From: Brachypterus glaber
Taxonomy: Eukaryota > Arthropoda > Insecta > Coleoptera > Kateretidae
Reading direction: 5' to 3'
Length of the DNA stretch: 64,000 nucleotides
NCBI GenBank assembly: GCA_958510825.1
Contig: OY294045.1
Span: forward strand, 14,125,916-14,189,915
In this document: piece after piece, positions 1-64,000 of the stretch
How the letters are laid out: each line of letters opens with the position of its first letter
How positions within the stretch are numbered: position 1 is the first letter of the stretch
Made by a program: the position numbers and the translations under genes
The notes under the pieces: model-generated
The model's database searches: none
What the model was told of the DNA's origin: nothing
Seen by the model: the letters and a program-made list of their open reading frames with translations, nothing else

Positions 1-1170
1 TAAAATTAATACTTTTAAAAAAATACATTTACCTATACAATAAATAAAATAATTTTTTAGTACTTTCTGGATACAATTTAAAGTACTAAACAATTATTTT
101 ATTTATTCATAATGGAACTGGATAATGGCTTCTTGTTAATAGTATATTACTTACCAAGTGAGAGAAGTTTAACATTTTTGACCTGCGTCAAATTGTTAAA
201 TGTTAAATCTTCACTCACGTGCAAAATATAGTATTTTTTTCACTACCAGTACAATTAATTAGCTATTTATTTATTTTACTAAAATTTAATGAAAAAGCTT
301 ATAAATTTAAAATATCACGCTGACCGTTCGCAGTCATTAAAAAAACAAATGAATAACTTGACATTTCTGGCAGAAATTTTCTGGTGATCTGCTGAAATTA
401 TTAAGTTAGAAAGTGTTTCCGTATTAAGTTTAATAAAACATAGAAAAATGAAAAGTGAAATTCAAAGTGATGATTCTGGTACTCCCCCAGAAATAAGGGG
501 ACAGGCGAAAACTGTGAGGGAGAATCTATTGCCTCAAAAATCAATATATGGGGGTTGTACCTCTAGTAACCTATAATCCTTACGGTAATATATGGGTTGT
601 ATAAGTTATGGTTGAATAGAAGGACCAATGATTTTCACTTTTCGAAGTTTTTTTTGTAAAACATGTTTTATAGATACTAATTTAGTTAATATTCTTTAAT
701 TTATCATGCAATAAATTAATTTGGTGCCTAAAGACACTTGTGATTTAATAATTAAGTGAAACGTCAGATGTCAAAACAGCTGAATAAAAATTCATTATTA
801 ACCATGGTGCAATTTCATTATTTTTAGAACCTCTGACGTCATAGGTAGAGAAATAATATTTCTACCAATGAAAAGAACAGTAATAAAGATGTGGTTTTAG
901 GCTGGTGGTGAAAAAACTATTTTATTTACCTACAGGTTAAGATTTATAATACCTAACATTTCTTGACCTTTTTTTTTCAAAAAATTAATATATTTTTTTT
1001 AATTGAATTTTTTTGATAGGACGTATCGTTTGACTTTTACATCCTTAAAAATATGCTATGTGATCTCTTTTTAGGCTCGATCCAGCATGTTAGCGTTGAG
1101 CTACAAACCTGAAATTTGGTACCTATGCAGATTTAGGGGGCGTCCCAAAAAATATATTTAATAGGGACCA
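1..1170. other. AT-rich intergenic stretch without a supported gene
   Basis: No coding region is supported. A loose inverted repeat lies at about 163-212 (GTTTAACATTT against AAATGTTAAAT). The segment at about 1075-1170 resembles wording seen in other repeats of the window (aacctgaaatttggtacc), so it is probably old dispersed repeat. Confidence 0.6.
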
Positions 1171-1509
1171 CTCTAAAGCAGTGTCGAACTGGGCAGCTCG
1201 AGGCTAGTTGTAACCCGTTAGGGGCCCACAAGTAAAATTCTCCGCCTGAAATCTTTTTTTCCCTCCCAAATTTTGGTGACTGCGCCACAGATCTAGTGTC
1301 CTTAAGCTTATCACCTCCAAAAAATTTTCACCCCTGCCAGAAATTTTGATTACTAAAAAAAAAGCTCCTCACCTCCTGGCGGAAATTTTGTTGACGGAAA
1401 AAGAGACTACTTAAGAGGTCCTCACCTCCGGCGAGAAGCCCCCAAAGTATGGGGGCCCCGTGAGATTTTTCTCACTATCTCACCTATCCAGTCCGACGCT
1501 GCTCTAAAG
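1171..1509. mobile_element. hAT-type MITE with perfect 8-bp target-site duplication
   Basis: The element proper is 1179-1501 (323 bp). Its left end reads CAGTGTCGAACTGG and its right end CCAGTCCGACGCTG, which are inverted repeats with two mismatches. The flanks 1171-1178 and 1502-1509 are both CTCTAAAG, an exact 8-bp duplication. An 8-bp duplication and CAGxG-type ends are the hallmarks of the hAT superfamily. The interior is fairly GC-rich and has no transposase frame, so it is non-autonomous. Confidence 0.85.
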
Positions 1510-2139
1510 TACCTATACACTTATACCACAATATAAATATAAAATCTTAACCCTCATAATATTATTATGCTAACCTAATTTTCTACTATGCAAAAAAATG
1601 TGCACTGCCGCATTTTATTGAAATTTATACAAATGCAGTAAATATACGGGTTATCTGCAAAAATTAATAATATGGAATTTAAAAAGTGAATTAAAGAATT
1701 TACATATCTTCTGAAAACAAAATTCTGTTTTTAAATATTTTTCATAAACTTCCTACTACTAATAGCCCAAAGACTTTTTTAACACTAATCCCAGCTAACC
1801 AGCTATATGACTGCGAGATAACTTCTGTAAAGACTTTGCTAGTATACGTATTATACGTATACTAAAAAAAAAGTTTATTTTTTTAAGGTATGGTTATTTT
1901 AAACCTTCCCGCTTGTAAAAAATCTAGAAATTAACATAGCTACGTAAGATACGCATGCGTCGTAAGCGAAATGACTAGGTCCAATTTACACAACCGTAAA
2001 ACATTGACGTGCCATTAACGAGAAAAAAACAATAGTTTATTCCTCTAAATTATTGGGATAAAAGCGATTTTATAAGCAAATTTTGTTTCTACAGGAATAC
2101 GAAAGTGCTTTTAGCAACAGCTTAAGACATTTTGGTAGG
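1510..2139. other. AT-rich stretch with one perfect palindrome
   Basis: No gene is seen. A 25-bp palindrome at 1840-1864 has 12-bp arms (TAGTATACGTAT / inverted) around one T. Just after it, about 1870-1906 (aagtttattttttt, aaggtat, gttattttaaa) matches, in inverted orientation, the part of the 549-bp repeat at about 2283-2316. Confidence 0.6.
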
Positions 2140-3237
2140 GATTTTCTCATTGATTGTAAAAATTCTTTAGTAGAGCAGTGCAATTTCTTTATAAAAATTA
2201 TAAATTTTGGTTATGTTGACATTCAAAACAAGCCACATGCTTTAGTATAAATCGGACTTTGTGGAGTACTTAGCGGCAAATTTAAAATAACTATACCTTA
2301 AAAAAAATAAACTTTAGCAAAGTATAAAACGTCTATAGACGTATAGCCTACTCTATTTGGATGATACAATAGAGTAGGTTAAACAATTTGTATCAAATTC
2401 ACGCAGTCAAAAAAGTGAAAATATAAAGTATTTGAAATATGTTTGTTAAATACTTGTTGCAAGAATAAATTTTTTCATAGAAACAAATTTAACTAATTTT
2501 TAATTTAACAATTAAATTTATTTGTCCTAAGAAGTTAGGATTAATACTATTTTTTATAATTTTTATTATTTTAAATACTCTGCTTCTTGCTATTTATTTA
2601 TTTTTTAACTCAATACAAGAAAGTTTTTTATACAAAACAAGGACCTTTACTTAATATAAGTTTTAACATTTTGCTTTAGGTAAAATACGATTTTCTCATT
2701 GATTGTAAAAATTCTTTAGTAGAGCAGTGCAATTTCTTTATAAAAATTATAAATTTTGGTTATGTTGACATTCAAAACAAGCCACATGCTTTAGTATAAA
2801 TCGGACTTTGTGGAGTACTTAGCGGCAAATTTAAAATAACTATACCTTAAAAAAAATAAACTTTAGCAAAGTATAAAACGTCTATAGACGTATAGCCTAC
2901 TCTATTTGGATGATACAATAGAGTAGGTTAAACAATTTGTATCAAATTCACGCAGTCAAAAAAGTGAAAATATAAAGTATTTGAAATATGTTTGTTAAAT
3001 ACTTGTTGCAAGAATAAATTTTTTCATAGAAACAAATTTAACTAATTTTTAATTTAACAATTAAATTTATTTGTCCTAAGAAGTTAGGATTAATACTATT
3101 TTTTATAATTTTTATTATTTTAAATACTCTGCTTCTTGCTATTTATTTATTTTTTAACTCAATACAAGAAAGTTTTTTATACAAAACAAGGACCTTTACT
3201 TAATATAAGTTTTAACATTTTGCTTTAGGTAAAATAC
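2140..3237. repeat. Exact tandem duplication, 2 x 549 bp
   Basis: Copy 1 is 2140-2688 and copy 2 is 2689-3237; I found no difference between them when reading line by line. Each copy holds a hairpin with 11-bp perfect arms (CCTACTCTATT / AATAGAGTAGG, 2347-2378 in copy 1). No coding frame or transposon end is evident. Identity this high means either a very recent duplication or an assembly artefact. Confidence 0.95.
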
Positions 3238-4057
3238 GTATTTATCTTCTCTGTTTATAGATTTTTTATGCATATTTAGTATTATAGGATTATAGGTTTA
3301 TATATAAACTCTAATATAATATAAAGTACCTATTAATGGGTCTCAGAATGACAATAAACAAATAAATAGATAAAAAATAAACTTGTTTCCTAAAATTATA
3401 TAGGGTTTCCTTTTTAAACGCTAGTTGGAGTCTCTAGTTTGGAATTTATATAGGTAAATATTTTTATACCTAACGCTATAACAATATTAGTCTTTTATAG
3501 GTATATTTAAATATTTCTGATTAATGATATATGTTTTATTTTACTTTTGTAGAAGATAAATGATACAAATAGCAAAAATTATAACAAATGTAAATAATAT
3601 AAAACATATACTATATATAAATCATTTTATTTTGCTAAAAAGGAAGTTATTATGGTATAATGTTATTAAAAAAAAAATAAACGTTTAATGTTTTGTATTA
3701 TATAAGATTTATTTTCTTAATTGTAATTAGATATAAATAAATTTAAATAATTTAAATAATAATAGGAGAAATTATAATAATTTAAAGATTAATATTTCAT
3801 ACATATAAAACATAACTTTCGTTCAATTTTCTTAAAGGATTGAATTGAATTTTAATAGCTATATATATACTAATAATTAGTGTAACACAATAGTGTTTGT
3901 TACTAATAAATGTTATATAATATTATGAAAGATTTATTTTTATAAATATTTATTAATAATATATTTAAGAGTATAAGGAACAGTGAAAGTCTTTTTAAAA
4001 TATTTTATGGAATTTTTATGATGATAGACTTGTATTTTTTATGAAAAATTGTATTAC
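3238..4057. other. Very AT-rich stretch, nothing recognised
   Basis: Long runs of A/T with scattered ATATAT tracts. No gene, RNA or repeat boundary was recognised. Confidence 0.6.
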
Positions 4058-4740
4058 ACAGTATGTAAACGGGGCGTTAACTTTTGAACTAGTTGAGATA
4101 TCGACTTCAAATTTTGAATACTTAAATAAGACAATGCAAACTATTTTTTCACATATATTTGGTATTTTCAGCTCTTAAAATGTGGACAGAGGGGCGTGAG
4201 GAGACATTTTTGTAATGGAAAGGGGGGTCATGCGATACATCATTTTAAGCTTATAAAATTCTTTATTTAACTGTATAATTTTTTATTTTTTAAATTTTTT
4301 TAAGGTTTTAATTTCCAATTTTTTTTACTAACAAATGCGAATTATTAAGATTTGTTTTTGTAGTTTTTTTTTATATCAATTATCATTTAATTTAAGTATA
4401 ATTTACGTTTTTGTAACATAAAATAATTGATTTTTTTTTAAGAAATTTTGACGAAAATACCCATTTTCGACCTTATTTTAAACCCAAAAAAAAAAATAAA
4501 AAAAAAATTGTTTAATAGAGAATTTCATAAGAATTAAAATGACACGACACCCCTTTTTATTTAAAAATTTAACAAAAATTCCCCATGCCCCTCCGCCCAC
4601 ATTTTAAGAGCTAAAAATATCAAATATACTCGAAAAGATAGTTTGGATTGTCTTATTTAAGTGTGCCAAATTTGAAGTCGGTATCTCATGTCGTTCAAAA
4701 GTTAAGTGGGGGTGGTGGCTTTTGGACCGCACGGTATACA
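4058..4740. mobile_element. Foldback (long inverted repeat) element
   Basis: The left arm (about 4058-4215) and right arm (about 4560-4740) are imperfect inverted copies. Shared pieces are TTAACTTTTGAAC, GACTTCAAATTT, CTTAAATAAGACAAT and GCTCTTAAAATGTGG with their complements. The middle is an A/T-rich loop without coding potential. Single ends or further copies of this family occur near 11765-11850, 31255-31420, 49550-49660 and 61165-61697, so it is a dispersed non-autonomous family. Confidence 0.75.
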
Positions 4741-4857
4741 GATAAAACTATTTTTAGTGAATGTGATTGAATGTATTACATAATATGTGGAATCCCACCT
4801 GAAAAGGACCCTTATTTCGGTATGAAATTATACCGGGTGTGTTTTATTTATGTCCAC

Positions 4858-5057
4858 NNNNNNNNNNNNNNNNNNNNNNNNNNNNNNNNNNNNNNNNNNN
4901 NNNNNNNNNNNNNNNNNNNNNNNNNNNNNNNNNNNNNNNNNNNNNNNNNNNNNNNNNNNNNNNNNNNNNNNNNNNNNNNNNNNNNNNNNNNNNNNNNNNN
5001 NNNNNNNNNNNNNNNNNNNNNNNNNNNNNNNNNNNNNNNNNNNNNNNNNNNNNNNNN
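4858..5057. other. Assembly gap, 200 N
   Basis: Two hundred N. Both the round number and the lack of matching flanks suggest a scaffolding gap of arbitrary size. Reading frames that cross it have no meaning. Confidence 0.99.
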
Positions 5058-6090
5058 GATTGCCACTTTCCAACCGCTGTCATAGGCAACGGATGGAAAA
5101 TAGGCACTAAATACTAACTAGGCCTAGGTCGTAGGAAAAAAAATAAGTTATTTAATATAAAAATATAACTAATATGAAATAAATAATATAAAAAACAAAA
5201 GTTTGATGGTGATTGTTATATGGAAAATTAAAAAGCCGAATTCAAAAGACGTTTTTTTTTTTCGTTTATTATGTTTACAGTATTTACTCAATAAAAGACT
5301 GCTTCTGGAAGTGTTAAATCATAAGTAAAAAATACCTATTACTCAAATTTTATTGTATTAAATAATATATATGAATAATTTAAATAAATATAAATAAATC
5401 TTGTAAAAATGCCCATCGAATGCGTCAAATTTACTAGTATACTCATTGCATAGCGGATGAATGGATAAATAGAATTATTATTTTGTACCAAAAAAAATTA
5501 AATTATGTATAGTTATAGTTATAGTTATAGTTTATAGTTTATTTCTTGCAAAATATTACATAAGCATATAATAAGTTAAAATAATACATTTTCTCCCTAA
5601 AATTTGATTATACTGTTTTGCTATTTTTGAAAGACAATTATTCGCAATATTATACTAAAGAAAAAATAACTGAATTTTTGAAGATTATTGAACATTTTTT
5701 GAAAGTAGTTGGTCTACACTAAGAGAAATTTCGTCTTGTAAAATTTATCAGAAATCATTTTAATAAAAAACAAAATCTTTTTAATTTTTTAAAGTAATTA
5801 CTAGTATGCGAATTCTTTTTTTTTATTAATTTGTTATTTTGACGACTTAAAAAAAAATGATTTAACAAAAAACACTGTCTCAGCAAACTTTTATTTACAC
5901 TTTTTTACTTTAAAAATGCTGCCCCTTTCGAATGTTGAAAATTAGGCGCCTATGTTTTTATCATTTTATTTTTAGTTACTAATCAACCAAAATTAAAAAT
6001 AATATTTCCAAAAAAAAAAAATAAAACTTCTACATAATTTTTTTTGTATTTTTGAAAAGATTATTTTTCAAAAGTTGACGGTTTTTCTAT
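5058..6090. other. AT-rich stretch, nothing recognised
   Basis: Only a short tandem run (tatagt repeats near 5508-5545) and A/T-rich sequence are visible. Confidence 0.6.
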
Positions 6091-6150
6091 CTATTTTACC
6101 TATATATTTTACCCTATATATTTTACCTATATATTTTACCTTAATATTTT
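6091..6150. repeat. Short tandem repeat, tatattttacc
   Basis: About four imperfect copies of an 11-14 bp unit (TATATTTTACC with small insertions). Confidence 0.8.
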
Positions 6151-6475
6151 AAATCTATCGCAAATTTTGATCTTTGCACCACAAGTTTGGTATACTTATA
6201 TATAATATTATGTCTTTTGGACAGATAGACTTAAAATAAGATGTTTGAAAAATGTCCAGAACTCGAAAGAAGGACCTTGTTTCAAACACATGTACCGTTA
6301 TGTTAATTTCGATTCTGAAATATATTTGCAACAAATAAAATGTGCCACATACATATTTTCAACACTAAACCAAATACGAAATAAGCTCAATGTTTGGAGT
6401 TCCAGCTTCAATTTTTAATAATTTCCCAATGGTATAATGGTCTTTCCCTTGTATTTGATGTATTTGATGTCTAAT

Positions 6476-6545
6476 AATTTCAGAAAGCCCTGATGAAGAA
6501 TTAAACCCTATCCGAAACGTAGGCAATCTAAAAAAAATTGTTAAC
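6476..6545 (+). ncRNA. Decayed hammerhead-like motif (Penelope-type remnant?)
   Basis: CTGATGA at 6490-6496 and GAAACGTA at 6514-6521 match the two conserved hammerhead core strands. The bases just outside (GCC before, GGC after) would form the inner 3 bp of stem I, and TTTCAGA / TCTAAAA could form the outer part. The 17 nt where stem II should be (6497-6513) do not pair well, so the ribozyme is probably dead. Hammerheads ending GAAACGTM are known from Penelope-like elements; the family assignment is inference. Confidence 0.35.
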
Positions 6546-6699
6546 ACATACGCCGTCCCACATCCCACTAAACACCAAATATACTAACAGTAGTGTTCTT
6601 ACCATAAACTATCACCCTTTAAAATATCAGCCCGTGGGCATTTATTGCAATTTCAACATAGGAATTCCTTGTTATTTGACTGGACTAGGTATATTTGGA

Positions 6700-6765
6700 T
6701 TATGTATCATAATTTATTTATTTATTTATAGGTATCATAATTTATTTATTTATTTGTTAAACGGG
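6700..6765. repeat. Short direct duplication with ATTT tracts
   Basis: Two near copies of a roughly 30-bp piece (GTATCATAATTTATTTATTT) lie side by side. Confidence 0.7.
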
Positions 6766-6845
6766 ATACTCTTCCATTCTATTAAAACAAAGAGTACCTA
6801 TAATAAATATGATGTAAATAAATTTTCGGCAACATATTTGTTATT

Positions 6846-7240
6846 AAGCAAGTGCCACAACAAAAATTCGGCCTTCTGCGTGACCCACTACTCATCTAGT
6901 GGTCATAGAAAGTGGTTAGAGTTGCAAAGCTGCTAACGATATAGCCGCAAAGTACCTTGATCTTGCCAGTGCGCGGTCGTTACTCTGTTTCACGCAAAAT
7001 CGCAAGTTCTACCTAAGGTGAAAGTACAACAGGTCATCTATCCTCGTCCTCGACAATGCCGCATTGGTAAGGCGTTATGTAACCTAGTGAAAGTTCAGGA
7101 ATTCCATACTAGGAACATCTTTGCCTAGTTCTGAAGGATAAGGAGTGGATTACAAACGTACTTGTTACTTAATTACCGGAACTGAACTGCAATGGTATTA
7201 TATTGCAGTGCAATAGTGCCATCCCGCAATTAAATTATAC
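6846..7240. other. GC-richer unidentified segment
   Basis: Base composition is clearly less A/T-rich than the surroundings. It has no open frame of note, no tRNA-like boxes that I can defend and no terminal repeats. It may be the body of a retroelement or SINE, but I do not recognise it. Confidence 0.35.
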
Positions 7241-7507
7241 CTTTTAAAAAGTGATTATACGTTTTAAAAAGTAACTGATATAAAAAATTAGGTAGTATTT
7301 AAAATATAAAATTTTTTATGAGATTTTGAGGTAAAAATATCTTTCAAAATCATCAAATAGGTTATATTTTAACAAATGATACTTTAGTATATTACAAATT
7401 TTGATTTCGGTTTTTTTTGAGGCTTATTTAAAGGCTCACAATAAGACGGTGCTGTTATCTATGCAGCTAGAAATACGTGTTTATTAAAAAACAATGATAC
7501 CAGGCGC

Positions 7508-7572
7508 CTAATTTTGACAGATATGTAAACTCAGTCAGCATCTGACTAATTTTACACTTCTGTCAAAATTAG
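7508..7572. repeat. Short perfect inverted repeat
   Basis: CTAATTTTGACAG at 7508-7520 is the exact complement of CTGTCAAAATTAG at 7560-7572, giving a 13-bp stem with a 39-nt loop. Confidence 0.8.
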
Positions 7573-7843
7573 ACTCATGTTATTGGAACTGACTTATTTT
7601 ACCTTAAAAATGTCCCTCTGGGTTAATACAAAAATATTCTTTGCCCAGAAATACCTCATCCCATCTTCTTTATTTTTTAAACCCGAAAAGTCAAAAACAA
7701 AAATGATTATAATTAGAACTTTATACCAAAGTCAGATATTCTACAAAAAAAAACCTAAAAAACGGCCAAATTTTGATAAAGTTTGCTCTAATTACAAACC
7801 ATCCAAATTAAAATTCATTTGTTTAATTTTTAACTATAATTTT

Positions 7844-7849
7844 TTTATT
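7844..7849 (-). promoter_or_regulatory. Possible polyadenylation signal of the Trp/Lys-repeat gene
   Basis: AATAAA on the minus strand about 310 nt past the stop codon of the gene at 8159. A second one overlaps at 7848-7853. In sequence this A/T-rich such hexamers arise by chance, so the assignment is weak. Confidence 0.3.
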
Positions 7850-8158
7850 TTATTTTTGTACACTTAAACTTAAAACAAATATAACAATCAATACAATTTA
7901 TACAAGGCTTAATATTATATCAAATAATAACTCACTGGCAACCTGTTATATACACATTTGTACTTGGAAGAAGAGAAAGAAGGAAAGAAAATATTTACAG
8001 AACATGAAAATTTGTGTCTGATGGTGCAGAAAAAAACAATATTTCCAAAAATTTACTACTTTAAGTTTTAGATTTAGATGTCCATAACTAAAATTAGTCA
8101 ATTTTGAAGTGAGGTCCTCTCTGCACTAACTGATACAAGAAATGAGCAACTAGTTAAA

Positions 8159-9253
8159 TCAGTCCCAACCATGGTGATGGGTAACTTTTACCCAGACTTT
8201 TTCCCATACTGGCTTTGAGATTTTCTTCCATGCTGGTACCTCTCTGGTCTTCCAGATTGGTATCCAGATTTTCTTCCATTCATCTTTCCACGCTTCCTTC
8301 TTTTCTGTTACCCATTTTTGTACTTTTTCTGTCCTCCAGATTTGAACTTTTTCTTGCTTCCATATCAATTCTTTCTTTGGAATCCAAATCTGTTTCTTTT
8401 CTGTCCTCCAGATTTGTTCTTTCTTTGGAATCCAGATTTGTTTCTTTTCCGTTCTCCAAATTTGTTTCTTTTCGGTTCTCCAGATTTGTTTCTTTTCAGT
8501 TCTCCAAATCTGTTTCTTTTCTGTTTTCCAGATTTGTTTCCATTCTGATTTCCATTCCATTTTCTTGGATGGTACCCAAATTTGTTTCTTTTCTGTCCTC
8601 CAGATCTTCTTCCATTCAGGTTTCCATATAAGTTTCTTTCTCCACAAATCGTGTGCGGTGTATTCAGCGCCATGCTCATCTTTTCCCAAATAGTGCTCTC
8701 CAGGAATTCCCATCTTGACCCAGTCGGGTACCCAGATCTTTTTCCAGTCTGGTACTTGGATTTCTTTCCAAGCAGCTACTTTAGTTTCTACCCAGACTGG
8801 TTTCCAGATTTGTTTCCATGCTGGAACTTGAATTTCCTTCCAGTCGGGTACTTGAATTTCTTTCCAGTCGGGTACTTGAATTTCTTTCCAGTCTGGAACT
8901 TGAATTTCTTTCCATGCTGGAACTTGAATCTCTTTCCAATCAGGTACTTGGATTTCTTTCCAGGCAGGAACTTGAATTTCTTTCCAAATAGGTTTGCTTA
9001 CGACTTTCCAGTCTGGAACTTGAATTTCTTTCCAAATAGGAACTTGTATTTCCTTCCAGATTGGAACCTGAATTTTCTTCCAATCAGGCTTCCATACTAG
9101 TTTCTTTTCATGTTTCCAGACCTTTACCCATTCAGTTTTCCACGTCAATTTTTTACTCCAGTACCCTTCGGGTTCATGATGGGAACGTTTAGAGCGCGAG
9201 AGACTAACAGGACCTCCATGAGATGGGGTGATATAGATGCACCCTAGCAGAAC
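8159..9253 (-). CDS. Secreted Trp/Lys-rich repeat protein, main (3') exon
   Basis: An open frame of about 364 codons ending in TGA. About 35 residues precede the repeats: a hydrophobic start VLLGCIYI, then a basic SRSKR, which looks like the end of a signal peptide and a possible processing site. No ATG starts the frame; it opens after a T-rich tract and AG (9255-9254), so the start lies in an upstream exon. An alternative acceptor is at 9245-9244. The next part holds 11 IQVP repeats of the form WKEIQVPx, with x = D, A or I. A unique segment (IPGEHYLGKDEHGAEYT, DLWRKK) divides this from a second half built on QIWRTEKK and QIWxPKK. The C-terminus is THHHGWD. Trp and Lys dominate, Cys is absent from the repeats. 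I infer an extracellular structural role (cuticle, eggshell or silk-like); no catalytic motif is visible. Similar Trp/Lys repeat proteins occur in insects, but I cannot name the family. Confidence 0.85.
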   Translation of the reverse strand, partial: VLLGCIYITPSHGGPVSLSRSKRSHHEPEGYWSKKLTWKTEWVKVWKHEKKLVWKPDWKKIQVPIWKEIQVPIWKEIQVPDWKVVSKPIWKEIQVPAWKEIQVPDWKEIQVPAWKEIQVPDWKEIQVPDWKEIQVPDWKEIQVPAWKQIWKPVWVETKVAAWKEIQVPDWKKIWVPDWVKMGIPGEHYLGKDEHGAEYTAHDLWRKKLIWKPEWKKIWRTEKKQIWVPSKKMEWKSEWKQIWKTEKKQIWRTEKKQIWRTEKKQIWRTEKKQIWIPKKEQIWRTEKKQIWIPKKELIWKQEKVQIWRTEKVQKWVTEKKEAWKDEWKKIWIPIWKTREVPAWKKISKPVWEKVWVKVTHHHGWD

Positions 9254-9522
9254 CTTTTGACAAAAAAAAATAATATTATTTACAAAAAGTTTAATTATAC
9301 TAATATTGAAATCAATTGGATTTATTATTGTTTCATTATATTTATGTTTTAAGAAAATAATTAAACCTCAGAAGCTATGATTAAGTGTATTCTTCTTAGT
9401 GTGTTAATAAAGTGAACAGTAGTTAATAAATTATTTATATTACTTATTAGACAATAAACTTCAATAATACAAATACAAAAAAAATAAAAATTGTGTTCAT
9501 TTTCAATCGCTGAACATGAAAC

Positions 9523-9552
9523 TTGTCTCGAATTTAACTTCAGCATCGTCAT
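9523..9552 (-). CDS. Candidate first coding exon of the Trp/Lys-repeat gene
   Basis: Reads ATG ACG ATG CTG AAG ... CAA followed by GT (9522-9521). Joined in phase 0 to the acceptor at 9254, it gives MTMLKLNSRQ followed by VLLGCIYI, a plausible signal peptide with a basic start and a short hydrophobic core. The intron would be 269 bp. The donor (CAA/GTTTCA) is weak, so another first exon further upstream remains possible. Confidence 0.3.
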
Positions 9553-9682
9553 TTTTTTAAGTAATTTATGATTGTTTAAGAATATTAATACATTTTAAAT
9601 CGTTACAACATTTGAAATTTATTTTACAATTGAAATAAAATGTATGTAATTTACTTTAGTGGATGAACCCGGATTAGGGTTA

Positions 9683-9702
9683 ACCACATGTTAACATGTG
9701 GT
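9683..9702. repeat. Perfect 20-bp palindrome
   Basis: ACCACATGTT followed by its exact complement. It lies upstream of the minus-strand gene, but no factor can be named. Confidence 0.7.
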
Positions 9703-10080
9703 GTAACTGGTATAGAAGAAATTTTGATTTAGTAAAAACACTTGTACTTTGCTGGAAATGAGATATCAAAGCCATTAAATTTTAGAATAAAATAAAATAA
9801 AACAAAAAAAAATGTTTAAAAAAATAGGTCAAAGGGTCTAAAGTAAATAAAAAATCACTTAAATAAAATAGGCTCAATGATTAAATCAATAAAAAATTGT
9901 GGCACTATTGTTTGAGTAAAAATATAACATAAACACTATGTCTCAATATGTGAACTTTAGACCTGCCCTAAATAGAGATAATCCAATTGGAGAATATCAC
10001 AAATTCACAAATATAATGGTATCACTGTAAATCCAATTGATGTTTTTTTGTTTTAAAAATGAGTATCACTGACCAGGAGT
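9703..10080. other. AT-rich stretch, nothing recognised
   Basis: No gene, RNA or repeat boundary was recognised. Confidence 0.6.
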
Positions 10081-10400
10081 GCCCAACACTTCATTTTGAA
10101 CATTTTTGTGGCCCCAGCTGCAGGGGTATTTTGCGTATAAACGCTTATATTTGACTGAAGTTAATATCAAAGGACAATGATTTTATAGTGGGCAAACTTG
10201 GATATTTCGAACAAGCTTTCCCCCCAGTGGGCCAAAAAACCGCCGCCGTTGTAGGAGAATGTACAGAGATGTACTTCGGCGGCTGAGAGGGGCCAGCTTT
10301 CTTCATAGGCGATAATAGTAAGTGGGGTAGGCAATTACAGCACACAAAATACTTCCTAATATTATTTTGGTTAGGATTTGTAATATGGGACACTCCACGT
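10080..10400. other. GC-richer segment with an 82-codon minus frame, unidentified
   Basis: Local composition is richer in G/C, with runs such as CCGCCGCCG. The minus frame 10145-10393 contains VCCNCLPHLL and GPSQPPKY but no domain I recognise. Splice signals and homologous pieces are not evident. It may be a small exon, a processed pseudogene piece or a repeat body. Confidence 0.2.
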
Positions 10401-10539
10401 AAAACTAGACAAAATTAATGATTTTTTTTTTAATTTTTGCTTACGACTTTTACATTCTTATAAATTTGTGTGTAATGATTTAAATTTATTATAGAAACTA
10501 ATATAATTGTGCCTCAAACCTTAAAATAAAAAATATATT

Positions 10540-11490
10540 ATTAACCGACTTTCAAAAAGGAGATTATCAATTCGACGTGTGACTTTGTTTTTTTTTTATG
10601 TTTGTTCCAGCATAACTTTGGAACGGATGAACGGAATTTGATGAAACTTCTTGCAACTTAAAGAGGGCATTCATAAGGTGGTCCCGTTTCAATTTGACAC
10701 TTGGATAAAGCCGGGTAAGCCGGATAATTAAGATAAATCTTTTTAACACAATTTCACTTAAACACGGCTTAATTTGGTTCTACACGGCTTAATTTGGTTC
10801 TACTATTAACCAAATTTTTAGAGAAATGTCGGATAACTCGGATAAGCCTGATAATTAGGATAAATCTAATCATTTTAACGAAATTTCACTTAAAAACAGC
10901 TTAATTTGGTACTACTTCCAACCAAATATTTAGAGAAATATCGGATAACTCGGATAAGCCGGATAACTTGATTAAGGTGTCACTCAAATATTACGGCACA
11001 CTGAAAATCTTTTAAATGCCGCTAAACTTGATTCTTTGGACCTGTAATATTAAAATAGTAAGAGAAAATGATAAATTTTGTGATTTTACCATAAGGCGTT
11101 ATTTGGTTATTACTCAACGCTTAAAGTTTAACAAAATATTCTTTAGTATTTCGTTTAAAATAAGGTTGGTTGGACTCTTGGGCGCTGAAATAAAAATATT
11201 ACATTTATTTATCTTTAAGATAATGTCATCTACAAGTTCTGTGTCTCTAAAAAATAAAAAATAAAAACTTTTCTCGCAAAAAAATAAACCGACTTCTATG
11301 TCTCTAAAAAGTAAAAAATAAAAAATACTAAAGTCGGTGCCAATTTCACAGCAAATAATAATAAAATAATAAAAAAATAATTGTTAGTAATTAATTTAGG
11401 GAATGGTGAAATTGACACCGAGTTGAGAATTTTTTATTTTTTACTTTTTAGAGACACAGAAGTCGGTTATTTTTTTTTTTTTTTGAGATA
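10540..11490 (+). repeat. Dispersed insect repeat (AACCGACTT family), copy 1
   Basis: Starts with AACCGACTTTCAAAAAGGAG and runs through a block on G/C-poor CCGGATAA units (10705, 10830-10965). It ends in a pair of inverted segments around 11270-11340 and 11405-11470 (ACCGACTTCT, CTCTAAAAAGTAAAAAATAA and complements). The copy at 35590-36290 is the same family in opposite orientation. The opening phrase is common in insect interspersed repeats. Reading frames inside are short and not shared. Confidence 0.75.
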
Positions 11491-11764
11491 AGTTTTTATT
11501 TAAAATATCTTATATAGAAACTAAATATGATGGCTTTAAATGAATCTTTCGGTAGTAATGCTATTGCCTTAAAACATATTTATATTTAACCCTTACTCAG
11601 GGGCGTTTCATGGTTGTTGCCCTGGGGGGTTGTAAAACTAAAATTCACAAAAAAATTTTCTCAGAAAAAAACTTAACTAAAAAAGAAAAAGGTCATCATT
11701 TCTTTTGCCTCTTCGTTTAGAGTTTACCGGTGCTGACAAAATTGCCAACTCATTTGAAATTTGG

Positions 11765-11850
11765 AAATTAAATATATACAGTGGATGTGTAAATGCCGCC
11801 CACCCCTTTAACTTTTGAACTGATTAAGATATCAACTTAATATTTAAGGC
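11765..11850. mobile_element. Single end of the foldback family
   Basis: Matches the arm of the 4058-4740 element (ACCCCTTTAACTTTTGAACT, AAGATATCAACTT). No partner arm was found nearby. Confidence 0.5.
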
Positions 11851-12128
11851 ATTGCATTGCATAGGTTGTGTTACATAACCCAAATTATTTAATATAATAT
11901 ATTATATATAATATTATTATATATGTATATAATATATTTTATTTTATTCAATAATTCGAGTATTTTAATCTAAAAAAATACGAAAAAAGTTGATTTAAAA
12001 AAATCGGGATTTTTTAGTTTTTAGTTTTTAGTTTTTTTAGTTTTTTTTTTTTAAATTATTGAGGAGATTTTATATAAACATATTTTTAAGAAAACTTGCA
12101 CGGCTTACTTCTTAAGCATATTTTTAGA

Positions 12129-13688
12129 GGGCTCACTATGGAACGAACCGGGCCATAGGCTGGACATCGGGTAAAAACCAAAAAATGAAAAATAAGGGTT
12201 TAAATGCATTTTTCTTATAGTTAATTATCTTATACATTGAGTAGAGGCAAAATTTCCATATATAACTAAGGTTATCTAGATAAATTAACGCTTATATTAG
12301 ATGTCTTAATTATGCTACGAAAATTTGTAGTCTTTTTTTTTGTTATCTTACAATATAATCTTTTTCTATTAATTGCGCAATAATAACAATTTAAAAGAGT
12401 ATTATATAAAAAAATAAATTATTTTGTATATGCCCTATTTTTTGTATTATTATTTTTTTTTTAATTTTCCGACATTTCTTGTTTTTTCGTTAAAGTCCCG
12501 CAAAGTCCAGCATATTTTTTATAACTACATTATAGTGGACTAAGTAAGGAAAAAACCTATGCAAAAATCAGGCCGCAGAAAACCCCAGAACCTCTTTAAT
12601 TTAAATTTTTGTTTTAAACAACAATAAAAAAAAATAACTTTTCACATAAACTTTTACAGAATTTCTTTGCGGTGGGTAATATTATCTGGTAATTACGTTA
12701 GCTTAGCTTAGCTTAAGCGTTAGAATAGTACGGTAGTTTTAAATTTCGCAAAATTTCCAAAAAAGGCCCGGATAACAAAAATTTAAATAAATAAAAAATA
12801 TATATTTTTTTCAATTTTTTTTCAATTTTCGAAAAAAGAATTTTGTTTTAACCTTGTTTTTGGAAAAAAATTGGAAATCTGGAAATCTTTAAAAAAAATA
12901 AATTTAATTGCTTTTTAATATTTACCATTTAGTGTACAAGAAAGATTTTTGCGTAAGTATTTAATCCGAAATTTGGAAGAATTCTGGAAAATGTGTATAA
13001 CTTGTAAAATTACGCAAGAAAAATGTCTAAAGAGGCAAACAATGAGGATATCTTGTATAGCTTATTGTTAGTCTCAGATCCAGTAATTTCCAGTATGAGA
13101 CCTACTTGTAAAAATAAAGTAAAGGAATTATTCAAGGAAGCTAGGGAATTACTGGTTTTTGATAAAAGTACCTATATAAAAATTATTTACTTTATTTAGT
13201 TTGTTTTATTATCACATTTTTTTATAAAAAAATTTTGTCACTATTTTAAAACTTTTTCAGAATTTTTCCAGAATATTTCCAGATTTTTTCCAGAATTTTT
13301 CCAGTTTTTTTCCAGATTTTTTCCAAAAATTTTCAACTCAATAGTTAGGTAAATGTTTTAATTCCACTCGCCAAACTTATTAGCTAAGATAATAATTTTA
13401 CAAGTTATACACATTTTCCAGAACTTATCCATATTTTTTATTTTTTAGAACTTATCCATATTACTTAGTTAAATATCTTTATTATACGCTAAATGGTAAT
13501 TAATCATATAAAAAAAATAAATTTAATTTTTTCTAAGATTTCCAGATTTTCCAGATTTCCAGATTTTAGCAAAAAATTAAACCTAGCTAAAAGGCTTTCT
13601 CGTACCAAATTTTATCAAAATCCCGACTACCGTTTTCAAGAAAGATACGATGTCCAACGTATGGCCCGCTTCGTTCCATAGTGGGGCT
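12129..13688. mobile_element. Transib-like DNA element with 5-bp target duplication
   Basis: The element is 12134-13683. Left end CACTATGGAACGAA and right end TTCGTTCCATAGTG are inverted repeats; the match continues for about 36 bp with about four differences (GGGCCATA, TGGACATCG). Flanks 12129-12133 and 13684-13688 are both GGGCT. The Transib superfamily, the source of RAG1/RAG2 recombination, has CACWATGG ends and makes 5-bp GC-rich duplications; both fit here. The 1550-bp interior is A/T-rich, holds short tttttccag repeats (13258-13325) and has no transposase frame, so it is non-autonomous. Confidence 0.75.
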
Positions 13689-15510
13689 GTAGCTTTCTCA
13701 GATTCACGAACCTAAGTTTTCTAGACATTTTTTATATCGATTTTAAACCGATATCTGAACCTCTATGAAACATTATACATATTGCCCTGTAAATTTCGAA
13801 ACATCGTTTTTCAAAAAAAAAAAAAAAAATGGGTTCCTTGCACTAATTACCTATGTATATGATGAATAACATAGTACAAAGAATCGAAAATATTTTTTTT
13901 TTGATTCTGGCTGGGAAAGTTAATCAATCATCACATGCTCACTGCCAGTTAAATATAATATACTAATTCACTAAGCATGCGCAAGGAGGTGATAATTAAT
14001 TTTTCTAGTTAATTCAGACCCTTAACCGGCTATAAGTTTTTAAATTAAATGAATTTAAACTTGCAACATTTTTGATAGAACTACACATATTTATGTACCT
14101 AATCTTATAACAAATTAGGTATGTCATTAAGACATTTTGTCAAGTATTTATACACTTAAATTATAGCCGAAAAAAAGTACTTTGTTTAGTTTCACAGATA
14201 ATAAAAAATATGGGTAATTATCACTGGTCGGATGGAAGTAGGTATTCATTTACAGGGGACAAGCAAAAATTAGAATTTTAGAAAACTAATTTTTAAATCG
14301 TTGATGCGAGGTTTTAAATATTTACATTTTTATTTTCTTCGAAAAACACCGATATATTTACATATTTATAGTTAATATGTATATTCAATATTGTTGTGTG
14401 TAACAAATTATTTTAAAAATTAGGACATTTTATGTATCATATAATAATTATTGGACTTTTCCTTATATTTTTACCCAGGAAAATATGATAATCCCGATGT
14501 AGAGATTTTTCTTTCATACCAAGTGAAGAAATTGACATAATTTAATATTTTGTAGTCATAATAACAAAATTCCTCTAAAATCTACTTTTCTTTAGATAAA
14601 TGAATAAAATTTGGGCGAACATATTTTAAAATATACCTTTTTATGTGCATAGAAATAAACTTTCCAAAAAAATGTCACAAGTATCCGTATGGCAGAAGAA
14701 AATGTATTTATCACCATATCCCATCCTTAAATTTGTATGTAGTTTCGTGCTTAGGGGTGTTTAGAAAAGTTATATTTTAGGGGTGGTGGGTTGTGAGTAT
14801 ATTCTATACCCCTAAGTGGGTAAAACAGAGAGAATTATATTGTTCGACACACGGATGTGTGGCTATTGAAAACATGTGTGGAATATGAGTGCGTCTCACT
14901 TGCACGCACGCTACGACGTCTTGCGTCGGGGTTTTTGTACCGTTGGACGACTATAGGCGTATGGGGGTGATGGGGAGACGAGGGTGGATGTTAAATTTAT
15001 TGTAAAATTTTACTATCACTAAATGAGTATTTAACCGAATTTTAGTTTTAAATTATCTCATGTGGGTAAAAAGGGGATTTTTTTTTATTTTAGGGGTGGG
15101 GTAATGGGGGTAAATTTTATATAAAATTGTATTGTGTACCAAATTTTAGCTTTCTAAGTATGTTTTAAGTGGGTGAAAAAGCCTTTGGCAGATTTGAGGG
15201 CAAATAAATTTTATATACTAGAGTGAAGTGAATAGAAGGGTTTTAAAAAAGAGCCAATACTGCCAGTCATTCTAAATCAAAATTCTGGTACAGATGAGAG
15301 TGAATTCGTTTTCCTTTTTTTAGAGTGTACGTCTAGGATCACTGTTTGTATCTGGGGTCACTTTATCTAAGTTTACTTTGTTTTTCTGTAATTGGTTCAT
15401 TTTTATCTGGTTGTTTGTATTGATAGAAAAAAAGCTGTTCAAAAAAGCAAAAACAGACAACCATGTACGAAAGCATAAATTAATACAAGACGAAGTGACC
15501 CTATGTATAC
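13689..15510. other. Intergenic stretch, only short GC-rich islands
   Basis: No gene is supported. A GC-rich patch at about 14885-14990 (CTTGCACGCACGC, TTGCGTCGGGG) and G-rich phrases (taggggtgggg) at 14750-15120 suggest old repeat material. No boundaries are clear. Confidence 0.5.
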
Positions 15511-15514
15511 CGAT

Positions 15515-15925
15515 ATCGACAAAGTTATTATATGTAATCGGCGCAAACTCAGTTGAAAATAAACACAGAAACATAGGCTTACGGAATAATTTTGCCGAAT
15601 TATGAGGGAAATTTTTATTAAGGTCACTAAATCGAAACATTTGACGACTAATTTGTTACACACAAGAATATTGACTATACATATTAACTATACATATGTA
15701 TATATATCGGTGTTTTTCAAAGAAAAAACCGACATTCGATTTTTACTTTTTAAGAATACGAAAGTTTTTAATTCATTATTTATCGATAACTTTTTTTCCC
15801 ACCTTACTCGTTTAAATTTAATCATTAAAAAAAATTAAGATAAAAAGAAATAAAAATGTAAATATTTAACCTCGCTAGAGTCGACGCGGCGCCTATGCGA
15901 GTACTGGAAATTCGCCGAGTACTGG
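15515..15925 (+). repeat. Dispersed repeat, copy 1 of a pair
   Basis: Shares about 390 bp with 58150-58535 in the same orientation. Shared pieces are ACATAGGCTTACGGAATA, AATTATGAGGGAAATTTTTA, CATTTGACGACTAATTTGTT and AGAGTCGACGCGGCGCCTAT. There is no protein frame common to both, so the small frames here are fortuitous. Ends are not defined by inverted repeats. Confidence 0.8.
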
Positions 15926-15939
15926 TTATTATAAACGTG

Positions 15940-16390
15940 TTTAATTAGATATATTGGATATAATTGATTATGATAATTGGGAATTTCCTTCTTAAGTGAT
16001 ATTGTCAAGAATAATGTAATATATAGGCTGATTTTATATTTTATTATATTATAATTGTAACTTTTTTCTTCAGACGTACTTCCTACACGTAAGAGTTTAT
16101 TTCCGCCACATATTTATATCAATACCTAGGTACCTATTATTAAAACCAGTTGCTATACACATGTTTACTTAACATACTTATAATATATTAATAAAGAATA
16201 TTGATAATATTAATATTTATGGAACATATCGTGTAGCTTGCAGCTACATTGTATAATGAACATACCTTCACTAAACAAAACTTTAGATTGAAAAGATTAG
16301 ATTTAATAAAAGCATTTTTTTTTTAGGAGAGTCCTCCATTATTATTATTATTATTAATAATACTTCATAGATAAAATTAGATATATCCTT
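15940..16390. other. AT-rich stretch, nothing recognised
   Basis: Only simple A/T runs and a short ATT repeat near 16340. Confidence 0.6.
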
Positions 16391-16398
16391 GCAGTAGG

Positions 16399-17217
16399 TA
16401 GGGGAATGGGCCCTAAGTTGGGGGTTTTTGAGGGTTTAAATAAAATAGGATCTTCATTTAAATCAATTTTTTTTCTTTAGAAAGTGGTAATATAACTAAT
16501 AGTTTATCTAACCTATACATTTTATTTTATTTTAATTATTGATTTCCTTTAAAATAAAATAATTTAAAAAAAAAATGTAAAATTAGTCATCTTACCACCA
16601 GGAGAGGGTAAATTGACGAAGAATAAAAAATCTAAAAAAAACTTTTATTAAAAAAAAAATAATAATAAAAATAAAAAAAATAGTTAAAACTTGTTGGGAT
16701 AATGAAGGGTATTTTAATTTTTACAAAAATCACAAAAAATCCCCGCCTATTAGACAGTTCTTTTCATTCGAAACCTCTACATCTATATTTTGTATGTGTA
16801 TTCTATTATCGTCATCTTACCCGCATTGGGTATTCGTCATCTTATCCAAATACACTGATATTATTTAAATAATAATAATTATTGTTAAATAATCTTAATT
16901 TAAAACTTAATTTTAATTTAAAGTATTTAAAATATAATAATTTTAACATTGTATACATAAATTTCAGGCCAATAAAATACCCATAATTTATTTACTAAAG
17001 TTGGTACAGTTGACATGGAATCACTCATTAAAACAAAAATGGATTCTACGTTCACCAACTTCGTTTTGGAAGGAATATCACATCACTAGCGCTCTTATTT
17101 GGCGCTTTAGTCAGGTAGTTACCACAGACTGCAACTGTTGCTCCATCTGTTGACGTTCGCTTATTATAGACGATTCGTCATCTTACCCACATCGTCATCT
17201 TAGGGCTCCTTCCCCTA
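16399..17217. mobile_element. Inverted-repeat element (MITE), about 820 bp
   Basis: Left end TAGGGGAATGGGCCCTAAG and right end CTTAGGGCTCCTTCCCCTA are imperfect inverted repeats. The phrase CGTCATCTTACCC recurs near the right end (16812, 16842, 17167, 17193) and once inside as GTCATCTTACCA. Subterminal repeats of this kind are usual for transposase binding. No transposase frame is present. Confidence 0.65.
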
Positions 17218-17439
17218 ATTTTAACACACATTCTAGATCTTTGAGAAACAGAAAGATTTTTACTGATAACTTTCCTGTAAAATTTCCACCTTGATTTAAC
17301 AAGATCTTTTCGGTAAACATTTAGATCTTTCGGTCTGTCAATCCAAAGAACTCGGCTAAATTTTTTTTACAAAACAATGTTGGAAACATTATTTTTTTTG
17401 TATCTGTAGAGCAATGTATTTTTTACTTTACACTGTCGG

Positions 17440-18815
17440 TCTGTCGATCTTTCGATCTGTTGATCTGTCCATCTGTCGATATGTCGATCTGTCGATCCGT
17501 TGGTCTGTCGGTCTGTAGATGTGTCGGTCCACGGTCTGTCAGTCTTTCGTTCTGTGTGTCTGTCGGTCTGTCGGTCTGTCGCTCTGTCGGTCTGTTCGTC
17601 TGTACGTCTGTCGGTCTGTCGTTCGGTCGGTACCTCTGTCTGTCAGTCGCTTTTAACCCTTATAGTTTAAATTTTTAGAAGAGCTTATTAGTATAAATAT
17701 CTTTTAGGGAATTTTATAGGAATATTACAGGAGTCGCTAAGGGGGGTTTTAGTTTGAATTTCTGTTTTTTTATCATAACATTTGTATCTGGAGCTTTTTT
17801 TTAATGTTTGTCGGTATGTCAGTAAGTCGGTATGTCGTTATGTCGGTCTGTCGGTCTGTCGGTCTGTACGTCTGTCTGTCAGTCGCTTTTAACCCTTTTA
17901 GTTTAAATTTTTAGAAGAGACTATTAGTATAAATATCTTGTAGGGAATTTTATAGGAATATTACAGGAGTCGCTAAGGGGGGTTTTAGTTTGAATTTCTG
18001 TTTTTTGATCATAACATTTGTATCTGGAGCTTTTTTAATGTTTGTCGGTATGTCAGTATGTCGGTATGTCGTTATGTCGGTCTGTCGGTTTGTCGGTCTG
18101 TACGTCTGTCTGTAAGTCGCTTTTAACCCTTTTAGTTTAAATTTTTAAAAGAGCCTATTAGTATAAATATCTTGTAGGGAATTTTATAGGAATATTACAG
18201 GAGTCGCTAAGGGGGGTTTTAGTTTGAATTTCTGTTTTTTGATCATAACATTTGTATCTGGAGCTTTTTTTTTAATGTTTGTCGGTATGTCAGTATGTCG
18301 GTATGTCGTTATGTCGGTCTGTTCGTCTGTCGGTCTGTCGTTCGGTCGGTACGTCTGTCTGTCTGTCAGTCGCTTTTAACCCTTATAGTTTAAATTTTTA
18401 GAAGAGCCTATTAGTATAAATATCTTGTAGGGAATTTTATAGGAATATTACAGGAGTCGCTAAGGGGGGTTTTAGTTTGAATTTCTGTTTTTTGATCATA
18501 ACATTTGTATCTGGAGCTTTTCTTTTAATGTTTGTCGGTATGTCAGTATGTCGGTATGTCGTTATGTCGGTATGTCGGTCTGTCGGTCTGTCGGTCTGTC
18601 TGTCTGTTCGTCTGTCGGTCTGTCGTTCGGTCGGTACGTCTGTCTGTCAGTGGCTTTTAACCCTTAAAGTTTAAATTTTTAGAAGAGCTTATTAATATAA
18701 ATATCTTGTAGGGAATTTTATAGGAATATTAGAGGAGTCGCTAAGGGGGGTTTTAGTTTGAATATCTGTTTTTTGATCATAACATTTGTAACTGGAGCTT
18801 TTTTTTTAATGTTTT
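17440..18815 (+). repeat. Composite minisatellite: GTCG/GTCT run plus conserved spacer, about 5 copies
   Basis: Each unit holds a variable run of GTCGGTCTGTC words and a roughly 165-bp conserved block from GTCGCTTTTAACCCTT to ATCTGGAGCTTTTTTT. Block starts are at about 17646, 17882, 18116, 18369 and 18650, so periods are 236, 234, 253 and 281 bp. The block is nearly constant while the GTCK run changes length. Cys/Ser/Val-rich reading frames come only from the GTCK run and are not genes. Confidence 0.9.
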
Positions 18816-18829
18816 TATATGGTATTAAT

Positions 18830-19030
18830 GTTTATTTAGTTAAAAAAAAAAATAAATTAATTTGGTTAGTCACATGCTGATAATCATGTTAATGAATTAA
18901 ATTAATTTATACATCTTTCTGTTTATTTGAATTGCCACGCTTGTTAAGTATGTTAATAGCCATTCTAAAAAACTGTGTTATTGAATTAAAAAAGAATCAG
19001 AACAATTAATTTAATAATTTTAATTACACA
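18830..19030. other. AT-rich spacer
   Basis: Nothing recognised. Confidence 0.5.
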
Positions 19031-19033
19031 CAG

Positions 19034-19099
19034 AATTTTGTAAATGCCGAATTAATTTTGTAAATGCCGAATTAATTTTGTAAATGCTGAATTAATTTT
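19034..19099. repeat. 20-bp tandem repeat, three copies
   Basis: AATTTTGTAAATGCCGAATT type unit; the third copy has CTG for CCG. Confidence 0.9.
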
Positions 19100-19239
19100 A
19101 TGTTATACATAAAGTAAAGAAGGTGTATTTTCCCCAAGGAAAATCTTGAGTTAGTAAAATTATTTCGAAAAACTTTTATTGCTTTTTTTATATTTCTGGA
19201 CGTTTTATATCCAAAAAATATGATGTCCGTCAAAAAATT

Positions 19240-19420
19240 TTTTGTGTGTGTCGGGGAAATTTGTGACCACGATAACTCAAGAACGCTTCGGGCTAAAGAC
19301 TTTTTGGACTACAGATTGATTATCCAAAGTTCTAGGCTGGGATTGTTTTTCGTAAAAATCGGGTTGGGGTAAGGGGGTAAAATGGGGTAAAAACAGTTTT
19401 TTCCAATTTATTTTTCGTTT
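19240..19420 (+). repeat. Dispersed repeat (acgataactcaagaacgctt family), copy 1
   Basis: Matches 31530-31690 in the same orientation: ACGATAACTCAAGAACGCTT, AGTTCT, GGGATTGTTTTT and a G-rich tail. It is non-coding. Confidence 0.7.
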
Positions 19421-19651
19421 TACAAAAAACAGACTGAAAAAGTTTTATATTGTATGTAGTTTCTCATTTGACTATCCTTAGATAAAAAATTTGGAATCAA
19501 GAAAACTTCAGCTCCAGCTTCAATGTCGCGGTTTTTCCCTATGCTTAATCCTCAAATTTTTACCATGAAAACTAACCAACTTTTCCGAAAAGAAACTATA
19601 TACAATGATGCAATATCTACGTCTTGTCAATTTACCCCCGCTTATTATATT

Positions 19652-20581
19652 TACACTGCCGCGCATTAAATTTCACACCTAAAAAATTGACATTTTTTAA
19701 ATTCAAATATTTTGAAAACTAACTAATGGATTTGACTTATTCTTTTTTTGTTTTAAAGCTTAAACATTCTCTACTTTTGTTTGTTTTAAGAATGATTAAT
19801 TTTTTTTTCGTATTAACAGCAACAAATAATGTACAACTGTGTTTCTTAACCCATCTTCTAGGACTTGCATGGTACGCCACTACAAATGTTTATCAAATTA
19901 TTAAAGTCTTTCTTATTGCCGCAATTTTAATGAATATTTTCTTTTTTATTTTTTTTCTTTTTTACTTTTGGCTTAGGAGATATCAGGATTTTCCTGATTT
20001 TTTCAGTCAACTCAAAAAGTAAAATCAGCAGATTTTTTTATTTGAAGCTCATGTCTTTTACTTCTTCTTCTACTTTCATGTCTTTTACTTCTTCTTCTAC
20101 TTTCATGTCTTTTACTTCTTCTTCTACAGTTTCTTCATCCCGGGGTAACTTTTTATTGCCGTCTGACGATTTCGCAGAACTGCCGCCGGACGGAGTGACC
20201 CCATCTTTTCTTCTACTCAAGTTTTTCAAACCCAATTTATGTTTTTGATAAACTTGATTAGAAGAAAAACGTAACTCGGTTAAGCTTCAAATTTAAAGCT
20301 CAGCATCAATCAAATTCATGTAGTACTTTTTAAGTTAACTGAAAAAATGACAACTTTCAGGAAAATCCTGATATCTCCTAAACCAGATGTAAAAATATAA
20401 AAAAAAATGGGGTAAAAAACATAGTTGTACATTATTCATTCTTAAAACAAACAAAACTAGAGAATGATTAAGCTTAAAAACAAAAAAATAATCAGTCAAA
20501 TCCATTAATTAGTTTTCGAAATATTTGAATTTAAAAAATGTCAATTTTTTAGGTGTCCGGAATTTAATGCGCGGCAGTGTA
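19652..20581. mobile_element. Tc1-like foldback element, 930 bp
   Basis: Left end TACACTGCCGCGCATTAAAT and right end ATTTAATGCGCGGCAGTGTA are inverted copies, and similarity continues inward through TTGACATTTTTTAAATTCAA, TTAAGCTT and GGAGATATCAGGATTTTCCT. The arms reach about 20030 and 20300. TA at both tips is compatible with a Tc1/mariner-type TA target. The loop holds unrelated, GC-richer sequence (see 20038-20235). The hydrophobic plus frame at 19726-20022 lies in the left arm and is not supported as a gene. Confidence 0.75.
20038..20235 (-). pseudogene. Charged coding-like fragment captured in a transposon loop
   Basis: A 65-codon minus frame with MGLKNLSRRK, then a Ser/Gly-rich stretch (TPSGGSSAKSSDG), then three near-identical 9-residue repeats VEEEVKDMK. 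The 27-bp DNA repeat behind these is exact over two copies. Codon use and composition are unlike the A/T-rich arms around it. I infer a piece of a host exon carried by the foldback element, as in Pack-type transposons. It is also possible that it is a random low-complexity insert; no family is recognised. Confidence 0.35.
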
Positions 20582-20584
20582 TTA

Positions 20585-20815
20585 TGTATCAGTAAATCTT
20601 TAAAATTTGTAAATTTTTCGAGATCTCGGTAAATTGTAAACTGTAACCTGTATACATATATAAATAAATATTTAGTTTAATTCAATAAATTAATAGTGAA
20701 AAGTTAAATAATAGGTAATTGTAACGTGGTATTAATAATAATTTCATATAATTTTCTTATAAAATAATATTAAATCATTTTAAGTATAGTAATTTATTAC
20801 TTTTATTTATTTTAT
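20585..20815. other. AT-rich spacer
   Basis: Nothing recognised. Confidence 0.5.
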
Positions 20816-20820
20816 TTTGT

Positions 20821-20826
20821 TTTATT
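20821..20826 (-). promoter_or_regulatory. Possible polyadenylation signal
   Basis: AATAAA on the minus strand, about 135 nt beyond the stop of the candidate exon at 20959. Weak by itself. Confidence 0.15.
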
Positions 20827-20958
20827 GCTCATTTATGCCATTGCATATAATTAACTTATTAATAAATATAGTAATTTATTACTATCAGTTTTGAACTAGT
20901 GTTTCTAATGTCCACCAACCTTAACATGCATACAAAGTAACAATAGGTCTATTGAGAA

Positions 20959-21022
20959 TTACTCTTGCTCTTTGAACGTTTTGCACTCACCATTTTTCTT
21001 CTTGCCCTTATCCTTTCCAGAC
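20959..21022 (-). CDS. Candidate terminal coding exon, unidentified
   Basis: After a possible acceptor (GTATAG, AG at 21024-21023) the minus frame reads SGKDKGKKKNGECKTFKEQE and a TAA stop. Codons are less A/T-rich than chance here would give (GAT AAG GGC AAG AAG). A GTGAGT that could be a donor lies inside (after AAAAATG), so it could also be a 32-nt internal exon. There is no upstream exon in view. Treat as a hint only. Confidence 0.15.
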
Positions 21023-21039
21023 CTATACATATTATAATA

Positions 21040-21335
21040 TTCACAGTACGCAGTTTTTGAAGAGTATTATACAATGGTTTTTAAATTTCCAAAATTCTCA
21101 AAAATTACCCTGGATCACAGACTACCAGTTTGTGCCTAGATGAAAAATTCTTGTACAGAAGTGTTTTTTATTGAGTAATACATTACTTTTAAAAAATCTG
21201 TTTATGTGTCTGTCTGTCCGTCCATCCGTCTGTCGTACCCAACTCGATCATAATCGAAAAACCCAAAAGTTTTTCTGAAGAAATAGAGAATGAAAAGTGT
21301 ATGTTCCAATAGGTTCCAGGACAGGATTTTTTTTA
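21040..21335 (+). repeat. Dispersed repeat with GTCTGTC core, copy A
   Basis: Shares layout with 30070-30432 and 34430-34795: a 'tagtattata..' start, CCAAAATTCTCAAAAA, then GTCTGTCTGTCCGTCC and 'actcgatca'. It is the most diverged of the three. Confidence 0.55.
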
Positions 21336-21721
21336 TTTTAATCAAAATTTTAAAAATAATAATAAAATATTAAATTATTCTATTACACTGGTCTACAAAC
21401 AAAATCTTCTCCAAGGACTAAACTTATCATTCCTTAAGTATTTTTGTGTGCTGAAACCAAAATTTAAAAAACTTTCTACCGCGTAGATTTTAAGTAAATC
21501 CCGGTTTTTCTTAGAGATGGGTTATACGAGCCCAAAAAAAGTAAACCTGCTTTTCGAGTTGTTATCTTCCCTGGCCGCCTCACTGGATTTTTAGCATTGC
21601 GTTATAACTGTGGAACTCTAATGTTTAGGAATAGACAAAAAGGTAATGAATCTCTATTAAAAAATGCCCAAGTTATAAGAGATAACGAAAAGCATATAAT
21701 TAAAACCAAGGCGCCCCCATT

Positions 21722-22053
21722 ACAAGAAAAACTTTGTTTAGTGCTAAATTTTAAAAGAGTTTTAAAATAACGCTGATAACACATTTTATGCAAACTATAT
21801 TTTTCTTTGTTACATAGTGTTATTATGTTAAAAGCTAATTTTACTCCTAAAAATCTCAAATACAGAAAGTCTATGATACTACAATAATTCGAAATTACTG
21901 TCAAAAATTAAAGTTGTACAAAAACCGAGCAAACTCGGCAAAATTCGGCAAAAATACTATGTATCAAAGAAAAATATAGTTTGCATAAAATGTGTTTTCA
22001 GCTATTTTCAAATTAACCACTAAACATTGTGCTAAGTTTTTCTTGTACGATTT
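21722..22053. mobile_element. Foldback element
   Basis: Arms at about 21722-21818 and 21957-22053. The inner 44 bp match almost perfectly (ACACATTTTATGCAAACTAT, TTTTTCTTTG and complements); the outer part is diverged (ACAAGAAAAACTT). There is no coding content. Confidence 0.7.
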
Positions 22054-22059
22054 TAAAGA

Positions 22060-22920
22060 GTTAGAACCCCGCTCTAAATGAAGCTGAATAAAAGCTTTAG
22101 GGTACTATGATAATGTTTCTACAAGCACTTGAAAAACGAAAAAAAAAAAAACGGAAAAAAATATTTTCAAGAGCATTTTTCTCGAAAACGGAAAAACATA
22201 GCGATTTACTTTAAAGATATTCAGAATCAGGTAAAAAAATACTATCGGCATCGTTAAACAAAATATGCAATTTGTTGTCAAAGATTCTGCAGAAGATTAT
22301 TTAACATTATTTACCAAAAACAAGTTTTCTGGATTTTCTGGAAATGGTTCTGTAATGTGTAGACCTTCTGCTACCATGATCCATAATCAGATTTTTAGAG
22401 AAACTTCAATTCATTAATCCTTCAGGAATGCCGTGTCTTGGTACTGCCGAGGTCCAGTAGCCCGAAACTGTGAATATTTGAATGAATATGAATGTTCTAG
22501 TATGTTCCAATATTAAACAAAACAGTTCCCACACATAATTGATTTTTTATCTAATGGTTCTTATGAAATTATTGATTTCGTTGTAAAATTATACATTTTA
22601 TTATTATAAAAAAATTAAAAATAAATTAATATTTTGTAATTTTAACTAATGAAAAAGTTACCATGGTAAAAGTGGAACACCCAATACCATCTAATTATCA
22701 AAACGATCATCCTTCTGTTTTAAATTAAAAGTTTTAATAGCGTATCATTACTACACATTAGTGTAACATTAGTGCAAATTAAAAAAAAAATACCAAAATT
22801 AAATATGATTATCACTACATAAAAATAGAATTATTAACTTTATACGACATTCAATAAAAAAATATTTGTATAAAATGGCAAATGCTCTTATTATACTATT
22901 GTTAAAAAAGTTAGAATATT
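22060..22920. other. AT-rich stretch, nothing recognised
   Basis: No gene or clear repeat was found. Confidence 0.5.
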
Positions 22921-22924
22921 ATAT

Positions 22925-23545
22925 TCTATAACTAGTATGGAATGACTATTCCATACGTGTTGTAGACTTTACTTTTTCTTCGACTGCATATATGAAACAC
23001 TGTATGGCTTTAAACTGCGAACAAGGTTAAAAACAATTTTTTTTGTGACTCGACATTGTAAATGCAACAAAACACATATTTTTAAATAAAGCAATTAATG
23101 TTATTTAATAATTTTATCAAATCAGTACTTAAAAAATATTTTTATTCAATTTTAGCACATATTTACAAATTATAATGCAAAAATTGAAGGTTATGTCAGA
23201 TTGTCGTGACAGATATCATGTTTAAATATTTAACAATAGATGGAGCAGTTTTAATTTTTTGAACTAAATTGATAAAAAACTGGTCAAATATTAAGAAAAA
23301 CTAATAAACTTTATGTAATTTTAACGCAAAACTTTAAATTGCATTAAAGTATTCAATATTTTATGGTAAAATATATATATTTTTGCTAATTTTGCTACAG
23401 TTTTCTTTACTTTTATAAACAAGAGATGGCACTACATGTGCTCATTCTAACACTTGATACGGAATATTCATACCGTATCTAGAGCTAGAAAGGATTCATT
23501 CTGTGTTTGAAAAGTGTTTAAATTTGCTTAAATTCTAAAGCAGTC
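22925..23545 (+). mobile_element. Dispersed element, copy 1 (inverted copy lies beside the ribozyme array)
   Basis: Runs from TTCTATAACTAGTATGGAAT to CTAGAAAGGATTCATTCTGT. The segment 44105-44800 is the same sequence in opposite orientation, including the ATAT tract, CACTACATGTGCTCATTC and the hairpin GATACGGAATATTC/ATACCGTATC (23457-23481). No protein frame is shared. Confidence 0.8.
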
Positions 23546-23560
23546 GTAGAAAAAAAATTA

Positions 23561-23755
23561 TTTAAAATGATGAATATGGGATTTTTGAGGTCGCTGATTA
23601 CGAAAATATTATTAATTTTTTTAAGAAAATGGCGGATCCAATATGGCGGACATAAATGTCAAAAGTTTGAAAATTTTTATTTAAAATTATGAATATAGGA
23701 TTTTTAAGGTCGCTGATTACTAAAATAATATTTTTTTTTTAAGAAAATGGTCGAA
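23561..23755 (+). repeat. Tandem repeat, 119-bp period, about 1.6 copies
   Basis: TTTAAAATGATGAATATGGG and TTTAAAATTATGAATATAGG start the two copies, each followed by a 'ggtcgctgattac' phrase. The same phrase recurs near 31715 and 59415. Confidence 0.75.
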
Positions 23756-23759
23756 ACAC

Positions 23760-24150
23760 ATTTATACCCAAAAATTTATTTCTAGGATTTTTTTTGGCGA
23801 TTTTGGGAAATTTGAAACTACTGTGTTATACTATTCTGGCTCTACGCGCTCTGAATAGTATAATAAGTATATTAGTTACTTATTTTTGAGTTACTACACT
23901 AATTATTTATTTGTATGAAAACACTTTTTTTTATCAAAACACTTGCAAGACTAATATTGAAAATAATAAAATAATAGCATCTTATTAAATTAAAATTAAA
24001 ACACTAGTGAATAAAACCGTATAAAAACCCATGCCAGTTTATAGTATTTAATCATATGGTTTGTGGTTAAATTATTTTTGAGCTATATTGTAGTTATCTT
24101 TTGGGATTTTGTCACTTTTTAATAATTTTTGTTAATATTTTTTTTTTCAA
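23760..24150. other. AT-rich spacer with a repeat remnant
   Basis: ATACTATTCTGGCTC (23830) echoes the repeat family at 30070. Nothing else was recognised. Confidence 0.4.
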
Positions 24151-24158
24151 AAAATGCA

Positions 24159-24530
24159 TCATCATCACAGTTTGGACTTTTTTTTTTTCAAAATGGGGAC
24201 AACACGGGGTACGGGTTTTTGCACCAGAAGCTAGCTAAAAGTTCAGGCTTTCTTACAGTGTCTATATCTTAAGTTAATTACTATGAATCAGCAACGAAAT
24301 CTCTGTCCGTAAATAAAAAAATATCGTATTTGCATAGCATCATCACAGTTTTTTAATTTTTTTTTCAAAATGGGGACAAAACGGGGTACGGGTTTTTGCA
24401 CCAGAAGCTAGCTAAAAGTTCAGGCTTTCCTACAGTGCCTATATCTTAAGTGAATCACTATGAATCAGCAACGAAATCTCTGTCCGTAAATAAAAAAAAA
24501 TTAAAAAACCGTATTTGCATAGCTGAATTT
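24159..24530 (+). repeat. Tandem duplication, about 180 bp x 2
   Basis: Both copies hold CATCATCACAG, CAAAATGGGGACAA, GGGTACGGGTTTTTGCACCA, GAAGCTAGCTAAAAGTTCAG and AACGAAATCTCTGTCCGTAA. Copies begin near 24159 and 24337 and differ at few sites. No frame is conserved as protein. Confidence 0.9.
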
Positions 24531-24554
24531 AAATTGCCCTAGATTCAAAACTGT

Positions 24555-24556
<2 letters not shown>

Positions 24557-24617
<61 letters not shown>
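24557..24617. repeat. (TA)n microsatellite
   Basis: About 30 uninterrupted TA units. Confidence 0.98.
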
Positions 24618-24619
<2 letters not shown>

Positions 24620-24621
<2 letters not shown>

Positions 24622-25740
24622 CTTTTTTTACGAAAATATAGCTTAATACACCTAGAATGAACGTGAAGTATAACATTTAGTAATTATTTTCAGGAAGAGG
24701 TTACATTGTCAGCTTAAAAGTAAGGTATTTTTGGTAGCCGATGAAATCAACTTTTCTTCAAAAAAAAAGTTTAAGGTTCTAGCAAAAATTAAATGTGCCT
24801 TTATGGAGACTAGGAATATGATTTTTACATGGACTGAAGTGATATATAAACGATCTTATATTCGTTTTTTCGATTGGGTTAATTTTGTTTCCCCTATTTT
24901 GCCATAAGCAATATTATTTACGCACGTGAATAGACCTGATTGTTGTTTAATAACTTATCATTGATAAGGTTATATAAAAAAAACAATTTTTTTTAAATTA
25001 TAACCTTTTTTCTAAATGTTATATTGTTATTATATGGATCATAGTCAAGTTCGTTGTTTTCCATAAAAAAATGTTTCTTCTTAAATTTTCATTTAAAAAA
25101 ATTATTACAACTTTCAATTTTTAGTTGAGAATAATATTTTGATACCTAAATGACGTTTATCCAACACCTTTACAGAAACACTTGTTTTGAGCACTATTTT
25201 AAATATCAAAGTGAGTTTTTTTCCACTAGTGACTAAAAATTTTTTCACCCACTCTTTTACGTACAGCTTTTGATCTCACCCAAAATTAGTTGCATACCCT
25301 ATTAATTAAGTTTTATAACTATTCTATAAATAGAAGCACGTTAACTAAACCATAAAAATTAAAGAAAACCCCAAATTATTCTTTAGTTTTTGAATAAAAT
25401 ACTGTTTTTATTAAAAATTCTGTCATCACCGCGTCCATTTTGACGTTTGTAAGAAATGTAAAACTAGCAATTGTTTATTTTTAATAGGCATACTTAGGCC
25501 ATGGCTACCTATTATTTTAGTATTAAGAAAACTTAATCTTGATATTTTTGACATAATTTTTAGCAAAATTATAGATTTTTATTTAAAAATAAAAGGTGTT
25601 GGATAAAATTAAATTCTCGTGTGTTAAGTGATTTTATCCATTTAATAAACTAGTTAAGAAAATAACTATTCTGGAAATGTTCTTTTTCGTTTTCTTGCTT
25701 CCTACATTCGGATTAAACTTTTTTAACTGCGAAATCATTC
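24620..25740. other. AT-rich stretch, nothing recognised
   Basis: No supported gene, RNA or repeat boundary. Confidence 0.5.
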
Positions 25741-25999
25741 CCTAAAACTATCTAAATGGAGTTTTAGGCAAATTGCCATGCCTGAAGCCTTGGTTAAAAA
25801 CAAACCTAGAGTCTGTTTTTTTACAATGAGGAACTGCTGCTAATAATAATGATGATTAGGATGATGAACCAGATTTACTTGATTTATTTCGTTTTTTTTA
25901 TGACGCGGATCTTAATAATTATAATTTTAGAACAATAACTTATTATTCTGGTGTATGCTCTGTTTGTGATGCAGATAAAATATGTGTTCAGGAAATTTA
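25740..25999 (+). pseudogene. Possible piggyBac-like transposase C-terminal remnant
   Basis: One frame gives LSKWSFRQIAMPEALVKNKP and then stops. A shifted frame gives Asn/Asp-rich NNNDD, an in-frame TAG, DDEPDLLDLFRFFYDADL and finally TYYSGVCSVCDADKICVQEI before TAA. An FR...A..AL stretch, an acidic linker and a YY-C-x2-C-D...C-V ending recall the C-terminal region of piggyBac-type transposases. The frame breaks show that it is dead. The match is by eye and could be wrong; terminal repeats and TTAA flanks were not found. Confidence 0.25.
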
Positions 26000-26192
26000 A
26001 TTTCAGGTACGAAGACAATAAAATAAATTTACAACAAAACATCACAAATGGTTTATTATTAGGTGTAATTTTTTCTTGTTAAGTATATACCTAACTACCA
26101 CTGAGTTAAATTAAATGAATATATTGTTAGTTTTACTTTTACTTTCTTGGCTAATTCACACACTTAATACAAAAATGGTAATAATAACAATA

Positions 26193-27354
26193 TACAGGGT
26201 GTTCCGTGAGGAAAGGGAAATATTTTAAGGATGTATTCTAGAGGTCAAAATAAGAAAAAAGTTCTTATAAACAAATGTCCAAAAACGACTCGTAAGGGAG
26301 CTACGCCCCTTCAAAGGGGTCCCAAAATTTCGATTTTTTATTAATAACTTCTGAACCCTTTGTGTTATAGCATCGAGGTTTAGCACGTGATCTATGCTTT
26401 ATAAAGCCTATTAGCCAATGGTATTTGCATGTAGTTAATTTAACCAGGGGCGTCCGTAATGGGGGGTCTTATCAATTTTTTGCCCAAAACTTCTTCTGCT
26501 CAACTTTTTTGTGGGTTTATTTTTAGAATATTATAACCAAGGTAAAAACATAAAAAAGGTACTCTTGTTGTAATACCATAGGATTAACTGTTTTCGAAAA
26601 AAATACAATTAAAGGCAAACTTACACCTTTCTAGAACCAAAAATTAAAACTAAAAAGTCCAAACCAGAATTTTAATTTTGCAGTGTGATTCTACATCAAA
26701 AGCTAAGAAAAAAAGTTTTTTACATGTAGGTTCAAAAATCGATTTTAAAGGTACCATCACCCTTCAAAACTTTTGGAGACCATAACTCCCTCAGCATTGA
26801 TTTTTGGAATTACCTGTATACAAACTTTTTTTCTTAGTTTTTGGTGTACAGTTAACCTACACCATTGAAATTTTGGTTTTCAACAATTTGGTGTTTAATT
26901 TTTGGTTCTTGAAATTTGTAATTTTGCCTTTAATTGTATTTTTCTCGAAAACGGTTAATCCTAAAGTATTTTAGCAAGAGTACCTTTTTAATGTGTTTTT
27001 ACCTAAAGAATACTATTCCAATAATAAACCCACAAAAAACTTTAACAGAAAAAAGTTTGGGGCAAAAAAGTGATTAGACCCCTCTTTTCGCACGCCCCTG
27101 GTTTAAGTGACTACATGCAAATACCATTGGCTAATAGGCCTTATTAAGAATAGATCACATGCAAAACCTTGTTGCTATAACACAAAGGGTTCCTAAGTTA
27201 TTAATTAAAAATTAAATTTTTGGTACCCCATTTGAAGGGGTGTAGCTCCCTTATGAGCCGTTTGTGGACATATGTTTATGGGAACTTTTTTTCTTATTTT
27301 GACCTATAGAACATATTCTTTAAATATTTCCCTTTCCTCACGGAACACCCTGTA
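26193..27354. mobile_element. Near-complete palindromic element, TACAGGGTGTTCC ends
   Basis: Ends TACAGGGTGTTCCGTGAGG and its complement, flanked by TA. Inverted similarity runs almost the whole length: AGGTCAAAATAAG, TAAGGGAGCTAC, CCATTGGCTAATAGGC and CAGGGGCGT.. all recur as complements. Each arm is about 570 bp, at roughly 80-90% identity by eye. There is no transposase frame. TA flanks would fit a Tc1/mariner-type origin. A transcript across it would fold into long dsRNA. Confidence 0.85.
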
Positions 27355-27359
27355 TATGT

Positions 27360-27712
27360 ATGGTTTGGACTTTATAGTTATATAATTAACATGTTAATAT
27401 GGGTACATCCGGTAATTAAAAAATTGCTACATATAGAGCATTTTTAAAAATTTATTATACATGCCACGTACCAAGATTAGGCTGGTAAAAATTACTTTGA
27501 AAAATTAGTCCAGAAAAATTTCCCAGCTAAATGGTAAGGGATTTCCCAACTTTTTTCAGAAATTTTGAAAAATCGGAAAGAAAAACTAACTTCTATTCTG
27601 AAAATTTAATGGATAACTACATTTCCCAACTTTACCACTCAATTTTCACAACTGCTTCACCAATTTTTTCAACTCTCCACAAATTTCCCAACTCTACCAG
27701 TAAATATTACCT
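27360..27712. other. Spacer with CCCAAC-type short repeats
   Basis: Short phrases such as TTTCCCAACTTTACCACTCA and ACTCTACCAG recur, also at 28178-28235 beyond the palindrome. The palindrome probably inserted into this older repeat. There is no gene. Confidence 0.4.
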
Positions 27713-28168
27713 CCCAGGCAGCATAATAACTATTAGATATCCAGGGAATATACTTTCTGGATATAGAGAATATCCAGTGAATAGCCTGGATTGCCATTAG
27801 ATATCTCATGGACATCCAAATGTCCGCCTATATCCAGATACTGGCAGGATATCCACGAGATATCTAGTGGACATCTATTTTTTAACCTCCCTAAAGTATA
27901 TCCACTGGCTAGCCATTAGAGATCCATCATGGATATCCAAGATATCCATGATGGATCTCTAATAGATATCTAGTGGATATACTTTGGGGAGGTTAAAAAA
28001 ATAGATGTCCACTGGATATCCAGTGGATATCCAGCCAGGATATGGATATAGGTGGACATGTGGATGTCTATGGGATATTTAATGGCAATCCAGGCTATTC
28101 ACTGAATATGACCTATATCCAGAAAGTATATACCCTGGATATCTAATAGTTATCATGTGCTGTCTGGG
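27713..28168. mobile_element. GATATCC-rich palindromic element, copy 1
   Basis: Ends CCCAGGCAGCATAATAAC and TGCTGTCTGGG. The two halves are inverted copies that meet at about 27935 (ATCATGGATATCC / GGATATCCATGAT). The interior is dense in GGATATCCA words. Reading frames inside are palindrome artefacts. Confidence 0.85.
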
Positions 28169-28815
28169 CTACTCTACAACCATTTATCAAACTCTGCCAC
28201 TCAATTTTACATACCTTGACAGTGAATTTTCCCAACTCGATCGTGGTTGGGGGGTACACCCGGGTGTACAAGACCTATTTTTTGTGCCTGTATTATTTTT
28301 AAGTACCAAAAAGTACTTAAAAGAACTTAAAAGAACTTAAAAATACTGAAAATTACATAAAAGTAGTTAAAAGTACAAAGACAGCTGCGAAAATATGTAC
28401 TATCGGATACAGGATACAAAATATAGGAAAGATTTTGGAAATTACCAAAATGATCTTCGAAAATTTTAATATCTTGTTTCTTTCCTATAATTGTGTTAAA
28501 TACTGCGCTTTAAATAAAAATATTTTAATTGTTTGATAAATATCTTTATTTACAGGTTAATATTGCAAATCTGAAATTACCAATATTCTAATTTATTACG
28601 AAAAAATTCAATGTCAAAAGTCACTTGAATATTGATTTCAATATACCCATTTGAAAAAAATAAGAATTTTGTCCTTTGTTGACCATGAAATTAATATACT
28701 AAATTTAAATAACATTACTCGCTTAAAATTGCAAATTCTTAAAGCAATAGAAATTTATTTGTAATTTCGAAATAATACACCGAGAAAAATCGAACGAATA
28801 CATGTATTTATACAA

Positions 28816-29073
28816 TGTGGAAGGATTGGTGTAGTGGACTACCGCGTCGTACTTGACGAGTTTCTATCCAAATAGCGTGAGTTCGATTCTCAGCGGAGCC
28901 GATTTGCCTTTTTCAGTTAATTAATAATTGAAATTTGGCGAAGGAGTAAGTGAAGAGAACACTCCCTATAAATTGGTTTGAAAGCCAATTAAAGCCGGTG
29001 GTTCCCTCTACAAAGCCCACACAAGTCCTGGACTTAGGGGATGCTTAATTAAGTAGAATAGTACGAGGTTAAA
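28816..29073 (+). mobile_element. tRNA-derived SINE, head type 1
   Basis: Pol III box A TGGTGTAGTGG (28827-28837) and box B GAGTTCGATTC (28879-28889) lie 41 nt apart, as in a tRNA. The tRNA-unrelated body starts at about 28898 (GCCGATTTGCC) and runs to GAGGTTAAA. It includes TTAATTAATAATTGAAATTT, AAAGCCGGTGGTTCCCTCTA and GTCCTGGACTTAGGG. The body is shared with the SINE at 33400. No long 3' poly(A) is kept, only an A/T-rich tail. Confidence 0.85.
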
Positions 29074-29169
29074 CAAAAATGTAAAAAATTTAATACTAAT
29101 CTATGTATTTAACATTAATCTATGACCTATGATTTTATTTTCCTTTATTAATAGTAAAACACCTAAACA

Positions 29170-29720
29170 CCCAGACAGCACAAAATAACTATTAGATATC
29201 CAGGGGATATAATTTCTGGATATAGAGTACATCCATTGAATAGCCTGGATAGCCATTAGATATCCCATGGACATCCAAATGTTTGCCTATATCCAGGATA
29301 TCCACTAGATATCCACGAGATATCCAGTGAACATATATTTTTTTAACCTCCCTAAAGTATATCCACTGGACGTCCATTACAGATCCATCATGGATATCCA
29401 GGATATCCATGGATATAGGGATATACTTTCTGGATATAGAGTATATCCATTGGATAGCCTGGATAGCCATTTAATATCCCATGGACATCCAAATGTCCGC
29501 CTATATCCAGGATATCCACTGGATATCTACGAGATATCCAGTGAACATATATTTTTTTAACCTCCCTAAAGTATATCCACTGGATATCCATTAGAGATCC
29601 ATCATGGATATCCAGGATATCCATGGCTATCTAATGGCTATCCAGGCTATTCAATGGATATACTCTATATCCAGAAAGTATATCCCCTGGATATCTAAAA
29701 GTTATTATGTGCTGTCTGGG
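29170..29720. mobile_element. GATATCC-rich palindromic element, copy 2
   Basis: Ends CCCAGACAGCAC and GTGCTGTCTGGG. It is the same family as 27713-28168, but one arm segment of about 200 bp is present twice (from about 29215 and from about 29425, each with TTCTGGATATAGAGT and ACCTCCCTAAAGTATATCC). It is thus longer and asymmetric. There are no genes. Confidence 0.85.
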
Positions 29721-30069
29721 CATTTTCAACAAATATATCTAAAAAGTTTCTCAACCTTAGCTATTTGGAATAAATTGTTACTCTAACAAAGCTTATAAAT
29801 ATAATATATTTAATATATTATAATGGTCCAAAATATACATAATAAAAAAATAAAATTAACTTTTACCTACTTTTTTTTCTTTGAGGAAAGTAAAATCAAC
29901 CAGGAAGTACAAGTTAAAAAGCGTATTGTCCTAATATACATTGTTTTACAGCGTTTTCCATTTTCCTTTGTAGCAAATTTTAATTTTCATCTTAAAACCT
30001 AGGTACATACTTTATTTTTAATGGTAAAATCTTGCATTTTAAAAGATAATTTCTTTTTTATTACACTAT
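29721..30069. other. AT-rich spacer
   Basis: Nothing recognised. Confidence 0.5.
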
Positions 30070-30432
30070 TATCATACTATATACAGTGTGTAAGCGCTTG
30101 AATAGTATAATACGATAGATCCAAATTTCCCAAGATCTCCAAAAAATATCCTAGATAACAAATTCTTGGATACAAACCTGTTTAATGGAAAAATAAGCAA
30201 CTATGAAAATGTCCATATGTCCGTCATATGTCACCCTTTTTGTAAGCTCGAAATCTCAAGAACAAATTATCCGATCGACTAGAAATTTTTAGGAAAAATC
30301 AAGTTCTATGAGAGGAAAATCCCTATTGTTTTTGAAAATATTTCCACAAACACAAAAAAGTTATTGGGGGTTAAACTTTTTAAAATATTGAAAGTAGTAC
30401 CTTTTTTCAATTTTTTTTTTGTTTTTTGGAAA
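30070..30432 (+). repeat. Dispersed repeat with GTCCGTC core, copy B
   Basis: Parallels 34430-34795 over its length: CCAAGATCTCCAAAAAATAT, TTCTTGGATACAAA, TATCCGATCGACT, AGGAAAAATCAAGTTCT and GGTTAAACTTTT. It is non-coding in both copies. Confidence 0.75.
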
Positions 30433-30436
30433 AATA

Positions 30437-31139
30437 TACAGGGTTATTCAGAAATAATTTCGAGAAATTTAAGAGCTGATTCTACTTTAAAAAATATGAA
30501 AAAAAGTTCCTATAAAGGTTGGTCCGGAAATGAGTCCTAAGGGAGCTACGGCTCTTTAAAATTGTAATAAAAATAAGGTTTTTTATTAATAACTGTTGTA
30601 CCCTTTAAGCTAGAGCGACGAGCTTTTGCATGTAAAATAGTAAGGGATATAAGTTTATGTTAATTTTTTTTTTTGAATTTATACAGAGGCGTGCCTAGCG
30701 GACAAAATATGTGAGGGTTAACACATTTTTGCCCCAAACATTTTTAAGTATATTTTTTTTGGATTTTTTTAATAAATATAGATTCTTTCAGTAAAAATAC
30801 ATAAAAAATGTAATAAAGTAAGACTGTAGTAACAAGCGTTTAAAAAAATGCAGTTAAGAGGAAGTAACATTTTGTGCCACTAAAAATGTTACTTTAATAT
30901 TATATTTAGGTGTTTTGGTGAGGAATACTTTTTTGCCTAGTTTTAAATGAAGAATTGTCCTGCAGCATTCAAATTGTATTGGTGCTTTTTTTGTTCCCGA
31001 TTCAATATGTCCATCTACGAAGAGCCGCAGCTCCCTTAGGGCTTATTTCCGGACCAATCTTTATAGGAACTTTTTTTCATATTTTTTAACGTAGAATCAC
31101 CTCTTAAATATCTCGAACTTATTTCTGAATAACCCTGTA
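30437..31139. mobile_element. Inverted-repeat element, TACAGGGTTATTC ends
   Basis: Ends TACAGGGTTATTCAGAAATA and its complement, flanked by TA. Inner arms share GGTTGGTCCGGAAATGAG, AAGGGAGCTACGG and complements. It is related to 42791-43525 and to the decayed copy at 62085-62640 through the interior phrases GCGACGAGCTTTTGCATGTA and GGCGTGCCTAG. Non-autonomous. Confidence 0.85.
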
Positions 31140-31254
31140 TAAGAACCTAGGCCTGCAAGGGAAGTTTACTTTCAATTTCATCAATACTTTATTTTACATT
31201 TTAAATAATATTAAGTTCCGTTTAAGTATTTAGAATATGTAATATAAGTACAAT

Positions 31255-31420
31255 CCACTGTGAAAACAGAGCCTAGCAAAAATCCGCCCCATTAACTTTT
31301 CAATGGTTTAAGATATCAACTTGAAAATTAGAAGACGTAAATAACATGACCCAGAAAATTTTGCTTTCCCATTTTGAAAATTTTCAAATCTTCGAAAAGC
31401 CTTGTATTCGTGCAAAAAAT
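31255..31420. mobile_element. Single end of the foldback family
   Basis: CCGCCCCATTAACTTTTCAA and TTTAAGATATCAACTTGAAA match the arms at 4080 and 61165. No partner arm was found. Confidence 0.45.
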
Positions 31421-31499
31421 TTTAAATTTGTTTTTTGTGTATTTTTGCGTTTTATGACGTTTTATGTCGATATAAATAAATTTCAAGCAAAAAAAAAAT

Positions 31500-32450
31500 T
31501 GTCGCTAGGTGGATCGGTCTGTCGGTCGATCGGTCTGTCCGGGAAATTTTGTGGGCACGATAACTTAAGAACGCTTTAAACTAGAGACTTGAAATTTGGC
31601 ATACAGGTATGTTACCAAAAGTTCTCGATCGGGATTGTTTTTGGTAAACATTGGGGTGCGGCAAGTGGGGAAAAATACATTTTTTTAGAAAAAATTGAAA
31701 ATTGCTATATATGAGTTTTTGAGGTTGCTAAAATTGAATCTGATAAAAAAACTTTTTTAATTCCACCCCCGAGGGGGTGAGGGGGTAAATATTTTTTAAT
31801 ATTATTAATATTTTCTTCAAAATTAGTATATAGGGGTTTTTGGGGTCGACGAATATGAATCTGATAATATTTTTTTTTTAAGTCCCCCCCCCCGATGGGA
31901 CGGGGGTAGTTTTCCTGAAAATTGGTATATTGAGGTTTTTGAGTGAATCTGATAACAAAAAAATTCTACATATGCGCAGAAGAATACATACGAATCGTAC
32001 AAAATTATTTTGGCAAAAATATACAAATGTTCCATGCGCAAAAGTGTTTGGTGAAACATATTTATGCGCAGAAGGGTTTAATAATACATACGAATGCACA
32101 AAAGTGTTCTGGCCAACATATACAAATATACCATGCGCAGAAGTGTTTGGTGGAAGATATTTATGCGCAGATATCTTTGGACTTTTTTCACCCCCGAGGG
32201 GGTGAGGGAGTAAATATTTTTCAAAATTATTAATATTTTCTTCAAAATTAGTATATAGGGTTTTTTGGGGTCGACGAATATGAATCTGATAATATTTTTT
32301 TTTAAGTAAAAGTATTTTTGCAAACATATACAAATATACCATGCGCTGAAGTGTTTGATGATATATATTTATGCGGAAAAGTGTTTGATGATACATACGA
32401 ATACACAGAAGTGTTTTGGCAAACATATATTTAAGGTTGCTAAAAGTAAA
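31500..32450 (+). repeat. Repeat cluster: GTCGGTC run, G-rich block and gcgcagaagtgttt tandem units
   Basis: 31500-31690 is a second copy of the acgataacttaagaacgctt repeat. From 31690 phrases such as GGTCGACGAATATGAATCTG occur twice (31845, 32269), with CCCCCGAGGGGGTGAGGG also twice (31766, 32200). Between 31960 and 32440 an imperfect unit with ATGCGCAGAAGTGTTTG and AACATATACAAATATACCAT recurs several times. The 182-codon minus frame through this region only reflects the tandem units. Confidence 0.75.
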
Positions 32451-32452
32451 TC

Positions 32453-32865
32453 TAATAATAAAAAAAAATCTATTTTACGCGCGGAGGTGTAAAATGGGAA
32501 AGCTCTCAGTGTATTTTGATTTGATTGGATTTTATTTTGAACCTGACTGTTTACAATCATTGATAGAGTCATTTAATAATAATCATATATTTTCTATTTT
32601 GCAAATGGTAAATTATTATTATCTAAAATTAGTTAATTCTCTTAAGATAATGTATTTATTTTTAATTAAAACTTGCATATAAATATCCATATAATTTTTT
32701 GTTTATTTACTTTCATTTTTTGATTATATAAAGGTACTGGACATTTATTTTTGATTATTTATTATATTTGCCAAAGCACATCATAGTCAGAGAGCTAAGA
32801 AACATTATCAACAAGTTATTTTTTCCCTGCTGAAGTTTACCAATCACCAGGTTAGAACGACGAAG
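32453..32865. other. AT-rich stretch, nothing recognised
   Basis: Two short plus and minus frames have no recognisable content. Confidence 0.4.
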
Positions 32866-32870
32866 TAGTA

Positions 32871-32909
32871 TGTGCAATGCAATGTGCAATGCACATTGTG
32901 CATTGCACA
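32871..32909. repeat. Near-palindrome of TGCAATG / CATTGCA words
   Basis: TGTGCAATGCAATGTGCAAT followed by its near complement; could form a stable hairpin. Confidence 0.7.
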
Positions 32910-33265
32910 TGCACTGCATGGCAAAAGTCATGGAAAATAGAAGGCCATGGAATTTTGAAAGAAGCCAGGTACCATGACATTTCAAATGTCAAATTTTATT
33001 TTTACTTTGTTTTAATTTTTTTAACTAGGTGCATCATGACAACTGTTAACATGTTGACTGCAGCACTGAAAAACACATTTTTTCTTTCATTGCGAAGTAG
33101 GTCTCCTTGAACCGATAGCAGGTAGCATGTAGCATATAAAAAAAATACCGCCGCACCGATTTCGGTCTCTGGAGGCCTATATCGCAGTCAACCTGTTAAT
33201 AAACTCGAATGGACACCAGAAATACTAAAAAGAATAAAATTCTCTTAACTTGTATAATTCTTTAA

Positions 33266-33826
33266 TTTAGGAGGTTTTAAGCGACTCTGATTTGGTACCC
33301 ATGTACACCCATGGTACCACGGTACCATTTAAAAGTGCAAAAAATATGTAAACAAACTTTTTATGCAAGTCAAATAATTAACAATTTTAATTTGTAACGT
33401 GGGAGATTAGCTCAGCGGTCTAAGGCATCGATATAACATTGACACTGAGCTAATAATCGTAAGTTTAAACCTCACTGGCGCCGATTGCCTTTTACAGTTA
33501 ATTAATAATTGAAATTTGGCGAAGGCGTACTCCCTATATATATATATTGGTTCGAAAGTCAATTAAAGCCGGTGGTTCCCTCTACTACTAGCCCACACGT
33601 CCTGGACTTAGGGAATGCTTAATTAAGTAGAATAGTACGAGGTTAAAGATAAACAATAAAAAAAATTAAAAATTAAAAACAAAAAAATAAAAGTAAAAAA
33701 ATGTAGTTATTCCACTTGTATAAAAAGTAAGCGAATGGTTTCCAGATTTCTTTCACTTTTAAACTGTACCATGGTACCATGGGTGTACATGGGAACCAAA
33801 TTCAAAAATCGCTTAAAACCTCCTAA
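33266..33826. mobile_element. Foldback element interrupted by a SINE
   Basis: Left arm about 33266-33335 (TTAGGAGGTTTTAAGCGA, CATGTACACCCATGGTACCA) and right arm about 33764-33826 are inverted copies with few differences. The space between them holds the SINE at 33400-33647, so the SINE inserted into the loop after the foldback had arrived. Confidence 0.8.
33400..33647 (+). mobile_element. tRNA-derived SINE, head type 2
   Basis: Box A TAGCTCAGCGG (33408-33418) is close to the tRNA consensus; box B AAGTTTAAACC (33461-33471) is decayed. The body from GCCGATTGCC (33480) onward matches the SINE at 28816, apart from a TATA run at 33534-33546. The first 80 bp do not match that SINE, so the two have different tRNA-like heads. 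It is followed by an A-rich tail (33652-33700). Confidence 0.85.
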
Positions 33827-33829
33827 TTT

Positions 33830-34429
33830 GTCAAAGAGACTTTTCAATAACTGTTTTTACCCCTTAATACAAGAATATTGTGTTTAAAATACATTTTTAA
33901 GGTACCTATTTTCAGCCTCCTTTTTGGCCTTCTAGCACCCAAAGGAACATGATCTAGAATTTAGCGATTTGGAAATAGCTTATTTAGCTCGTTATTTAAA
34001 TGTACATACCTATATTTTTAAAATTCAGTCGGGAGAAAATATCGAAAATATTTTCCAGCTCTTATTAGACTTGTTAATAATTTAATTATTTTATTATAAA
34101 CAGTCAGAATTTTGATAACTATAATTTATTATAATTATAATTATAATAATTATTATAATAAATTGGTAATATTTGATAATCTAGCATTTCATTCCACTTT
34201 CAATTATAACAAACAATAAAAATTGAATTTAATCGCCATTTTTTTTTTAATATTTTTTATATATAATTAGTATATACCAGTTTTTAAACTATTCATTACT
34301 TTTTACATATTTTATAATATTCCTTTTTTAATTATTTTTTATTTTAACTATGATATCCCGAGAAATTCATGCTATTTCTTGGTATATTTCTCCAACACAT
34401 ATTCGATTCAAATAAGATTATTTTCCCTT
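33830..34429. other. AT-rich stretch
   Basis: Includes a self-complementary ATAATTATAAT run at 34120-34165. No gene. Confidence 0.5.
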
Positions 34430-34795
34430 ATTATATTATTGAAAGCGTCTGCGCTAGAATATTATACGGTAGTTTCGATTTTCCCAAAATCGTCAAAAAA
34501 CGTCCTAGAAAAACAATTCTAGGATACAAATGTGTTTCATGAAAAAATAAGAAACTTTGAAAATGCCCGTCTGTACGTCCGCCCGTCCATCTGTCGATGT
34601 CACGATTTTTGTAGACACGATAACTCCAGAACGAGTTATCCGATCGACTCGACATTCTAGGAAAAATCAAGTTCTGTGAAGGTAAGATCCCTATTATTTT
34701 TCAAAGTAATCCCCCCAAAAACAAAAAAAGTTATGGGAGGTTAAACTTTTTTAAAAAATAAAAAAGTATAATTTTCAAAAAAAAAAAATTAAATT
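34430..34795 (+). repeat. Dispersed repeat with GTCCGTC core, copy C
   Basis: Closest relative of 30070-30432; keeps GTCTGTACGTCCGCCCGTCC, ACGATAACTCCAGAACGAGT and TATCCGATCGACTCGAC. Confidence 0.75.
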
Positions 34796-34849
34796 TTTTG
34801 TTTTTCGCAAAAAGAAAAAAGTATATATACTATAGTCAATCTATTTTCA

Positions 34850-35115
34850 GGGATATGGATATCTACGTTAGAAATTATAAAAACCTGGTTGAGGAAGTTA
34901 GAAATTATAAGGAACCTGGTTACGGTCGGAAAAACTTTTTACTGGTTACTGCAACCATAAATTTGGTAAGGGCAAAAATAGAACTTATTGTGGTTACCAG
35001 AAGAATCTGGTAAGCACAATAATTAATTTGTCATGTTGCCCTAATCCAATATGTAAAAACTAGAAGAATTGTCAATCCCTATAACTATTGATCTGGTTAA
35101 TCCAACCAGATTTTT
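34850..35115. repeat. Segment rich in CTGGTTA / TAACCAG words
   Basis: AACCTGGTT, ACTGGTTAC, GTTACCAG and CTGGTTAATCCAACCAG recur in both orientations. ATTGTGGTTACCAG and CTGGTAAGCACAAT (34988-35023) form a near-perfect hairpin. It is probably a degraded inverted-repeat element; the 71-codon frame is not convincing. Confidence 0.4.
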
Positions 35116-35139
35116 TTTCCATGTTTTTTTTTAATATAT

Positions 35140-35297
35140 ATTTATAAACCAAAACATAATCTAGTTAAAAAGTTTAGTTTTGACAGATTCATAGCTTATT
35201 GGATCTATAATTATAATCAAGTGTATCATATTTTTGGTAACTTTAGAAATAACGCCAAAAATTGCCCCATACGTCTTAAGTGGCCCACCCTGTATTT
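35140..35297. mobile_element. Solo end of the TACAGGGCGGGCC element family
   Basis: Matches the right end of the 38760-40151 element: CTAGTTAAAA, TAGCTTATTGG, CTTTAGAAATAACGCC, TACGTCTTAAGTGGCCCACC and CTGTA. The left half is absent. Confidence 0.75.
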
Positions 35298-35589
35298 GTG
35301 TAACCTATTTTTTTATTTTAATTTAATTAAACATATAGTGTTATACAATATTACTTTTATAGCCATTAAATACTCTGTAATTTACTAATTTACCAAATAA
35401 AGTTTACTTTCTTTAATTGGATTTCAACATTTTGATATAAAAAATGAAAATTTTAAAAAACAAAAACAAGAAGGAAATACATATCTGCATTTATGAAATC
35501 AGTACAAGCCAAAAGCTTATTTGGAACTCTCGATGACTCTGGAGTAAATTATACCTAAATAAATAAATAAATAAATAAATATTATTTTT

Positions 35590-36290
35590 TAATAAAATAA
35601 ATACTTTTCTCAAAAAAAAATGAACCGACTTCTATATCTCTAAAAAGTAAAAAATAAAAAAATACTTAAGTCGGAGCCAATTTCACCATTCCCTAAATTA
35701 ATTACTAACAATTATTTTTTTATTATTTTATTATTGTTTTCTGTGAAATTGGCACCTACTTTTTTACTTTTTAGAGACAGAAGCCCACAACTTCAACCAA
35801 CCTTATTTTAAACGAAATACTTGTTATACTTTAAGCGTTAAGTTATAATCAAATAACGCCTTATTGTAAAATCACAAAACTTATCATTTTCTTTTGGTAT
35901 TGAAATATTACAGGTCCAGAGAATCATGTTTAGCGGAATTTAAAAGATTTTCAGTGTGCCGTAATATTTGAGTGACCCCTTAATCAAGTTATCCGGCTTA
36001 TTCGAATTATCCGATATTTCTCTAAAAATTTGGTTAGTAGTAGAACCAAATTAAGCCGTTTTTAAGTGAAATTGGTTAAAATGATTAGATGTATCTTAAT
36101 TATTCGGCTTACCCGGCATTATCCAAGCGTCAAATTAACACGGGACCACCTCATGAATGCCCTCTTTAAGTTGCAAAAAGTTTCATTAAATTCCGTTCAT
36201 TCGTTCTAAAGTTATGCGGGAACAAACATAAAAAAAACAAAGTCACACGTCGAATTGATAACCTCATTTTTGGAAGTCGGTTAAAAATAT
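35590..36290 (-). repeat. Dispersed insect repeat (AACCGACTT family), copy 2
   Basis: Inverted relative to 10540-11490: ACGTCGAATTGATAACCTC, GTTATGCGGGAACAAACAT, CCTCATGAATGCCCTCTTTA, TTATCCGGCTTA and the ACCGACTTCT / CTCTAAAAAGTAAAA block are all shared. It ends at GAAGTCGGTT. Confidence 0.75.
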
Positions 36291-36640
36291 AAACAAAATT
36301 AATCCTATCAATAAATAATTAGCTAATTAACATACTAATTTCTTATTTAGCAAATGCGTGCAGCAAAATGATTTATTTGATTAAAAGATTAAAATTTAAT
36401 TTAAATTTAAATACACTAATAGATTAAGAAGCATTTTAAATTTCCTAAAAAACATTTTATTTCGCAAAAACCGCGTAACTTTAAATTCGTAGCAACATTT
36501 TATTATTTTTAAATACTTAAAAGTATTGAAAAAAAACACGTATGTCACGTGATCTTTTATTGATCAAGGGACTTAAAGGACTAAGGTTGGTATTTTGATT
36601 CCTTCATACATTTTGTTTAGCAGGGTGTGCCGACAATATC
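36291..36640. other. AT-rich spacer
   Basis: Nothing recognised. Confidence 0.5.
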
Positions 36641-37085
36641 ACACTATGCGGGCCATAGGCCGGACATCGGGTAAAAAACAAAAATTAAAAAATAAGGGTT
36701 TAAAGTAAAAAATTTTTCATGATTTTTTTATACTCAATAATTAGCTAAATGTTTGATTTTTATTCGAAAAAGCCAAATTTATTAGCCAAAATTATAATTT
36801 TACGAGTTATACAAATTTATCAGAAATTTTCAAAACTTCGGATTAAAATTTAATTAATAAATATCTTTCTTGTACACTAAATTGTATTAATCATTAAAAA
36901 TAAATAAAATTTATTTTTAAAGTTTTCCAGATTTACCAGATTTCCAGATTTTTTTCCAAAAACGAAAAGCTAAAAGGCATTCTCGTACCCGAAAATGGCT
37001 GCATACCAAATTTTATCAAAATCCTTACTACCGTTTTCAAGAAAAATATAATGTTCGGCTTACGGCTTCGTTCCATAGTGCATCA
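36637..37085. mobile_element. Transib-like element, copy 2 (short)
   Basis: The element is 36642-37080 (439 bp). The left end (CACTATGCGGGCCATAGGCC) has lost the GGAACGAA part; the right end TTCGTTCCATAGTG is intact. The next bases, GGACATCGGGTAAAAA and AAATAAGGGTTTAAA, match the 12134 element, as do the right-hand CTAAAAGGC, CTCGTACC and ACCGTTTTCAAGAAA. Flanks TATCA and CATCA differ at one base, still compatible with a 5-bp duplication. Confidence 0.65.
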
Positions 37086-37099
37086 GTGAGAGTTAAAAT

Positions 37100-37640
37100 A
37101 ACTTTTATTTAAATATAATTTTTTGAAATCGGGTTATAAATATGTGAGATGTGCTAAAAAAACCTTTTACTGCTTAACAATGCGTTTTAGGAAAACGTTG
37201 TTTATAATATTTTTTGACCAATTTAAAATTATCTTTTATACTAGTGCTAAATTAACCAAATACAATAATAATTGCCTTAATTATAAACAAAAAACGCTAA
37301 AAATAGGATTTTTACCCTATTTTTACCCCCATCGTTAACCCCCAAAATATAATCAGCTCTACAGAATACGATAAGAAACAATATGCAAAAAACCGCAAGT
37401 CGATATCTCTTACAGAAATGGAGTTAGAGAGTTTACACCTAGACAGACAGACAGACAGACAGACGGACGAAAAAATTTTTTTTACTGATTTCGACTCAGA
37501 ATGGTCTAAAGTGTCGAGAAATGTGAAAAAAACGTGGTCAAAGATTTTGACTTTTTGGCGAAGATTTCAATACATCGGCACTCTTAGTAGCACTAAGTGC
37601 CGATGTAATAATTTGACATATTGTCAGTTTTACATATAAT
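37100..37640 (+). repeat. Dispersed element with terminal hairpin, copy 1
   Basis: Same sequence as 52560-53100 in opposite orientation: ATGCGTTTTAGGAAAACGTT, AACCAAATACAATAATAATT, an AGACAGAC run (37440-37465) and TTTCGACTCAGAATGGTCTA. It ends in a hairpin ACATCGGCACT / AAGTGCCGATGT (37573-37607). Helitron-like ends also finish in hairpins, but I see no CTRR tail to support that. Confidence 0.75.
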
Positions 37641-38000
37641 GCGTGAATGAGAATAATGTTAAATAACAGTAACTGCTGTTATATGAAGCTGGAAGAAATA
37701 AAAAACTAGCAAATATAGAGGTTCCAGATCTGCAGAAGCAAGAAGTCTCACCAAGATGGTTATTTTTATGTTAATATTCCTTCTATTTACAAAATTAATG
37801 GATAGCCCCTAGAACATGCATTTAATGTTAAAAAATCGAAAACTTGCTCTCCTGAAAAATTACGTTTTTGTGACATGGTGTCGTTTACCTCCGGGGTCGA
37901 GATATAATAAATAATAAACTGAAAAAACATTTAGAATATTTAATCATATAAAACTTTTAAACACAATATTTAGTTTATGGAAAATAAAACTTTAAACTCC
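37641..38000. other. AT-rich spacer
   Basis: Nothing recognised. Confidence 0.5.
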
Positions 38001-38141
38001 TTAGGGCCACTTGCACCAACTTTTGGTCTGGGATTATCTCAGCTAAACCAAGTTTAAGTTAAAAATGCTGCGTTCTGATTGGTCGGCCGTCAATTTAATC
38101 CAAGTTTAAAGTTAAACCATCATTGGTGCAAGTGACCCTTA
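38001..38141. mobile_element. Harbinger-like MITE with TTA duplication
   Basis: The element is 38004-38138 (135 bp). Ends are GGGCCACTTGCACCAA and TTGGTGCAAGTGACCC (one mismatch), with TTA on both sides. Three-base TTA/TAA duplications and GGGCC-type ends are typical of PIF/Harbinger. An inner palindromic part includes CCAAGTTTAA twice. Confidence 0.75.
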
Positions 38142-38755
38142 GTAGTGAAATTTATAATTTGTGAAAATTATGATTTTCGTTTAAAAAAGGTTCTTTTGCT
38201 GCATAAAAATTTCCAATCTAGGAATTATCAACGGTGGTTTTCGACCCAGGAAAGTTTGTATCGTTTATAGCCTGAACTGCGTCTCGTAAAGAGTGTTCTT
38301 TTAAATAATTAAGTAAATTTTCACTTCCTTCTTTCCGAGCCTGCACGCCTTTTAACCTCCTGTATCCATTTTTCCTTCAATCTTAACAAAACTCTCCGAA
38401 TCATTAAAAGTTGCCGAATCAACTTGCTCACATCCTGCTTCCAATAACCCAATAGCTTGAGCTTTCTTAATAATTTAATTGATGCATTTCTAATTATGTA
38501 CTTAATTAAATTAAATACTTTATTGATTATGTACTTTATAATAATTATAAATAATTTTGACAAATATTGTCAACATTGGCAACTGCATTGTTTGTAAACA
38601 ATTATTCAATTTACACAACTAGATTTTCTATCTTGTTTTTTTTTTGTATCCAACTGTACTACTATATAAAAGCTGTATTTTTATTAATATAAATTTGAAG
38701 TATTACAGTTTACGTAAGTAAGATGATACTTAATTGCTAGTTACGTTTTTATATA
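38142..38755. other. AT-rich stretch with an 80-codon minus frame
   Basis: The minus frame 38321-38563 is Lys/Ile/Leu-rich with no recognisable motif. In sequence this A/T-rich I do not support it. Confidence 0.4.
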
Positions 38756-38759
38756 AGTA

Positions 38760-40151
38760 TACAGGGCGGGCCATCTAAGACGTACAGGGCGTTTTTTGGA
38801 GTTATTTCTAAAGCTGCCAATTTAAAATTGATACTATTGATTATAGACCCAATAAGCTATAAATCTGACTAAACAAAATTTTTTAACTAGCTTTGGTTTT
38901 GGAGTTACGGTCATATGAAACTGAATTTAATTGGTCAACTTTAGTTAAAACTTCTAAAATCTGAAAAACTGTTGCATCTTTTCATAACTAATAACGTTAG
39001 TTTTAAGACAAAAAACTGAAATTAAAAAATAGTTATTTTTAAAATTTTTTAACAGTGTATGAGTTGAACGCAAGTAGATAAAGCTTGCTGTAACACTTTA
39101 CTAAATCTTGTAAAATGACAATTCACTTGTCAGTGGTTTGAATAATTTTGAAAATGTTAGTTTTTTATTTATGAACAAGAAAAATACTTAATAATTATAA
39201 TAAATAAATAGATATTTAGTAAAATAAAATAATAGCATGTATTAGGAAGTTACAGTTTGTAAACCATGGTTTGGCGAAAAATTATTATTCAGTGAGAAGT
39301 TTTAAAATTATAACTTGGAAGTGATAAAAGATTATAAATAAGCAAGAAAAGCCTGGTGCATGTTTATTTTTCATAAAAATGGTGCAGTTTTACCTCGAGT
39401 TTTACTTAAATTTGGGTTTTACTTGTCTCGGAAGCCAAGAGATACAAGAGTTAATACAATGAACTAAATTATACTTCTAATTGCTTAACTTAAATAAAAA
39501 TTCAAATACGTATTTATTTAGTTTATTTATTTGTTTTTAGTTATAAATTTATTGTGTAGACCTTATTTTTATAAAAGTTCTTAAAACGTTCAAAAACTAC
39601 ATGTATTCAAATTATGCTGGTTGGTGATAAAATTCAGAAGCACTTTTAACTGATTCCTATTTTTTAATCCATTTTTCACTAATTTATCAAAAAAATAAGT
39701 TTATTTTTTAATTTCGAACATAGTTATTGCGAAAGAAAAAGTCAGTTGACATCATAGGTAAAATAAATTGACATTTATGAAAGACTCACGATTAGAAAAA
39801 TTTTATCACAGCAAACTAAATAAAATCATTTTATTTAAATACACTGTGAGAAAATTTTAAAATTATTAATTTTTCAATTTAGATTTTTTGTTTAAAAAAT
39901 TGAGTTACTAGTTACAAAAAGTATTGAACGTTAAAGAAAAAGCAAATATTTTTAGATTTTCAAGTTTTTAACTAAACTTTATCATTGAAATTCAGTTTCA
40001 TATGGCCGCAACTCCAAAATAAAAGCTAGTTAAAATGTTTTGTTTGGTCAGACTAATAGCTTATTGGGTCTATAATCAATAGTTTTAATTTTAATAGCTT
40101 TAGAAATAAAGCCAAAAAATTCCCTATACGTCTTAGATGGCCCGCCCTGTA
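38760..40151. mobile_element. Inverted-repeat element, TACAGGGCGGGCC ends, 1392 bp
   Basis: Left end TACAGGGCGGGCCATCTAAG; right end is the complement CTTAGATGGCCCGCCCTGTA; TA flanks. Arms share ATAGACCCAATAAGCTAT, AACTAGCTTT, GTCATATGAAACTGAATTT and complements for about 190 bp. The middle holds A/T-rich sequence with no transposase frame. Confidence 0.85.
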
Positions 40152-40346
40152 TATACCAGTTACACTATTTAATAGCAGTTAAACTAGTAAAAAGAAATTG
40201 GAAAATAATGGGCGCGCCAGAATATTTCATACCGCTTATTATTATCCTGTATCATAATTCATTAAAAATATGTAGGATATTGAATTTACATATCGATACA
40301 CACAAAGAAATTATTACTAAAAACAAGTGTATATCGTCGCCTGCCT

Positions 40347-40565
40347 TACAAAGGGGCTTATCTCAAAAAATTGCTAAATTGAGTTACACCCTTAGGTGGC
40401 ATCAAAACAGTAACCTGTAGCTATTCTGAATAATAATAAATTAATAATAATATATTATATTATTATTAATCAGAATAGCTGCAGGTTACTGTTTTGAGAT
40501 AAGCCCCTTTGTAAGGATATTATCAAAAATCACAAAAAATGAGATAAGCCCCTTTGCAAAAGAGG
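40347..40565. repeat. Nested inverted repeats with a GGGGCTTATCTC motif
   Basis: CTTACAAAGGGGCTTATCTC (40347 on) pairs with its complement at 40497-40516. Inside it CAAAACAGTAACCTGTAGCT (40403) pairs with the complement ending at 40496, around an AATAAT loop. GAGATAAGCCCCTTTG then occurs a third time at about 40540. Confidence 0.8.
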
Positions 40566-40569
40566 TCCG

Positions 40570-41960
40570 ACAATATTATTCACATCCGTATTATTCAGAA
40601 CAAGAGGCTCTGTAGTTTGTAAATCCGCAAACATAATAAGTACTTGAATGAAATGTTTTGCGTGATTAACCCTCCGTTAACCAGATAGGGGTCTGACAAA
40701 CCCAATTAAGTTTATTTTAAACAAAAAATAAATTTAGTCTAATTCTATGGGCAAGTCCGCTCGTCTATCTTCCTAAAACACTTCAAAGGCTCATTCCGTG
40801 TATTGAGCTCAGCTGTGAGAAAATGTCCCAAATTTATTTTCACATTTTACACTTTTTTTGAGGTAAAATATGCTAGATATTGCCTATAATTTATTACCAA
40901 GTTACTATTTTATACATATTTTGCTAGCTGAAACTTATTTCAGCTAGAAAACTATTTGTTGCTGGCTGACTAACATTATTTATTCATTTGGGGGTAAATT
41001 CAGCAAAGGGAGGCTTATTGACATTTTAATGGACACCCTGTAGTTTTTTTCAGAAGTAAACATAAACTCTGAACATATAGAAGAATACCTAAAAAAAAGA
41101 GCTCTTTAAAAAAAAATCTAAGTGTATTTTTTTCCAGCCTTCATTAACCTCATGTGTCAATTTTTAGCATTTTTACCGCATAAAAAATCCGTTTTATTTT
41201 TGTAGGGCATAAAAATTGAGAATATTCTTTTATAATCCAGAAAAACTTTTTTGTTCCATAAACGCCTAATATCAAAGTTTGTATAACCTTAAAAAAATAA
41301 AAACCCTTCACGTGATTTTCTATTTAAAAAAGAGCAGGGCTAAATATTAAAAAAAAATCTAAAACAAAAAACAGTGTTGTTTTTTCACCTAAAGGAGCCA
41401 TTTTGAGGGGTGAGACCCAAACAATTCCGTAGGTCCTGGCCTCCTGGGCACCGTAATACTTATATTATGTACTTTATAAAGGGCCCACTACTTTAGACCC
41501 ACCCCCAAAAGTTTAACATTAAATCACAATTATCAATAAAAATTTAAATATTTATTATTTATAAATATGTAAATTAATTTTAGGCGCCTAACAAGAAATT
41601 CTTCTATTTGTAATGTGACACACATAAAAATATGCGTATATGTGTCTGATCAAAGTCAATAAAATATTTCTTTGAATTGAAATTAGCAAATTTTCATATA
41701 TATTATAATAATTATTATATAAAAATTCTTTGTTTTGTAAATAATTTTTCGCTTTTTAAAGGACCCCGAATATTTCTTATGGAAATTTAAATTGATATCA
41801 GTCCAATTGGGTACTTAATCATAGAAGCCTAAAAACTGAGAGTTATTAAGAGTTATAAGATTCTCAGAACTTATTCTTATAGTTTTTGTTATGCTTTTTC
41901 CGAATAATTTAATTATTAATTATTTTTCACTTGTTTTATTTTATTATGACCCCCACCCCC
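40570..41960. other. Intergenic stretch, nothing firm
   Basis: A lone transposon-like tip (GGACACCCTGTAG, 41030-41042) and a GC-richer patch at 41410-41510 are visible. No gene. Confidence 0.4.
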
Positions 41961-41961
41961 T

Positions 41962-41992
41962 AGGAGCGTTTCGTAATACTTGAACGTTCCCT
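41962..41992. mobile_element. Solo end of the GGGAACGTTCAAG element family
   Basis: CGTAATACTTGAACGTTCCC followed by TTA matches the ends of the 50484-50701 element. Confidence 0.55.
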
Positions 41993-42470
41993 TATAAATA
42001 TATTTCAAATATTGAAAACTTTAAAATTCATTTTTTATGAAAAAACAAATATTTGTGATTAAAAATTAACAATTTTTTTAACATACTCAAAAGTATTGTG
42101 GATCTAACAGCTTATAAACAAATAAATATGTTATGTGCGGGCTCCTTTGTATAAAACTTTCACACCAAGATAAGTGTCTGACATTGAAATAATATTGAAA
42201 GGCAAAAAAAATAATTTTAAAAATATAATAAAATTACCAAACAAATAATTTTCTTGGACAAAAGTTCAATTCTTTAAATAAATTTAAAATTGGCATAATT
42301 GACCTTCTGGAGAAACCCAAAGAATTTACACTGAGAAAAGCAAATCTGCACTGATTCAATTTTTTTTTGTAAATAAGCGTTTAGTTTTTTTTTTCTTTAT
42401 TTTTAACGCAGTTTACTTGCTTTTTTTAATAAAGTAGTAACGACTGAATCATACAAATGGAAAAAGAATA

Positions 42471-42545
42471 GGATGAAGACGAAGAAGAAGAAGAAGTACA
42501 AGAAGAAAAAAAAAAAAGAAAAAAGAAGAGCAAGAAAAATAATAA
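42471..42545. repeat. Purine-rich GAA/GAAA tract
   Basis: Imperfect (GAA)n with AAAA runs. Confidence 0.9.
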
Positions 42546-42790
42546 TAAGTTGTTCACATTCACTAAGGTTATACATTAACTCACTCCCCGTAGAAGCTCA
42601 TAAATACATCGGGAATAACTTTGTGTAATATTATGACTTTGGTTTACGTGAATGTGAATGTATAACTTTTAGGTGAACTAGAGAATCGACATCCAGTAGC
42701 CTACTGCAGTGTGATGGGCTGGTCAAAAGTTAATTATAATTTTTAATTAATAACTTCTTTTATCTATACATTTTTATATTTTTACTTTTA

Positions 42791-43525
42791 TACAGCCTGT
42801 TCCAGAACTCGCGTACCGAAATTTAAGAGGTGATTCTACATCCAAAAATATGAAAAAAAGTTTCTATAAAGGTTGGTCCGGAAATGAGCCCTAAGGGAGC
42901 TACGGCCCTTCGAAGATGACGTATTGAATGGGGAACAAAAAAAAGCACCAATAAAATTTTAATGCTGCAGGGTGATTCTTCATTTAAAACTGAGCAAAAA
43001 AGTATTATACACCAAAACACCAAAATTTAATATTAAAGGAGTAATAGCCTTTTAAAAAGTAACGTTTTTGGTGGCACTAAATGTTACTTCCTCTTAATTG
43101 CATTTTTTTTTATAACGGTTGCTCCTACAGTGTTACACTATATGATATTTTATATGTATTTTTACTCTAGAAATCTATATTTTTTACAACAAATCCAAAA
43201 AACATACACATAGAAAAGTTTGGAGCAAAAATGTTTTAAGCCTCATATATTTTGTCCGTCTGGGCACGCCTCTGGATAAATTAAAAAAATAAATTAACAT
43301 AAACTTATTGCCCTTATTAATACTAGTATACATGCAAAAGCTCGCCGCTCTAGCTTAAACGGTACCCGAGTTATTAATTAAAAACCTTATTTTTATTACA
43401 ATTTTAAAGGGCCCTAGATCCCTTAGGGCTCATTTCCGGACCATCCTTTATAGGAACTTTTTTTATATTTTTGGATCTAGAATCACCTCTTAAACTTTGG
43501 CATGCCAGTTATGGACCACCCTGTA
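42791..43525. mobile_element. Inverted-repeat element related to 30437-31139
   Basis: Ends TACAGCCTGTTCCAGAACTC and the complement of TACAGGGTGGTCCATAACTG are diverged. The next part (TTTAAGAGGTGATTCTA, TTCTATAAAGGTTGGTCCGG, AAATGAGCCCTAAGGGAGCT) is well conserved in both arms. The interior matches the 30437 element. There is no transposase frame. Confidence 0.8.
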
Positions 43526-43604
43526 TTTTAATTAATATAATATTTTGTAATTTTTAATTACTTACATTGTTATAAACAATTTGTTAATTGTACATATCGA
43601 TACC

Positions 43605-43969
43605 CCCAAGCAACAAAGCCGTAACTCATATATTGTCATTTTTCACGACAGCTAAATTTCTAAAAAAATTTTTTGTTATTTAAGGATGGGTAAATGATTG
43701 AAGTGGAAAAGGAAGTCATGTGATACATCATTTGAAAGCTTATAAAATTCTCTATTTAACTGTTTAAGTATTTATTGTTTTTTTATTGTTTGTTTGTGAT
43801 AATATTCAAGTTTAGAATTTCTTACTTTAGTGATTTTAGGTAAACTTTTGCTTAAAGTGGCTTGTGGAGAAATCTAAGTAGTACCACCATGTGTGTCTTT
43901 TTTCAAGGCGTTTACCTATGAGTATAACTCAAAATGGGTCTAACTTGAGTTACATCCTTGTTGCTTGGG
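43605..43969. mobile_element. Inverted-repeat MITE, CCCAAGCAACAA ends
   Basis: Left CCCAAGCAACAAAGCCGTAA and right TTACATCCTTGTTGCTTGGG are inverted with three mismatches. The inner segment 43715-43775 (GTCATGTGATACATCATTTG, AAAGCTTATAAAATTCTCTA) closely matches 4217-4275 in the foldback at 4058, although the ends of the two elements differ. Confidence 0.7.
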
Positions 43970-44104
43970 AGTGTCGATATATTTATATTTTTTAAATTGT
44001 AAACTTGACTTAAGTACTTATTTTTAAATCACTTTAGCTTAGTAAGATATTCTAGTAAGTGGATTACTTGGGTAAGATATTTTTTCTACTACTGCTTTAG
44101 AATG

Positions 44105-44255
44105 TAAGCAAATACACACACTCTTCAAACACAGAATGAATCCATTCTAGCTCTAGATACGGTATGAATATTCCGTATCAAGTGTGCGAATGAGCACATG
44201 TAGTGCCATCTCTTGTTTATGAAAGTAAAGAAAACTGTAGCAAAATTAGCAACAA

Positions 44256-44299
<44 letters not shown>

Positions 44300-44800
44300 C
44301 CATGAAACATTGAATAATTTAATGTAATTTAAAGTTTTGCGTTAAAATTACGTAAAATTTATTAGTTTTTCTTAATATTTGACCAGTTTTTTATCAATTT
44401 AGTTCAAAAAATTAAAACTGCTCCATCTATTGTTAAATATTTAAACCTGATATCTGTCACAAAAATCTGACATAAGCTTCAATTTTTTGCATTATAATTT
44501 GTAAATAGGTGCTAAATAAAATAAATAAAAATCTTTTTTAAGTACTGATTTGATAAAATTATTAAATAACATTAATTGCTTCATTTAATAATATGTGTTT
44601 TGTTGCTTTTACAATGTTGAGTAGCAAAAAACATTGTTTTTAACCTTGTCCGCAGTTTAAAGCCGTACAGTGTTTCATATTTGCAGTCGAAGAAAAAGTA
44701 TAGACTACAACACGTATGGAATAGTCATTCCGAGCTCGCGGCACCGTCATACTCGCCTGCCGCGCGGAATATTGTCTATTCCATACTAGTTATAGAATAT
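44105..44800 (-). mobile_element. Dispersed element, copy 2, abutting the ribozyme array
   Basis: Inverted copy of 22925-23545. It carries an extra GC-rich piece of about 50 bp at 44732-44781 (GAGCTCGCGGCACC, TCGCCTGCCGCGCGG) that splits CATTCC/ATAC of the other copy. Its end (TAGTTATAGAAT) lies only some 20 bp from the inverted partial unit of the satellite. Confidence 0.8.
44264..44298. repeat. (TA)n microsatellite
   Basis: About 17 TA units; the sister copy has a shorter ATAT tract at 23370. Confidence 0.95.
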
Positions 44801-44816
44801 ACTATACTAAATATTT

Positions 44817-45029
44817 TAATAAACTAAATTAAATTGTTTGATATTTACAAATTTAAAAAATCTATATAAAACATTTTACTATTCCTTAAAACGACTTTTG
44901 TTTGATTAACGCAGTCGTCCCTCCGAAGTGACTGATCGATTTCGTGCTTTTTAGCACTCTTCAGAGCCACATATCGGTAGTAGGGACAACTACGAAAATC
45001 AAATCCTTTCCATATATCTCTATATAGAG
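44817..45029 (-). repeat. Inverted partial satellite unit at the array edge
   Basis: About 213 bp of the satellite unit in reverse orientation, from the TTAATTTAGTTTATTA side to the palindrome CTCTATATAGAG (45018-45029), including a full ribozyme (44914-44990). Its outer 110 bp (44817-44926) can pair with the first 110 bp of the direct array (45034-45145), leaving the reversed ribozyme as loop. Confidence 0.9.
44914..44990 (-). ncRNA. Type I hammerhead ribozyme, inverted copy, intact core
   Basis: Same 77-nt fold as the direct copies, read on the minus strand, with core CUGAAGA, stem II GUGCU/AGCAC, then GAAAUCGAUC. Predicted cleavage is between 44934 and 44933. It is the only copy facing left. 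Confidence 0.85.
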
Positions 45030-45401
45030 TATAAGGGACGACTGCGTTAATCAAACAAAAGTCGTTTTAAGGAATAGTAAAATGTTTTATATAGATTTTT
45101 TAAATTTGTAAATATCAAACAATTTAATTTAGTTTATTAATTCAGATACCACTGTAAAAGGTGACCTCCTAGCGTTTAGGATTCAATTGGCAGCAATGTC
45201 CACCGTGGCATTGATTAATCTGCCCCCTATCGACAGCGTGCAATAGGTTCTTGAAACCAATAACTGCTTCCTTTTTTGGACTGTCGATAGGTTTATCCAG
45301 TCTCTGCTTTTAGCAGTAGATGTCGCTAGCTGTTTTTGCTTTTCCTTACAACGATTTTTAAACTCTATATAGAGATATATGGAAAAGATTTGATTTTCGT
45401 A

Positions 45402-45478
45402 GTTGTCCCTACTACCGATATGTGGCTCGGAAGAGTGCTAAAAAGCACGAAATCGATCAGTCACTTCGGAGGGACGAC
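45402..45478 (+). ncRNA. Hammerhead ribozyme, unit 1, core mutated
   Basis: The core reads CGGAAGA instead of CUGAAGA, so the U of the conserved uridine turn (position 4) is G. All stems are kept. Loss of this base should largely abolish cleavage (expected site 45458/45459). Confidence 0.7.
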
Positions 45479-45837
45479 TGCGTTAATCAAACAAAAGTCG
45501 TTTTAAGGAATAGTAAAATGTTTTATATAGATTTTTTAAATTTGTAAATATCAAACAATTTAATTTAGTTTATTAATTCAGATACCACTGTAAAAGGTGA
45601 CCTCCTAGCGTTTAAGATTCAATTGGCAGCAATGTCCACCGTGGCATTGATTAATCTGCCCCCTATCGACAGCGTGCAATAGGTTCTTGAAACCAATAAC
45701 TGCTTCCTTTTTTGGACTGTCGATAGGTTTATGCAGTCTCTGCTTTTAGCAGTAGATGTCGCTAGCTGTTTTTGCTTTTCCTTACAACGATTTTTAAACT
45801 CTATATAGAGATATATGGAAAAGATTTGATTTTCGTA

Positions 45838-45914
45838 GTTGTCCCTACTACCGATATGTGGCTCTGAAGAGTGCTAAACAGCACGAAATCGATCAGTCAC
45901 TTCGGAGGGACGAC
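45838..45914 (+). ncRNA. Type I hammerhead ribozyme, unit 2, intact core
   Basis: Full description of the fold, 5' to 3'. Outer stem I GUUGUCCC pairs with GGGACGAC (one G-U pair). The internal loop is UACUACCGAUAU against UUCGGA. Inner stem I is GUGGCU with AGUCAC (one G-U). Core strand is CUGAAGA, stem II GUGCU/AGCAC with loop AAAC here (AAAA in most units), core strand GAAA, then the AUCGAU palindrome and C at the cleavage site (45894/45895). Stem III has no room for a loop in one molecule, so two copies probably pair AUCGAU with AUCGAU, as in the double hammerhead of newt satellite RNA. The internal loop of stem I facing loop II is the usual site of the tertiary contact in natural hammerheads. 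Pairing is read from sequence; activity is untested. Confidence 0.9.
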
Positions 45915-46273
45915 TGCGTTAATCAAACAAAAGTCGTTTTAAGGAATAGTAAAATGTTTTATATAGATTTTTTAAATTTGTAAATATCAAACAATTTAAT
46001 TTAGTTTATTAATTCAGATACCACTGTAAAAGGTGACCTCCTAGCGTTTAGGATTCAATTGGCAGCAATGTCCACCGTGGCATTGATTAATCTGCCCCCT
46101 ATCGACAGCGTGCAATAGGTTCTTGAAACCAATAACTGCTTCCTTTTTTGGACTGTCGATAGGTTTATCCAGTCTCTGCTTTTAGCAGTAGATGTCGCTA
46201 GCTGTTTTTGCTTTTCCTTACAACGATTTTTAAACTCTATATAGAGATATATGGAAAAGATTTGATTTTCGTA

Positions 46274-46350
46274 GTTGTCCCTACTACCGATATGTGGCTC
46301 TGAAGAGTGCTAAAAAGCACGAAATCGATCAGTCACTTCGGAGGGACGAC
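46274..46350 (+). ncRNA. Type I hammerhead ribozyme, unit 3, intact core
   Basis: Standard version with loop II AAAA. Predicted cleavage 46330/46331. Confidence 0.9.
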
Positions 46351-46710
46351 TGCGTTAATCAAACAAAAATTCGTTTTAAGGAATAGTAAAATGTTTTATA
46401 TAGATTTTTTAAATTTGTAAATATCAAACAATTTAATTTAGTTTATTAATTCAGATACCACTGTAAAAGGTGACCTCCTAGCGTTTAGGATTCAATTGGC
46501 AGCAATGTCCACCGTGGCATTGATTAATCTGCCCCCTATCGACAGCGTGCAATAGGTTCTTGAAACCAATAACTGCTTCCTTTTTTGGACTGTCGATAGG
46601 TTTATCCAGTCTCTGCTTTTAGCAGTAGATGTCGCTAGCTGTTTTTGCTTTTCCTTACAACGATTTTTAAACTCTATATAGAGATATATGAAAAATATTT
46701 GATTTTCGTA

Positions 46711-46787
46711 GTTGTCCCTACTACCGATATGTGGCTCTGAAGAGTGCTAAAAAGCACGAAATCGATCAGTCACTTCGGAGGGACGAC
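46711..46787 (+). ncRNA. Type I hammerhead ribozyme, unit 4, intact core
   Basis: Standard fold; the unit carries the upstream variant ATGAAAAATATTT (others have ATGGAAAAGATTT). Predicted cleavage 46767/46768. Confidence 0.9.
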
Positions 46788-47146
46788 TGCGTTAATCAAA
46801 CAAAAGTCGTTTTAAGGAATAGTAAAATGTTTTATATAGATTTTTTAAATTTGTAAATATCAAACAATTTAATTTAGTTTATTAATTCAGATACCACTGT
46901 AAAAGGTGACCTCCTAGCGTTTAGGATTCAATTGGCAGCAATGTCCACCGTGGCATTGATTAATCTGCCCCCTATCGACAGCGTGCAATAGGTTCTTGAA
47001 ACCAATAACTGCTTCCTTTTTTGGACTGTCGATAGGTTTATCCAGTCTCTGCTTTTAGCAGTAGATGTCGCTAGCTGTTTTTGCTTTTCCTTACAACGAT
47101 TTTTAAACTCTATATAGAGATATATGGAAAAGATTTGATTTTCGTA

Positions 47147-47223
47147 GTTGTCCCTACTACCGATATGTGGCTCGGAAGAGTGCTAAAAAGCACGAAATCG
47201 ATCAGTCACTTCGGAGGGACGAC
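47147..47223 (+). ncRNA. Hammerhead ribozyme, unit 5, core mutated
   Basis: Same CGGAAGA core change as unit 1, so both descend from one mutated copy. Expected to be inactive. Confidence 0.7.
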
Positions 47224-47582
47224 TGCGTTAATCAAACAAAAGTCGTTTTAAGGAATAGTAAAATGTTTTATATAGATTTTTTAAATTTATAAATATCAAA
47301 CAATTTAATTTAGTTTATTAATTCAGATACCACTGTAAAAGGTGACCTCCTAGCGTTTAGGATTCAATTGGCAGCAATGTCCACCGTGGCATTGATTAAT
47401 CTGCCCCCTATCGACAGCGTGCAATAGGTTCTTGAAACCAATAACTGCTTCCTTTTTTGGACTGTCGATAGGTTTATCCAGTCTCTGCTTTTAGCAGTAG
47501 ATGTCGCTAGCTGTTTTTGCTTTTCCTTACAACGATTTTTAAACTCTATATAGAGATATATGGAAAAGATTTGATTTTCGTA

Positions 47583-47659
47583 GTTGTCCCTACTACCGAT
47601 ATGTGGCTCTGAAGAGTGCTAAACAGCACGAAATCGATCAGTCACTTCGGAGGGACGAC
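47583..47659 (+). ncRNA. Type I hammerhead ribozyme, unit 6, intact core
   Basis: Stem II loop AAAC, like unit 2. Predicted cleavage 47639/47640. Confidence 0.9.
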
Positions 47660-48018
47660 TGCGTTAATCAAACAAAAGTCGTTTTAAGGAATAGTAAAAT
47701 GTTTTATATAGATTTTTTAAATTTGTAAATATCAAACAATTTAATTTAGTTTATTAATTCAGATACCACTGTAAAAGGTGACCTCCTAGCGTTTAGGATT
47801 CAATTGGCAGCAATGTCCACCGTGGCATTGATTAATCTGCCCCCTATCGACAGCGTGCAATAGGTTCTTGAAACCAATAACTGCTTCCTTTTTTGGACTG
47901 TCGATAGGTTTATCCAGTCTCTGCTTTTAGCAGTAGATGTCGCTAGCTGTTTTTGCTTTTCCTTACAACGATTTTTAAACTCTATATAGAGATATATGGA
48001 AAAGATTTGATTTTCGTA

Positions 48019-48095
48019 GTTGTCCCTACTACCGATATGTGGCTCTGAAGAGTGCTAAAAAGCACGAAATCGATCAGTCACTTCGGAGGGACGAC
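48019..48095 (+). ncRNA. Type I hammerhead ribozyme, unit 7, intact core
   Basis: Standard version, like unit 3. Predicted cleavage 48075/48076. Confidence 0.9.
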
Positions 48096-48455
48096 TGCGT
48101 TAATCAAACAAAAATTCGTTTTAAGGAATAGTAAAATGTTTTATATAGATTTTTTAAATTTGTAAATATCAAACAATTTAATTTAGTTTATTAATTCAGA
48201 TACCACTGTAAAAGGTGACCTCCTAGCGTTTAGGATTCAATTGGCAGCAATGTCCACCGTGGCATTGATTAATCTGCCCCCTATCGACAGCGTGCAATAG
48301 GTTCTTGAAACCAATAACTGCTTCCTTTTTTGGACTGTCGATAGGTTTATCCAGTCTCTGCTTTTAGCAGTAGATGTCGCTAGCTGTTTTTGCTTTTCCT
48401 TACAACGATTTTTAAACTCTATATAGAGATATATGAAAAATATTTGATTTTCGTA

Positions 48456-48532
48456 GTTGTCCCTACTACCGATATGTGGCTCTGAAGAGTGCTAAAAAGC
48501 ACGAAATCGATCAGTCACTTCGGAGGGACGAC
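48456..48532 (+). ncRNA. Type I hammerhead ribozyme, unit 8, intact core
   Basis: Follows the ATGAAAAATATTT variant, like unit 4. Predicted cleavage 48512/48513. Confidence 0.9.
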
Positions 48533-48891
48533 TGCGTTAATCAAACAAAAGTCGTTTTAAGGAATAGTAAAATGTTTTATATAGATTTTTTAAATTTGTA
48601 AATATCAAACAATTTAATTTAGTTTATTAATTCAGATACCACTGTAAAAGGTGACCTCCTAGCGTTTAGGATTCAATTGGCAGCAATGTCCACCGTGGCA
48701 TTGATTAATCTGCCCCCTATCGACAGCGTGCAATAGGTTCTTGAAACCAATAACTGCTTCCTTTTTTGGACTGTCGATAGGTTTATCCAGTCTCTGCTTT
48801 TAGCAGTAGATGTCGCTAGCTGTTTTTGCTTTTCCTTACAACGATTTTTAAACTCTATATAGAGATATATGGAAAAGATTTGATTTTCGTA

Positions 48892-48968
48892 GTTGTCCCT
48901 ACTACCGATATGTGGCTCTGAAGAGTGCTAAAAAGCACGAAATCGATCAGTCACTTCGGAGGGACGAC
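48892..48968 (+). ncRNA. Type I hammerhead ribozyme, unit 9, intact core
   Basis: Standard version. Predicted cleavage 48948/48949. Confidence 0.9.
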
Positions 48969-49328
48969 TGCGTTAATCAAACAAAAATTCGTTTTAAGGA
49001 ATAGTAAAATGTTTTATATAGATTTTTCAAATTTGTAAATATCAAACAATTTAATTTAGTTTATTAATTCAGATACCACTGTAAAAGGTGACCTCCTAGC
49101 GTTTAGGATTCAATTGGCAGCAATGTCCACCGTGGCATTGATTAATCTGCCCCCTATCGACAGCGTGCAATAGGTTCTTGAAACCAATAACTGCTTCCTT
49201 TTTTGGACTGTCGATAGGTTTATCCAGTCTCTGCTTTTAGCAGTAGATGTCGCTAGCTGTTTTTGCTTTTCCTTACAACGATTTTTAAACTCTATATAGA
49301 GATATATGGAAAAGATTTGATTTTCGTA

Positions 49329-49405
49329 GTTGTCCCTACTACCGATATGTGGCTCTGAAGAGTGCTAAAAAGCACGAAATCGATCAGTCACTTCGGAGGG
49401 ACGAC
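49329..49405 (+). ncRNA. Type I hammerhead ribozyme, unit 10, intact core
   Basis: Last complete copy; the array stops about 50 bp after it. Predicted cleavage 49385/49386. Confidence 0.9.
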
Positions 49406-49459
49406 TGCGTTAATCAAACAAAAGTCGTTTTAAGGAATAGTAAAATGTTTTATAAATAT

Positions 49460-50480
49460 TTTAATATTATTAATTAAAATTAGGTCGTACTAAGATTATG
49501 GCAGAGGTAAATTTTATCTAAGAATAGGTGAAGAATCAGTGCGTATTCGACTTAAACTTGGCCAAAAATCACCCTCGAGGGATCCCTTCTTAACTTTGAA
49601 CGTGTTGAGACATCGACTTCAAATTTGAAACAATTTAAACTATCTTTTGACATACATTTGACCAAATGTTTATTAACTTTTTAGACTTTTTGAGGGTTTA
49701 AAATAGGTTTGAAAATTTAATTAGTATAAATTTCTTTAAAAAAATCAAACAGTTTTTGATATTTATCATTTATGATTAGTTTTAGAAATCAAAAACGTAA
49801 CTTATACTTTTAAACTAATTTTAAATAATTTTAAAAAAAACTCACCGCAAGCGGCTCGTTTTCTAAGCTTTTTGTGTTATGAAACTAGTACTTTAATGTA
49901 CTATTTTATAGGTGTTCCTATATACCTACACTAAACTATATTCAAAAAACTATATTATTTAGGTATTTAGGTTATTGGTTATTATATAAACATAATTTTA
50001 AATAAATTATGTATGCTAATTTGAATTTAAATATTCGATTGGAATTTGTAAACGATTTTTATACATTTGGGTAGGTCGGAACAAAACGTTATCTAATCTT
50101 ATATTTTACGGCTCGTTAACTATTTTGTTGATAAATAAGAGCTATTTTTTTTTAAACATTCTTTTTGTACCGGGCAACTTTAATGAGTGTATTTGGCGTG
50201 ACAAAAAAAACACTCATCATTCGACACTTGCTCACATTTCTTCTTCTTTAAAATTCTGTTAATTGTATGAGATTATAGTCTCATACAGAGTTGAAATTTT
50301 TTAAACACATTGATAGACACGATGTCGACACCTGATGTAATTGGTTAGCTTAAAATTTATTTCAGTATTTGTAAAAATTATAATTTCTTTTTATCTGGCG
50401 TGATGAATCAGGCGTGACAAAATTGATGTATTTTATTAAAAAATCTGTTTTGAGAACTTTTTTTTTAAATTCATAATCCC
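49460..50480. other. AT-rich stretch with a foldback-family end
   Basis: At about 49550-49660 TTAACTTTGAACGTGTTGAG and CATCGACTTCAAATTTGAAA match the arm at 4080; no partner arm was found. The rest holds no gene that I can support. Confidence 0.45.
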
Positions 50481-50704
50481 TAAGGGAACGTTCAAGTATT
50501 ACGTAACGCAAAATGTACCAAAATTTATACACTTCATACCTCGGTTCTCGCGTTATTCAAGGCTGTAGAGATTTCATATTTTGGCCACCCCCCCTAACAC
50601 ACCCCCTATTAGGGGGTAGCCAAAATATGAAATCTCTATAATCTATAATAACGCATATGAATTTTGGTATAATTTGCGTTACATAATACTTGAACGTTTC
50701 CTAA
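50481..50704. mobile_element. Palindromic MITE with TAA duplication
   Basis: The element is 50484-50701. Ends are GGGAACGTTCAAGTATTACG and CATAATACTTGAACGTTTCC; TAA lies on both sides, suggesting PIF/Harbinger. Inner arms GATTTCATATTTTGGC and complement surround a C-rich/G-rich centre (CCCCCCC, AGGGGGT). Confidence 0.75.
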
Positions 50705-51200
50705 TCAAACAACTTATAACACAAGTATATTTTATAAATTTATTTTTAAATTTAATCAAAAAACACGATGTCCCTGTGAAGCGAAATATTAATAAAAATG
50801 GTACCAAAAACGACTTCCGGATTTAGATCCCTGGTTGTCTTGGTGTTATAAATCTGCTGAATTAAAATCGCAGACACTCGTTTTCCAAAGTTAGGCCCAA
50901 ACATATAAATTTTATAAAATGCAAAAAAAAAACTAAAAAGCATTAAAATCACTATAAAATACCGAAAAAGTCTAAAAAATATTCTCGGAACTTAAAGTAA
51001 GTTTTCCTCTTGATACCAAATAAAATGTTTCTTTATTTCATTAATTTTTTTTAGTACTTTAGTGCCAAAGAGTCAAAAATTTTAAATTCAAAAGTATTTT
51101 TATTTGGTGTTCATTTGGTGTTCATTATATGCATGTACAAAAGTAAAATAAAAGAAATCTCCAGTTCTATTTAAGATGGTGCTTACCTATGTAATTTAAT
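50705..51200. other. AT-rich stretch, nothing recognised
   Basis: The short minus frame at 50752-50952 has no recognisable content. Confidence 0.5.
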
Positions 51201-51204
51201 GTAA

Positions 51205-51330
51205 TGACGGGGCCCCGAGCTACAGGGGCCCCAACATGTGTAAGTGGAAGGTTCTGAGTTTAAACAAAGCTTAAATAAGAATTCTTAAAACATAAACGTA
51301 AAAAATTTAAAAATTTCCGCCTGCGGCGCT
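51205..51330. repeat. GC-rich hairpin and possible hAT remnant
   Basis: GGGGCCCCGAGC and CAGGGGCCCC pair over the GGGGCCCC core. The phrases GGGGCCCC and CCGCCTGCGGCG recall the interior of the hAT MITE at 1179-1501 (GGGGGCCCCGTG, TCCGCCTG), so this may be a degraded relative. Confidence 0.35.
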
Positions 51331-51438
51331 CAACTTATCTTGCATTTTTATGAAACTATACCTTTTAACACTCTCCAGTTTGAAAATTCATTCATGGTTC
51401 TGAACGTCTGAACTTCTTATAGTGAAATGGTTTATTAT

Positions 51439-51760
51439 AAAATAATTAAAAAAGGCTTATAATCGACTTCACGTTAATTTTATTATTGAAAACAATTAGT
51501 GTGACCGCGGTTTCGCTATAATAGATATAGCATCTACGGACTTAAATACATATAATGGGACATCTTTAACATTCTGGTCATAAATAACACTAAGGACATT
51601 ACACAATTAATAAATTAGGTTACAGATTAAAAATATGCATTTTCAGTGGCATGAATTAGGTTATGTTTACGTTTAGGTTATAGCGAAACCGCGGTCACAC
51701 TAATTGTTTTCAATAATAAAATTAACGTGAAGTCGATTATAAGCCTTTTTTAATTATTTT
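51439..51760. mobile_element. Foldback element with two identical 83-bp arms
   Basis: Arms 51439-51521 and 51678-51760 are exact inverted copies, with a 156-bp spacer. They include GGCTTATAATCGACTTCACG and GTGTGACCGCGGTTTCGCTA. Perfect arms point to recent insertion or gene conversion. Confidence 0.9.
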
Positions 51761-51764
51761 ATTT

Positions 51765-52185
51765 TAACACTCTTTTAAAATTAAAATATACTACTAAAAC
51801 TAGTGATGTATGTTCATGGTCTTTAAAAAACGTGACAAGTTACGTGATTCACGGTGTAGGAACATAAAAAATAAAAAATGATTAATGTTAAGAGAAAACA
51901 TTACGATTAATATGATGTGAAATCAAACGAATATGCAGGTACCTCGGACACTAACAGTAATCTATATTAATAATTGCATTGTCAATATTATATAATTTTG
52001 TACCACAATACTCTTCTAAAAATAAATTTTGCGCAAACAAAAATAAATAACATCACTTTCTTGCGAAAATATAAGTTTTGAGATTTTCGTTTTATTTTTA
52101 GTTTAGTTTCCATTTATTTCCTGAAAAAATAACCACAAATGTTAATTTTAACGGGCCTTCGCCAAAATTACAAAATAGTTATTTA
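51765..52185. other. AT-rich stretch, nothing recognised
   Basis: No gene or repeat boundary. Confidence 0.5.
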
Positions 52186-52189
52186 AGTA

Positions 52190-52312
52190 TTAAGGGCAGT
52201 AAGTGCATTTTACTATTTTTATTATTGAGGATTATTTTGGAGATTGAGACGAAGTCGAAATCTCCAATACTATCCGAAACCGGTAAAGCACTTAATGGCC
52301 TTGATGCTTATT
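52190..52312. repeat. Nested hairpin segment
   Basis: GGCAGTAAGTGCATTTTAC pairs imperfectly with GTAAAGCACTTAATGGCC. Inside, TTGGAGATT and AATCTCCAA form a 9-bp stem. Probably a small MITE. Confidence 0.5.
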
Positions 52313-52559
52313 ACGTCTTTGCATGATTTAACAAAATAAACAATAATAAAATTTATAAAAGATAAATTAAAAAGTAAAATTTATTTTATTGTAAAAATCA
52401 GTACTACCTTTGGTTAAATTCAACCCTAACAAAGGGTTGCTACTGTATAATAAACAATGCTAAATTGTTAATTATGCGAAAACGTCATAGAAAAGTTACT
52501 ATTGGCTTAAAAATTATTATTTCCTTTGAAGAAGAAACATAAATAGTTCGATAACGTGT

Positions 52560-52719
52560 AACAATTATTTTCCTAATTACATCGGCACTTAGTGATACTA
52601 AGAGTGCCGATGTATTGAAATCTTCGCCTAAAAGTCAAAATCTTTGACCAGGTTTTTTCACATTTCTCGACGTTTTAGACCATTCTGAGTCGAAATCAGT
52701 AAAAAAAAAATTTGCGTCC

Positions 52720-52755
<36 letters not shown>

Positions 52756-53100
52756 GGGTGTAAACTCTCTAACTCCATTTCTACATGAGATATCGACTTG
52801 CGGTTTTTTGCATATTATTTCTTATCGTATTCCGAAGAGCTGATTAGATTTTGGGGGTAAACAATTGGGGGTAAAACTCCTATTTTTAGCGTTTTTTGTT
52901 TATAATTAAGGCAATTATTATTGTATTTGGTTAATTTAGCACTTATATAAAAGATAATTTCAAATTGGTCAAAAAATGTTATAAACAACGTTTTCCTAAA
53001 ACGCATTGTTTTCGAGATATTGGCGTTTAAAGCAGTAAAAGGTTTTTTTAGCATATCTCACATATTTATAACCCGATTTCAAAATTTTTTATTTTAAATA
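52560..53100 (-). repeat. Dispersed element with terminal hairpin, copy 2
   Basis: Inverted copy of 37100-37640, with the hairpin ACATCGGCACTTAG / CTAAGAGTGCCGATGT at its left end and an expanded (GTCT)n run at 52719-52755. Confidence 0.75.
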
Positions 53101-53520
53101 AAAGCTCTTTTTAAGCCCTATAAAAATGTTATATACCGTTTTTTGCTAGAGTATAATGTTTTAAAGATACAGAATTTAAAATCAAACAAAACACCTAGTT
53201 TGAAATTTGCAAACTAGATGGCTCTAGTGTACAATAGTGTCGATGTTTTGACAGGGTACTTGCAACGTTTCATCTAATCTTATTTTAAATAAAAGCTCTT
53301 TTTAAGCCGTATAAAAAATGTTATATACCGTTTTTTGCTAGAATATAATGTTTTAAAGATACAGAATTTAAAATCAAACAAAACACCTAGTTTGAAATTT
53401 GCAAACTAGATGGCTCTAGTGTACAATAGTTTCGATGTTTTGACAGGGTGCTTGCAACGTTTCATCTACTTGTAATTTAAATAAAGACTAATTTAAAGCT
53501 ATAAAAATATAAAATTAATT
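53091..53520 (+). repeat. 191-bp tandem repeat, about 2.2 copies
   Basis: AAAAGCTCTTTTTAAGCC marks copies at about 53100 and 53291; a third, diverged start is at 53481. Each holds CTAGTTTGAAATTTGCAAAC, itself an inverted pair. Copies 1 and 2 differ at a handful of bases. Confidence 0.9.
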
Positions 53521-53542
53521 TATTATTTACTTACCGCCTCCC

Positions 53543-53569
53543 GATCGGTAAGTAATTTACTTACCGATC
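53543..53569. repeat. 27-bp palindrome
   Basis: GATCGGTAAGTAA, T, then the exact complement. Confidence 0.85.
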
Positions 53570-53850
53570 AGCAATTTGCTGTTGTAATTAAGCTAGTAAA
53601 CATGTCAAACTGCCCGATAGTGCAAAAAAATAGTTTACGCCTCTAGAGCTTCTGGAGAAAACCATTAATGACATGTCGTGTCAATACATATATTTTGTCT
53701 TAACTTTTTTGTCCTTCATTTACCTTTTTGGCCATTCATTTGCCTTTTCTGTCGTTCATTTAGCTTTTTGTCGTTCGGATATTTTTTTTCCGAAGTAGTA
53801 AGTACTTTTTCTGTCGTAATCAATATAATACCTTTTATGCCATTAAGTTT

Positions 53851-54113
53851 ATTAAAACCAACGAGCTAATAACTCTTCTCTCTAGAATAGGCATTTCATT
53901 CGTTAAAACTGACAAAAAAGTCGGCAACATAAACATTCGTCTGTTCATATCTTTGTTCCAAAAGAGACAACAATACCAGTTACTGGTAACTGTTATTGTT
54001 CAGGCCTGAATATACCTACTATTTGTTTACAAACAAACCGAGATGTTGGTGGTATTTTATTTTAACGGTATGCGTATTCTAGAAAGAAGAGTTATTAGTT
54101 CGTTGATTAAAAC
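53851..54113. mobile_element. MITE with 8-bp target duplication, copy 1
   Basis: The element is 53859-54105. Ends are CAACGAGCTAATAACTCTTC and complement (GAAGAGTTATTAGTTCGTTG). Flanks 53851-53858 and 54106-54113 are both ATTAAAAC. The centre has a strong palindrome (CAGTTACTGGTAACTG). An 8-bp duplication suggests hAT. Confidence 0.8.
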
Positions 54114-54842
54114 TCACATATGTAAGAACAGTCCGAGAAAGGATTTACTGAAGTTTTAGGAGAAGTTTGTTTACTGAAGTACGAAGTATGAAGTATGAAG
54201 TAATTTTGAGTATGAATATCACTCTGGAGTATAAAATATAAAGGTGATTATAATAAACATGAAGAAATTAATTAATTAATTTTATTAATAATAAATTATA
54301 AAAGACAGAAGTGTTAAACTGTCAATAAATAATGTTTTATATTCAATAAAATTTATTTAGTAATAGTATGAGAAATTTCATTTAGCTAAAAATTTATTAA
54401 TAAATCTGTGTTTCAGTTTCGGTGGTGTGGAAACAAGTTCATGTCTCACGGTGGGCTTTAAGCTTACGGAGAAAAAATCGAACACCCCATAACTGACAAC
54501 GGGATATTGTTTCTAATGCTTTCAGAATTACATGTTCGTTGAGAACAAAATCGTAGGTGTAGCCGTTTTTTATTCCATCAAAAATTAGTATATTAGTATA
54601 TATGTGACCCAATACAGTTTTAAATTAAAAAGTTTGAAGGTCTCATCCCTTAAATTTGTTTACTGGGGTAAGAGTATCATCCCTTATTGTTTTCAAAATT
54701 TTTGAAAAAATCTAGAGGTCGTTTTTCAAAAAATATGTTTTCTTAGCTTTTTTTATTTTTTTTTAAGGCCCAAGGATTTTTTAAAACTGAAAAATAATGC
54801 GATGACCAAAACACACGATAAGAGTAAGACAATAAAAACCTC
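54114..54842. other. AT-rich stretch, nothing recognised
   Basis: GAAGTA short repeats at 54175-54200; otherwise no signal. Confidence 0.5.
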
Positions 54843-55308
54843 TCTGCCCTCTAAGACAAGTTGTCCTATCTGCAAAAATTTACCTTTTGAGATGAGCACA
54901 CGATTGTATTGCTTTACACTAGCCCAATGTGTCTACTAAAAAGAAATGTCCTATCTAAAAGCCAAATCCTAAAACTTAGCCTAAGATTTTTGTCCTTTGT
55001 GGAAAAATTTCAATGCTTTCTAGATAAAATTGTCCTAAGATCTTAGTAATTTGATTGGACTTTTTAGGTCATTTTGTCCTAACTTTCTCAGATAGAACAA
55101 ATGAATTTAGTATGACAATTTATTTTTCTGACAAAAAAAATATATTTTTTTTTCAGGATATATCACGTATTTTTGATTTAAAATAAAGCAGGCCCAACGC
55201 CATATTTATTTAAACATGTTTCCAAAAAGTGCAAACAAAAACAATAAAACTGGCCATATCTCAAAATATCTAATTTGCAAATAGGACAACTTGTTTCAGC
55301 AGGGCAGA
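54843..55308. mobile_element. Inverted-repeat MITE, TCTGCCCT ends
   Basis: Left TCTGCCCTCTAAGACAAGTT and right AACTTGTTTCAGCAGGGCAGA type ends, continuing GTCCTATCTGCAAA / TTTGCAAATAGGAC. The word GTCCTA recurs inside (54950, 55031, 55076). Non-coding. Confidence 0.65.
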
Positions 55309-55548
55309 ATACGTATTACGATTTCCTCAAATTATTACCAAGGCACATTTCAAGCGTGACGCAACTCGACTTTCAGCGACCACTGTAACCGTACTAAAAT
55401 CCCTATAAAATTCATAATATATAAAAAAATTTAAGCACTTTTACCCTGCGATGAATAATTTAGCTGAAAAATAAGAAAAAAACAATTTCACTCCCAAATA
55501 GCCATTTTAAATATAAAGAACTTTCACTTTCGGGTTTAGACCGTGTTA

Positions 55549-55621
55549 ATGGATTTTCACTTTCCGACGTTTCGTCTCTTACTACTAGAGACATCTTCAG
55601 GGATTAATCTGAAAAAGCCAT
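55549..55621 (-). ncRNA. Type I hammerhead ribozyme of Penelope-like kind
   Basis: Minus-strand order: outer stem I AUGG...UUUUCA pairs with UGAAAA...CCAU; inner stem I UCC pairs with GGA, with an internal loop between. Core CUGAAGA, stem II GUCUCU/AGAGAC with a UAGUA-type loop, GAAA, then ACGU palindrome and C at the predicted cleavage site. Hammerheads ending GAAACGUC with a minimal stem III are described from Penelope-like retroelements. No reverse transcriptase or GIY-YIG frame is seen nearby, so this is probably a fragment. It differs from the satellite ribozyme in every stem. Confidence 0.7.
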
Positions 55622-55852
55622 TTTAAATATTTATAACTTGATATAAAACCAGCCGTCTCGAGAATACTTTCTCTTAAAAAAAAAGTTGTAAAATTTTTAA
55701 TATTTTGGGGAGGGGGGGTTGAGAGAGAGAGAAATTTTTTTTATATTTTAGGTGGTTTTAAAATATTTCTTCTATTGTAAATACTAAAAAAGTTATGTCT
55801 AGAAACAATTTTTTCAAGTTTGGAGAGGGGGTTTATGGAAAAAATGATAATA

Positions 55853-56774
55853 GAGGAAGGGTAGCAAATGTGGGCTAAGTCTTGTAATATGGGCTAGGTG
55901 GGTTTGTCAGCTATCCGATGCAGTTCTCTGCATCCGACTATCGCAAATCGTAAATGGCGAAGTTAACCTTCCACAGTAAAGATTCATTAATTAATTCATA
56001 CATTCGTTGACTTTTGAGAATTTATTTTTATTTTCCGTCCTTTTCAGCAAGCCACAGAACTTTTTTAGGTAAGTTTATAAATTCCGTTACCTGATAGATA
56101 ACAAACCATTTCTGCAACAAATTAAAGCCACATAATTGGGCTTTGATGTGTGCTTATTAGTTTTCTTCTAATTACTGTGTTTTAGACATAACCTCTTGTG
56201 TTGTATACACCGAGTATTTTTGCAATATGAGCCATCCCTGTGTTTCTATTATGGGCTATATAGAACTATGTATTTAAGCCTAGAATTTTTCTAGGAGGCC
56301 AAGAAAAGGTCAGCAAAAGTCAAGAATAGAAGAAAATGGAACGAGGGCGATATGGAACGCGCTATAATAGCGATGAGGCAGTACGAGATGGGTACCTTCA
56401 AAGCTTTAAATATGTTTAATATACCACTTCTATATTAGGAGTTATTTGATTTATTATTTCATTTTAGATATAATTTTTATACTTTTAACTTATTGCGACC
56501 AATAAGATTGATTGCCACTTCAAATCTAATATTTATAACACAATTTTTGGGGCAGCCCATATTTAGGGCCAATTTCAAATCGACACAAAAGTGCACCTTC
56601 TCACTATTTACGAAGTAATGAATTTATTATTTGTTTTAATCAATATGAATTTATAACAGGTTGTGACTAATTAATATAGCTATCGTTGGGTACATTTAGT
56701 ATTGGAACTAAACTTTTATTTATTTTTTTACAAGAAAAAATAAAATGGGTAGCCCATATTTGCTTCCTTTCCTC
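55853..56774 (+). mobile_element. pogo-type element, internally deleted
   Basis: Ends GAGGAAGGGTAGCAAATGTG and the complement CATATTTGCTTCCTTTCCTC, flanked by TA. TATGGGCTA-type words recur near both ends and inside (55870, 55889, 56254, 56549, 56751), likely transposase-binding repeats. The interior keeps a psq-type helix-turn-helix remnant (56295-56438). TA flanks plus this domain fit the pogo branch of Tc1/mariner. At 922 bp it lacks room for a DDE domain. Confidence 0.7.
56295..56438 (+). pseudogene. psq/CENP-B-like helix-turn-helix remnant of a pogo transposase
   Basis: From a possible acceptor (TTTCTAG) the frame gives a basic start AKKRSAKVKN, then RRKWNEGDMERAIIAMRQYE and MGTFKALNMFNIP, ending at TAG. 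This is the pattern of the N-terminal psq-type HTH of Tigger/pogo transposases and their domesticated relatives (KW..EDM..AI..., then A...F.IP). The expected next residues (RSTL) seem to be lost through a one-base deletion near 56427, which also brings in the stop. No DDE catalytic domain follows. It is non-functional as a transposase. Confidence 0.65.
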
Positions 56775-56779
56775 TAACA

Positions 56780-57040
56780 TATTTTGTCTACTTTAAAAAC
56801 TTTTTATGGCTGCAGCGACGTACCTTTTGAAACATTTTAGTAATATAACCCTGGTGGTTATTTTATTGAGTAATTCCGTAGTTAAGGCAACTTTATTATT
56901 CCTACTAAGTAAAAAAAGGATAAAAGTAATATTCTTAATAGAATTTACTATTCTGTTACCAATAAAAATATATTTAATTTTGTTAACACCATAAAGTTTT
57001 ATAATATTTATTTATTTTTTATTTTATTTATAAATAATAG
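56780..57040. other. AT-rich stretch
   Basis: The 62-codon hydrophobic plus frame at 56806-56994 is A/T-rich with no motif. I do not support it. Confidence 0.4.
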
Positions 57041-57046
57041 TTATTT

Positions 57047-57152
57047 ATGGTACTAGTGGGTAAAGTAAGGTATTGCCCATGAGAAAATTAACGGCGTCAG
57101 CCAAGCAGGTTAATTTTCGATAGGGCAATATCGGTTTACCCATGAGTGCCAT
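57047..57152. repeat. Long imperfect hairpin of about 106 nt
   Basis: Nested stems GGGTAAA/TTTACCC, TATTGCCC/GGGCAATA and GAAAATTAAC/GTTAATTTTC, with an outer ATGGTACT/AGTGCCAT pair and a 16-nt loop (GGCGTCAGCCAAGCAG). It could be a tiny MITE or a small-RNA hairpin. A second hairpin TTGAGTGGGTAAAA / TATCCACTCAA follows at 57244-57276. Confidence 0.7.
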
Positions 57153-57279
57153 ACAAGGTTTTATCCAATAAATAGCTTAGGAATTCATATTTTTATTAAA
57201 AATTTTAATGACATTTACAAGAAAATAATTTGACAAATGACAGTTGAGTGGGTAAAATAAATAATTATCCACTCAATAA

Positions 57280-58145
57280 AGTAAAAGCCACGCGGGGGTT
57301 ATTATTGAGTTTATCTATTTAAAATAAAGCTGGTAATTGTCTTATTATCTGTATGTATTGGATAAATATATTTATTTTTACATCCAACAGTAAAAACCAA
57401 TTACAGGATGAATCAAACAAGATACGGAATTATAAAAAAAAATAATAACAATTAAACTAGTATAGTATATATAGTATAATAAGTGAGATCTATGTAATAA
57501 CAACTCATGAATGGTAGCTGTTCCAGTTATTTAGGTAAAATTCAGAAAGAATACTAGTTGGGATTTGACTAGTTTATAAGTGTTGATGAACAAAGGTCGT
57601 CACCTCTGAAAATAAAGCACCCCTGTCAAAAATTTTGATGACGATTGGTGATAAAAAAAATGCTATTTGGTTTGTCCATTTGGTCTCCCCTAAAAAATGG
57701 TAGTAAACAAAATTTGTTCCAAATTTCAAGTCTCTATGTCAAATATTTCTTGAAATATCGTAATGTAAAGTTGTTTTGCAAGCGACTTGCATCTTTTTCT
57801 CTACTATAATAAAGAGTAGATTTGAAATATTATTATGAGTTTTTATTTCACTCATTCTTATATAAACAAGTAGGTATATGGAAGCAATTAATCTCAGATA
57901 ATTATCTTATAACGCGGAATATGTGTATCTAAAAGTCACGATCATTTTACATGAATTCAAGTCACTTTCTTCAAAACTTCATAACTTTCAGGACTGGTTT
58001 TAAACCTACTGTCTGCCGATCATAATTATCATGTACGTTACATAAACGCATTCGTCCTTGCTCGAGATGAAAAATTTAATTTACCATATCATCATATTAA
58101 GTAAGTACGTACACACAGAGAAATAAACCCTAATTAAAATAAACA
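57280..58145. other. AT-rich stretch, nothing recognised
   Basis: The phrases AAAGGTCGTCACCTCTGAAA and CACCCCTGTCAAAAATTTTG at 57590-57640 recall the hAT MITE interior at 1320-1350, perhaps a remnant. Confidence 0.4.
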
Positions 58146-58149
58146 TCAG

Positions 58150-58535
58150 CAGTATTCGGCGTAAACTCAGTTATGACGCATCAACGTTGAAAATAAATAC
58201 AGAAACATAGGCTTACGGAATATTTTTGCCTAATTATGAGGGAAATTTTTATAAATCGAAACATTTGACGACTAATTTGTTACCCACAACAATATTAACT
58301 ATACATATTAACTATACATACGTTTATATATATATATATAAGAAAAAAAACGACATTCGATCTTTTAAGAATACGAAAGTTTTTAATTTTTATTTGTCGA
58401 TAACTTTTTTCTTACCTTACTCGTTTAAATGGAATCATTAAAAAAAATCAATATAAAAAGAAATAAAAATGTAAATATTTAAAACCTCGCCTCAACGCTA
58501 GAGTCGACGCGGCGCCTATGCGAGTAAATTCGCCT
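58150..58535 (+). repeat. Dispersed repeat, copy 2 of a pair
   Basis: Same orientation as 15515-15925, with short indels (for instance in the ATAT tract at 58324-58341). The shared right end is AGAGTCGACGCGGCGCCTAT GCGAGTA. Confidence 0.8.
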
Positions 58536-58555
58536 ACTACTGAACATCAGGTCCT

Positions 58556-58640
58556 ACAATATACAGGCCCAGACTGTCCAGGTCGGCTAGTCGGCCATCG
58601 CCGAGGACCCCGGAGCCCAAAGTGGTTTATATTTTCTATT
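58556..58640 (+). mobile_element. GC-rich possible hAT end
   Basis: CAGGCCCAGACTGTCCAGG followed by GC-rich sequence (GGACCCCGGAGCCCAAAGTG) looks like one end of a hAT element. No matching right end was found. The plus frame across it (58518-58727) has no recognised content. Confidence 0.3.
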
Positions 58641-58729
58641 ACTCTGGTATTTTATAATAACTCAGTTGGACCATTTTTTCTTTTGGTTATAAAAGAGTTT
58701 TCCCTAGTTATTTGCTTTTTTTATTGAGA

Positions 58730-59385
58730 TATTGCAGTAGGATTTTGGTGATGGCTTTAGCACAGGTTAAGTTGCATAAATCTAAAAAGGTTTATAATCT
58801 CATTTTCAAGTAATAAACTACTTGTAATTGATTACTATTTTTTCTAGTGTTTCTAAAAGTTTAGATATAATAAAAATAATACAAAAATGTATTGTAAAGG
58901 TAAGTAAACTATAACAGATCTTTTGTAGTTTACTGTGGAAAATTTCGAAGAATTTTTGATAAAGATCTTGTCTTTTCTCAAATACTGTTCAAGTGTCAAA
59001 TTAGCGAAAAATGTGGTTTTCAGGCACTTAATTTACAAAAAATTTCCAGGGGATGAACCCCAGAAAAAAAAAGTGACACAATTCTGTTTTTTTGCATAGT
59101 GCAATTTTTTACACAGACAAGTACGACAAAAATGGTAAAAAAATCTGAAAAAAATTTTTTTTTCATCATTAGGGTGGTTCAAAATTTTTCATAAATATTC
59201 GATTTAGCTGAAATTTGGTACAAAGACTCCTTTTTTAGTCTTTATGTCGTCCAATATCCCAAAACCTTAATTTAAAAAGGCGGAATAAATATGGCTGATT
59301 TATTTATTTAATTTTGTCTAAATTAACAAAAATATGGCATAAAACTAAAAATTACACAGGTCAACATTTAGTATGGAAAAAAGCA
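58730..59385. other. AT-rich stretch, nothing recognised
   Basis: No supported feature. Confidence 0.5.
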
Positions 59386-59399
59386 CCGGACCAGACTCA

Positions 59400-59580
59400 C
59401 GTACCCAGGGGTTTTTGGGGTCACTGATTTCGATGCCGAGGTCGGTCAAGCTCTATCACATTAGTTTAAGGTCATTTGAAAGTCAAACTGGTTGAAAAAA
59501 TCTGAAAAAAATCATATATAAGTTTTTAGGGTCGCTGATTCCGATGCTAAGGTCAGTCAAGCTCTATCAAGGGACGCTCC
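59400..59580 (+). repeat. Imperfect tandem repeat, period about 115 bp
   Basis: GTTTTTGGGGTCACTGATTT and GTTTTTAGGGTCGCTGATTC start the two copies; each continues CGATGC..AGGTC and CAAGCTCTATCA. Related wording occurs at 23590 and 23700. Confidence 0.75.
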
Positions 59581-59802
59581 TACCTCCACCTTCAATTTTA
59601 TCTCCCCCGCACCCGAGTTCCGGAAGGCAAAACGTTTTATATATTTAATAAAAATATAGTGTTTTTTTTGATAAATTTTATAAAATAAAATTTATAAAAT
59701 ATTTTAAATAATGAATATCTGCAATATTATGTTGCTAATAGCAACTTGCTATTGTAGAAAACTATTTAAAATAAAAATACTTTTAAATTTAACTAATTTA
59801 TT

Positions 59803-60205
59803 ATAAACCATAGAAAAAATGAGGTCCCACCAAAATATAAATTTATTGTCTATTAAACAAACATTACAGCGACAACTGTTTTGCTAGGTTTGGACTTTTT
59901 TCATTAATTTATTTTATTTTAACTTATTATAGTTTTCTTTTTATTTAAATTTTTAAGATTTTATAAAAATAATATAGTAAAGGTCAGTATGACATTTCTA
60001 ATAATGTGTACTCAACTTAATTTGTGTATATATTTAAAAAGTAAGTTTTTCTAAAAGGAATTGTACTATTTTCAACCTAATTTTCATTATTTTTAGCTTG
60101 AAAATGAGTTTGTATTAAAAAAGTCGAAAAAATTGTCGCTGTAATGTTTTTTTAATAGACAATAAATTTATATTTTGGAGAGATAAAATTTTTTCTATGG
60201 TTTAT
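59803..60205. mobile_element. Foldback element
   Basis: Left ATAAACCATAGAAAAAAT and right ATTTTTTCTATGGTTTAT. Then CCAAAATATAAATTTATTGT, CTATTAAA, AACATTACAGCGACAA and complements. The arms are about 75 bp and about 85% identical by eye, with A/T-rich middle. Confidence 0.8.
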
Positions 60206-60209
60206 TTAA

Positions 60210-60450
60210 ATCAACTCCAATATGAGTAAGGATCAAGAATTTCTTAATTTAATTTATTATAAATAAAAGAATGTTTTTAACTCAATATATAGGTATAGTT
60301 TATTTCCAAAACTATGACCTCCAATTTTAACTGGAATTATTATATTTATTGCAAAGAACTTACGCATCAAAATTAAAAATCATATTTCTTAATATTTTCG
60401 TTGATTTATCTGTGATACCTGCTTTAATTAAATTGTTTTTCTAGTTAGGA
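60210..60450. other. AT-rich spacer
   Basis: Nothing recognised. Confidence 0.5.
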
Positions 60451-60455
60451 ATTTT

Positions 60456-60598
60456 AAGGCGTATCCACAAGCTCGCATAACAACATAGTACATGCGGTAC
60501 CGTGATTGGCTTACAAGATACATGGCGGCACATCAAGCCAATTATGGCATCGCATTCTTATGTACTATGTTGTTATGCGAGACTGTGGATATGCCCTT
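60456..60598. mobile_element. Palindromic MITE, 143 bp
   Basis: AAGGCGTATCCACAAGCTCG and CGAGACTGTGGATATGCCCTT ends, then CATAACAACATAGTACAT and complement, and ATTGGCTT / AAGCCAAT near the loop. The arms cover nearly the whole length. Confidence 0.8.
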
Positions 60599-60599
60599 A

Positions 60600-61160
60600 T
60601 ATTTAGTATTTATAAATAGTAAATAATGCACAAGGTGTAACACATGCCGTTCGATTGAAACATTTTTTTCTAATTTTTCACGTAAGTAGTAAATAAAAAT
60701 TAAAAATAAAACATAAACTTGGCAAATAGAAAAATTGGTTGAAAGCCAGCACAGTGTTTTTTTTCTTATTTATTGCATCAAATCCTCATTAAGGGGTTGT
60801 TCTGATTTTTGATTTCAAAAAATAGATTTTTTTTTTTTGCTTTTCTATACTACTCAATATGTGTAGAATAAGCTTATAAAATTTTTTGACGAAATTTGTC
60901 TTATTTAAAAAGTTATACATATATACTTTAAAAAATATACATAAAAAAATAATAAAATTATATAATTTTAAGGGGCGATTCTACATCATAAAATATGATG
61001 TATTTATTACAGTTTTATGTTGTTTACCTCTTAATTCTTACCTTCTCTCTTAACTTGTATCGTATAACATATTTATGTTATAAAATATTTTAAAATATGA
61101 TTGGCGCCTATATCATAACATTTTTATTAGTGTAGCTATTTAATTTTCTCAAGAAATGAT
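60600..61160. other. AT-rich stretch
   Basis: GGGGCGATTCTACATCATAA near 60971 echoes the arms of the 42791 family. Otherwise nothing. Confidence 0.4.
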
Positions 61161-61164
61161 AATT

Positions 61165-61697
61165 AGGTCCGTCACCCCCTTTAACTTTTGAATGACTTAA
61201 GACATTAAATTAAAATTTAGAACCCAAAAATAAAATAACTTAAATATTTTTTTATGTTTAATGTTTGGGGGCACAATGGAGGCAGACGCCGAGAGAGGAA
61301 TTTAAAATTGGGAATTTTTGTCAAATTATTTTAGGAAAAATAAAAAAAAATGAATGAGACAAAAACGTAAATTATACTTTAAAAATAATTTTCAATAATA
61401 AAAATTAAAAAAAAAAAACAGGAAAATCGCATTTTTGAACAAAAAAAATGAAAAATAAAAAAAAATAAAAATTATATGGTCAAAAAGAAAATTAATAGGT
61501 TTTAAAATAATTTATCACAGTACCCTATTTCCATTAAAAAAATGTTCCCCTTACCCCCTGTGTTCATTGAGTACCCTAAATATATCAAATATATACCAAA
61601 CAATAATTTGGGCTAGGTACGTTTATACATAATCCAAGTTAATATCTTAAGCAGTACAACAGTTAAAGGGGGGAGGTGGACTTTAAACACGCACTGT
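61165..61697. mobile_element. Foldback element related to 4058-4740
   Basis: Left arm CACCCCCTTTAACTTTTGAA, CTTAAGACATTAAATT; right arm complement of TTAATATCTTAAGC and CAGTTAAAGGGGGGAGGTG. Strongly diverged, with an A-rich middle. Confidence 0.55.
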
Positions 61698-62084
61698 ATG
61701 TAAATCAGTTGATAAAAAATCAAATGTACTTGATTATAAAAATATTTGACTTTGGATTGTTGTATATATTTCCATATTATATAGTTAAAAATTTAAATTT
61801 TAAAGTAAATTTCCCAACTTCTTTTGCAATAATTTATTGTACGCATAATGAAAAACTATAAACGTCTGCCTAATACTAATATTTTATGCAAATCGCTTCG
61901 AAATGATTTAGGAATCATGTTGTATTTTAAGTAGGCATACATAACATCTTTATTATGGGCATTATATAAAAACAAATTTTACAAAAAATAAATAAATTAA
62001 ATAAAACAACTGGCACGTGTAGGTACCTTATCAAAAATTGGTTACATTTATACACGTTGTAAGCAGTATTTTCAGTCTTTTGAA

Positions 62085-62640
62085 GAAAAATAAAGGGGAT
62101 GATTCTAAATCACAAAACGTGAAAAACCAGCACAGGAACATAGGTCTGGAAACCATAACCATAAAATTAAGGTTTTTAATTATTAACTCTGTTACCCTTT
62201 AAGCTAGAGCGACGAGATTTTGCATGTATACTAGTATTAATAAGAGCAATTAGTTTATATTAATTTTCTTTTTTTAAATATATCTAGAGGCGTGCCTAGA
62301 CGGACAAAATGTGGGAGGCATAACACATTTTTATCCCAAACTTTTTTGTGTATTTTTTTGATTTTTTTTAATATGTATTCTGTGAGTAAAAGTACATAAA
62401 AAATGCCATATAGTGTAACACTGTCGGGCCAACCCTTTTCAAAAAAAAATTCAAGGCGAAGTAACATTTTGTGTCACTAAAAGGAATACCTTTTGATTAG
62501 TTTTGAATAAAGAATTTCGAAGCAGCATTAAAATTTTATTGGTGTTTTTTTTGTTGACCATTCAAATGTCAATCTTCGAAGGGCCGTATCTCCCTTAGGA
62601 GTTATGTAAAAAAAACTTTTACAATTTTCGTATTTTCATA
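62085..62640. mobile_element. Decayed relative of the 30437 and 42791 elements
   Basis: Keeps GGGGATGATTCTAAATCA, GCTAGAGCGACGAGATTTTG, CTAGAGGCGTGCCTAGACGG, TGCCATATAGTGTAACACTG and CTTCGAAGGGCCGTATCTCC in the family order. The TACAGGG ends are gone. Confidence 0.7.
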
Positions 62641-62781
62641 CTCGAAAATTTAAAAGTTAGTTTAGAAAACCAAAGAATGACTTTTTGAGTTGGTTTACAA
62701 ATTATCTAAGCTTATTTTTGAAGGAAATATATAACCTACAAACAAAATGTAAATCAACATTTAAAAAGGTAAGTTATAACT

Positions 62782-63563
62782 TACACTGAAAGAAATTACA
62801 TTGAAAAGGTGTAAAAAAATACACTCCCTAAATGTGTAAATTTTACACCTTTATATAAATGTACACTAACATTGATGTGACACTACACACGTGAGGATAT
62901 TTTGACCTAGAATGTGTATTTTTACATCCATACCTTCTGCAACAAAACACTCGGAGCTCAAGAAAGTGTATTTTTATAAACATACCTTTAGCAACAATAC
63001 ACCCGAAGTGTAAAAATCACACTTCTGATGTACAAGCCAGCCAATCGCGGGCGTTAAGCTAGTCACGTCACTCGAGAAGCCAAAATCCCTGCTTCATCGA
63101 GTCTGGTGGCTGTCGACCATTATAATTGTTTACGTTTGTAAGAGCGTACGTATAATTTTGTGTGTGCTAGATTTTTCAAAGAAATAATTGGTAAATATTG
63201 ATTAAAAGTAAATATTTAAAAAGTGTGATTAATACAATTTATAATATTTTACTTATTTGGGCGGTAACACTGGCCTGCAAATTTTGAGTTGTTAAGACTT
63301 GTGTATGTTTTCTGTTTCTATTTTATATTGGTACTTTTTGTAGCGCTGATTACGAATATACGTTTTATTTTTCTGTTGCGTAGTTTTTCCATAAAACACT
63401 ATTCATAAAAAACCATTCATAATATTGGTGTAAACTTTACACACTGGATGTAAAAATATAATACACACCGCATTTATATTAACGCTTCGAGTATAAATTC
63501 ACATCAGCAGCAGCTGCAAGTAAATTACCCATGCACGTGGATGTAAAAATTTATCTCAGTGTA
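62782..63563. mobile_element. Inverted-repeat element, TACACTGA ends, rich in TGTAAA words
   Basis: Left TACACTGAAAGAAATTACAT and right ATGTAAAAATTTATCTCAGT-GTA are inverted with a few differences; TA lies at the tips. The sequence near each end is full of GTGTAAA / TTTACAC motifs (62809-62970, 63430-63475). The middle (63030-63120) is GC-richer. No transposase frame was recognised. Confidence 0.65.
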
Positions 63564-63579
63564 TAACATATATGTTATT

Positions 63580-63822
63580 TTATTATCAACGAACTAATAA
63601 TTCTTCTCTCTAGAATAGGCATTTCATTTGTAAAAACTGACCAAAAACTACTCGCACAGCTTTGTTTTAACAGAGACAACAATAACAGTTACTGGTAACT
63701 GTTATTCTTCAGGCCTGAATATACCTACTATTTGTTTACAAACAAACCGAGATGTTGGCTATACTTTATATTAACGGTATGCGTATTCTAGAGAGAAGAG
63801 TTATTAGTTCGTTGCTTATTAT
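63580..63822. mobile_element. MITE with 8-bp target duplication, copy 2
   Basis: The element is 63588-63814, about 90% like 53859-54105 by eye, sharing the TCTCTAGAATAGGCATTTCA and ACAAACCGAGATGTTGG parts. Flanks TTTATTAT and CTTATTAT agree at seven of eight bases. Confidence 0.8.
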
Positions 63823-64000
63823 ACAAATATAAAACAATTTCCTTTATCACATAAAGTATTTCTTAATTATATTCAAGATAAATGCTTTCTATGGACAACT
63901 ATAAAAACATAAGAGATAATAAAATTTCTAGTTTGTGCATTTAAAGACATAATGCAATTCTGGCTAGTATCTTCGTTAAAAGAATTCATATATTACAACA
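63823..64000. other. AT-rich end of window
   Basis: Nothing recognised. Confidence 0.5.

Follow-up and report, generated by a model that had tools for sequence, protein, structure and literature searches.

Within the 64,000-nt stretch of Brachypterus glaber DNA analyzed here (the window), we somewhat favor reading one tandem array as a single insertion of a metazoan-type non-LTR retrozyme into an insect genome, carried out, as its sequence suggests, by Penelope-like enzymes acting in trans. The retrozyme family itself fits the known metazoan non-LTR retrozymes. A preliminary description of this DNA had proposed a retrozyme-type family, and the tandem units, the type I hammerhead, the GC content of 35.5 to 36.5% in the units, the stable predicted circle, and the target duplication agree with that part of it. 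Its label of a satellite is misleading, because the array forms a single insertion with defined borders, an inverted end, and a duplicated target. The 436-bp period that it gave is borne out both by repeat detection (tandem array at 45034-49462, period 436, 10.2 copies, 99% matches) and by ten plus-strand cleavage sites at intervals of 436 or 437 nt. The interval, described as starting at 44817, holds as direct array from 45034, whereas its first 219 nt (44816-45034) are an inverted partial copy. The direct array (45034..49454, plus strand) is made up of a 425-nt first piece, nine complete cleavage-to-cleavage units of 436 or 437 nt, and a 69-nt last piece. Because the units are near-identical copies, the occurrence of the hammerhead counts as one independent event rather than nine.

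The array element is probably a small non-coding element whose RNA would cut itself. According to the ORF listing and Pfam, the unit has no LTR, no coding region, and no Penelope or LINE protein, and its sense strand holds no ORF of at least 75 aa. The sole ORF of at least 75 aa common to the ten copies is an antisense frame of 84 aa; Pfam, run on this frame in one of the copies, matched nothing, and a coding repeat was rejected on this basis. Penelope-like elements encode a reverse transcriptase, usually with a GIY-YIG endonuclease; across the window, Pfam returned no reverse transcriptase or endonuclease match among the 30 of 80 listed ORFs that were covered. The hammerhead parts stand in type I order, as described earlier and as seen by both motif reading and descriptor search: CUGAAGA, a 5-bp stem II, GAAA, AUCGAU-C, an inner stem I (GUGGCU/AGUCAC), and an outer stem I (GUUGUCCC/GGGACGAC). 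Both stem I helices of the preliminary description are present, but the loop that it placed between them is divided by an extra helix, CCGA/UCGG, with a pairing probability of 0.96 to 1.00. The remaining loop sequences are UAU/U in stem I and AAAA or AAAC in loop II, and helix III consists of one base pair capped by a palindromic UCGA.

Not every unit encodes an intact motif, as had been claimed: two of the ten plus-strand copies have a broken core, CGGAAGA, with the cleavage site retained, namely, copy F (45402..45478, core at 45428) and copy U4 (47147..47223, core at 47173). The core is intact in the other eight, at 45838..45914 (core at 45864, loop II AAAC), 46274..46350 (46300), 46711..46787 (46737), 47583..47659 (47609, loop II AAAC), 48019..48095 (48045), 48456..48532 (48482), 48892..48968 (48918), and 49329..49405 (49355), and also in the minus-strand hammerhead of the inverted piece (44914..44990, core at 44964). 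A strict descriptor gave nine matches, all inside the array interval, compared to none in 600 Markov control windows, and a looser one gave a mean of 0.01 matches per window over 100 controls; on these controls, a chance motif was rejected. The covariance-model check put forward in the preliminary description gave no Rfam match at gathering score in the window. The best sub-threshold hammerhead model in the whole-window scan was HH9 (28.4 bits compared to 52 for gathering, E 0.006), Hammerhead_1 reached 27.3 bits (gathering 34, E 0.019), and unrelated families outscored both, e.g., MIR828 with 39.1 bits (E 0.00061). We retain the type I filing on structure, because the Rfam models do not span all natural forms. 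The 436-nt circle is predicted to fold at −131.6 kcal/mol, compared to −85.8 (standard deviation, 6.1) for 100 shuffles (z −7.5), and in the predicted fold, hammerhead stems I and II form with probabilities of 0.91 to 1.00. Cofolding of two 77-nt motifs returned only the trivial full antiparallel duplex, which has no bearing on a dimer model. An integrated viroid-like agent was considered in view of the rod-like circle and left aside, as the descriptor found no opposite-strand hammerhead in the direct units and nothing pointed to RNA replication.

The edges of the array, read at this one locus only, suggest from their sequence that it was pasted in by Penelope-type machinery. The target duplication, TAAATATTTTAATA, is 12 to 14 bp long, with its left copy at 44808..44821, which shares its final 6 nt with the end of the inverted piece, and its right copy at 49453..49466, which shares its opening 2 nt with the unit. 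Among 4,000 AT-rich control pairs, 5 had 14 nt in common and 20 had at least 12 nt. The AT-rich nature of the duplicated target, taken with these 20 pairs, was counted against the insertion reading. At the left, the inverted partial unit (44816..45034, minus strand) spans 219 nt, from unit position 336 via the cleavage site to position 118, with two mismatches to the unit consensus; it stands head-to-head with the direct array, and a 12-bp palindrome, CTCTATATAGAG, adjoins the junction at 45018..45029. At the right, the array ends inside a unit, near position 69, with neither an A-tail nor a simple-repeat tail. A candidate minimal hammerhead lies 6 kb from the array; an Rfam search of 54800-56400 listed no hammerhead up to an E of 5. 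Elsewhere in the window, there were only weak, AT-rich matches to the unit (best E 0.009). Two unit patterns had no exact match in viral contigs and one had none in prokaryote genome contigs, which carries little weight as these are not insect collections.

Compared with the metazoan non-LTR retrozymes (PMC7229834), the array has the same non-coding tandem repeats within 150 to 450 bp and with a GC content below 50%, the same type I hammerhead, lack of LTR, and strongly folded predicted circle, and a target duplication above 4 bp. It differs in unit length, 436 nt compared to about 170 to 400 nt for their expressed RNAs, and in its inverted end, none being mentioned in the main text of PMC7229834. 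The hammerhead resembles those of axolotl HHR_Amex1 and the newt satellite in having a one-pair helix III, a palindromic tetraloop, and an expected dimer action, although this array lies in an insect and its unit is unrelated. Most invertebrate hammerheads, according to the group behind the retrozyme paper, have a stable helix III. As HHR_Amex1 cleaves well only as a dimer and its helix III design equals that of the array, we favor action as a dimer here too. The pDo500 satellite of Dolichopoda is likewise an insect tandem repeat with a hammerhead, of about 500 bp; according to PMC2837043, its helix III forms within one sequence and pairing of stems I and II makes the double form, whereas two array hammerheads would have helix III in common.

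The published retrozyme model invokes circularization by tRNA ligase and mobilization by Penelope elements (Cervera and de la Pena 2020, PMC7229834), and the same group proposed Penelope or LINE helpers on the grounds that these elements and retrozymes have hammerheads, tandem copies, and genomes in common. With Penelope-like elements, the array shares direct tandem copies, an inverted 5′ partial copy, a palindrome at the junction, a target duplication, an AT-rich target, and an internal start; it differs in having no coding region and a hammerhead that is not minimal. Penelope copies have been reported with target duplications of 8, 9, and 10 bp, the inverted piece or the duplication is absent from some of them, and the purified Penelope enzyme uses an AT-rich target and starts reverse transcription internally. 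In a Penelope element, no reads were found with either end at the hammerhead site, which counts against the favored reading. We favor Penelope-like mobilization because the target duplication and the head-to-head inverted piece by a palindrome occur together as in Penelope copies. Mobilization by LINE machinery instead, with target-primed reverse transcription and twin priming producing the duplication and the 5′ inversion, strikes us as unlikely, if worth serious thought. Descriptions of twin-primed L1 insertions mention an inversion with target duplications on both sides, the 12- to 14-bp duplication and the short microhomologies agree with such an event, and PMC7229834 names LINEs as possible helpers too. 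Yet the right end lacks any A-tail or simple-repeat tail, reports on Penelope describe tandem copies whose head-to-head junction carries a palindrome, and the nearby minimal candidate is of the type reported for Penelope.

That the array is an ordinary satellite, with the hammerhead as an inert relic and with unequal exchange or extrachromosomal circular DNA as the means of spread, appears improbable given its sharp borders, the duplicated target, the inverted end, a strongly folded predicted circle, and intact hammerhead stems. Such a history would nevertheless suit the four-unit variant period, which resembles local duplication, the broken cores in two of ten copies, and the hammerhead's share of the variable alignment columns (two of ten, with no visible avoidance of it). 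Still harder to credit, in our judgment, is that the unit represents no separate retrozyme but the pseudo-LTR left by a Penelope element stripped of its coding part: Penelope pseudo-LTRs do bear type I hammerheads and form tandem arrangements that include inverted copies, but their hammerheads are described as minimal, lacking both helix III and loop contacts, whereas the array has a long three-part stem I, and the shared antisense ORF (one copy scanned) has no Pfam match to offer. Helix III of the array hammerhead is also very short, a point touching the same comparison.

Under the favored retrozyme reading with Penelope-like machinery, the array would be transcribed into multimeric RNA, in which the hammerheads of two units would pair via the self-complementary AUCGAU to form a common 6-bp helix III and cleave each other after the C, releasing 436-nt RNAs that host tRNA ligase may close into rod-like circles. 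In such a dimer, the CGGAAGA copies would have no catalytic activity but could still be cleaved as substrates. A Penelope-like reverse transcriptase and endonuclease, acting in trans, would copy a multi-unit RNA into an AT-rich site by target-primed reverse transcription, with the start lying inside a unit near position 69, and the inverted 219-nt end could stem from second priming on the other target strand or from self-priming near the palindrome. Unit variants recur every four units, as computed from three markers, each in exactly two copies, with a three-copy marker (columns 139/140 in U3, U7, and U9) and private changes excluded; U8 and U9, the final complete units, break the period. Barring later rearrangement of the array, this recurrence disfavors a single-unit circle as the template. 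We speculate, with more doubt than conviction, that the Penelope-type insertion had as its template a long RNA of several units (or a four-unit circle) that escaped hammerhead cleavage, rather than the single-unit circle of the current model. If so, transposition would benefit from the weak helix III and the broken cores, which would leave some of the RNA uncut, and the cut circles would be a by-product or belong to a stage of their own. The recurring variants give a handle on whether the true template is a single-unit circle. The most informative part of the locus is its insertion anatomy, that is, the duplicated target, the inverted 5′ piece by a palindrome, and a right end within a unit. 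One bounded insertion with a Penelope-like footprint makes it testable which enzyme moves animal retrozymes.

The interval 44816-49454 opens with a 219-nt inverted partial unit, after which a 436/437-bp repeat runs as a direct array, with motif-based cleavage predicted after bases 45458, 45894, 46330, 46767, 47203, 47639, 48075, 48512, 48948, and 49385. Counted from site to site, the direct array consists of a 425-nt first piece (F), nine complete units (U1 to U9), and a 69-nt last piece; F and every complete unit end in the hammerhead core. The preliminary description assigned a hammerhead to every unit of a satellite, and neither point holds as worded: the core reads CGGAAGA instead of CUGAAGA in two of the ten direct copies (F and U4), being intact in the other eight and in the inverted copy, and the array is a single insertion with sharp edges, not an open-ended block. 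The change from CUGAAGA to CGGAAGA would destroy hammerhead activity. Core changes are reported to abolish or strongly reduce hammerhead cleavage (PMC2837043).

The 14-mer TAAATATTTTAATA occurs exactly twice on the forward strand of the window, once at each array edge (44808-44821 and 49453-49466); among 4,000 control pairs drawn from AT-rich stretches of 28 nt, 5 had at least 14 nt in common and 20 at least 12 nt. Because the element is also matched by 6 nt of the left copy and 2 nt of the right, we read the target duplication as 12-14 bp with short microhomologies. In unit coordinates (counted from the predicted cleavage site), the inverted piece starts at 336, crosses the cleavage site, and stops at 118, differing from the consensus at two of its 219 nt; it joins the direct array head to head at unit position 12. 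Four bases lie between a 12-bp palindrome, CTCTATATAGAG (45018-45029), and the start of the direct array at 45034. The right end lies inside the unit, at position 69, and does not coincide with the cleavage site. The inverted piece and a direct-array stretch 323 nt away are complementary over 219 nt (both within 44816-45576), and just left of the insertion lies an imperfect hairpin (44697-44803; 31-nt arms, 81% complementary, GC-rich loop).

A strict descriptor required CUGANGA, GAAA, and a palindromic helix III, together with minimum lengths of 4 bp for stem II, 5 bp for inner stem I, and 7 bp for the outer helix. Within the window it matched only the nine intact sites, and it had no match in 600 first-order Markov windows; a looser version gave 0.01 matches per window across 100 controls. 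The covariance-model check proposed in the preliminary description yielded only sub-threshold matches, Rfam finding none in the window at the gathering score. These hammerhead matches cover all eleven direct and inverted copies (HH9 at 28.4 bits on seven and at 24.9 bits on the two with broken cores, Hammerhead_1 at 27.3 bits on two), but unrelated families equal or exceed their scores in the same scan, so that the covariance result alone is insufficient for the hammerhead claim. We conclude that this is a genuine hammerhead array, its activity being predicted from sequence.

The consensus circle folds at -131.6 kcal/mol, whereas 100 dinucleotide shuffles average -85.8 (s.d. 6.1), giving z = -7.5. 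In the predicted fold, inner stem I and stem II pair with probabilities of 0.91-1.00, and stem I extends via CCGA/UCGG and GUUGUCCC/GGGACGAC to become part of a longer rod of paired bases. Helix III is a single A-U pair closing UCGA, which differs from the stable helix III reported for most invertebrate hammerheads (PMC7761336) and resembles the axolotl ribozyme, where a design of one pair and a palindromic tetraloop is described as working poorly by itself and far better in dimeric form (PMC7229834). Since AUCGAU is self-complementary, a 6-bp helix III could be common to two units.

Variants recur four units apart: the broken core appears in F and U4, loop II has C for A in U1 and U5, and U3 and U7 have in common two changes, G to A and G to T. 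U8 and U9 deviate from this pattern. The chance of one common spacing for three two-copy markers is 0.022, and that of spacing 4 in all three is 0.0024. Such a period is not what ten-fold copying of a single-unit circle would produce; it would result from a multi-unit RNA, from a circle of four units, or from a block of four units duplicated later.

A second, minimal hammerhead candidate lies on the reverse strand at 55540-55640 (core at 55600). CUGAAGA and a single extra U lead into a 6-bp stem II and then GAAACGUC with palindromic ACGU; the inner stem I has 3 bp, and outer helices are also present. When 105 nt are folded freely, this layout is reproduced, except for the extra U, which pairs with the G of GAAA. 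A descriptor permitting the extra U, designed after the motif was known, matches the candidate and 1 of 1,500 control windows; Rfam returned no hammerhead here up to an E value of 5. Direct repeats of 28 nt (86%), spaced 116 nt apart, flank the candidate, which resembles in outline, as judged from their description, the minimal hammerheads of Penelope elements (PMC7761336), and is possibly a relic of such an element. Elsewhere, two-copy tandem repeats with periods of 177 bp (24180-24498), 214 bp (29204-29630), and 192 bp (53089-53485) match neither the strict nor the extra-U descriptor. The window also holds an array of the 8-bp unit TGTCGGTN with longer periods of 234, 253, and 281 bp (17433-18814) and, on the reverse strand at 8159-9364, a 401-aa DUF4816 protein (E = 2.5e-72) with WKEIQVPDWKEIQVP-like repeats; among its 21 matching proteins, all 10 with an organism name are from insects, including Timema, Nesidiocoris, and Musca.

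The retrozyme-type reading of the preliminary description fits: with tandem hammerhead units in a bounded insertion, the array is very probably best placed within the metazoan retrozymes, as a new member. In the titles and abstract openings of the papers listed in our literature searches, we saw neither inverted ends of animal retrozymes nor this 436-bp unit, and the word "inverted" is absent from the main text of PMC7229834. Tandem copies, an inverted 5' end, a junction palindrome, and a target duplication liken the array to Penelope copies. The published description of these includes head-to-head junctions carrying palindromes, duplications 8, 9, and 10 bp long, and a pseudo-LTR inverted at the 5' end, along with some copies lacking the inversion or the duplication (PMC3846280). 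Self-priming in this geometry would, according to the same source, require an antisense template. A Penelope enzyme is described as preferring AT-rich targets and initiating internally, with no reads reported to begin or end at the hammerhead site of the element (PMC11167929); LINE twin priming is described as yielding a related insertion form. Because this one locus has tandem copies and a palindrome and lacks a tail, we favor Penelope machinery as the mobilizer, at about even odds. Given the stronger retrozyme assignment and this evenly balanced one, and allowing for closely related forms, the joint reading of a Penelope-mobilized retrozyme is slightly better than even. The Penelope-like footprint of the insertion is the informative part of the array, and read-through RNA of the inverted and direct copies could fold into a long hairpin and thereby supply small-RNA pathways.
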